IMG/VR virus record: IMGVR_UViG_3300033143_001548
Span: 1 to 35,337 of that record
Reading direction: 5' to 3' (one strand)
Length of the DNA: 35,337 nt
Source of the DNA: a virus
The notes under the pieces were generated by a model. It worked only from the letters and a program-made list of their open reading frames with translations. It was not told where the DNA came from and ran no database searches. Shown here piece by piece: positions 1 to 35,337 of this stretch. Position 1 is the stretch's first letter. Each line of letters starts with the position of its first letter. Both the position numbers and the translations under genes were made by a program.

Positions 1-1
1 T

Positions 2-202
2 GATATCATACAAACATATGATGGATGTCAATACACATTTATGAATACTTTAAAACGTTCTGCATGGTCTTGTATAAGTATAGATTACCCTAATGGTAAA
101 AGAATATGGATTGGGTATAATATTATTTATAAAATAAATGGAGAATCAATATACGCCCAAAGTAAGATTTTAGAAAAGTTGTTATCTGCAATTAAGAAAT
201 AA
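2..202 (+). CDS. Hypothetical protein, 5' part outside window; carries shared C-terminal peptide
   Basis: This is the 3' end of a gene whose start is not in the window; 66 codons are read to a TAA. No family is recognised. A Trp/Tyr-rich, probably beta-rich stretch is followed by a short amphipathic helix ending SKILEKLLSAIKK. That ending recurs with different codons on four other small proteins here (genes ending at 2564, 33796, 34086 and 34781). The stop is 10 bases before the nuclease gene on the same strand. If the window is a closed circle, the frame runs back across base 35337 to an ATG at 35303 and gives 78 residues with a helical start, but no ribosome binding site is visible before that ATG. 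Confidence 0.7.
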   Translation, partial: DIIQTYDGCQYTFMNTLKRSAWSCISIDYPNGKRIWIGYNIIYKINGESIYAQSKILEKLLSAIKK

Positions 203-212
203 CGGAGGCTCT

Positions 213-1193
213 ATGAAATGTAAGAAATGTAATATAGAACTCTCACAGTTTCCCTTAAAATGTAAAACATGCAATGAGCCGCTATGCGATACTTGTTATA
301 GCGTGCTCAAAGGGGAATGCGAAGAATGTTCTAAAGAGAACAATAAAATACCTGAAGTCTGGAGAAGGTCTTGGTTAACAGCATATGACAAATGTCCTTA
401 TGAATGTTATAAGATTGCGATAGAGGGTGTTAAAAACTTAGATAATATATGGAGCAAGGTAGGTAATATCCTTCACGATATATTCGATGAGGCCTCATTA
501 GGTAAATTAAAGCAATCACATGAATTATTATATGGTGAATACATCCATAGATTCAGTGAGGTGATAGCAACTGATGAAGGTAAACGAATGATATCAGAAG
601 CACAAAAACTAGTTAAAGGCGATATCATAGATAAGATGAAATTAAGAGGTAATGATAGTATTACAAATTATCTCGAATATGAAGCTGAATCACCAGCCCC
701 TATATCAACTGAAGAGAAACACTTCTTGAATATAGAAGGTTGTCAGAAAATCTCAGCAACTATAGATAGAGTTAATCCTCTACCTAATAATGAAGTTGAG
801 ATAGTTGATTATAAAACTGGTAAATGTTTCTATGGTAAAAAACTAGCAAGCGACCTACAAGTACCAATCTATATATTAGCTTATAAAGAAACACATGGAA
901 AACTCCCTAAGAGATTTGTATTCGTCTTTGTAGAAGATGGAAAGAAACGAGTATTTGAAAGGGTTGATGATGATAAATATGTTTGTACTGTTGTTAAAAG
1001 AGAATATGTAATTAGTTTACAGGAAACTATAAGGCATATAAAAACTATATTTGCAAGAGTATATCAAGGCAAATTCAGCATCCCTGGAAATATCAACTCA
1101 TTCTATTGTGCAAACTTCTGTGGAGTTGCGAAACAAGGTCACTGCGCAGGTGCAGATGACCAACAATGGTTAAACTTGAGGAAAAACTTATGA
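213..1193 (+). CDS. Cas4/RecB-like PD-(D/E)XK exonuclease with N-terminal zinc domain
   Basis: Probable DNA exonuclease for recombination or end processing. The RecB/Cas4-type core is visible: H88, D185 in ATIDRV, D199-Y-K201 in IVDYKTGK, and the QxxxY motif Q216-Y220. Cysteines C61/C65 before the core and C299, C303, C311 after it resemble the Fe-S cluster ligands of Cas4 and AddB nucleases. Residues 1-40 add four CxxC pairs (C3/C6, C17/C20, C25/C28, C36/C39), which suggests a two-zinc B-box or treble-clef domain. Start ATG 213 follows GGAGG at 205-209. The next gene overlaps the stop as ATGA, so the two are probably translationally coupled. No cas genes or CRISPR array are nearby, so a CRISPR adaptation role is unlikely. 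The nuclease call is firm; the cluster is inferred from cysteine spacing. Confidence 0.85.
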   Translation: MKCKKCNIELSQFPLKCKTCNEPLCDTCYSVLKGECEECSKENNKIPEVWRRSWLTAYDKCPYECYKIAIEGVKNLDNIWSKVGNILHDIFDEASLGKLKQSHELLYGEYIHRFSEVIATDEGKRMISEAQKLVKGDIIDKMKLRGNDSITNYLEYEAESPAPISTEEKHFLNIEGCQKISATIDRVNPLPNNEVEIVDYKTGKCFYGKKLASDLQVPIYILAYKETHGKLPKRFVFVFVEDGKKRVFERVDDDKYVCTVVKREYVISLQETIRHIKTIFARVYQGKFSIPGNINSFYCANFCGVAKQGHCAGADDQQWLNLRKNL

Positions 1194-1471
1194 GAAAAAT
1201 AATAGTATATGACGTTGAAGGTTTAATTTCCTCTAAAAGTGGTTATGAAGAAACCCTCTACACATTCGCTGAGATGATTAGTTTTAAAGACTATGATATG
1301 GATGAATTAGAATGGGATAGAATAATAGAGGAAAGTGATAGGCCTGTAGGATGGGTCCATGCATACACAGTAAGTGGATTAAGAATCTTCGTACCAGTAT
1401 ATGAGTGGGAGAAATGGGAAGAGGTACATAAATGCCAAGGTAATTGTGTTAACTGTACTTGTAAACATTAG
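1190..1471 (+). CDS. Hypothetical 93-residue protein with cysteine-rich C-terminus
   Basis: Not recognised. The start is taken at ATG 1190, which overlaps the nuclease stop (ATGA) and has GAGG about eight bases upstream; an in-frame ATG at 1166 lies inside the nuclease and lacks a site. The body is acidic with two Trp-containing stretches (GWVHAY, YEWEKWEEVH). It ends in CQGNCVNCTCKH, four cysteines in nine residues, suitable for a metal site. Coupling to an Fe-S nuclease makes a partner role possible, but that is only positional inference. Confidence 0.65.
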   Translation: MRKIIVYDVEGLISSKSGYEETLYTFAEMISFKDYDMDELEWDRIIEESDRPVGWVHAYTVSGLRIFVPVYEWEKWEEVHKCQGNCVNCTCKH

Positions 1472-1482
1472 AGGTAAATAAT

Positions 1483-1776
1483 ATGATTAGTAAAAGAGAA
1501 GCTCAAAAAAGAACTTTAGAAGCACATGAAAGAATTGTAGATGAAACAAAGAAAAAGTACCATGATAAATATTTTTATTTAACTAATCTAATTGGTCAAA
1601 AAGTACTTATAGCTATTAATAAAGGTAAATATTATTGTTCATTCACAATAAGTAAAAAAGAAGGTAACATAGAATTATTTACAAAACTATTAAAAATAAT
1701 CAATTATGAATCAGAATTAGAAATAGTTATAGATAATTTTAAAACAATTATAGATGTTAGAATTAGTTGGAGATGA
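1483..1776 (+). CDS. Hypothetical 97-residue protein
   Basis: Not recognised. The first 25 residues are charged and helical (ISKREAQKRTLEAHERIVDE), followed by alternating beta segments and a C-terminal VRISW strand, so the likely fold is a helix plus small alpha/beta domain. A plausible site (AGAGG) precedes the ATG. Base use is more AT-rich than in the nuclease or metallophosphoesterase genes on either side. It lies in a run of closely packed small plus-strand genes; no function can be assigned. Confidence 0.6.
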   Translation: MISKREAQKRTLEAHERIVDETKKKYHDKYFYLTNLIGQKVLIAINKGKYYCSFTISKKEGNIELFTKLLKIINYESELEIVIDNFKTIIDVRISWR

Positions 1777-1780
1777 TGTA

Positions 1781-1864
1781 ATGGGTGTTATTATTATAAT
1801 GATATTAATGTATACTGGAGCAATTCTTTGGGGTTGGTTCGGGCCTAATAAGAAGGAGAAATAA
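1781..1864 (+). CDS. 27-residue single-pass membrane peptide
   Basis: A very short gene. GGAG at 1769-1772 precedes the ATG, and the TAA is one base before the next start, whose own site (AGAAGGAG) lies within this gene. The product is almost entirely one hydrophobic segment (VIIIMILMYTGAILWGW) followed by a basic tail (NKKEK), so a membrane peptide with the C-terminus inside is likely. The function is unknown. Confidence 0.5.
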   Translation: MGVIIIMILMYTGAILWGWFGPNKKEK

Positions 1865-1865
1865 G

Positions 1866-2102
1866 ATGAATGAAGAAAAAATTACTAAAGATTGGTATGA
1901 ATTATTAAGAAATAAAATAATTGAATTACAAGCTGAATTACAATTATATGTAGATATACTTGAAGCCAAAGAAGGTAAAAAATATTCAGAAGAAGAAATC
2001 AAAGACTTATTAAGTTTAGATGAGGAAGACGACTTTCCCAATGCTGACTCAGCCTGGAAAGAAGCCTATGGAGACGAATGGGACGAAGAGGAGGACAAAT
2101 AA
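1866..2102 (+). CDS. Acidic helical protein, 78 residues
   Basis: Not recognised. The N-terminal 38 residues form a likely helix or coiled coil (WYELLRNKIIELQAELQLYV). The C-terminal half is strongly acidic (LSLDEEDDF, GDEWDEEEDK). AGAAGGAG gives a strong ribosome binding site eight bases before the ATG. Very acidic small phage proteins sometimes mimic DNA or inhibit host enzymes; nothing here proves that. The end of this gene (GAGGAGG) supplies the binding site for the next one. Confidence 0.6.
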   Translation: MNEEKITKDWYELLRNKIIELQAELQLYVDILEAKEGKKYSEEEIKDLLSLDEEDDFPNADSAWKEAYGDEWDEEEDK

Positions 2103-2105
2103 TCT

Positions 2106-2282
2106 ATGTTTATTATGTATGTAATGACATTCGTATTAGTAAATATATTTGGAGCTTATATAGCATGGACTAAGAAATCATTTAGAATCTTTCAGTTCGC
2201 ATCTCTAGCATCTCTTATCCCAGGAGTAAATGTCGTAGAGCTGGCTATATTCGTATTCTATATAATGCTAAACAAACTATAG
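2106..2282 (+). CDS. 58-residue membrane protein, two transmembrane segments
   Basis: Short gene starting three bases after the previous stop, with GGAGG at 2090-2094. The product has two hydrophobic segments (about residues 2-20 and 32-55) joined by a basic linker (WTKKSFR), a small hairpin membrane protein. Size and topology would fit a holin or a membrane inhibitor, but it lies among early-type genes far from the M15 peptidase and the XhlA-like protein, so neither is claimed. Confidence 0.55.
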   Translation: MFIMYVMTFVLVNIFGAYIAWTKKSFRIFQFASLASLIPGVNVVELAIFVFYIMLNKL

Positions 2283-2297
2283 TGAAAGGAAAGGACT

Positions 2298-2564
2298 ATG
2301 AAGAATTACAATGGAAAAAGTTTTAAATGTGAATATGGCTCAAATTTAATATATACAATTTATCATATTGATAAAGCGCCACAAAAATATGCAAAAATTG
2401 TTGACATTATAAATGAAACTGATAAATATATTGTTTGTTGGGGTGATAAATCATTAGGAGCAGTAACATATCCATATAAAGTTATTGATGCGAACTGGAA
2501 TAATGGTTGGATTCCTGTACACATTAGTCCAATCTATAAAGCACTAGTAAATGCTATTAAATAG
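2298..2564 (+). CDS. Hypothetical 88-residue protein with shared C-terminal peptide
   Basis: Not recognised. The body is rich in aromatic residues and predicted beta strands (YIVCWGDKS, VIDANWNNGW) and could be a small SH3-like barrel. The last residues, SPIYKALVNAIK, match the C-terminal pattern found on four other small proteins here. The ATG follows GGAAAGG. The stop is 10 bases before the metallophosphoesterase start, and the junction CGGAGGC-CTATG is nearly identical to the junction at 203-215, downstream of the other tail-bearing gene on this side. Function unknown. Confidence 0.65.
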   Translation: MKNYNGKSFKCEYGSNLIYTIYHIDKAPQKYAKIVDIINETDKYIVCWGDKSLGAVTYPYKVIDANWNNGWIPVHISPIYKALVNAIK

Positions 2565-2574
2565 CGGAGGCACT

Positions 2575-3339
2575 ATGAAGTACGTATCAAGTAGTTACAG
2601 AGGTAATCCCGAAGGAGGGATGAAACTTGCCTTTATCGGAGACCTTCACATAGGTCATATCAGTTTTCAACGAGCTGTTTTACAACAGATGTTTGATATA
2701 ATTGATGCCGACAGAGAGAACTATCGTATACTGTTAATGGGCGACTTATTGGAAACAGCAACTAAGTCCTCAATTGGAGCTGGAATATTTGAAACAAATT
2801 TAACTATTGAAGGCCAAATTGAAAGATGTTTAGAATTATTCAGACCCTATGCAGATATAATCGATGGTATCGTAGAAGGCAATCACGAGGCTAGAATTTA
2901 TAAGATGACTGGAATAGACATCACAAAAAGAATAGCTGATGCACTAGGAATTAAATATCTAAGATATACTGGAGTTGTTAAATACAACGTAGGTAATATC
3001 AGATATATGGTAAATGTTTGGCACGGAGCTGGTGGTAGTGGAACTATTGGTAACTCATTTAATAAGTGTATTAAGATGGCAGCTAAAACTGTCTCAGATA
3101 TATACGCTATGGGTCACACTCACAAACTAGGAACTACCTCAAGACAATTTACCATCCCTAGAACAGTACGAGTAGAAGAAATAACTCAACACTTTATTTT
3201 AACTGGGTCAGCTCTAAGCTATGACGAAACATACCCAGACGGAATGAACCTTGAGAGAGTTACACCAGGTTTTCCGGTTGCTACATTAAGTGGGCATCGC
3301 AGAAATATTACAGTAGCCTTACATGCCTATAATGGATAA
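2575..3339 (+). CDS. Calcineurin-like metallophosphoesterase
   Basis: A two-metal phosphoesterase, 254 residues. All signature blocks are present in order: GDLHIGH (D23, H25), GDLLE (D57), GNHE (N103, H104), the H150 block in WHGAGG, and GHTH (H181, H183). Many phages carry such a protein near their recombination genes; members act on DNA, RNA or phosphodiesters, and the substrate here cannot be told. The start is ATG 2575 behind CGGAGGC; an in-frame upstream ATG at 2551 lies within the preceding gene. It overlaps the following resolvase gene, suggesting coupled expression. The superfamily call is sure, the substrate is unknown. Confidence 0.88.
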   Translation: MKYVSSSYRGNPEGGMKLAFIGDLHIGHISFQRAVLQQMFDIIDADRENYRILLMGDLLETATKSSIGAGIFETNLTIEGQIERCLELFRPYADIIDGIVEGNHEARIYKMTGIDITKRIADALGIKYLRYTGVVKYNVGNIRYMVNVWHGAGGSGTIGNSFNKCIKMAAKTVSDIYAMGHTHKLGTTSRQFTIPRTVRVEEITQHFILTGSALSYDETYPDGMNLERVTPGFPVATLSGHRRNITVALHAYNG

Positions 3340-3790
3340 TAAAGGTTACGTAGAAGACAAAACAAAACTTAAATGGCAACCACCATACAAACCAAGACAA
3401 AAACTCTCTTTCACAGTCCCAGTTCCTCCCTCTAGCAATAAAGCTTTTTATAATGGTAGAAGAGGAGTAAAGGCATACGCAAAACTCTGGATGAGCAATT
3501 GTAAGGCTCACATCCTCAGAGTAATCGCAGACACCAACTGGCAATATGAAGGAGAACATGTTTGGTTCTATGTAGACCTAATATACTATTTTCCAGATAG
3601 ACGATTCAGAGATAACCATAACACCTTTAAAATATTCTTTGATGGATTACAAGGGTCGTTTATAGAAAATGATTATTACATTATGCCAAGAGTTTACGGT
3701 TGTTATCTAGACCGTGACAATCCAAGAGTAGAAGTCTTAGTGAGAGCTCAGACGGAGGCACAACGTGAAAAATATCGGAAAGGTTTTTAG
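3323..3790 (+). CDS. RusA-like Holliday junction resolvase, divergent
   Basis: Likely cuts four-way DNA junctions during recombination or before packaging. The N-terminal part has the family's PVPPSSNKAFY segment; the core reads RDNHNTFKIFFDGLQ, then IEND. Aligned by eye to E. coli RusA (catalytic D70, D72, D91 and K76), D97, K103 and D117 are present, but H99 stands at the D72 position. Length is near the usual 120-150. The start is uncertain: ATG 3323 and ATG 3332 both overlap the metallophosphoesterase stop and neither has a good binding site, so coupling is likely. Sure of the family, unsure that it is active. Confidence 0.75.
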   Translation: MPIMDNKGYVEDKTKLKWQPPYKPRQKLSFTVPVPPSSNKAFYNGRRGVKAYAKLWMSNCKAHILRVIADTNWQYEGEHVWFYVDLIYYFPDRRFRDNHNTFKIFFDGLQGSFIENDYYIMPRVYGCYLDRDNPRVEVLVRAQTEAQREKYRKGF

Positions 3791-3902
3791 TAAGGGTTTA
3801 GGAAAACTATTAGTAAAGATAGACAAAATCGAGTTGTTCGATAAAGACTTAAAACTTAAAATAGAATTTAGTCTTACCAAACCCGATGAAGAAAAGAAGT
3901 GA
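3765..3902 (+). CDS. 45-residue basic protein, GTG start
   Basis: A small gene overlapping the resolvase 3' end by 26 bases in another frame. CGGAGGC at 3752-3758 lies seven bases before GTG 3765, an unusually good site for a start buried in a coding sequence, which is the main support. The product (VKNIGKVFSKGLGKLLVKID at its start) is a basic amphipathic helix followed by a short beta segment and a charged tail. Function unknown. Confidence 0.5.
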   Translation: MKNIGKVFSKGLGKLLVKIDKIELFDKDLKLKIEFSLTKPDEEKK

Positions 3903-4201
3903 TGCTTATGAATAGATATAAAATAAAATTTGTATTACTCAATGGAATGGTTATATTTAAAAGTATAAACGCCACTGAAGAACAATACAAACTCATACAA
4001 TTAATGGTAAATGATACATTGGGAAATCCCGAATACTTTAATTCAGAATTAAGGATAAATGATTTCTCAATCCCTATCAACACAATACAAAATATAGAGA
4101 TAACTCTAGAGGTGACAAATGAAAAAACCAACTCAATTTATGGCTCAAATAACTGTAAGATATTCAGACGACTCTGGACAGGCACTAGAAAGAAGCTTTA
4201 G
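3902..4201 (+). CDS. Hypothetical 99-residue protein overlapping the next gene
   Basis: Not recognised. ATG 3902 overlaps the previous stop (GTGATG); ATG 3908 is an alternative. Residues 1-70 look like a compact alpha/beta domain (YKIKFVLLNGMVIF, TEEQYKLIQLMV). The last 28 residues are read in a different frame through the start of the next gene, an 83-base overlap that is long for this tightly packed genome, and this tail (CKIFRRLWTGTRKK) has low-complexity basic character. It may be an incidental extension. Confidence 0.5.
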   Translation: MLMNRYKIKFVLLNGMVIFKSINATEEQYKLIQLMVNDTLGNPEYFNSELRINDFSIPINTIQNIEITLEVTNEKTNSIYGSNNCKIFRRLWTGTRKKL

Positions 4202-4403
4202 CGTATCAGGAGATGATACTTATCAAGACTATATGGACCAAATGAGTAAAATCTATGAACAAATTAGATATACTTTCGGAGCTGTAGAATTTGATAAATT
4301 ATCAGTTAAGACTGAAGAACCAGTTATCAAAGAAGTTAAAGACGAACCTGATAAACATACTGAAGCGGTTGCTGGAGCTTGCTCAGAAAGCACACCTGTA
4401 TAA
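4119..4403 (+). CDS. Hypothetical 94-residue protein
   Basis: Not recognised. A good binding site (GAGGTGA) precedes ATG 4119. Residues 1-65 have the pattern of a small alpha/beta domain: a strand (FMAQITVRYSDDSGQ), a second strand, then a helix (YQDYMDQMSKIYEQIRYTF). The remainder is a charged tail (EEPVIKEVKDEPDKHTEAV), probably disordered. The start lies inside the 3' end of the preceding gene. It may bind nucleic acid or another phage protein; nothing in the sequence decides this. Confidence 0.62.
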   Translation: MKKPTQFMAQITVRYSDDSGQALERSFSVSGDDTYQDYMDQMSKIYEQIRYTFGAVEFDKLSVKTEEPVIKEVKDEPDKHTEAVAGACSESTPV

Positions 4404-4414
4404 GGAGAAAGATT

Positions 4415-4663
4415 ATGAATAGAAGATTAGCAATACAAACATTAATCGTTATATTATTGGTGGCCTGTATGGTCGCTAATGCTATAACAATTAACGAGTT
4501 AAGTAATAAAGTAGAACACCTTGAAGCATCAACTGAAGTTAAAATTATAGCTACTGAAGATGCTATAAATGAAACAGTAGTTTATATCAATGAAAATCTA
4601 GTAACCCAAGAAGACCTTATGATAGTCCTACAGGAGTTTTATAATTTCCTGATGGGTCAGTAG
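4415..4663 (+). CDS. Membrane-anchored protein with short coiled coil
   Basis: ATG 4415 follows AAGGAG; an in-frame upstream ATG (4379) lies inside the preceding gene. Residues 6-24 (AIQTLIVILLVACMVANAI) form an N-terminal transmembrane anchor or signal, then a heptad-like segment (NELSNKVEHLEAS), then two more helices. The layout, anchor plus external helices in 82 residues, recalls spanin or anti-lysis proteins but is not diagnostic. The stop at 4661-4663 lies just inside a second open frame (-1) that continues for 27 more residues; see the finding on a possible frameshift. Confidence 0.6.
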   Translation: MNRRLAIQTLIVILLVACMVANAITINELSNKVEHLEASTEVKIIATEDAINETVVYINENLVTQEDLMIVLQEFYNFLMGQ

Positions 4664-4707
4664 AAGAATGGAAACCACCTAAAGTCAAAGAAGACTTTAA
4701 GAAATAT

Positions 4708-4732
4708 AAGCCTGAACGTATAAGGCTTTTTT
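4708..4732 (+). terminator. Weak intrinsic terminator or hairpin
   Basis: AAGCCT at 4708-4713 pairs with AGGCTT at 4723-4728 (6 bp, 9-base loop), and the T run continues to 4732. It lies in the gap before the gene at 4745, directly upstream of that gene's AGGAGG. It could attenuate transcription between the two gene groups; strength is modest because the stem is short. Confidence 0.5.
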
Positions 4733-4744
4733 AGGAGGAAAATT

Positions 4745-4963
4745 ATGAATACAACTAAATTAAATAAAGCGATTAAAGTAGCTCAGAAAAGATTTGAAGA
4801 CATTCTCACAGTTGTAAGAATAGACGATATCACGATTGTAGTTTTAGAAGATGGTAGTGCTGGCGCATCTATCAGAAAGAAAGGGGATACTGACAAACCC
4901 TTAAACGCAATCATATTAGCTTATCACAGAGCTAAATCAGAACAAGTATTAGAAAGGTTATAA
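4745..4963 (+). CDS. Hypothetical 72-residue protein
   Basis: Not recognised. AGGAGG at 4733-4738 gives a strong site. Residues 1-20 form a helix (KLNKAIKVAQKRFEDIL), residues 21-45 beta strands (VRIDDITIVVLEDGSAGASI), and the C-terminus a helix (NAIILAYHRAKSEQVLERL). The alpha-beta-beta-alpha layout suggests a small compact domain. It begins a row of three tightly spaced small genes (4745-5211). Confidence 0.6.
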   Translation: MNTTKLNKAIKVAQKRFEDILTVVRIDDITIVVLEDGSAGASIRKKGDTDKPLNAIILAYHRAKSEQVLERL

Positions 4964-4964
4964 T

Positions 4965-5102
4965 ATGAAAGTAGTTATAGATATTGAAATTAAAGACGAA
5001 GTAAGATGTTATGAAATAGCTACTGAAATAAAATCACTATTACAAGACTTAGTAAAAGATATTTCAAATTGGAATATAACAGTAAATGTTGAGGAGCAAT
5101 AA
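4965..5102 (+). CDS. 45-residue hypothetical protein
   Basis: Small gene starting two bases after the previous stop, with AAAGG upstream and a GAGGAG near its own end that serves the next gene. The product is a beta strand (MKVVIDIEI), an amphipathic helix (CYEIATEIKSLLQDLVKDI) and a second strand (NITVNV), a plausible beta-alpha-beta mini-domain. No family recognised. Confidence 0.5.
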   Translation: MKVVIDIEIKDEVRCYEIATEIKSLLQDLVKDISNWNITVNVEEQ

Positions 5103-5103
5103 T

Positions 5104-5211
5104 ATGAAAATAGTTGCAATTCAACCCTATGGAGACCGCATAATATGCATCATGGATAATGGTGTAGGTGTGCCTAAGGATGAGATAGAAGGAGAAGTAA
5201 AGATAGGGTAA
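5104..5211 (+). CDS. 35-residue hypothetical protein, possibly truncated by a frameshift
   Basis: ATG 5104 is one base after the previous stop, with GAGGAG upstream. The frame ends at 5209-5211 and is followed at once by two more stops. In the -1 frame the sequence stays open from 5208 to a TGA at 5274-5276 and would continue the protein as VIVEFIDDKFVVSGAAPEAC. The two parts read as one natural small beta-rich protein. A one-base loss, a sequence error or a programmed shift could explain this. The function is unknown. Confidence 0.45.
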   Translation: MKIVAIQPYGDRIICIMDNGVGVPKDEIEGEVKIG

Positions 5212-5246
5212 TAGTAGAGTTCATTGATGATAAGTTCGTAGTCTCT

Positions 5247-5301
5247 GGAGCTGCTCCCGAGGCTTGTGCAGCGTGAGGCGCTAAGTAATCGTCAGGTGAC
5301 G
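5247..5301 (+). other. Three tandem G+C-rich hairpins upstream of the ligase gene
   Basis: Three short stem-loops follow each other: GGAG/CTCC (5247-5250, 5254-5257), AGCG/CGCT (5270-5273, 5279-5282) and CGTC/GACG (5290-5293, 5298-5301). The last ends six bases before the AGGAG of the ligase gene. They stand out in an AT-rich surrounding and could form a translational leader. The first two also fall in the possible frameshift extension of the previous gene, so the composition may partly reflect coding. Confidence 0.4.
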
Positions 5302-5313
5302 AAAGGAGATATT

Positions 5314-6201
5314 ATGAAATTCAAAGTTATGTTAGCTAAAAAGTTTGCAAACCATAAACATAAAATAACAAATAATTTTACCATAACTAAAAAGCTTGAT
5401 GGAGTTAGAATTATCATAATTAAAGAGAATAATATTGCAAAGGTATTTTCTAGAACTGGTAAAGAATGCAAGGGGCTAAATGAAATAGTCAATGAAATAA
5501 ATTTATGTGAAGAAAATGATATCGTATTAGATGGTGAATTATTAGCAATCACAAATAATAGTTTGAGTACGCAGCAACAATTCACAGAAACCATAAAAAG
5601 AAGTCAAAATAAAAGTGAAAATAAAACTGGACTAATCTTTAATATATTTGATATGATATCATTAAAAGAATTTGAAAATGGCACATCTAAACTTAATCAT
5701 ATAAATAGAAAATCACTATTACATGAATGGTTTAATAAATATAAATTCAAACACAATATAATAGTAAAAGATTTATATATTGGCAATGATATTAATATGA
5801 TAAATATATGGATTGATATAGCCTCAAACCAAAACTGGGAAGGTCTTATGATTAACTTAGATAAACCATATGTATGTAAAAGAACAGATTCTTTATTAAA
5901 GATAAAGAAAATGCAAACAATTGATTTAAAAATAACTGATATCATTATAGGTAAAGGAAAATATTCCACAGTAATGGGAAAATGTATTGTAAAATACAAA
6001 GGTAATAATGTAGGCGTTGGTTCGGGATGGACCGATGAACTACGAACAAAAATGTATAATAATAAAAATGACTATATTGGAAAAATTATTGAAATACAAT
6101 ACTTTGAAGTTTCTAAAGATAGTAAAACAAATTTAGAAAGTTTAAGATTCCCTGTATTTAAAAGATTTAGAAATGATAAAACAAAAGAAAGTTATAATTA
6201 A
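5314..6201 (+). CDS. ATP-dependent DNA ligase
   Basis: Seals nicks in DNA with ATP; 295 residues, a minimal ligase close in length to the Chlorella virus enzyme. Adenylation domain (about 1-205): motif I KLDGVR with nucleotidyl lysine K27, motif III DGE (73-75), the IFNIFDMI block, motif IV EGLMI (E176), motif V LLKIKK (K196, K198). The OB-fold domain follows (about 206-290: KGKYSTVMGKCIVKYKG, then LRFPVFKRFR). No N-terminal DNA-binding domain is present. ATG 5314 follows AAAGGAG; a GTG at 5266 lies in the hairpin leader and is not favoured. Codons are clearly more AT-rich than those of the metallophosphoesterase and resolvase, hinting at separate acquisition. Confidence 0.9.
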   Translation: MKFKVMLAKKFANHKHKITNNFTITKKLDGVRIIIIKENNIAKVFSRTGKECKGLNEIVNEINLCEENDIVLDGELLAITNNSLSTQQQFTETIKRSQNKSENKTGLIFNIFDMISLKEFENGTSKLNHINRKSLLHEWFNKYKFKHNIIVKDLYIGNDINMINIWIDIASNQNWEGLMINLDKPYVCKRTDSLLKIKKMQTIDLKITDIIIGKGKYSTVMGKCIVKYKGNNVGVGSGWTDELRTKMYNNKNDYIGKIIEIQYFEVSKDSKTNLESLRFPVFKRFRNDKTKESYN

Positions 6202-6212
6202 GGAGGTGTAAT

Positions 6213-6362
6213 ATGTTTGGAAAGTTTATAAAAGATAAAGAATTATCTATAGTAATTTTAGGAATAGTTGTAATCGGAGCCTTATTCATAGGCGTAACAG
6301 ATGTCGTGCTACTCATAGCAGGAGGTTTGCTAGGTTACATCAAAGGGAGTTCGGAGGACTAA
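6213..6362 (+). CDS. 49-residue membrane protein
   Basis: A short gene with a perfect AGGAGG site 11 bases after the ligase stop. The product has a charged N-terminus (KFIKDKE), two hydrophobic segments (about residues 12-27 and 30-43) joined by a tight turn (VTD), and a short polar tail. It resembles a small two-pass holin-like or membrane-associated peptide. It lies next to last before the convergent terminator. No family is recognised. Confidence 0.55.
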   Translation: MFGKFIKDKELSIVILGIVVIGALFIGVTDVVLLIAGGLLGYIKGSSED

Positions 6363-6363
6363 T

Positions 6364-6591
6364 ATGAAAAAATATGAAGTATACTATAATCAATACGATG
6401 ATATTGACCCTAACATTTATGGTAGGAATAAATTAAGAATCTTTGCAAGCTCAGAAGAGAATGCAGAAGTATTCGCAAAATCATGGTTAAGTAAAATGTA
6501 TGGAGAACATTGGGAAGTGACTGAAGTAATCTCGGTTGAGAAATTCACGGAGAGAGCCTGGGGAACTGCCAGAATCCATAGAGCTGAATAA
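6364..6591 (+). CDS. Hypothetical 75-residue protein
   Basis: Starts one base after the previous stop with GGAGGA upstream, and is the last plus-strand gene before the terminator. Residues 1-45 carry strand-helix features (KKYEVYYNQYDD, IFASSEENAEVFAKSW); the pattern 'FASSEENAEVFAKSWL' resembles small phage proteins with one alpha/beta unit in which a strand is followed by a helix starting SxEEA. The end is beta-rich (WEVTEVISVEKF). Function unknown. Confidence 0.6.
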   Translation: MKKYEVYYNQYDDIDPNIYGRNKLRIFASSEENAEVFAKSWLSKMYGEHWEVTEVISVEKFTERAWGTARIHRAE

Positions 6592-6595
6592 GAAA

Positions 6596-6622
6596 AGGAG
6601 CCAATTAAGGCTCCTCCTTTTT
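6596..6622. terminator. Bidirectional intrinsic terminator between converging operons
   Basis: AGGAGCC at 6596-6602 pairs perfectly with GGCTCCT at 6609-6615 (7 bp, loop AATTAA). On the plus strand a pyrimidine run ending in five T follows; on the minus strand the stem is followed by TTTTCTT. It sits between the last plus-strand gene and the last gene of the minus-strand late operon, so it can end both transcripts. Confidence 0.85.
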
Positions 6623-6631
6623 CTATGTTAA

Positions 6632-6898
6632 TTACAACAGCACAACAATTATTGTGACAGCTAATGTCAACACAGTAATAATACCAGTTACTAAAGTCCC
6701 TATCATTAACTGATTCTTGTTTCTAAGTATCTTCATAATAGTCTTTACATCGTCTTTAATCTCACCGACATCGTCCTTATTATTCTCTATATTACCTTCG
6801 TTATGAATAACTCGTTCCATGATTTCCCCCTTCACCTTCTCGTTACCAAGCTCTACAATAAGCTTTATCTCTTCCCGTGTAATATTATCTTCGCCCAT
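6632..6898 (-). CDS. XhlA-like holin/hemolysin protein
   Basis: 88 residues: an acidic helical N-terminus, a coiled-coil segment with D/N repeats (NIENNKDDVGEIKDDVKTI), a basic patch (RNKN) and one C-terminal transmembrane helix (about 67-88, TLVTGIITVLTLAVTIIVVL). This is the layout of the XhlA family, membrane proteins that work with holins and endolysins in Bacillota phages. GGAGGTGA precedes the ATG. It is the last gene of the late operon, a usual place for lysis functions. The family is assigned from architecture, not from a strict motif. Confidence 0.65.
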   Translation of the reverse strand: MGEDNITREEIKLIVELGNEKVKGEIMERVIHNEGNIENNKDDVGEIKDDVKTIMKILRNKNQLMIGTLVTGIITVLTLAVTIIVVLL

Positions 6899-6915
6899 GA
6901 CTCACCTCCAAGGAC

Positions 6916-9900
6916 TTATTCGTTCTTATCAATCTCATCTACTAGTTTACGATAGTTATATTTCTCTTGGTCATACGACAAGAATCTAAGTCCAGCCAAT
7001 TGAGCAATAATTTCTAATACTCTATCTTCGCCTTCCTTCTTAACTAACTTCTTAGTATTACTTAAAGGACCTATTTGTTTAGCTATATGAGATAGTCTTC
7101 CATCAAGTTCATTACCATAATAGAAATCTCTATTTAAAGCTAACTCAGCAGGAGCTTTAATGAATGGACTTAATCTACCTATCAATGATTTTAAATCAAC
7201 AGATAAGTCTTGGAATGGCATATTAGGATTATATATCTTTACTCCTTTCTCACCAGTTCCAGGTAATGTAATCCAATCTTGTGCAAACTCACCAGCATCT
7301 TTACTTCTATCAAAATTAATATTAGGGTCTCCAACATTAGATTTATCAATAGCTTGTAAGCCCTTTACGAAAGGTCTATACTTCTCAGGATGTTTGATAA
7401 CTTGTTCCATTTGTAATGGAATGTTTTTCTTAGCCCAAGTCCAAAATGGAATAGCCCTTCTTAAAACTTCTTTCTCAAATACAGTAGCATTCTTATAATC
7501 AAATAAGAATTTGTTTGTAAAATCAGCAGCTAATGCTGGGTCTAATCCTTCTTCGAGATGATGAACAAAGTTTAATAACCTATCCATATTCTCAATATCA
7601 GAACCTACCTTAGTTCCAACCTTATATGGTAAAAACTCAGTAGTACTCAAAGGGTTATATTTAGCCCATTTAGTAGCTGACTTCTTGCTTGATTCCATTA
7701 ATTTTCTAATCTCATATCCAAACTGACCTGAATCAATAACATCAAATTGAATACCAATCTGTAATATCTCTTCAGCAGAATATTTCTTACCAGTCTTAGT
7801 TACAATATCACCTTTAAATGCTCCAGTCATTATATCTCTAATCTTCTTTTTTTGTTTGAAATCAAAAGACTTAATTCCAATATCTAAGTAAGAATTGAAA
7901 CTATTACCTAATGCATTTCTAGCATGGAAAGATGGATTAACAACAGTTACATTTAACTTCCATAAGTGAAGCATTTTATCATAAGCATCTAACATATGCT
8001 GAATACCTTCAGCTTTTTGATATTTAGATAATTGATTAAAATGATTTAATACACTTTGGTCCATATTTCTAACATTGAATAATCTCTTATTGTTTTCAGT
8101 AAGTTTAAATAAAATATCAGCACCATCAATTACTTCTGCATATAAATCATTTGCACGAAAGTTGACGAATACTCCTCTATTTGCTAATTGTTCTATAACA
8201 TAATCAGAAGTAAGTTGTGTACCTTTAGGTACTCTATTTTTAAATACTTTTATTAGATTTTCTTTAGTTACAACAGGGACATCAAAGCCAGTTGGAACCT
8301 TATTAAGTTCAAACTTACGAGTTACTAAATCATAAATCTTATTCATATTCTTTTTATCAAATACAAAGTTTTCATGTTTTATAGCACGCTCAGTAAGTGC
8401 CTTAACTAAATCAGTTTCATAAAGGTCTCTAGGAACTTTAATGCCTGTATCTGCAAAAGTAGGAATCCCACCTTTAGCAACAGTTTCATCCCATGCCTTT
8501 GTGAAATCATCTATACTACCTTTCCAATTTCTCTCTAATTGACTTGAGATGAAAGGTCTACCATCAGAACCTACCACAGCATTCTCAGCAAGCTCAGTAT
8601 AATTATCAAATAAATGCTTGTGCTTTTCTTGAACTATATGAGGGAAATATCCTTTAACGACGTTACTCTCTTCTATAATAGCCATATCATCTAAAAGCTT
8701 TCTAATATCTTTAGCAGAGTCTATAACCTTAGGGTCAACACCTCTTCTTAAGAGTTCAGCTTCATCCATAATCTTAGAGAAGTCTTTAAACTTCCAATCT
8801 ACGAATTGGTTATAAGCCATACCTAATTGAGTTCTAGCATAGTCATCTAATTGGTTATCTCTAAAAGCTTTACTTAATTGTCTTTGAGTATTTTGAGCAT
8901 CCTCAACTTGACCTAAATAAATTTTATCTTGTAATACTTCATCAATAGATTGAATTTGTGCATTCAAATCAGTATTTTGAACCCAATAACCTTCTTTAGT
9001 CTTTTGAAGATTAACTTCAATAGCTTCCATTTGGTCGTCTAATTCACTGATTTTAATATCAGTCTTTTCTAATAAAGCATCATAGAACTTCTCAGTATCT
9101 ACTTGCTCAACTAATCCACGTTCTAAAGCATCATCCATCATACCATCTATAATCTCTCTCTCAGCAGGAGATATATCTTTCAATCTCTTGTCAGGGAAAT
9201 ATTTTTGTAATAAAGACTTTTTATACATTCTAGCTCTACGCTTATTCATGCCCTCAATCTTTTTAGATATACTATCGAAATCAATCTTTAAGTATTTATC
9301 TAAGTTATCAATTTGCTTTTGAGTAAGGTCATACTTCTTAGCTCTATCTTTAGCAGAATCTATAGTAGCACTAGCAAGTTTAGCTTGTTGAGCATCTCGT
9401 AATTGTTTGTTTTTAATCTTAGCAATATTCTCCTCAGGAGTTTGGTTGAATAAGTTATTAACATAATCTCTCAAATCTTCCTTCTTAGCTTGAGCTGCAA
9501 TATTCTTAGCATCAGCTTTCTTTTGAATTATACTTCTAGCTTCATCAGATATTCTACCAGGTTTAACCTTTTTAGTAACACCTGTAATTTGGTCAAATGC
9601 CTTAGCCTTTAAAACTGACTCAGGAATTGCTTCACCTTCTACGAAAGGTTTACCTAAATTAAAATCTTCAGTGTCAACAAATTTAGAGCCATCTCTAACT
9701 ATATCAGAACCTCCAACATAAGCATCTATAAACTCATCAGACTCATTAGCCTTTTTAGAAACATTAGCAACATCTTCCCAAGGGTCAAACTCTTGTTGTT
9801 TTAGAGCTTGCTTAGTTTTACCAAAGTAATCAGTCTTTAAAACATTATCTATTTCAGCATCACTAAGAACTCCAAAAGAACTCTTGGCTTTGGCTTGGGC

Positions 9901-12102
9901 AACGTTTAATTGTCCAGTATCCATAAGTCTTTTATTACGAATAGTAAGTTCCTTAGACAACTCATCTAGCTCAACTAATTCAGCATTAGAAATAGTACCA
10001 GATAAAATCTTATCATCTAATTTATTCTTACGTAATTGTAACGCTTTATAATCTTTACCTTTAATAGCTTTCATTTTATTAGAACGAACTAATGAATCAC
10101 TTGCATTTATATTCTTAATATACAACTCAAGTCTTTCAGGTTCATTTACAATTAGTTCATCTATTCTATTGAAATAGTCTTTACCTATTTTCTTACCAGC
10201 AAACTCAACATCAGCAATTGATTTAGCTTCATCATATCCTTCTCTAAGTGTCTTAGAATAATCGAAGAACTCATCAGCAGTATCATTAGCATAACTGTTT
10301 AATGCTTTTTTGAGTTGCTTATCAGTTAATGTACTTCTTAATGGCATCATACCAAAATCATCAGAAAGCAATGGAGTTTTCTTCATAACATCATCAAGTT
10401 TCTTATACATAACTTCATTTGAATGTTTTATAGCTAAAAAGTTATTAATAGACTTTGAGCTAGTTGCATAAGCACGCTTACCATCTAATTTACTAAAATC
10501 ATTCATAGGTTTTTCTAAGAACTCTGCAAAAGAATATTCGGGGCCATTAACAGACTTAAGAATATCTCCAGCCTTTCTATGTCCGTAAGGAACATTAGTG
10601 AATATATCCTTTTGAATCTCTTTACCATCTTGAACAACAGTTCTTAATTTACCAGTCTTATAAGCATTTCTATGGTCAACAACAGTATGCTTAAACATAT
10701 CTGTTCTAACTTCATTATTAATATCAAATAAACTTAAATTAATTTTCTTTTGAGTATCATCTAATACAGCTCGGAAAGCTTTCATCTTTCCAATTTCAGT
10801 ATTAATTTTACCTCTATCTAATTTAGCAATAACAGAATTAATACCTTCAGCTTTTTCAATAAGCTTTTCTTTATCTTTTAGTAATTTATTATATCCAGCA
10901 ATAACTCCATCAGCATCGTCTAATTGCTTTTGGAATCCTTCAATTAATTGTTTACCAAATACATTATCAACTAAGCCAGTAGTTTCTAACTTACCTCTCC
11001 ACAACTCACTATTATCTAGTAAATCTAATACTTGGAATTTTTGAGTTTCAGTTAAGCCATCAGTAATCTTTGCCATAGTCTTTTTAGAAGACACTATATT
11101 TTTAGCTAAAGAAACTGAATGTCTTTTCCTTAAATCTTGAGCAAGTAATGTAGCAGCGGTTTGGTCTAAGTCATATCTTGATAAAGCTTTAAGAGCAGAC
11201 TTAGCATCCATCTTTTTAAATATACCAAGGTTATTAACAACATTAGGAATACTATTTACGTATGGCGCAATTGTTTTATCTCCAATCATTCTCAATACAG
11301 ATTCATCAAGAACAATCTTCTTGTTTTTACCAATACCATATTTTAAATGATTACCTAAGTCTTGGCTAATACCAGCAAATTTATTAGTACGCTTAATAAG
11401 ACCTTCAACAGCCTCATTAGTAATCTCTCTACCAGACTTTAGTAATAACTCTTCAGCAACCTCTCTAGTTAATCCTTGACCTAGTTTAGTAGACGCTTTA
11501 GCAGCTATCTTTTCAGCAGCTTCTCTACCAAACTTCTCTACTAATTCTCTACCAACCTTAGGACCAATTTTAGCAGCAACTTTTCCAGTACCTTTTAATA
11601 GGGCTGTAGCTCCACCACTAAAGTAAGTTAATGGGTCAAGCAATACATCACCAGCAAAACCTACAATACCTCTAGCAACTTTACCTTTTTTAGAAGTAGG
11701 ATTCCAACCAGCTTCAGAAAGTACATCAGTGAAGCTTGCCTCACCTCTCTCGAATCCTTGACCAAGTGGATTAGCAGCTCTAAGTCCACCAACAATACCG
11801 CCTAAAACTGTATGGTCTTTACTTACAATACCTCTAACAGCTCCAGCAACAGTATATTGTCCAACTTGTAAAGCATCAAAAATCCTATCAAGACCTGAAC
11901 GTCTATCTTGACTTTCTAACCAATCATTATAATATGCATTATCATATTGAGAGAAAGTAGGCGTAGGTCTACTAGGAGCTGTAAATTGTTCGTAAGTAGG
12001 AGCTGTACTGAACCCAGGTACGGGCTCAGATTTAACACTCTCACGTTTTCTGTCATATGCAGTTGAATTAAATAATTTATATCCACTAGTTCCAAAAGGC
12101 AT
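6916..12102 (-). CDS. Giant internal virion / DNA ejection protein with LPD38-like region
   Basis: 1728 residues, the largest protein here, likely packaged in the head and ejected with DNA (position comparable to T7 gp16 or pelagiphage internal virion proteins). The N-terminal 130 residues are Pro/Ser/Tyr-rich; a hydrophobic Gly/Ala stretch (about 142-180, IVGFAGDVLLDPLTYFSGG) may interact with membrane. A very long charged coiled-coil region fills about 200-1250. Around 1390 the motif NPSFHARNALGN and around 1557 PFWTWAKKNIPLQ match the large-polyvalent-protein-associated type (LPD38-like) seen in such phage proteins. No lytic or polymerase motif was noticed. AGGAGGG precedes ATG 12102; an ATG five bases upstream opens only a 63-codon shadow frame. 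Confidence 0.75.
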   Translation of the reverse strand: MPFGTSGYKLFNSTAYDRKRESVKSEPVPGFSTAPTYEQFTAPSRPTPTFSQYDNAYYNDWLESQDRRSGLDRIFDALQVGQYTVAGAVRGIVSKDHTVLGGIVGGLRAANPLGQGFERGEASFTDVLSEAGWNPTSKKGKVARGIVGFAGDVLLDPLTYFSGGATALLKGTGKVAAKIGPKVGRELVEKFGREAAEKIAAKASTKLGQGLTREVAEELLLKSGREITNEAVEGLIKRTNKFAGISQDLGNHLKYGIGKNKKIVLDESVLRMIGDKTIAPYVNSIPNVVNNLGIFKKMDAKSALKALSRYDLDQTAATLLAQDLRKRHSVSLAKNIVSSKKTMAKITDGLTETQKFQVLDLLDNSELWRGKLETTGLVDNVFGKQLIEGFQKQLDDADGVIAGYNKLLKDKEKLIEKAEGINSVIAKLDRGKINTEIGKMKAFRAVLDDTQKKINLSLFDINNEVRTDMFKHTVVDHRNAYKTGKLRTVVQDGKEIQKDIFTNVPYGHRKAGDILKSVNGPEYSFAEFLEKPMNDFSKLDGKRAYATSSKSINNFLAIKHSNEVMYKKLDDVMKKTPLLSDDFGMMPLRSTLTDKQLKKALNSYANDTADEFFDYSKTLREGYDEAKSIADVEFAGKKIGKDYFNRIDELIVNEPERLELYIKNINASDSLVRSNKMKAIKGKDYKALQLRKNKLDDKILSGTISNAELVELDELSKELTIRNKRLMDTGQLNVAQAKAKSSFGVLSDAEIDNVLKTDYFGKTKQALKQQEFDPWEDVANVSKKANESDEFIDAYVGGSDIVRDGSKFVDTEDFNLGKPFVEGEAIPESVLKAKAFDQITGVTKKVKPGRISDEARSIIQKKADAKNIAAQAKKEDLRDYVNNLFNQTPEENIAKIKNKQLRDAQQAKLASATIDSAKDRAKKYDLTQKQIDNLDKYLKIDFDSISKKIEGMNKRRARMYKKSLLQKYFPDKRLKDISPAEREIIDGMMDDALERGLVEQVDTEKFYDALLEKTDIKISELDDQMEAIEVNLQKTKEGYWVQNTDLNAQIQSIDEVLQDKIYLGQVEDAQNTQRQLSKAFRDNQLDDYARTQLGMAYNQFVDWKFKDFSKIMDEAELLRRGVDPKVIDSAKDIRKLLDDMAIIEESNVVKGYFPHIVQEKHKHLFDNYTELAENAVVGSDGRPFISSQLERNWKGSIDDFTKAWDETVAKGGIPTFADTGIKVPRDLYETDLVKALTERAIKHENFVFDKKNMNKIYDLVTRKFELNKVPTGFDVPVVTKENLIKVFKNRVPKGTQLTSDYVIEQLANRGVFVNFRANDLYAEVIDGADILFKLTENNKRLFNVRNMDQSVLNHFNQLSKYQKAEGIQHMLDAYDKMLHLWKLNVTVVNPSFHARNALGNSFNSYLDIGIKSFDFKQKKKIRDIMTGAFKGDIVTKTGKKYSAEEILQIGIQFDVIDSGQFGYEIRKLMESSKKSATKWAKYNPLSTTEFLPYKVGTKVGSDIENMDRLLNFVHHLEEGLDPALAADFTNKFLFDYKNATVFEKEVLRRAIPFWTWAKKNIPLQMEQVIKHPEKYRPFVKGLQAIDKSNVGDPNINFDRSKDAGEFAQDWITLPGTGEKGVKIYNPNMPFQDLSVDLKSLIGRLSPFIKAPAELALNRDFYYGNELDGRLSHIAKQIGPLSNTKKLVKKEGEDRVLEIIAQLAGLRFLSYDQEKYNYRKLVDEIDKNE

Positions 12103-12121
12103 GTCATTTCCCTCCTATATT

Positions 12122-13639
12122 TTAATATCCGATACCTCTTAAGAAGTTATTAACCTTAGTTTCATTCTTCTTAATTAGTTCATTGATTTCATCATCTGTA
12201 AAGTTCCTTACTCTAGCATCCTCCCAACCAAAAATCTTAGGAGTTAAGAATCTAATGATTCCTATACCAGCTTTTTTATCTTCAAATACATCTCTAACAA
12301 TTTGGTCTTTAGTAGTATTAGGACCAAAGTTCAATACATTTTCTAATGTATAATCTAGTTTTATTCTAGCTTCCATTTCATCAATACTATAACCATGAGA
12401 AGCATTCATAATTCTAAGTTGTGAATTTTCACCTAATTGTGCTAATTCCTTAGTACGTTCAAATTGCATATCAGCTACTTTGTCAGCTTGAGCAAACGAT
12501 AAGTTTGCCATATTTAAATCATGTGATTGTTGTAATCCCATTAAGTTTAATGCATGTGCATTAGATACACCAAGTCTTGATAAAGCAGCAGCATTGTTGA
12601 TAGCATCTCTATCTAAGTTCCATTGGTTTTGTTGAGCAGCAGCATATAATGCATTTCTAAAGTTAATATCAATCTTCTCTAAATCATTAGCATGAACTAT
12701 TCCAGTTTTGATTAAGTCTCTTTCAAAGTTCTGAGCATCTCTACCTAACTCAAATGCTTGAACATCTTCTCTATCTTCAACTTGGAAACTTCTTTGAAGT
12801 CCAATCTCTTGTCCTTTAGCTCTAGCAGCAGCGTCAGCAGCAGCTTGTTCATGTCCAACTCCAGTAATTCTTTGAGCAGTAGAAGTCTTAATAGCATTTA
12901 TTCTATCAGTAATATCAGCTAATCTATTAGTTCTATCCTGTTCATTCTTAAATCTTAATCCAAGACCTTCTCGTTGAATACCTTGGGCTAATGCTTCACC
13001 TTGTTGAGAACTAGCAATACCTCTTCTTTGAGAACGTGCCTTAGCAATTTGTTCTGCATCGAATACGCCTTTGTCAATTCCTTCAAGTTGGTCTAAGAAA
13101 GCTTGTTCAGCTTGTCTTTGAGCAGCTCCTTCACCAGCTAAAGCAGTAGTTTCTTCTGAACGGATATTAGCAATAGCTGCCTCAGCAGCAGATGCGTTTC
13201 CAGCTATTAAACTAGATATAAACTCGTCAATAGCGGCCGCCAGAGTATCGTCAGTTGACGTTTCCTTACCAGGAATAATCTGAGCGTCTCCACTGACAGG
13301 GGCTTCACCTAATACAGTACCTAATTCTTCAGTTGGTATATCTTGAACTGGTTGCCCACCATTAGGCTGTATATTTGCTCCTCCAGTAGAAACAATATTA
13401 GTACCAGTTCCACCAGTTATATTAGAACCAACATCAGCTCCAATAGATGTGCTTACTGGTGCGTTATCTCTTATTCTACTTGCAATAACTTGACCTAAAC
13501 CTGCTAGGCCTCCTCCACCAACTCTTCCTGAACCTGCGTCAGCTAAGTCGCCAGTAAAGTTTCCAGCAGTAGTGCCTTTAGTAGTATCTTCCTCTCTAGG
13601 TATTCTTTTCTTTTGTCCAGAGTTAATAATTGTTGCCAT
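12122..13639 (-). CDS. Internal virion protein, Ala/Gln-rich helical
   Basis: 505 residues. The start is set at the ATG with AGGAGG eight bases upstream; a GTG three codons earlier overlaps the binding site. About 1-110 is Gly/Thr/Asn-rich and disordered (GSGRVGGGGLAGLG). About 130-410 is a long alanine- and glutamine-rich helix region, including RSQRRGIASSQQGEAL, a segment typical of internal or tail-tube-associated proteins of podoviruses. The C-terminus is a compact helical domain (ITPKIF to NNFLRGIGY). It lies directly before the giant protein, as the two ejection proteins usually do. The role is inferred from position and composition. Confidence 0.6.
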   Translation of the reverse strand: MATIINSGQKKRIPREEDTTKGTTAGNFTGDLADAGSGRVGGGGLAGLGQVIASRIRDNAPVSTSIGADVGSNITGGTGTNIVSTGGANIQPNGGQPVQDIPTEELGTVLGEAPVSGDAQIIPGKETSTDDTLAAAIDEFISSLIAGNASAAEAAIANIRSEETTALAGEGAAQRQAEQAFLDQLEGIDKGVFDAEQIAKARSQRRGIASSQQGEALAQGIQREGLGLRFKNEQDRTNRLADITDRINAIKTSTAQRITGVGHEQAAADAAARAKGQEIGLQRSFQVEDREDVQAFELGRDAQNFERDLIKTGIVHANDLEKIDINFRNALYAAAQQNQWNLDRDAINNAAALSRLGVSNAHALNLMGLQQSHDLNMANLSFAQADKVADMQFERTKELAQLGENSQLRIMNASHGYSIDEMEARIKLDYTLENVLNFGPNTTKDQIVRDVFEDKKAGIGIIRFLTPKIFGWEDARVRNFTDDEINELIKKNETKVNNFLRGIGY

Positions 13640-13651
13640 CTTCTTCACCTC

Positions 13652-14080
13652 CTATTCATATTGGTTGGCAAGAACACAGAACTTTTGTTTATTCCAAGTA
13701 GGTCCTATATCTACATGGCATCTGTGTAAGTAATATCTTCCGTTTCTTCTTCTATAATAGAATTTAACATTTGTAAAACCAGCTCTCTTAAAGATACCAA
13801 CTAAAGACATCTTTGGAAAGTCAGTAAAGTCTGCTTTGAAATCAGCAGCAAGGCCTTTAAGGTGATAGCTGTTAGAACTACCACCGACCTTTTTATTATA
13901 AGCATAACTTCTATATCCACTTGTGATTGTCATAGGTCCTATGATTTCTCTTATGAATTGTAATCCATCAAGTAATCGACAATCAGGCAAACTAACTTTA
14001 TTTCTATCCATTGTATTAACAAACTCATCGAGATAGAAGTTAGGTCTTAATTGTATTCTTCCAGTAACATTTATAATCAT
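13652..14080 (-). CDS. Peptidase M15A-type cell wall hydrolase
   Basis: A zinc D,D- or L,D-type peptidase that cuts peptidoglycan cross-bridges; 142 residues, a bare catalytic domain. The motifs are GYRS (55-58), the zinc block SYHLKGLAADF with H73 and D80, and HVD with H122 and D124. FYLDEF near the N-terminus is typical of the family (PF08291). There is no signal peptide and no cell-wall-binding domain. The place between spike and internal virion proteins, not beside the XhlA-like gene, suggests it may be part of the virion and help genome entry, though it may also serve as the endolysin since no other was found. AGGAGG precedes the ATG. Confidence 0.85.
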   Translation of the reverse strand: MIINVTGRIQLRPNFYLDEFVNTMDRNKVSLPDCRLLDGLQFIREIIGPMTITSGYRSYAYNKKVGGSSNSYHLKGLAADFKADFTDFPKMSLVGIFKRAGFTNVKFYYRRRNGRYYLHRCHVDIGPTWNKQKFCVLANQYE

Positions 14081-14092
14081 TTATTTATCCTC

Positions 14093-17000
14093 CTACTCTG
14101 GGTTAATTAATGGGGTGTCAGAGATTATAACAGTAAGTCTGTCGCCAGTAATGGCTTTCTTATGTGTTACAAGTTCTCCAGTTATAGGTGCAATAAAGTC
14201 ATCATCGTCGTTAGACATATCAGATGCCATTATAGCTCTTTCAAATACTTTTACATTGAAGTCTCCAACAATACCACATTTTCCTGTGTAAGTTTCATAG
14301 TATGAAGCTCCAGGGAAATTACATGTGTAACTACCTTTCATAAAACTAACATAACTAAATCCACTAGGTTCAAGTGAATTAAATGCAGGGATATTACTAT
14401 ATCCAACATTAATCATAGTGTCAGTTGAGAATGTAGCTCCATTATCATCAGAATAGAATAATAGTATTGATTGTGCTTCATTACTTCCTGAGCCTCCTGC
14501 TTTACTTCTAGCAAGAATCCAAAGGTCATCATCAGTATCTACAAAAACATCTCCAAAGTATTCTTCATTAGTTGTACCAGCATCACCTGAAGGAACAACA
14601 TCAGTTGACCAAGTAGCGCCATCATCTAAAGATTTACAATATTGAACTTTATAATATGAAGCACTAGTGTTACCTTCTCCATGCCATGTTACATGTAAAT
14701 CATCAGAACTATTAATAGCTATCTTAGGATTGTACATATGCTCATTATCAACATAAGTACTTACTCTTACATAAGAACTCCATGAGCCAGTATATTTAAT
14801 ATGATGAATATTATCAAATCCAGCTACTATAGCCATCTCAAATACTACGTGGAATACTTCATCAGATGTAACAACCAACGCTGGTCTCTTACAATTAATA
14901 GAATCTCCACTTCTATCTAAAGCAGCAGCTTTGCTCCAAGATACACCAGAGTTAACACTCTTATAATCTTGAAGTGTGAAATAAGAACCGACCTTTTCAG
15001 ATACAATTATATGTACCCCATCAGAATTATCAGCTCCAATAGTTAAACCTTCTATATCGTTATCAACTTCATTTTCTCCAACATATTGAGAAAACATTTG
15101 GTCGTTATTAGTAGGGTCTATTTGGAAATACCTAACTACGTTTTTATCATCAGTTGTATAGAAACCTTTTGAGTTTTCTACAATAGCTATATGAAGTAAC
15201 CCATCAAGTCCTAGTGCCATTGAAACTCCTTGTACAGCTCCACGTTCACCAAGTCCAGTTAATACAAACCAAGTAACTCCACCATCAAGTGATTTAACAA
15301 CATATCTAGAAGTTGCTGTATCTCCTATATATAAATTCTGAGATAAAGCAGAAGTTAATCCATAAATACCATAAGGAGTATTTATTAGTTGATATATATT
15401 ATCTGTATTATCTAAATTAAAAACAATAGGTGTTCCATCTTGTGCATTCTCAGTAGGCCCTGGTGAAAGTCCAGCAAGCTCACTATGTGCTACATTAGTA
15501 ACAATAGGACTTGGAACCTTAACAGATACCATTTGATTAGCATATACATACTGACCAGAAGTAACTGATTCAGCAATAGTAGTTCTTTCTAAATTCTTAG
15601 TAGTATACTTTCCTACAAAATATACCCAATCATTATTAGTTGCACCATCTCTAAATATCATAGGTGGCACACTAAACGTTCTGAATCCTTTTATAGTTCT
15701 AGGTCTAATTTTACCATTAGCTTGTTCATATTGTCCATCTATATTTTGAGAACCTCCCCAAGAACCTTGAGAACCAGTAACTAACTTTATTCTCTCATAT
15801 GAGTCAGCTATATCTTGATGGTCAAATGTAATATAAGCTAAATCATCAGCATCATAATTAATATTACAATATTCATGGTCTTCTAAGTCTCCATCATCAT
15901 GTACTATTTCAACAGCAGTAAAAGTAGTATAATCATCAGTTTCAGTATAATGAACTTGATGTTTTGCATGGGTTCCATCAGGACAATTATATACAATACC
16001 AATTAATCCAGTTGAATCCATATCAACATCCAAACAAGGAGTAGGGTCAACACCAGTAGAGATGTCATCTTCTATTTGTATATTGCTAAAGCCTCCTCCA
16101 GTATCTTTAAAAAATTCTAATGAATACTTTGAATTTTGTTCATAAACAGCAACTATATATTCTCCAGTAGCATCTGCTACAACTCTAGCTCTATCATAAT
16201 GATATCCACTAGTAGGTACGTCAGTAACCCATTGATAAGCTCCTACTGATGTAGCAACATTATAACTAACTAAAAGTATATTTCTAGAAGCTGTTTGAGT
16301 TCTACCAGAACCAGTAGCAGTCATAACAATTTTAATATCTCCATCATATTCAAATACTCCACCAAAAGCAGCATTACTAGTAATAGTTGGAAGACCATCA
16401 CCAAGATTAAATAAATGTTCTTTAGATAACATTGGAACTATATGGTCTCTTTCAGTGTATTTGATTGATTCAGGTTTGAATCTTAACATCATAAAATAAC
16501 CATCAGGCATTCCACTAGGACCAAAAGCATATACAGTATCTTCATATGAGAATATAGTTTCATTAAAACCATCTTGAGCTCTACATAAAACTTTAAATGA
16601 ATGTCCACCATCTTTAGAAATAAAGAATCTAGTTTCAAAAATACCACCAGTAACATAATTTCTAGCAATAACAATATCACCATTATCTAATATAGTAACA
16701 TTAGAAAACTCATCATCATTTATAGAAGAGTTTGAATAAGGTGTAATTCCAGTAGCCATTTTAACATCGTGTACAATATCATCTAATCCTGCAGTATAAG
16801 GTGTAATAACTAAATTTGTATTAGCCCCATTAGCACCTCCCCTAGGGGCTAACAAGAAAAAATCTGGAGCATCGTCTTTGAATACTACCATATAAATTGT
16901 ATTAATAGTTATTGCAATATCTTCACCATCAATATCTTTAGCAGCTAATGTAGAACCACCATCAATATCTATTGTGACTGGAGCATCAATATCTGCGTCT

Positions 17001-17404
17001 GCTTGGAATTGAATATATCTTCCATCTTCATACTCAAATGCTCCTCCAGTTGTAATTGTAATTGTAGATGCAGCAGTAACTCCATCATAAAGTTTATCTG
17101 CTCCTAATTCTACATTAGAAATTTCATTGTCAATATAAGTTGTGATTGTAGCTTGTAGAGCTGTATCAGCATCGTCTACATATTTCTTTGTTGCTGGCTC
17201 ATAAGGATTCGTTGGCGTGAATGGGTCTTCATTATCTGTGGCAAGATACTCCCCATCCTTAGCAACGTTCGTATTAAGCTCAACAATTATTTCATTTACT
17301 TTATCTCTGACAGCTTCATTATTATCATCAAACTGTTCAGGATTTATAACGTCACCTTCCTGAAAATCAGGATATGGATGAACGAGCGGTGTAATTGTAG
17401 CCAT
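14093..17404 (-). CDS. Tail spike/fibre with sialidase-like Asp-box propeller
   Basis: 1103 residues, receptor-binding protein. The N-terminal segment holds the tail-attachment part (TNPYEPATKKYVDDADTAL, a common fibre motif) and a beta domain to about 190. The rest carries repeated Asp-boxes (SxDxGxxW/F): SKDGGHSF near 265, SLDGGVTW near 706, SVNSGVSW near 819, SLDDGATW near 928 and SDDNGATF near 988. These mark sialidase/BNR-type beta-propellers, perhaps two. Asp-boxes are structural, and I could not confirm the catalytic Arg triad and Asp of a sialidase, so sugar binding is safer than cleavage. The start overlaps the nozzle gene stop by one base (TAATG) behind GGGAGGCG. Confidence 0.8.
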   Translation of the reverse strand: MATITPLVHPYPDFQEGDVINPEQFDDNNEAVRDKVNEIIVELNTNVAKDGEYLATDNEDPFTPTNPYEPATKKYVDDADTALQATITTYIDNEISNVELGADKLYDGVTAASTITITTGGAFEYEDGRYIQFQADADIDAPVTIDIDGGSTLAAKDIDGEDIAITINTIYMVVFKDDAPDFFLLAPRGGANGANTNLVITPYTAGLDDIVHDVKMATGITPYSNSSINDDEFSNVTILDNGDIVIARNYVTGGIFETRFFISKDGGHSFKVLCRAQDGFNETIFSYEDTVYAFGPSGMPDGYFMMLRFKPESIKYTERDHIVPMLSKEHLFNLGDGLPTITSNAAFGGVFEYDGDIKIVMTATGSGRTQTASRNILLVSYNVATSVGAYQWVTDVPTSGYHYDRARVVADATGEYIVAVYEQNSKYSLEFFKDTGGGFSNIQIEDDISTGVDPTPCLDVDMDSTGLIGIVYNCPDGTHAKHQVHYTETDDYTTFTAVEIVHDDGDLEDHEYCNINYDADDLAYITFDHQDIADSYERIKLVTGSQGSWGGSQNIDGQYEQANGKIRPRTIKGFRTFSVPPMIFRDGATNNDWVYFVGKYTTKNLERTTIAESVTSGQYVYANQMVSVKVPSPIVTNVAHSELAGLSPGPTENAQDGTPIVFNLDNTDNIYQLINTPYGIYGLTSALSQNLYIGDTATSRYVVKSLDGGVTWFVLTGLGERGAVQGVSMALGLDGLLHIAIVENSKGFYTTDDKNVVRYFQIDPTNNDQMFSQYVGENEVDNDIEGLTIGADNSDGVHIIVSEKVGSYFTLQDYKSVNSGVSWSKAAALDRSGDSINCKRPALVVTSDEVFHVVFEMAIVAGFDNIHHIKYTGSWSSYVRVSTYVDNEHMYNPKIAINSSDDLHVTWHGEGNTSASYYKVQYCKSLDDGATWSTDVVPSGDAGTTNEEYFGDVFVDTDDDLWILARSKAGGSGSNEAQSILLFYSDDNGATFSTDTMINVGYSNIPAFNSLEPSGFSYVSFMKGSYTCNFPGASYYETYTGKCGIVGDFNVKVFERAIMASDMSNDDDDFIAPITGELVTHKKAITGDRLTVIISDTPLINPE

Positions 17405-19026
17405 TATTTTCGCCTCCCTCGTAGTATATAATCTCCAGCGACTTCATGTAACCTTATAGGCTCATTAATCACATCATTAGCTATAGTGAAAGATAGGTAA
17501 CGACCTCTCTCTCCTATGTGAGTTGGTATTGAAGCAGCAATATCTTTGCTTCCAAAAGAATCACCAAATTCAGAAATTCCCCATATAGCAATAGCAGCTT
17601 TAAACTCCAATAAGTTCTCTACGTCTATTAAATCTATTTCAAAGTTTAATTTAATTGTACTTATAAAAGTAGGGTAAACAGTAACAACTGCAAATATCTC
17701 TCTGAAATGTTTGAAATAAGTTGAATTACCAAAGTTAAATCTCTTACTTGTCCAGTAAGCACTAATAGCAGTCTCAACATCTTCTATCTCATCTGTATAT
17801 GCATCAGTATCGTTTACATCTCTCCATCCATATAATCTACCATCACTATCAGCCATTGACATTAACATAGTTCCAGCATTGTCATAATATGCTAAAGGAA
17901 CAATATCATAAGGCATCCATGCAAGCTCGGTATAATTATACATTATCGTAATTTCTCCAGCAGTTAAATAATATCTTTCATTAAAGAACAATCCCCTCGA
18001 ACTGGCTAGTTGTGATAACGACATATTAATTGGAGGAGATAATAAATCAACATCCTTACTCAATATATCTGTAGTAACATATCTAACATCAGTGAGCGGT
18101 GTAATCATTCTATAGACTACTCCATCGCCTCCAACAAAAACTAAATAATTATGCATCCTAACAACGCAATCCTGATTTATAATTCCTGAGTGAGTTTGAA
18201 TCTTCTTCATTCTAAACAAATCATCGCTTATAGCTTGCTCAGGTGTATTACCATAAATAGCATATACACTTTCAGTTCTACCAACTATCATAGTATCCAT
18301 AAATTCTTTTAAACATGTTACAACCTCTCCATTAGGGTCTGGTTGAAGTGGTAATCCTACAGCAAAATAAAACCCATTTTCAATGTCTGTAATATAAACA
18401 TTATTTGGGTCTGCTGGGCATCCACTAATATATATTCTTCCAAGTCTTGTAGCAATTAAAGTAGGGTCTTCAGGAATAAGATTAACTCCTAATTCAGCGT
18501 CATCTACTTGTAGTTGTGCAGGCTCATACCATCTTAATTTAGGAGACACACCATCATCATTAACCCAAACACCTATTGTAGCTGGTGCGGGTGCAGGAGT
18601 GTAACCTAATGGTGGGTTAGCCATTCTTCTCATAGTAGTACCATCATAAACCCATATTCCAGCTCCATCAACTATAAAGTATTGGTCTTGGAAAGTAACT
18701 CCTCTAAGAGCTCCTGGAATATCAAACTCAACAAGTCCTATATTAACCTTATCAAGCGTAAATGTTACAGACTGATTAGCACCAACATAAGGTTTATATT
18801 CATCTATATAAATAATATCATTTGTGCTAGTTCCAATACCTGTAATAACTGAATATACACCAAGTCTTTTTTCTATTTGTAAATTACTTGCAAAGTCCAT
18901 ATTTAAACATAATCTAGCTTGATTATCATTTAGTTCGGTTTTATTATTTAGGCCTCCTGAGAAATCAAAGAAATTAAATGGTTCTATTTTGTCTATTGGT
19001 GCTGGGTCTCTTTGTAAATATCTCAT
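17404..19026 (-). CDS. P22 gp10-like tail nozzle / DNA stabilisation protein
   Basis: 540 residues. Probably forms the nozzle below the adaptor and keeps packaged DNA in the head. The N-terminal FFDFSGGLNNKTELNDNQA segment, followed by a Leu-Asn-Met block (ARLCLNMDF), is the hallmark of this family in many podoviruses. The rest is all-beta with repeated strands (YFIVDGAGIWVYDGTTMRR, LVFVGGDGVVYRM), as in the beta-propeller of P22 gp10 (472 residues). AGGAGGTGA precedes the ATG. Order adaptor-nozzle-spike agrees with assembly order. Confidence 0.75.
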   Translation of the reverse strand: MRYLQRDPAPIDKIEPFNFFDFSGGLNNKTELNDNQARLCLNMDFASNLQIEKRLGVYSVITGIGTSTNDIIYIDEYKPYVGANQSVTFTLDKVNIGLVEFDIPGALRGVTFQDQYFIVDGAGIWVYDGTTMRRMANPPLGYTPAPAPATIGVWVNDDGVSPKLRWYEPAQLQVDDAELGVNLIPEDPTLIATRLGRIYISGCPADPNNVYITDIENGFYFAVGLPLQPDPNGEVVTCLKEFMDTMIVGRTESVYAIYGNTPEQAISDDLFRMKKIQTHSGIINQDCVVRMHNYLVFVGGDGVVYRMITPLTDVRYVTTDILSKDVDLLSPPINMSLSQLASSRGLFFNERYYLTAGEITIMYNYTELAWMPYDIVPLAYYDNAGTMLMSMADSDGRLYGWRDVNDTDAYTDEIEDVETAISAYWTSKRFNFGNSTYFKHFREIFAVVTVYPTFISTIKLNFEIDLIDVENLLEFKAAIAIWGISEFGDSFGSKDIAASIPTHIGERGRYLSFTIANDVINEPIRLHEVAGDYILRGRRK

Positions 19027-19036
19027 TTGTCACCTC

Positions 19037-19534
19037 CTAACCTGGTACAGTTTCTCCATCTCCAGCTTCTTCATATTCGTCTCTATCATTTGTATATCTT
19101 CCATCAGCAGTAGTATCATAAGGAATACCTTGGAAATAAGTATCTTGAACTTGGTCATGTGTAAAACTATATGGAACAGCAGTTCCTTCATCATCAACTA
19201 TAACAATTTCTCCCATCTCAATAGCAGCTAATAAAGAAGCTAATTTAACTTCAAATTCATTATTTGCAATTCTAGATTCATATAGTTTTTCATCCATTTC
19301 AAGTGCTCTCATTTGAGCATATATACTTAATATCTCATGGTAATAGACAGGAAGTAGAGCTGGTATATCACCATCGAGATAAATATATTCCATACCTCTA
19401 AGTACAGAAATCTCTTGTCTAATCCTGTCAATACCTTGATTGATAGCAGTGCCTAGGAAGTCTTCAGTATAGTGAGTATGAGCTGTATCTCTAAGTCTCT
19501 TACCCGCTAATACTATTAAGTCTAACCTTGTCAC
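19037..19534 (-). CDS. Head-to-tail adaptor protein
   Basis: 165 residues, likely the ring that binds portal and carries the nozzle. The first 125 residues are mostly helical with a central YIYLDGDIPALLPVYYHEIL segment, which fits the adaptor (P22 gp4-like) fold; the C-terminal 40 residues are polar and acidic and could extend along the portal. The start is GTG 19534 behind GGAGGTGAAGGA; no upstream ATG is in frame. The identification rests on position between capsid and nozzle genes and on fold-level features. Confidence 0.62.
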   Translation of the reverse strand: MTRLDLIVLAGKRLRDTAHTHYTEDFLGTAINQGIDRIRQEISVLRGMEYIYLDGDIPALLPVYYHEILSIYAQMRALEMDEKLYESRIANNEFEVKLASLLAAIEMGEIVIVDDEGTAVPYSFTHDQVQDTYFQGIPYDTTADGRYTNDRDEYEEAGDGETVPG

Positions 19535-19550
19535 TATCCTTCACCTCCAA

Positions 19551-20108
19551 TTATTCTTTCTCTCCAATATATCCATTAACTCCAGACATAATAAGTTTAT
19601 TTTGAGTGTAGTCTTTTTGGAAAATATTAAATTGTTTCTTTACATCATTAACAGCATTCATTGTGTGTCCAGCACAATAAAGTACAATTGCTCCTAATAA
19701 AGGAGCGTCTGCGTCGTCGCCATTAGTTGATGCGCCCATAGTAGTTCCAGTAGTATCTGTATCAGCAAATGCAAAAGCAAGTGTACCATCATTATCTTCA
19801 GTTGTTCTAGCAGTTAAAGTAACTGTATCAGTAGCAACTGAAACTGATAATACTTTAGTGATTTCTTCATTAGCATATATAGCTATTTGAATTTTAGAAG
19901 CAACATCTCCTACTGCGTCTGCATCAAGAATTTCAACAGGAATTGCTATTGGTGAACCAACAACATTAGCTGAAGTTATTGTGATAGTAATAGTACCATC
20001 AGCATCAGGAGCTCCTGTAACTTGAATAGTTTCTGTTTGCATTGTTCCCATGGTAACCTCTCGTACTTCATGCTCTGCGACCATTCCACATATTACGCAT
20101 TTATCCAT
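19551..20108 (-). CDS. Zinc-knuckle protein with inserted Ig-like decoration domain
   Basis: 185 residues, just after the capsid gene. An N-terminal CVICG (C4, C7) and a C-terminal YCAGH (C145, H148) could together form one zinc site. Between them (about 25-133) lies a beta-rich domain (ETIQVTGAPDADGTITITIT, DTVTLTARTTEDNDG) of the type seen in phage head and tail decoration proteins. The last 37 residues are helical. The likely role is capsid decoration or head completion. The start is ATG 20108 behind GGAGGTG; a longer frame up to 20180 would start inside the promoter and terminator described separately. Confidence 0.6.
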   Translation of the reverse strand: MDKCVICGMVAEHEVREVTMGTMQTETIQVTGAPDADGTITITITSANVVGSPIAIPVEILDADAVGDVASKIQIAIYANEEITKVLSVSVATDTVTLTARTTEDNDGTLAFAFADTDTTGTTMGASTNGDDADAPLLGAIVLYCAGHTMNAVNDVKKQFNIFQKDYTQNKLIMSGVNGYIGEKE

Positions 20109-20130
20109 TATATTTACACCTCCGTAAATT

Positions 20131-20161
20131 AAAAAATGGGAAGGGAATATCATCCCTCCCC
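20131..20161 (-). terminator. Intrinsic terminator after the capsid gene
   Basis: On the minus strand GGGGAGGGA (20161-20153) pairs with TCCCTTCCC (20146-20138), nine pairs with one G-U, loop TGATAT, followed by ATTTTTT (20137-20131). It ends or reduces transcription leaving the capsid gene. The promoter at 20169-20197 would start transcripts almost exactly at the first base of this stem, so those RNAs would carry the hairpin at their 5' end. Confidence 0.8.
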
Positions 20162-20168
20162 TAGTTAT

Positions 20169-20197
20169 AGTATAGCACATTTTGTGCTAATTGTCAA
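20169..20197 (-). promoter_or_regulatory. Sigma-70 promoter with palindrome in its spacer
   Basis: On the minus strand TTGACA (20197-20192), a 17-base spacer, then TATACT (20174-20169). The spacer holds a perfect inverted repeat TAGCACA-AAA-TGTGCTA (20189-20173), overlapping the first two bases of the -10 element, which looks like an operator. The -35 begins three bases after the capsid stop codon. It would drive the zinc-knuckle, adaptor, nozzle and spike genes separately from the capsid genes. Confidence 0.75.
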
Positions 20198-20199
20198 TT

Positions 20200-21165
20200 C
20201 TAAACACCTGGAGAACCTACGATACCTCTGAAGTCAGAAACTCCATAAGAATATCTCATATATCCTCTGTATTTAGCAGTAAAGTTATCAAATTCTTCCA
20301 TAGCTTTGAACTCTGGCATAATTCTCCAGTAGAAGTTCATCTCATGTCTATCTGATTGTAAGAACCAGTAAGCATCAGTAGCGCTATCACCAGTTGCAGG
20401 AGAACCTAAATAGTCCATTACAACTATTTGTAAAGCTCCTTTAACAACGTTGATATCGTTGTTTGGTCCGCCTGGTAATAAAGTAGATTGTAAAATAACT
20501 CTAGCAGCAAATTCTAAGTTTGGCGGAATGATTAGTTTTGAAGGTCTCATAACGATTAAGTTACCAGCTTCACCTTTCATAGCTCTAAACTTTAACATTG
20601 CAGTTTTTAAATTAGCTTCAGTTAATGGTCCTGACATTAAGTTGTCAACTTCATCATCAGAATCTACTAATGGGTGGTCAACAGCACATAAAGCTTTACC
20701 ATCATAAATAGCAGAAGCTCCAGCTCCACCAGCATCCTCAGTAAAAGCATTAACTAATATTGAGATAGCGTCCTTTTCAACTTTAGCTCTACCTGCTCTA
20801 GCTAAGTCTCTTGGGAACTTGTCCATTTGTGAGTACATTTCATCATCATATAGTTCTCTTTCTACAATAAAACCAGATGTGAATGCAGTATGGATGTAAG
20901 CTCTTTCTAAGCCTGGAGATAACTTTTGGTAAGCAACTGTATCAAGGTTGTCTGCTCTAGCTGTCCAGTCTGTAAATCCGCCTAATCCGAATTCTCTTTC
21001 AACGTATCTGTTTGAAGTTTTAATATTAAATATTTTTGAAAATTGCTCTTCAATTTCGTTATATTCATCAAAGAATATTCTTGCAAATCTCGGCTCTAAT
21101 AAAAGAGCAAATGTTGTGGCCTGATGCGTATTTCCGGCAACAGGAACTACAGGAATTGTAGCCAT
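20200..21165 (-). CDS. Major capsid protein, HK97 fold
   Basis: 321 residues, forms the icosahedral head. Features fit an HK97-type capsid without a protease-cleaved delta domain: an N-arm, a helical E-loop region (ALLLEPRFARIFFDEYNEIE), spine-helix and P-domain segments (FPRDLARAGRAKVEKDAISI), and a late RPSKLIIPPNLEFAARVI block common in Mu gpT-like capsids. A separate scaffold gene is directly upstream. AAAGAGGTGA precedes the ATG. It is followed by a terminator and has a consensus promoter one gene upstream, which fits the need for high expression. Confidence 0.85.
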   Translation of the reverse strand: MATIPVVPVAGNTHQATTFALLLEPRFARIFFDEYNEIEEQFSKIFNIKTSNRYVEREFGLGGFTDWTARADNLDTVAYQKLSPGLERAYIHTAFTSGFIVERELYDDEMYSQMDKFPRDLARAGRAKVEKDAISILVNAFTEDAGGAGASAIYDGKALCAVDHPLVDSDDEVDNLMSGPLTEANLKTAMLKFRAMKGEAGNLIVMRPSKLIIPPNLEFAARVILQSTLLPGGPNNDINVVKGALQIVVMDYLGSPATGDSATDAYWFLQSDRHEMNFYWRIMPEFKAMEEFDNFTAKYRGYMRYSYGVSDFRGIVGSPGV

Positions 21166-21182
21166 TCGTTTTCACCTCTTTA

Positions 21183-21818
21183 TTATCTTTTTAGTCTCTT
21201 TTTCCACTCCGCATATTTAGCTGGGTCTTCACCAGACTTTGCACAATAATTAAGTTCTTGTGGTGATAAGCCATAAGTACCATCTTGTACTTCTCCTGCG
21301 TGGTCTCCCGAGTTAATTACGCTTGAAGTGTCAACTCCGTTTGCTTTCATTTCAGCCATTATTTCTTTCTTAATAGCTTCTCTTGTAGCAGCGTCGTTAT
21401 TAACAGTATTTGATAAGCCTTTTGCAATGAAATCAAAATCTATATCGGTAGGCGCAATTCCTTTTTTAAGCATTTCAGTTGCTTTTGTAAGAACAGCCAC
21501 CTCATCAAATGATTCACCATGAATGTCTTTAAGTTGTTGCATCTTCACATCTAAGTACATTTTCGTCATCTCAATGTTACCCTGATTCGCATCCGGTTGC
21601 GAATTGAGCGTTGCATCAACTTGTTGATTAGCTTCATTAGATTTTAAGGCTTTCTTTTCCTCTGCTAAAGCTTGAGTCTTTTTAGTGTAATCGTTTTGTC
21701 TCATATACCCATTTCTCATTTCTATTAATTCTTCTTTAGTATATTCAACTCCATCAATTACTACAACTTCCGATTGTTCACCATCAACTTGTGAGTTCGT
21801 CTTGTTTACATCTGTCAT
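21183..21818 (-). CDS. Head scaffolding protein
   Basis: 211 residues, expected to direct capsid assembly and leave before or during packaging. It is highly charged and helical, with a central Gln/Lys/Glu-rich part (MRQNDYTKKTQALAEEKKAL) and a basic C-terminal helix (DPAKYAEWKKRLKR), the usual capsid-binding end of scaffolds. The position between portal and capsid is canonical. The start is ATG 21818 with AGGAGGA upstream; a further in-frame ATG 14 codons earlier would put the binding site inside the gene and is not favoured. Confidence 0.8.
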   Translation of the reverse strand: MTDVNKTNSQVDGEQSEVVVIDGVEYTKEELIEMRNGYMRQNDYTKKTQALAEEKKALKSNEANQQVDATLNSQPDANQGNIEMTKMYLDVKMQQLKDIHGESFDEVAVLTKATEMLKKGIAPTDIDFDFIAKGLSNTVNNDAATREAIKKEIMAEMKANGVDTSSVINSGDHAGEVQDGTYGLSPQELNYCAKSGEDPAKYAEWKKRLKR

Positions 21819-21874
21819 ATCTTTGTCCTCCTTACGAGTCAAGTAAATATTGCGGGGCATATAGTCCCAAATAC

Positions 21875-23785
21875 CTACGAGTTATTCGCTATAATTTCTG
21901 CTAAGTCAGGATATACCTGTAGCAGTTGTTGGATTTCCTCATCAGACAATAATTCAATCTCTTGGATTATTTCATCAGGAATCCTCTTCTCATTATCTAT
22001 TATACCATAAATATCGTCATTTGTCAAGCCTTGGTCGTTTTGACCAGCTTCATAGCCCTTTTGAACTAAATCACGTTCAGCTTTCTCCTTATTAATCTTC
22101 TCATGCTCTGCTTTTAACTTCTCAACTTCTTGAGTAAGTGCTTGAACCATCTCAACCATTTGGTCAAGTTGTTGTTCCATAGCTTCAGATTCTTGTTGGA
22201 GTTGACCTTGAGCTCTTGCATTCATTCTATCTATAACTTGTTGCTTATTATTAATAGGAACAAATTCCATGATAGCTTCTCTATCAACCATAGGTAAACC
22301 ATCTTCAGCAGCAGTTTGACCTAATCTAATCATAAGGTCTAACATAGCATTCTTATTAACAGGCATTGTTGAGCCAGCAGTAATAATAATATCATAATCA
22401 GCAGTTAAGTCTTGAGGAGTAATAGTACCCATTGAAACTTTACCATTAACATTAGATACTCTGATAACTCTATCGTCTTTCCAGAACTGTTGCATTCTCG
22501 CATACCACATAGTAGCCAATCTAGCTAAAGCTCTTTCCATGATTCTTACTTTAAGTCTTACTCTAGCTTGTCCAGCTTCTTGTAAAGCCATAATAGCTTG
22601 AGCAGCAACTACAGAATCTCCAGCTTGTCCTCTAGTAGAATTATGAACACCAGCTATAGTTTCTATATCTTGTTTTAATTCTATAATTTTATTAGATACA
22701 TATTGAGGCATTGTAGTTGGGTTTAATCTTGCAACATCTGTTCCAGGATTCTTTCTAACTACTAATCCTGTTTCATTAGTTAACGAATTAAAAGGAATAC
22801 CAGCATTCTTATCAACTATCCACGGGCTATTAGCAGTTAATTTAGCATTATCTATAACAGCATTATTTAGCTCATTTAAACTAAACTGTGGGCTTAATAG
22901 TTGTTCAACATCACCATTACCAAAGAATTGGAATGGAACATCATAATCCTTAATTAAAACAAATGGGAATTTACCATCGTTATAAGGATTAGCTCTATCA
23001 TTTAAAACTATACCAGCTTCAGGAGCTACAGTAATAACTCTGCCTTTAGGGTATTTTCTCTTTTTCTCACTATTACCTTCTTCATCTTGTTCGGGCTCAA
23101 TAGTAGTATAATCTCTACACCAACATTCAAGAATTAGAATTTGGTTATTAATTGGAACCTGAACTTTTTGAGCAACTAGCTCATCTATACTTACAGAAGT
23201 TCCACTAAGGAATCCTGCTTTATCTGGGAATAATTTCTTGATTACATTTATATGCTTATAAGTAGCATAAATTATAAACTCAGCATCATCAACAGTAGTA
23301 GCCATTGGGTCAGGATAAAAGTTCATAGGGTTAACAAGTATAGGTGTTACTTGACCTTTACCATCCTTCTTCTTATTCCAAGGTAAATATACTATTGCTG
23401 TTCCAGTAACTAATGCTGTATTTAAAGCTTTTGGTAATAAAACAGACATATCACTTCTATCCCATTCATAATCTAAAGCCGTCTGAATTAATTCAGCTTT
23501 TTCCTTACCATCAGGAGTTCTAGCTATTGCTTGAAACTTTGGGTTGTTATCTGTCATAATAGGTCTTATTGTTTCTAATGTAGAATGAATATAATTTGAG
23601 ATGTGATTACTAGCCCAATCAGGTTTAGTAACTTTAGTATCTCCATTATAAGCATCTATACAAGCTTTATCTAAATTGATTCTTTTTAATCTATTAGAAC
23701 GAGCTTCATTAAAGCGTTGGTTCACCCAACTAGCAATCGACCCTTCTTGTGCTTCTATTTCTGATTGCTTTTTCTTCTTAGCCAT
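21875..23785 (-). CDS. Portal protein
   Basis: 636 residues; twelve copies form the DNA channel at one head vertex. The N-terminus is basic (AKKKKQ). The stem and wing region contains HNSTRGQAGDSVVAAQAIMA followed by LQEAGQARVRLKVRIMERAL, a segment recurring in portals of P22-like and many other podoviruses. The C-terminus has a Glu/Gln-rich coiled coil (about 510-565) and a disordered acidic end, as in P22's barrel. GGAGGTAA precedes the ATG. A consensus promoter for the downstream genes lies within its 3' part. Confidence 0.85.
   Translation of the reverse strand: MAKKKKQSEIEAQEGSIASWVNQRFNEARSNRLKRINLDKACIDAYNGDTKVTKPDWASNHISNYIHSTLETIRPIMTDNNPKFQAIARTPDGKEKAELIQTALDYEWDRSDMSVLLPKALNTALVTGTAIVYLPWNKKKDGKGQVTPILVNPMNFYPDPMATTVDDAEFIIYATYKHINVIKKLFPDKAGFLSGTSVSIDELVAQKVQVPINNQILILECWCRDYTTIEPEQDEEGNSEKKRKYPKGRVITVAPEAGIVLNDRANPYNDGKFPFVLIKDYDVPFQFFGNGDVEQLLSPQFSLNELNNAVIDNAKLTANSPWIVDKNAGIPFNSLTNETGLVVRKNPGTDVARLNPTTMPQYVSNKIIELKQDIETIAGVHNSTRGQAGDSVVAAQAIMALQEAGQARVRLKVRIMERALARLATMWYARMQQFWKDDRVIRVSNVNGKVSMGTITPQDLTADYDIIITAGSTMPVNKNAMLDLMIRLGQTAAEDGLPMVDREAIMEFVPINNKQQVIDRMNARAQGQLQQESEAMEQQLDQMVEMVQALTQEVEKLKAEHEKINKEKAERDLVQKGYEAGQNDQGLTNDDIYGIIDNEKRIPDEIIQEIELLSDEEIQQLLQVYPDLAEIIANNS
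21999..22027 (-). promoter_or_regulatory. Consensus sigma-70 promoter inside the portal gene
   Basis: On the minus strand TTGACA (22027-22022), exactly 17 bases, then TATAAT (22004-21999): a perfect consensus match in both boxes. It lies in the portal 3' end, about 180 bases before the scaffold start, and would add transcripts for scaffold and capsid. Confidence 0.7.
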
Positions 23786-23800
23786 TTTTTACCTCCAGTA

Positions 23801-25585
23801 TCATCTAGATACCTCATGCCTATTTCCACCATTGATATCATCACGTTCTTCACGAGTTCTCTTACGGTCTATCTTTTCGGGCGTATAGTTCTCGTCTAAC
23901 CCTTGAAGTGCCATCTGCAATGTTATAGCTAAAGCCATAACTCTATCATCGTGGCATCCTAGTTGAGCATTAAATGAACCGCTTGGTTCTATTATATAAC
24001 TCATTAATTCCTTAATAAGTTCTTTATCATACATACCAATATATTTCTCTCTAACAAATTCAGCTAACTTATTAATCATTAATGGTTTTGTAGTTGTACC
24101 AGTTAACCAACCCATAGTCTTAGTTCTTTGGTCAGTTATCTTATCATACTTTGTGTTGAAATATATATTCCAATATTCCATCTTCTTTATAGTAGTTAAA
24201 ACTGTAAACCCATGGTTATTCTTTTCAACTCCTAAAAATGCATCATTATAATGACGAGCAAGTTTAATCAGCTCAATACCAAATAAGTCAGGGTCGATAT
24301 GACCGTGCCATCCAGCTACTACGTTAAAACTCTCGTCCATAACATAAGCACAACTGTAATCTCCAGTTATTAAACCTTCAGCTACATCAGCACCTACATA
24401 ATATCGCATACCACGTTTAGGTGGTTCCCATATTTGAACATATCCCATATTATCATTTCTAAATGATATAGTTCCCATCTTAGAATCTATATAACCTTTA
24501 ACACCATCTTTAACTATCTTGAGGTATTTTCTTAAAGCTCCTATATGGAACTTAGGTCTACCTGAGCTAAGGAAAGCTTCTTGGTCGTTGATAGGATATT
24601 CTTGTTTGAATATATCTTCATCTCCGAAACATTTATTATTAATAGCCCACCTTCTCCAGTTGAGCTGTTCCCAAGTAAGGTTATATTCCTTCTTTAATAA
24701 GTATTCTTCAGTATGAACTATATCATCCTTGTAATCCTTAAAACTTGTATTAACTTCTTTTATCAATAACTCTTTAGACTCTTCAGTTTTGAAAGGTCTT
24801 ACACAAGTTGGGTCAAATGACCAAGGTAAAAAGATAGGAATGAAATCACATTTATTCTGAACTGCTAATAACCATTGTTCATGGAAATATCCACCAATAC
24901 CATTGGCTGTAGATTCAAGAACTACAAATGTATTCATAAAGTCAGGAGCAGTTTGTACTAGAGCTGCAACAGTCTTCTCAGGGTTTGGGAAAAAAGCTGC
25001 CTCAGAAATATGAATGTTATGGTTAGTACCAGAACGTCCAGCTTCTTGAACATTGGCTGTACCTATTGTAAACTTACTTCTAAGTCCAGGGTCAGCGTTC
25101 TTATTAGTAACTGCATCCTTATCAGGATTCTCAAAGATTAAAGCCTTTTGATTACTTTTAGATTTCAAAGGTTTAATTATATTGGGTAATTCGTCATAAA
25201 ATAATTTACTCATATTAAATAGATTGGTAGAAGCATCACCCTCGTGAGCAATTATATATGTACTTTTAAATTTATTAACAGCAGTATCATGGAACATCAT
25301 TGCTTCAGTCCATGTGCTGATTCCTTGTTGTCTAGATTTTAAAAATATAAACCTAGGAATTATTTTATCTTTCATACATTCCAAATATTTCTTATAAGCT
25401 AATCGTTGAGCTTTATTGAATATGAATGGAACAAGATTTGCTTCTTTATTTTTTATCTTAAGGAACTTCTCTATATACCATTTCTTATCATAGACTATAC
25501 GCCATCTAAGAACTTGGTCTCTAGTAAGGCCCTTAGGAGGGATAAGGTATAAAGTCTTCTTATCCCATTTATATTTATAAGCCAT
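23801..25585 (-). CDS. terL: Terminase large subunit
   Basis: 594 residues; the ATPase motor that pumps DNA into the head and cuts it. ATPase domain: Walker A variant KSRQQGIST (83-91), Walker B region IHISEAAFF (about 191-199), coupling motif ESTANG (224-229). Linker YPINDQEAFLSSG (330-342). RNase H-like nuclease domain: D400 in GADVAEG, E454 in GVEKNNHG, and D546/D547 in CHDDR. AGGAGG precedes the ATG. It is separated from the small subunit gene by three decoration or fibre genes, an uncommon order. Confidence 0.93.
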   Translation of the reverse strand: MAYKYKWDKKTLYLIPPKGLTRDQVLRWRIVYDKKWYIEKFLKIKNKEANLVPFIFNKAQRLAYKKYLECMKDKIIPRFIFLKSRQQGISTWTEAMMFHDTAVNKFKSTYIIAHEGDASTNLFNMSKLFYDELPNIIKPLKSKSNQKALIFENPDKDAVTNKNADPGLRSKFTIGTANVQEAGRSGTNHNIHISEAAFFPNPEKTVAALVQTAPDFMNTFVVLESTANGIGGYFHEQWLLAVQNKCDFIPIFLPWSFDPTCVRPFKTEESKELLIKEVNTSFKDYKDDIVHTEEYLLKKEYNLTWEQLNWRRWAINNKCFGDEDIFKQEYPINDQEAFLSSGRPKFHIGALRKYLKIVKDGVKGYIDSKMGTISFRNDNMGYVQIWEPPKRGMRYYVGADVAEGLITGDYSCAYVMDESFNVVAGWHGHIDPDLFGIELIKLARHYNDAFLGVEKNNHGFTVLTTIKKMEYWNIYFNTKYDKITDQRTKTMGWLTGTTTKPLMINKLAEFVREKYIGMYDKELIKELMSYIIEPSGSFNAQLGCHDDRVMALAITLQMALQGLDENYTPEKIDRKRTREERDDINGGNRHEVSR

Positions 25586-25594
25586 ATTAACCTC

Positions 25595-26392
25595 CTAAGT
25601 GAATATTGGTGATTGTTGATAGTTCTCTTCAGCAACTAATTCTATTTGGAAAGTAGCTGTAACATCATTACCATTTTGGTCACCAATTACCGATAATAGT
25701 ATATCTGTCATCTCAGTATAAACAGTAGGTATTTTAAACACATTACCAACAGTATTTTGGTACATATCACGTATACCTCTGATTCTCCAAGCAGGATTTT
25801 CAAGTGAATTATCTCTACTAAATAATTTACCAGTAGCTTGTTGACCTTTACCAATCTCTGTTTTAGCAGACCACATTAAAGCTACAAACCCTTTAGGTAC
25901 TGTAAATATTGACATTAATGTTTGTCCATTACCAGCTAATATAATAGCTACAGCCTCACCAGTATCAGCATGAGTTGCTGTAATGTCTCCAACATTATTA
26001 CCTATAAAAGAGTTATCATAAGGAAAGTCTTGTGTTCCATTTTCTAAAATAAGCATTCTGAAAACTCTTATAAAAGTAATCATCCCAGCTTCGCCAACAA
26101 CTATTGTATCTATTGCTGTTTCCCAATTCTCATCTAATCCAAATACTTGGATAACTCTTGCTCCATCGCCAGTTGCATTATCATCATCAGGTTCAGTTGA
26201 CGTTATAGTAACTATACCAGCATTCTCAGGAAATATATAATTAGTTGAACCATCCCATACAGGAACATTTTTATTTATTACAGTCTTAGCTCTGCCAAAT
26301 TTATATATCCAGGTCTTATTCCAAACAGCTCCTAAAGCAATCTGTTCAAAGAAACTTAGGCCTGTTATATCATTTAAATAATTAATAGGCAT
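25595..26392 (-). CDS. Virion decoration / head fibre-type protein
   Basis: 265 residues. The N-terminal WNKTWIYKFGRAK with VPVWDGS, then FPENAGIVTITS, and the later GNGQTLMSIFTVPKGFVAL segment recall a protein common in marine and other environmental podoviruses that is annotated as head fibre, decoration or virion structural. It is all-beta with no catalytic signature. GAGGTGAT precedes the ATG. Being between the terminase subunit genes, it is probably made with the other late proteins. Virion location is inferred from family resemblance. Confidence 0.6.
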   Translation of the reverse strand: MPINYLNDITGLSFFEQIALGAVWNKTWIYKFGRAKTVINKNVPVWDGSTNYIFPENAGIVTITSTEPDDDNATGDGARVIQVFGLDENWETAIDTIVVGEAGMITFIRVFRMLILENGTQDFPYDNSFIGNNVGDITATHADTGEAVAIILAGNGQTLMSIFTVPKGFVALMWSAKTEIGKGQQATGKLFSRDNSLENPAWRIRGIRDMYQNTVGNVFKIPTVYTEMTDILLSVIGDQNGNDVTATFQIELVAEENYQQSPIFT

Positions 26393-26393
26393 T

Positions 26394-28115
26394 TTATATC
26401 ACCTCTACTGACGCCACTGATTCGTTTAATGTAGTATCAAAATACCATATAACAGTATTTGTACCAGCTACAATAGTATAGGTATATTCAAATGGTGGAG
26501 TAGAATCAACAGATAATTCTGAGAATGAACCTCCAATTGGAGTATAACTAACTTTAGCTCCATCATCAGGCTCTATTTCAGCTATTGTTTCTGATAATCC
26601 AGCAAACCTAAATTTTGATGCATTAGGTGCATTGTGTGTAACTTTTATTTGTTGTCCCGCAGAAAGCCCACTAACGTCTATTAAAATACTGTGAACATTA
26701 GGGAATGATGTGTCATTAACTGTTGCACTACTTCCGCCTGAACTAACATAACTAGCATCTCTATAACTTCCATCCCATATTGCAGCAGATACGAAATCTA
26801 AGAACTCTGCACTTATAGCTATCTCTGCATCTCTAACATCATCTTTATCTGTAACATCTTTATATATAGTGAATGTTTTTAAATCAAATGCTCTTAATTC
26901 AGCATACCATACTGATGTTGTTTTATAACCTCCTAATTGGAAATTAGGTTTAGTTACCAAGTCTCCTCCTGAATATCCTGTTACTGGTGTTTCAGCAACA
27001 CCATCTAAATAAGGATAAATAGTTGTACCTATCTTTACAAATAAGATATTAACAACTTGGTTGTCTACAAAATCTACTTCAGCTTCATTAGAGCCATTAA
27101 GGAATAATCTCATAACTTTACTTGAATTGCTTGCATATAATCCATATTGCATTCCTAATTCTGTTGTATCATTCTTTGCCATTACATAACCACTAGCAAC
27201 TGGTCTAGGTACAAATGTAATACCTATAGCAAAGTCTTCATCAGTAATATCTATTCCAGCATGGTCCATTATTACAGCTAAATTATCACTACCATCAAAT
27301 CTTAGTGATGCTGTATCATATAATGTTTCTGCTTGGAATCCTGATGTTCCATCTCCAGCCCATGAGTAATTGTCATCTTCTAATAAATCTGCATCGTGAC
27401 CATGAACTAGATTTTTACTATCAAAGAACCCTTCTTCTATTTGTCTTATTAATTCTTGCTTAGTCATTGTTTCACAACCACATAAAGTAAGGTCAATAAG
27501 GAATACGCCATTGGCTCCATCCACTACCATTTCTTTACCATTGGCTGTTCCAGCGTCAGCATATTCGTGTTGTAAATAAATATCTCCATTAACATCTGTA
27601 GCTGTACTAAAACCACATAATGCATAATCTGTATTAATTGCTGGAGTTGCTTGTTGATAATCAGTTACATCCATATCAAATATTCTTGCTTGTATTTCTA
27701 CTGCAACTGAATTTGTCACCTTAACCTTTACATATCTAAAATATTTATGACCTGATATAGTAGCATCAGTATCTATTCTAGTATAAGGTGTAGCTGAACC
27801 TCCATCTCCAGTATTGGTCATTACTCCACCAACAACAACAGAATCACTATTTACATCTATTAAATGAGCTGTACCATCAGAAAAGTCTCCATCAGTCATT
27901 TCATTGATTAATGTAATATCAATTTCAGAACCACTAATATCTACAAAAGGTGTATCATTCCCTGTTAAAGGAAGTTCACCATCTGCTTTTCTAACATCTA
28001 AATACATTACGCCTCCAGCAGCAGCAACAATACCAGCTAAAGTTTGTTCTCCACCAGATTGAGTAAATTTCCCTAACATACCGAGGCCGAGTGGATTAAA
28101 TAATTTAAATCCCAT
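26394..28115 (-). CDS. Putative fibre/decoration protein with LamG-like domain
   Basis: 573 residues. The N-terminus (MGFKLFNPLGLGMLGKF) is hydrophobic and may be an attachment helix; the giant protein starts with a similar KLFN. About 30-215 is beta-rich. About 260-420 has the strand pattern of a concanavalin A/LamG jelly roll (ASLRFDGSDNLAVI, FAIGITFVPRP, NFQLGGYKTTSVWYAELRAF), a sugar-binding fold. The C-terminal 120 residues form further beta domains of surface type. Likely a virion surface protein that binds host or environmental glycans. GGAGGTGA precedes the ATG. Confidence 0.58.
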   Translation of the reverse strand: MGFKLFNPLGLGMLGKFTQSGGEQTLAGIVAAAGGVMYLDVRKADGELPLTGNDTPFVDISGSEIDITLINEMTDGDFSDGTAHLIDVNSDSVVVGGVMTNTGDGGSATPYTRIDTDATISGHKYFRYVKVKVTNSVAVEIQARIFDMDVTDYQQATPAINTDYALCGFSTATDVNGDIYLQHEYADAGTANGKEMVVDGANGVFLIDLTLCGCETMTKQELIRQIEEGFFDSKNLVHGHDADLLEDDNYSWAGDGTSGFQAETLYDTASLRFDGSDNLAVIMDHAGIDITDEDFAIGITFVPRPVASGYVMAKNDTTELGMQYGLYASNSSKVMRLFLNGSNEAEVDFVDNQVVNILFVKIGTTIYPYLDGVAETPVTGYSGGDLVTKPNFQLGGYKTTSVWYAELRAFDLKTFTIYKDVTDKDDVRDAEIAISAEFLDFVSAAIWDGSYRDASYVSSGGSSATVNDTSFPNVHSILIDVSGLSAGQQIKVTHNAPNASKFRFAGLSETIAEIEPDDGAKVSYTPIGGSFSELSVDSTPPFEYTYTIVAGTNTVIWYFDTTLNESVASVEVI

Positions 28116-28127
28116 TTATCTCACCTC

Positions 28128-28301
28128 CTATAATGTCCATTCTATCCATGCCCCTTCGTGCCACACATATACAGCTTGTGGGTCATCTACAACTAATAGT
28201 ACCATTCCTTCATCTGTCTTAGGTTTTGGTAAACCTGCCTCAGCATCCAAATCTGCATTTACGCAAGTTTGAAAGCTTATATCAATAATATTCAAAGCCA
28301 T
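28128..28301 (-). CDS. 57-residue virion-associated small protein
   Basis: A short gene whose ATG overlaps the small terminase stop by one base (TAATG), with GAGGAGG just upstream inside that gene. The product ends in a Trp-rich strand pair (AVYVWHEGAWIEW). The pattern 'YVW-xx-AW' is frequent at the ends of phage fibre and decoration proteins that wrap around a tryptophan turn. It lies directly before the LamG-like protein and may be its partner or chaperone. Function is not proven. Confidence 0.55.
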   Translation of the reverse strand: MALNIIDISFQTCVNADLDAEAGLPKPKTDEGMVLLVVDDPQAVYVWHEGAWIEWTL

Positions 28302-28852
28302 TATTCATCATCCTCCTCGTTTGTGTCATCTTCGTCAACTTCCTCATAATCAACATCTAAGGCGTCTATATCAATTACTTCTGATAATTCTTCCTCAAAT
28401 GATTTTATTGTAACTTCTTTTTTAATCTCTTGCTTAGGCTTATGTCCAGCCCTATCAAGTAAATCTTTAGCAGCTTGTAAAGCAACCCCATCTATAGGGC
28501 TATCAAGCAAGTTTATCATCTTATTAACAGCAGCAGTAGTTGCAGCTACAATTCTACTTTTAACAATATTTGATTGTTCTCTGGTCATCATATCCATATA
28601 TTTTTTTACATCAGGGTCACGTAACCACTTACCTACTGTGGCTGCTTGAACACCTAATATATCTCCAATCTCTGCCCTAGTATGTTCTCCAGTTATAAAT
28701 AACTGAACTGCCCTACCAATTCTAGGGTTCTTATCTAATAATATATCAATATATTCAGGAGTCCCTTTTTCGGCTATTGCTAACGCTGTTTCGTTAATCT
28801 CTTCTTCCGTTGGTTTCTCCTTCAATTTTTTTTTGATATCAGATTTATTCAA
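28301..28852 (-). CDS. terS: Terminase small subunit
   Basis: 183 residues; recognises phage DNA for packaging and feeds it to the large subunit. A helix-turn-helix (about 60-80, AEIGDILGVQAATVGKWLRD) is followed by helices with AAKDLLDRAGHKPKQ, a hallmark of small terminases, and an acidic C-terminal tail. The start is unusual: TTG 28852 overlaps the upstream gene by eight bases, with no strong binding site, and no ATG in the first 80 codons could replace it. Expression probably depends on reinitiation after the upstream gene. Confidence 0.8.
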   Translation of the reverse strand: MNKSDIKKKLKEKPTEEEINETALAIAEKGTPEYIDILLDKNPRIGRAVQLFITGEHTRAEIGDILGVQAATVGKWLRDPDVKKYMDMMTREQSNIVKSRIVAATTAAVNKMINLLDSPIDGVALQAAKDLLDRAGHKPKQEIKKEVTIKSFEEELSEVIDIDALDVDYEEVDEDDTNEEDDE

Positions 28853-29009
28853 AGTTTTTTAATTGTTCTTTTAGGGCATCTATTTCCTCTTTCATTTCAT
28901 CTACTTCTTCAGCTAATAATAATGTTAATTTCTCTAAGAACACATCGTGCCCCATCATTCCGAATTTAGCATCTTCTATTAATTCTACTACTCTTTCATA
29001 CATTTTCAT
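28845..29009 (-). CDS. 54-residue coiled-coil protein
   Basis: Starts at ATG 29009 behind GGAGGTG and overlaps the small terminase start. The sequence is helical throughout: an amphipathic N-terminal half and a C-terminal coiled coil (LLAEEVDEMKEEIDALKEQL). An in-frame ATG 20 codons upstream would put the binding site inside the gene. It may oligomerise, perhaps with the terminase; unknown. Confidence 0.6.
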   Translation of the reverse strand: MKMYERVVELIEDAKFGMMGHDVFLEKLTLLLAEEVDEMKEEIDALKEQLKNFE

Positions 29010-29028
29010 ACGCACCTCCGCATAATAC

Positions 29029-29376
29029 TTATTTCGCAACTTCTCTATCATATATATCAGGAGTATCAAGTCCCAAGTCCTCTATCTCTGAGCTGTGGGT
29101 AAATATTCCAGTTGGCGGATTAAGATTATCCTCATCGAATACCTCATCTCTATATAAATCAAAGTTATCAAATTTTTCTATTTCTTTTGCCGAGCCCTCA
29201 CTAGGTACTCTATATTCTTCAGCCAGGTCTTTATAATTAAATGGAGGGTCAGGGCTATCATTCCTATGAAGGAATATATAAGTCTTATTCTTCGCAAGTT
29301 TAATTAAGTCTGAGCTGTTATTATAAATATAGATACTCAGCGCAACCATGGCCATCAGTTCTAATATTATAGACAT
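29029..29376 (-). CDS. Membrane-anchored hypothetical protein
   Basis: 115 residues. The first 20 residues form a transmembrane segment (IILELMAMVALSIYIY), followed by a basic stretch (KLAKNKTY) and an acidic, Pro-containing, probably disordered tail (LNPPTGIFTHSSEIEDLGL). The start overlaps the stop of the preceding zincin-like gene, with GGGGGTG upstream. Second gene of the late operon. No known family; a virion or host-membrane role cannot be told apart. Confidence 0.58.
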   Translation of the reverse strand: MSIILELMAMVALSIYIYNNSSDLIKLAKNKTYIFLHRNDSPDPPFNYKDLAEEYRVPSEGSAKEIEKFDNFDLYRDEVFDEDNLNPPTGIFTHSSEIEDLGLDTPDIYDREVAK

Positions 29377-29687
29377 CTCAACACCCCCGTAGTTCTAATG
29401 TAAGAACCTATAAATCTTATCACTTCTACCAGGTCTTCATTAGCTGCATCTCCGTTTCCATCATGCCCACCAGCTTCTAATAAAGCGTGGATAATCTCAT
29501 GCTCAAGTAAATCTTGTCTATACTGTGGGTCAAGAGGTACTCCATCAGCCTTCATAGGTATGATAATGATTCTTTCATTAAAGTCGCACATTGCCATCGC
29601 ATCAAGGTCAATCAATGCTTGACAATCTTCAAAGTTCTCAGGCTCATATAATCTGTATTCCTTGTGAAGTATCATAATTCTTTTCAT
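29367..29687 (-). CDS. Small zincin-like metallopeptidase
   Basis: 106 residues, first gene of the late operon. EHEIIHALL contains the zinc motif HExxH (H63, E64, H67), with H75 in GGH nearby and NEDLVEVI (E84) further on. The order HExxH followed by an Asn-Glu-x-x-Val-Glu helix is seen in minimal gluzincin-like proteins of phages, where E84 would be the third ligand. The domain is very short for an independent protease and may act only on a specific partner. TAAGGAGGACA precedes the ATG. The motif is sure, the activity is inferred. Confidence 0.65.
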   Translation of the reverse strand: MKRIMILHKEYRLYEPENFEDCQALIDLDAMAMCDFNERIIIIPMKADGVPLDPQYRQDLLEHEIIHALLEAGGHDGNGDAANEDLVEVIRFIGSYIRTTGVLRCL

Positions 29688-29710
29688 TTGTTTGTCCTCC
29701 TTAATTAAGC

Positions 29711-29832
29711 AAGTTCTTATATTAAGAGATTATTTCATCTCGAAATATTTACTTGCATTAGATATTAATATACTTATCCTTTAAAGACTAGATAAAAGAA
29801 CTATTCTTAAAACCTTGTTAAGTTCTTATATT
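29711..29832. repeat. 13-base direct repeat in the late-operon leader
   Basis: AAGTTCTTATATT occurs at 29711-29723 and 29820-29832. The second copy also pairs with AAGAACT at 29796-29802 (7 bp). On the minus strand both are in the 5' untranslated leader downstream of the late promoter, where they could bind a regulator or form alternative structures. Confidence 0.6.
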
Positions 29833-29883
29833 CAGAATCTTTTTATTATATATTAATTGGTATCGGTTTGTTCTACCATCTCT

Positions 29884-29912
29884 AGTATATCATACTTTTT
29901 TGCATTTGTCAA
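29884..29912 (-). promoter_or_regulatory. Main late-operon promoter
   Basis: On the minus strand TTGACA (29912-29907), 17-base spacer, TATACT (29889-29884). It directs transcription toward the zincin-like gene and the whole structural operon through a leader of about 190 bases. The spacer starts AATG, as in the promoter at 21999-22027. It is flanked at a distance by the inverted repeat ATTTACTTGC (29747-29756) and GCAAGTAAAT (29961-29970). Confidence 0.78.
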
Positions 29913-30047
29913 GTCGAGGGTCCCTGGTCCCTAATATTCCCAAAATATAATATTATTTGAGCAAGTAAATTCCCTACGAATTACCTTTTTTGGGTGGGGG
30001 AGGTCTTTCTGTGGGCAATAATTCTATTTAGGATTCTGAGTTGGATT

Positions 30048-30457
30048 CGGGTGTATAGAGGGAATAATGATACCCGCAGCAGAGCTACACTAAGCTCAAA
30101 GTACCCCTTTTCGTTCCCCCGGGGCCTGCGATAACCAGCTAAAGGCTGTCCTGGTTGTTCAATAGCCTTCATCAGGCTCTAACCAGGGTCCACAGTCCCC
30201 TAGTAAAACTATCATAGGGTTGTGTGAGGGAGAGGGTTGTAAACACCCTCTAACACCCTATACCAACCCAACCCAGCCCTCTTCAAGGGCTATTCAATAG
30301 TCTTAATAAGATTTATCTTACAACTCACATGGGGTTTGTAAAGTGTTTCTTAGTTGCTTACGCAACTGTGCTACGCACAACAACTCTTACTACTAGCAAG
30401 GGTAAATCAACTCAAAGAATACTAATATTCGCCCATATCTAAGCATACTACGTATGC
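30048..30457. ncRNA. Candidate structured RNA (strand uncertain)
   Basis: A chain of perfect or near-perfect stems: 30048-30052/30072-30076; 30082-30086/30093-30097; 30133-30138 or 30181-30187 competing for 30150-30156; inner 30164-30167/30175-30178; nested 30214-30220/30255-30261 and 30231-30237/30245-30251 (7 bp each); 30275-30280/30286-30291; 30307-30312/30315-30320; 30352-30357/30362-30367; 30367-30371/30375-30379; 30443-30448/30452-30457. High G+C in an AT-rich genome, many stems and no gene suggest an RNA. Large phage RNAs such as ROOL or GOLLD are comparable in kind, but I see no signature that identifies one. Confidence 0.45.
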
Positions 30458-30502
30458 AGTGTGATGAGTAACTTAAACAAAACTAGCTAAGGAGGAATTA
30501 CA

Positions 30503-30808
30503 ATGATGCTTTTCACAGATGAGAAACTAAACGCAATGGTCAAAGTTGCAGATACAATCAAAGCTAACCCTAAAGACCAAGCAACAATGAACAAGGTTAT
30601 TGAATATGTCAACTCAATGCATTATTCAAAAGCCAAATGCTACCTTGAGTCAGTACTTATAACGTGGGTTAAACTACACAGACCAGGTACAGCTTTCAAG
30701 CTATGTGTTAACTTAGCATTTGAAATTGCCCAAGATGTAGACATCCCAGAATCAGAGCAAGATAACTACAAGTTGCTAGAATGTCTAGCCAACTTTAAAT
30801 TTAAATAA
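30503..30808 (+). CDS. Hypothetical helical protein, first gene of the plus-strand operon
   Basis: 101 residues, almost entirely helical (FTDEKLNAMVKVADTIKANP, SKAKCYLESVLITWVKLHRP). AAGGAGGA precedes two successive ATG codons (30503, 30506). As the first gene after the control region it is probably made early and in quantity. No family recognised. The identical leader AAGGAGGAATTACAATG precedes the next gene, which suggests duplication of the translation start. Confidence 0.62.
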   Translation: MMLFTDEKLNAMVKVADTIKANPKDQATMNKVIEYVNSMHYSKAKCYLESVLITWVKLHRPGTAFKLCVNLAFEIAQDVDIPESEQDNYKLLECLANFKFK

Positions 30809-30820
30809 GGAGGAATTACA

Positions 30821-31078
30821 ATGTTAATTATTATTATCTTATCAATCATTATCGTGCTGTTATCAATCGCTACAATCATCCTTTTAATCAAAAGACGTAA
30901 TCCAGTTTATAGAATAGATATTGATACAACTCAAGAGTCTATTTTAATAAACAAGAACAATAAAACGTTCTATTCTAAGAAAACAAATCAATGGCAATCA
31001 ATCAAGTCTAGAAAGCACTTGAGATTCCTTAAAAAGAACTTTCACGTTGCTACTATTAAAACTATCGGAAGGAGATAA
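30821..31078 (+). CDS. Single-pass membrane protein with basic cytoplasmic domain
   Basis: 85 residues. Residues 1-23 are a strongly hydrophobic transmembrane helix (LIIIILSIIIVLLSIATIIL) ending in KRR; the rest is basic, beta-rich and probably cytoplasmic (YRIDIDTTQESILINKNNKT, RKHLRFLKKNFHVATIK). An early membrane protein of this layout could interfere with superinfection or alter the envelope, but nothing specific is seen. AAGGAGGA precedes the ATG. Confidence 0.62.
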   Translation: MLIIIILSIIIVLLSIATIILLIKRRNPVYRIDIDTTQESILINKNNKTFYSKKTNQWQSIKSRKHLRFLKKNFHVATIKTIGRR

Positions 31079-31081
31079 TCA

Positions 31082-31213
31082 ATGCTTGATATGTTAATAA
31101 TCAAATTAGAAGTAATGGAATCTATGATGGATACTACAAGGTATCCTGAATGGGTTCAATGGCGACATACTCACTATTACGCAGAACTTACTCAACTATT
31201 AAAGGAGGTATAA
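31082..31213 (+). CDS. 43-residue hypothetical protein
   Basis: A small gene beginning three bases after the previous stop, with CGGAAGGAGA upstream. The product is helical with a central aromatic patch (YPEWVQWRHTHYYAELTQLL). Its last codons, AAG GAG GTA, also serve as the ribosome binding site of the next gene. No family recognised. Confidence 0.5.
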   Translation: MLDMLIIKLEVMESMMDTTRYPEWVQWRHTHYYAELTQLLKEV

Positions 31214-31217
31214 AACT

Positions 31218-31376
31218 ATGAATAAAGAATACATGCTTAGACAAAAAGATATATGTAAAAAATGTTTACTTGCAGCAGTATATCCACATTGCAAAAGAAA
31301 CACTAAAGAATTTGCAAAAAATATAATCAAATCATGTGAAAACTTTAAATCTAAGGAGGTACACCATGAATTATAA
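31218..31376 (+). CDS. 52-residue cysteine-containing protein, probable zinc site
   Basis: ATG 31218 follows AAGGAGG. Four cysteines, CKKC (13, 16), C25 in PHCK and C40 in KSCENF, with H24, could bind zinc or an Fe-S cluster. The C-terminus runs into the next gene by 11 bases and its AAG GAG codons form the next binding site. The product is basic and helical around the Cys cluster. Unknown role; a regulator is possible. Confidence 0.52.
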   Translation: MNKEYMLRQKDICKKCLLAAVYPHCKRNTKEFAKNIIKSCENFKSKEVHHEL

Positions 31377-31656
31377 AGATAACTTACAACTAGAGATACA
31401 CTATGCAAATAGCACTGATGAAGTACTTACATTCTCAATAGGTCCTATTGGAGAATTAACAGTAAGCTACGATGAACTAGCTCAAATGATATCAGATGGT
31501 TTATCATATGATGACCAGCATTGGTTATTTGAGGCATTCTCAACAAGAACTAACTTACTAGATATTTATACTTTCCACTTAGCTATCATTCAATCCAGTC
31601 ATGGAGCTGTAGTTAAAGAGGAAACAGAAGTTATATATCAGAGAGTAAGAAAATGA
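31366..31656 (+). CDS. Hypothetical 96-residue acidic protein
   Basis: The start is ATG 31366, eight bases after AAGGAGG; a further in-frame ATG at 31336 lies inside the previous gene and has no site. The product has an N-terminal beta part (NLQLEIHYANS, VLTFSIGPIGELTVSY), then helices (DELAQMISDGL, YDDQHWLFEAFS). Compact acidic alpha/beta protein of unknown family. Confidence 0.6.
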   Translation: MNYKDNLQLEIHYANSTDEVLTFSIGPIGELTVSYDELAQMISDGLSYDDQHWLFEAFSTRTNLLDIYTFHLAIIQSSHGAVVKEETEVIYQRVRK

Positions 31657-31792
31657 TTCAATATTGCCTTCGGCAAGTATAAAAAAGCTATTCAACTAAT
31701 GAAGTTAATATATAGTAATTGTAGGGGTTGTTAAGGCGATTCGCTCCCTTGACAGTCCTGAACATTATTACAACTATAAGGAGGTTAACGTA
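31657..31792 (+). other. Non-coding spacer with two hairpins
   Basis: The gap between two small genes holds TTGCC/GGCAA (31664-31668, 31672-31676; triloop) and a weaker stem around GCG/CGC (31736-31738, 31742-31744). Neither is followed by a T run. TTGACA at 31749-31754 has no proper -10 at 17 bases. It may be a processing or leader structure for the gene at 31793. Confidence 0.4.
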
Positions 31793-31963
31793 ATGAAAGG
31801 CACAGTAATCAGAATCTATAAAAAATTCGTGATTGCAGAAATAAATGGAGAACTAGATTTTATTAAGAATAAAAAAGCATTTCACATTGGTGAAACAATT
31901 GAATATAAAAAACGTAACGTATACCGAGGTATACCACACATCAAATATAAGGAGATGGCATAA
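31793..31963 (+). CDS. Stand-alone RsgI N-terminal-like domain (possible anti-sigma protein)
   Basis: 56 residues with AAGGAGG upstream. The pattern MKGTVIRIYKKFVIAEING, then LDFIKNKKAFHIGETIEY, matches by eye the small beta-barrel at the N-terminus of RsgI anti-sigma factors (MKG-V--I--K-A-V---G-F--V------VG--I-F), which bind sigma-I in Bacillota. There is no transmembrane helix or sensor domain, so it would be cytoplasmic. A phage copy could block or redirect a host sigma factor, but a plain OB- or S1-like nucleic-acid-binding fold cannot be excluded. It overlaps the next gene by one base. Confidence 0.5.
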   Translation: MKGTVIRIYKKFVIAEINGELDFIKNKKAFHIGETIEYKKRNVYRGIPHIKYKEMA

Positions 31964-32211
31964 TGTCTAAACAAGAAAATAAAGATACATCAAACATATC
32001 ATTCACCAACTTAAACACACTCAAAGAATCAGGAGCAACTGTTGAATTTGAGGCAAGAAAAGATACTCGTTCAGCAGAAGATGTATATTTCAATAAACTA
32101 GAAGAACCTGTTAAAATTAAACTGGGTTCTGATGAGTGTATTGAGATGGTCAAAAAGATAAACGGTTGTATAGACTGTCCAAACTTTGTAAAGTGTATCC
32201 TAAATAAATAA
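31963..32211 (+). CDS. Hypothetical 82-residue protein with Cys cluster
   Basis: The start overlaps the preceding stop (TAATG), with AAGGAGA upstream. Residues 1-40 look disordered (SKQENKDTSNIS). The rest ends in GCIDCPNFVKCILNK, giving C-x2-C-x5-C plus a Cys about nine residues earlier, likely one metal site. Translational coupling to the RsgI-like gene suggests related timing. No family recognised. Confidence 0.55.
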   Translation: MSKQENKDTSNISFTNLNTLKESGATVEFEARKDTRSAEDVYFNKLEEPVKIKLGSDECIEMVKKINGCIDCPNFVKCILNK

Positions 32212-32232
32212 TCTCGTGAAAGGAGATAACTA

Positions 32233-33447
32233 ATGAAAACTTTAACTAAATATGAAGAAATCAAAGCAATGCTAGAAAATGAATCATCAAATGAATCATC
32301 TGCACCTAAAGAAAAAGTTGCAACATTACCAACTCAGAATTACTATACTAAAGTATGTAAGCAGAAAAACGTACAGCCTATTCCAAACTTTGAACAATTA
32401 ACTCAGAATGTACTATCTGATGAAATTAAAAAAGTTCAAAAACTTGCCAATTTTGCACCTATTACATCAGGTCAAATCACAGGCTTAGAAAAACGTTTCG
32501 CAAAATGCTTCATGCCACTTCCAGAAAACCTTCTAGAGTTAAGCATGAATCAAGCATCAGAAATGATTAAAAAGCTTGATATAATCTACGAGCAAAAATA
32601 CGCTCACATCGTTACAGAAGGTCAACTAGACTTCATAGGGAAAATGGTTATTTGCCCAGATATAGGAGTATACGAATTATGTAATGCTCCTCAAGAATTA
32701 GTACAAGCTAAAAGCGACAACGTTGATGAAATAGTTGTTCGTAAGCAAATGCTTGAAAAAATATTCAGCCTTAAGCAAAAAGCAATTACATCTCAAGATG
32801 GTTCATTAGCTGACCTAGAGTTAGCTGAAAAACAAACCACTGATGAGATTGCTAAATTTGAAGATGAGCAAGTTATTCTTAAAGCTCAACTAGAAGAAAT
32901 CACTTCATCATTTGATATAGAGAATGTAGCTAAATTCTATACTAAAGAAGAAGTTTCACTATTCATTCAAAAGCACCAAGCAACATATTACAAATGGTCT
33001 AAAACTAGAGCATCAGATGGTCAACGTGATTTAATCAACGTTCTTAGAAAACGTGTCGGAGACCCAGAATTAGACCATGCAACATTGATGCAATTCAATA
33101 AAGATACTGCTAACAAATACATCACTCAACTTCAATCAGAAGGTGGTCAGATGGCTAAAGCTCCAGTTGAAGAAACTTATGAAGATACTGATAGAGCTTT
33201 AATGTTCCCTAAAACATTAGCCGAGGCTGAAGAGGCTTATCATAAATCACTTAGAGATACTGTATATAAACTTTGTGCAGTAATTGGTCAAAACGCAGAT
33301 AACAATCCAATCTTTGAATCAGCTAATTTCAATGCAGAGTTCAGAGATTTAATTAGAACTACTTATGTTTACACAGAAAAACAACATTTAATCGACTTGC
33401 TAGCACCAGTAGTAAGCGAAGAAGATGTTGAAGAAATATTGAAATAA
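32233..33447 (+). CDS. 404-residue helical protein with three repeated modules
   Basis: Three diverged copies of a module that starts T/S-x-G-Q and continues with helices: ITSGQITGLEKRF (77 on), VTEGQLDFIGKMV (127 on) and ASDGQRDLINVLRKR (260 on). Copies one and three also keep the second helix (SMNQASEMIKKLD; NKDTANKYITQLQ). Similar single modules occur at the ends of phage DNA-binding and recombination proteins. A coiled coil (about 185-225) joins copies two and three. AAAGGAGA precedes the ATG and a terminator follows. The likely role is DNA- or protein-binding scaffolding; no enzyme motif was seen. Confidence 0.62.
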   Translation: MKTLTKYEEIKAMLENESSNESSAPKEKVATLPTQNYYTKVCKQKNVQPIPNFEQLTQNVLSDEIKKVQKLANFAPITSGQITGLEKRFAKCFMPLPENLLELSMNQASEMIKKLDIIYEQKYAHIVTEGQLDFIGKMVICPDIGVYELCNAPQELVQAKSDNVDEIVVRKQMLEKIFSLKQKAITSQDGSLADLELAEKQTTDEIAKFEDEQVILKAQLEEITSSFDIENVAKFYTKEEVSLFIQKHQATYYKWSKTRASDGQRDLINVLRKRVGDPELDHATLMQFNKDTANKYITQLQSEGGQMAKAPVEETYEDTDRALMFPKTLAEAEEAYHKSLRDTVYKLCAVIGQNADNNPIFESANFNAEFRDLIRTTYVYTEKQHLIDLLAPVVSEEDVEEILK

Positions 33448-33451
33448 TTCT

Positions 33452-33478
33452 AAGCCGGGTTAACGCTCGGCTTTTTTT
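33452..33478 (+). terminator. Intrinsic terminator after the 404-residue protein gene
   Basis: AAGCCG (33452-33457) pairs with CGGCTT (33468-33473), with a 10-base loop and T run to 33478. It closes the first part of the plus-strand operon and separates it from the genes with the shared C-terminal peptide. Confidence 0.8.
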
Positions 33479-33486
33479 AAAACCGG

Positions 33487-33515
33487 GTCCAAGTATCATG
33501 GACGCTACGAAAGGA
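33487..33515 (+). promoter_or_regulatory. Hairpin leader before the gene at 33524
   Basis: GTCCA (33487-33491) pairs with TGGAC (33499-33503). ACGAAAGGA follows at 33507-33515, directly before the start. The same nine bases follow a hairpin before the ligase gene (5299-5307). It could be a shared leader element controlling translation. Confidence 0.4.
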
Positions 33516-33523
33516 CGTGACAC

Positions 33524-33796
33524 ATGCTAAGGGTATTAGTTCAACAACATGCTGAATTAGTTTATCACCAATTAATACATAATCAACCTAATAGAGAATG
33601 TATATGTATATTAAAAGAAAATAACTATGGACATATTAGTGTATATAGAGAATCTGATGATTCATTTTACAGTACATATACAGATATAGTTGACGCATTA
33701 AAAAAACTAAGAGAAATGTATACAATAACTATCCTAGACGACCTTACCCAGGGTGGTAAAAACATCTATACAGCCTTGATGGAGAGTGTGAAATGA
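33524..33796 (+). CDS. Hypothetical 90-residue protein with shared C-terminal peptide
   Basis: Not recognised. AAAGGA precedes ATG 33524. The body has alternating helix and strand features (AELVYHQLIHNQP, ECICILKENNYGHISVYRE). The last residues GKNIYTALMESVK carry the peptide shared by five proteins here. The end contains GGAGAG, which also serves as the ribosome binding site of the next gene, whose ATG overlaps this stop as ATGA. First of three consecutive tail-bearing genes. Confidence 0.62.
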   Translation: MLRVLVQQHAELVYHQLIHNQPNRECICILKENNYGHISVYRESDDSFYSTYTDIVDALKKLREMYTITILDDLTQGGKNIYTALMESVK

Positions 33797-34086
33797 AGAC
33801 TATCATTTACAAAGTAGATAAAACACAATGGATAATTTTTATAAAAATGTTATGTAAAACATATAAAAACTTTCGTTCAAACTTTGAAATATATAAATCT
33901 TCTCCACCTGCGACAATATATGATTATGTAGCTATTGAAATAAGAACAGATGGTTATGATTCTTATTTTGCATATTGGGGTTCAACTTCATGGGAAAATA
34001 TAATCTCTAATGAAAATGGAGAATTTATAATATTTAATTCTGGTAAAATCCTATCAAAACTTTTAGGAAGTGTTAAACATGATTAA
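33793..34086 (+). CDS. Hypothetical 97-residue protein with shared C-terminal peptide
   Basis: Not recognised. It overlaps the previous gene by four bases and uses the GGAG inside that gene's tail. The body is Tyr/Trp-rich and beta-prone (YFAYWGSTSWENI, GEFIIFNS). The shared peptide reads SGKILSKLLGSVK and is followed by two extra residues, His-Asp, the only copy not exactly terminal. AGGAAG within the tail serves the next small gene. Base use is very AT-rich. Confidence 0.62.
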   Translation: MKTIIYKVDKTQWIIFIKMLCKTYKNFRSNFEIYKSSPPATIYDYVAIEIRTDGYDSYFAYWGSTSWENIISNENGEFIIFNSGKILSKLLGSVKHD

Positions 34087-34177
34087 AAAAATATGCACAC
34101 AGTATATAGTTTTTATTTCAATGTCCCTAATTATAGCCCTATGTATAGTTATGAGATGGATACAAATAATGCCTTAA
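34079..34177 (+). CDS. 32-residue membrane peptide
   Basis: ATG 34079 overlaps the previous gene by eight bases, with AGGAAG ten bases upstream. The product is a short basic N-terminus followed by one hydrophobic helix (YIVFISMSLIIALCIVMRW) and a short polar end, typical of a single-pass membrane peptide. Its existence rests on start site, spacing and hydrophobic character only. Confidence 0.42.
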   Translation: MIKKICTQYIVFISMSLIIALCIVMRWIQIMP

Positions 34178-34210
34178 GAGGCTCTTCAAGACGTGTAACC
34201 ATTGCAATCA

Positions 34211-34228
34211 CTGGGTTGTAGGACCCGG
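34211..34228 (+). promoter_or_regulatory. Hairpin before the gene at 34257
   Basis: CTGGGT (34211-34216) pairs with ACCCGG (34223-34228), one G-T wobble, loop TGTAGG. TATACT follows at 34231-34236 without a matching -35 at the right distance. The stem may regulate the downstream gene or mark the 5' end of its transcript. Confidence 0.38.
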
Positions 34229-34256
34229 ACTATACTTTTCAAAGGAGGTATAATTG

Positions 34257-34781
34257 ATGGAATTTATATTATTTATATTAATATTTTCAGTGAATACAGG
34301 CTTAATTATTTTTTTCTTAGTTCACCTCATAGAGAACTTTATAAGAAAACAAATAAAACAGCACAGATATACTAAAAGAATTAAAAAACGTAACGCTGAA
34401 ATACGATACAAACAAATGTTAAAAGAATTAGAAGAACAAAATGTATTACCTAGTCAAATAGTACGCACCAATTTAGATGCCTTAGATGTATTAAGAAATG
34501 CAGCTGAACAAACACCCTGGGACTTTCCCAGAGAACCATATCAATATAATGATAGAGACTTCACAGCTCGTAATCATTATTTAGAAGAAGGCACGATTGT
34601 GAAATTATATGCATATAAAGAAACGTGGAAAGTCATAAGAAATAATGACCCTTATGAATTCCGCGAAATATATCTATTAATAAACAATAAAGGTAATTAT
34701 ACAAAAGCACATCGTAGCGATATAGAACTTATCTACCCTAAGAGTAAAATACTATCAGCCCTATTGGAGAGTGTAAAATGA
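34257..34781 (+). CDS. Membrane-anchored protein with shared C-terminal peptide
   Basis: 174 residues. ATG 34257 is favoured over the in-frame TTG one codon earlier; AAAGGAGG precedes it. Residues 2-24 form a transmembrane helix (FILFILIFSVNTGLIIFFLV), then a very basic segment (KQIKQHRYTKRIKKR) and a helix. The C-terminal part (about 108-160, EEGTIVKLYAYKETWKVIRN) looks like a small SH3-type barrel. It ends KSKILSALLESVK, the shared peptide. The tail DNA (TTGGAGAGTG, ATGA overlap) supplies the start signal of the next gene. Because this body is anchored in membrane, the tail peptide would face the cytoplasm. Confidence 0.62.
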   Translation: MEFILFILIFSVNTGLIIFFLVHLIENFIRKQIKQHRYTKRIKKRNAEIRYKQMLKELEEQNVLPSQIVRTNLDALDVLRNAAEQTPWDFPREPYQYNDRDFTARNHYLEEGTIVKLYAYKETWKVIRNNDPYEFREIYLLINNKGNYTKAHRSDIELIYPKSKILSALLESVK

Positions 34782-35179
34782 AAAATATTTTTGATGAGAT
34801 AGAAAAGGCAACTGACCTATTAAATAAAAAATGGATGAACGATGAGGCTAAAGCTAAAACAACAGCTAAAATAACTGATATGAGAAAAAGCATAGATGAA
34901 GTTGTTAAAGAAGCTCTTCATACTTATGATATTGGAGAGATAATAGATACACTATATTGGGAAGGTGTTAAAACAATTGATATAGTTGCTCATTATGGTA
35001 ATCAATCATATGCAACTGTAGAAATCAAAAATGAAACATTCTCAATAGTTGTAAATCTCGATGAATACAAATACTACATAGTAGCAACAACACGCATCCC
35101 AGAGCCCTTAGAGGACGTGGCTAAAGCCCTTACCCTAAAGCTTAGAGATGGCATCTTAAAACTATTGAAGGAGGAATAA
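34778..35179 (+). CDS. Hypothetical 133-residue protein
   Basis: Overlaps the previous gene by four bases (ATGA) and uses the GGAG in its tail. Residues 1-50 are helical (EIEKATDLLNKKW, DMRKSIDEVVKEAL); 60-105 are beta strands (VKTIDIVAHYGNQSYATVEI, SIVVNLDEYKYYIVATT); the end is helical (ALTLKLRDGILKLLKEE). The end ILKLLK faintly resembles the shared peptide but does not meet the pattern. No family recognised. Confidence 0.6.
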   Translation: MKNIFDEIEKATDLLNKKWMNDEAKAKTTAKITDMRKSIDEVVKEALHTYDIGEIIDTLYWEGVKTIDIVAHYGNQSYATVEIKNETFSIVVNLDEYKYYIVATTRIPEPLEDVAKALTLKLRDGILKLLKEE

Positions 35180-35181
35180 CA

Positions 35182-35337
35182 ATGAAAAAAATAATTACAA
35201 TAGCAATCATTTTATCACTATTAATGGTAATGATATCATGTGACAACAATAAAGGAACTAATTATGATTATGAATCAAGATTTATATCATTAAATATACG
35301 TTATGAAATCACAGACGGTAAATTTGAAATTGTTGTA
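35182..35337 (+). CDS. Small lipoprotein, runs into the window end
   Basis: 52 codons are visible. AAGGAGGA precedes ATG 35182. Residues 1-19 are a typical lipoprotein signal (KKIITIAIILSLLMVMIS) followed by C20 in a usable lipobox (MIS-C), then a Asp/Asn-rich linker and beta strands (ISLNIRYEITDGKFEIVV). The product would be lipid-anchored outside the cell membrane, a place used by phage superinfection-exclusion lipoproteins; that role is only possible. If the window closes on itself, the next codon is TGA at bases 1-3 and the protein is complete at 52 residues. Confidence 0.65.
   Translation, partial: MKKIITIAIILSLLMVMISCDNNKGTNYDYESRFISLNIRYEITDGKFEIVV

Follow-up and report, generated by a model that had tools for sequence, protein, structure and literature searches.

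A shared C-terminal tail with one dialect per phage on small early-region proteins of three related phages

Introduction

Why should several small proteins of one phage, with different bodies, end in nearly the same short peptide? The question is raised by an IMG/VR record of 35,337 bp (the window, meaning here the whole of this stretch), which is a fragment of a virus genome with genes cut at both ends (1-202 and 35182-35337). A sequence-only reading of this DNA had proposed that five otherwise unrelated small proteins share a short amphipathic C-terminal helix, produced neither by a DNA repeat nor by a recent gene duplication, by which they could be docked on or targeted to a partner that they have in common. 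The window is compared here with two relatives, G001 (51,088 bp) and G002 (50,345 bp), found in IMG/VR through the window terminase, which is 78% identical.

The shared tail in three genomes

The pattern proposed for the five window proteins, I-[LY]-x-[AK]-L-[LMV]-x-[SA]-[VI]-K, fits all five open reading frames (ORFs), which end at 202, 2564, 33796, 34086 and 34781, and a looser regular expression, run on the 279 window ORFs with 25 aa or more, finds no tail beyond these. All five genes are on the + strand. The first of them, which ends at 202, lacks its 5' part because the record begins within it. Its tail core is SKILEKLLSAIK at 161-196; its body is orthologous to that of G002 41300-41728 (E 1e-6) and its orthologues in relatives are 131-142 aa long. 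An 88-aa protein (2298-2564), SH3-like by eye, ends in the core SPIYKALVNAIK (2526-2561). Directly downstream of the gene for a 404-aa protein lies that for a 90-aa protein (33524-33796) with the core KNIYTALMESVK (33758-33793), and next to it that for a 97-aa protein (33793-34086), in which the core GKILSKLLGSVK (34042-34077) is followed by HD. The fifth, a 174-aa protein (34257-34781), joins an N-terminal hydrophobic segment and an SH3-like region, both recognized by eye, to the core SKILSALLESVK (34743-34778). The segment 33524-34781, to which the feature had been assigned, does contain tails, but they occur at both ends of the window and in other phages as well.

The window encodes five tailed small proteins, G001 ten and G002 thirteen, 28 in total. 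The tail of the family has 12 residues, is strictly C-terminal and follows the pattern [STN]-x-I-x-x-[KR]-[L/F]-x-x-hydrophobic-hydrophobic. The tails were initially chosen by eye and the profiles were built afterwards. A profile built from the window, and thus trained on the same five tails that it scores, gives them 28.5-33.2 bits, while no other ORF exceeds 9.3. An independent profile test gives the same answer across genomes: a profile made from G001 and G002 only places the five window proteins at ranks 1-5 of 49 genes, and so does a profile made from G001 alone. When the 28 tails are set against all other ORFs of the three genomes, the lowest tail scores 20.8 bits and the best other ORF 9.3, and with leave-one-out profiles 27 of the 28 tailed proteins outscore every non-tail gene. 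Only one profile match, a weak one in the DnaE of G001, lies off the C-terminus.

Clustering was assessed by neighbour counts over all C-termini, unselected, with internal segments as the null; an earlier connected-component clustering at a fixed BLOSUM threshold was dropped as too noisy. The window gives 4 neighbours against a null maximum of 3, which is marginal when taken alone, G001 gives 8 against 4, and G002 gives 12 against 4, with one of the twelve a false positive. Fifteen of 17 related genomes are not above the null maximum, and the remaining two, both small fragments, are each above it by one, with no coherent motif. The shared tail is real and no artefact, and it is larger and stronger than first proposed.

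One dialect per phage

Each phage has its own version, or dialect, of the tail. The dialect of the window is [SKG]-[KPN]-I-[LY]-x-[AK]-L-[LMV]-x-[AS]-[VI]-K (5 tails), that of G001 is [ST]-[ILVS]-I-x-x-[KR]-L-x-x-[AST]-[ASI]-x (10 tails) and that of G002 is [NS]-x-[IV]-x-x-[KRAT]-F-x-x-[LIM]-[LFMIC]-x (13 tails). Column 3 is Ile in 27 of the 28 tails. Position 7 is Leu in every tail of the window (5/5) and G001 (10/10) and Phe in every tail of G002 (13/13). At columns 2, 7, 10 and 11 the residue varies with the phage, the observed value being reached by none of 5000 label shuffles, and these four positions probably set the specificity of the tail. A literature search of partial coverage returned no published account of such dialects.

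The bodies of the tailed proteins follow a different relationship, with the best matches running between phages and not within one phage. Orthologous bodies are found by sequence for G001 1586-1864 and G002 44738-44998 (E 9e-14), G001 4851-5246 and G002 41300-41728 (E 8e-9), G001 41084-41353 and G002 46741-46998 (E 1e-7), and G001 48911-49177 and G002 48373-48651 (E 6e-5). Between the partners of these four pairs the tails score only 7, 1, 2 and -3; with the other tailed proteins of the same genome the mean scores are 21-24. A fifth pair, G001 37982-38251 and G002 8495-8791, is mostly syntenic and has a tail score of 19. Over the five pairs the observed arrangement of tails is the maximum among all swaps, and orthologous bodies each bear the tail of their own phage. 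An exception in dialect is G001 37982-38251 (L006:1982-2251), whose tail SVIRRKLMGSIK resembles the window dialect more than that of G001.

At identical tail residues the same codon is used at rates of 0.44/0.47/0.42, against 0.43/0.40/0.48 expected from codon usage. Codon agreement is thus at about the level expected from codon usage, so the tails are not copied DNA, and the original exclusion of a DNA repeat holds. The swap test speaks against simple duplication; many of the bodies are nevertheless diverged SH3-like paralogues. Taken together, the per-phage dialects, the own-phage tails on orthologous bodies and the unshared codons speak against DNA repeats or simple duplication and favour a single common partner with which the tails co-evolve.

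In three window genes, the codons of the E/G-S-V-K end double as the Shine-Dalgarno sequence of the next, overlapping gene. One is GGAGAG at 33781-33786 (+), in frame within the tail, and the other two lie at 34065-34070 and 34766-34769. This in-frame use may contribute to fixing the last residues of the tail; it is no explanation for I3 or L7.

Protein bodies and the predicted helix

The bodies were at first taken to be otherwise unrelated. This is correct for some of them, and several (e.g., G002 35326 and 35558) have no convincing sequence match to the SH3 group, but across the family many are small barrels of the SH3-like type and paralogues that have diverged. Many begin with a sequence like M-x-F-K-x-GD-x-V. 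The AF2 model of G002 44738-44998 (mean pLDDT 71) has a five-strand SH3-like barrel and a separate C-terminal helix at residues 77-85, where pLDDT is below 50. In a Foldseek search against the PDB this model matches SH3-like proteins (ribosomal KOW proteins, PWWP domains, PsaE and OapB) with E values of about 1e-3 to 1e-2 (best 1.4e-3); the assignment as an SH3-like barrel on these grounds applies to this one body family. Compared with known small barrels of the KOW/Tudor-like kind, the tailed barrels lack confident Pfam membership and have an extra C-terminal helix. Pfam, PHROGs and PADLOC assign no function to the tailed proteins tested, and none of those scanned has a Pfam match to SHOCT (PF09851).

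The description of the tail as a short amphipathic helix fits two of the three dialects. The hydrophobic moment is 0.67 for the G002 dialect and 0.57 for that of the window, where amphipathicity is clear, but for the G001 dialect it is 0.38, no higher than the 0.36 of shuffled sequences. A helix attached to an SH3-like body is what the low-confidence model suggests.

Gene neighbourhood and candidate partners

All tailed genes are located among early-region and replication genes, and none is in the structural block. In G002 the order is tailed gene, SSB-like gene, small gene, two tailed genes, DnaB, tailed gene, primase, tailed gene, kinase, tailed gene, DnaE, tailed gene and PD-(D/E)XK nuclease. 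The slots in G001 are closely similar, so that in both genomes most tailed genes sit between genes for SSB-like protein, DnaB, primase, kinase, DnaE and nuclease. About 15 kb present in G001 and G002, including DnaE, DnaB and primase, is absent from the window, which retains the last slot: its PD-(D/E)XK nuclease gene (213-1193, +) follows a tailed gene, as it does in the DnaE–tailed gene–nuclease slot of both relatives. The window also encodes an ATP-dependent DNA ligase (5314-6201, Pfam 2e-20), found in neither G001 nor G002. The suggestion of a partner in the replisome is supported by these slots, in which most tailed genes of G001 and G002 lie between replication genes; the support is circumstantial because all early-region genes lie there.

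Two window proteins are candidates for the partner. A 133-aa protein (34778-35179, +) belongs to a fast-evolving family (28-35% identity) that adjoins tailed genes or lies near them in all three genomes of the clade and was not found in the relatives without tails. The 404-aa protein (32233-33447, +) could be a hub; its model is all-helical (pLDDT 80, pTM 0.43) and has no meaningful fold match in the PDB. Repeated [ST]xxQ..I..L modules are seen in its sequence, and distant homologues occur in several related phages. Homologues are present in G009 and G014-G016, relatives in which no tails of this kind are detected, which weakens the case for a hub, and judged by position and phylogenetic pattern the 404-aa protein appears a less likely partner than the 133-aa family.

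Reach beyond the clade

The clear motif is common to only three genomes, those of the window, G001 and G002. No shared tail was seen in most other related contigs, nor a comparable tail in isolates whose DnaB, DnaE, capsid or terminase marks them as relatives, and a tblastn search of 50,697 phage records with one tailed protein from G002 and one from the window gave no matches. It had been stated that homologues without any conserved tail in related phages would speak against the module. Such a homologue exists in the distant G010, where an orthologue of the G002 44738-44998 body (E 4e-14) has a different C-terminus, but within the clade the tail is kept. As the G010 orthologue ends differently while the clade keeps its tail, the tail is a separable module and the finding stands.

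A fourth dialect, [STN]-x-E-x-x-F-[WF]-x-[EDKN]-[VA], is found on seven SH3-like tailed proteins of L308/L240 (10.1 kb), found via its DnaB, which is about 52% identical. Position 7 is Trp in six of the seven and Phe in one, the register being anchored by pairs such as NPEADFWREV and NPIFKRFREL, and some of the bodies match G002 bodies (1e-7 and 2e-5). Because its tailed genes are clear paralogues of one another, L308 is weaker evidence for independent change.

Other C-terminal similarities were met on the way. In G015 (L197:4037-5103, - strand) three tandem KGDxV small proteins, two of them recent paralogues (78% identical), share the C-terminal ITEKEYQKQLK; they are SHOCT-like by eye and have no Pfam match. 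L131 encodes two KGDxV proteins (31-246 and 614-898, - strand) whose bodies differ but whose C-termini fit [ST][RK]K[NT]TN[VI]DKY, possibly a further dialect. In both cases a body of the same type may carry yet another short C-terminal module. In L311 (Bacillus phage 056SW001B) the clustering picked up many E/K-rich charged gene ends, which are possibly a product of in-frame Shine-Dalgarno sequences and call for caution in C-terminal motif searches.

Comparison with known systems

Sliding clamps are bound by short C-terminal peptides, such as bacterial QLxLF and those of the T4 gp45 partners, and many proteins thereby share one replication hub. The phage tails resemble these peptides in being short, hydrophobic and C-terminal. 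As beta-clamp binding motifs they were rejected: inspection found QLxLF in 0 of 28 tails, and no phage clamp gene was recognized. A conserved host clamp would also leave the dialects unexplained.

Loading of the encapsulin type had been suggested from the ends of the window proteins, and this suggestion is not supported. The G-S-[VI]-K end occurs in 1/5 window tails, 1/10 G001 tails and 0/13 G002 tails (2/28). The targeting consensus of Family 1 encapsulins, SDGSLGIGSLKRS (PMC8346489), is unmatched, and no encapsulin shell gene lies beside the tailed genes: the only recognized capsid gene (20200-21165) encodes a phage capsid and is in the structural block, away from them. Both kinds of peptide are short, C-terminal and carried by varied cargo, but the phage tails have no conserved Gly and look helical.

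In T4, a peptide of 10-19 residues is common to several small, poorly conserved internal proteins, and in T4-related phages other proteins have sequences like this capsid targeting sequence (CTS) (PMC9026906). Among the systems compared, the tail is functionally most like the CTS, by analogy: in IPI, IPII and IPIII, too, a short peptide is carried by several small, variable phage proteins whose bodies turn over while the address stays (PMC9026906). In T4, however, gp21 cleaves the CTS, which stands at the N-terminus and is tied to head assembly (PMC9026906), whereas the phage tails belong to early-region genes and have a dialect for each phage. No tail is an N-terminal cleaved propeptide, all 28 being C-terminal.

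Proposed mechanism and alternatives

The tail is probably a C-terminal docking helix for one phage-encoded hub, with replication or early DNA metabolism the most likely setting. An N-cap Ser, Thr or Asn would be followed by about three helical turns in which positions 3, 7, 10 and 11 are hydrophobic. A short linker would join this helix to a varying assortment of small early-region proteins, of which many are SH3-like barrels. One and the same site on one common partner would receive every tailed protein of a given phage. When the pocket of this partner changes, every tail in the genome would change along with it, giving the dialect of that phage. In each genome the tails vary in concert and the bodies retain their orthology, so the partner probably differs between phages as well; a phage protein is therefore favoured over a conserved host protein. 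The earlier proposal of a docking or targeting signal is thus well supported as an interpretation of the C-terminal position, the lack of DNA copying and the concerted variation within each phage.

Other explanations have to account for the same dialects. If each phage had expanded an SH3-plus-helix gene of its own, the tail would be a remnant of descent with no shared partner. The many diverged SH3-like paralogues among the bodies, and the recognizable paralogy of the tailed or C-terminally similar genes in L308 and G015, agree with such lineage-specific duplication, but it is improbable, and the orthologue swap test largely contradicts it. G001 and G002 have at least four body families in common by sequence, and a fifth by synteny, with different dialects, so that changes at positions 7 and 10 would be needed in parallel in each family; some tailed bodies have no detectable similarity to the SH3 group, and codon identity shows no excess. 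It is also unlikely that the tail brings small proteins into the prohead through a scaffold, portal or capsid protein. Such cargo, small and variable, would resemble the internal proteins of T4, but the tailed genes belong to the early region and not to the structural block, the tail is C-terminal and the encapsulin consensus is unmatched. Moreover, phages of different dialects have capsid proteins that are 80% identical.

There is a similarly small chance that the tails bind each other and co-evolve by hetero-oligomerization without a separate receptor. The 3-7-10 hydrophobic spacing resembles the face of a short coiled coil, and association between tails would account for the dialects equally well, but about three turns are short for a bundle that is stable alone, and in the dialect of L308 position 3 is Glu. 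A membrane-binding amphipathic helix or a proteolysis tag is very improbable; the G002 and window dialects are amphipathic, but the G001 dialect is not more so than shuffled sequences, and a lipid or a conserved host protease would impose no phage-specific dialects. Hardly any weight can be given to a coding constraint, in which C-termini are alike because the Shine-Dalgarno sequence of the next gene is read in the same frame. Such sequences do lie within three window tails, and the charged ends of L311 may be of this kind, but in two window tails and many tails of the relatives they lie outside the core, and columns 3, 7 and 10 are mostly upstream of them with varied codons, which contradicts this constraint as the main cause. 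The docking helix for a common phage-encoded hub is the reading preferred here.

Significance

Small early proteins number dozens per phage, their functions are obscure and their joint action is rarely evident. In the present phages, the sequences by themselves suggest a single partner for 5-13 such proteins per phage. A bolder and rather doubtful extension is that the tails form a private address system, in which a fast-evolving phage receptor reads a phage-specific code on as many as 13 early proteins, so that these would assemble at the replication machinery or compartment of their own phage instead of at that of a co-infecting relative. The tails offer a ready bait for the partner, together with natural matched and mismatched pairs. 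They also suggest a general method, in which C-terminal dialects within a genome may lead to hidden hubs in viral genomes.
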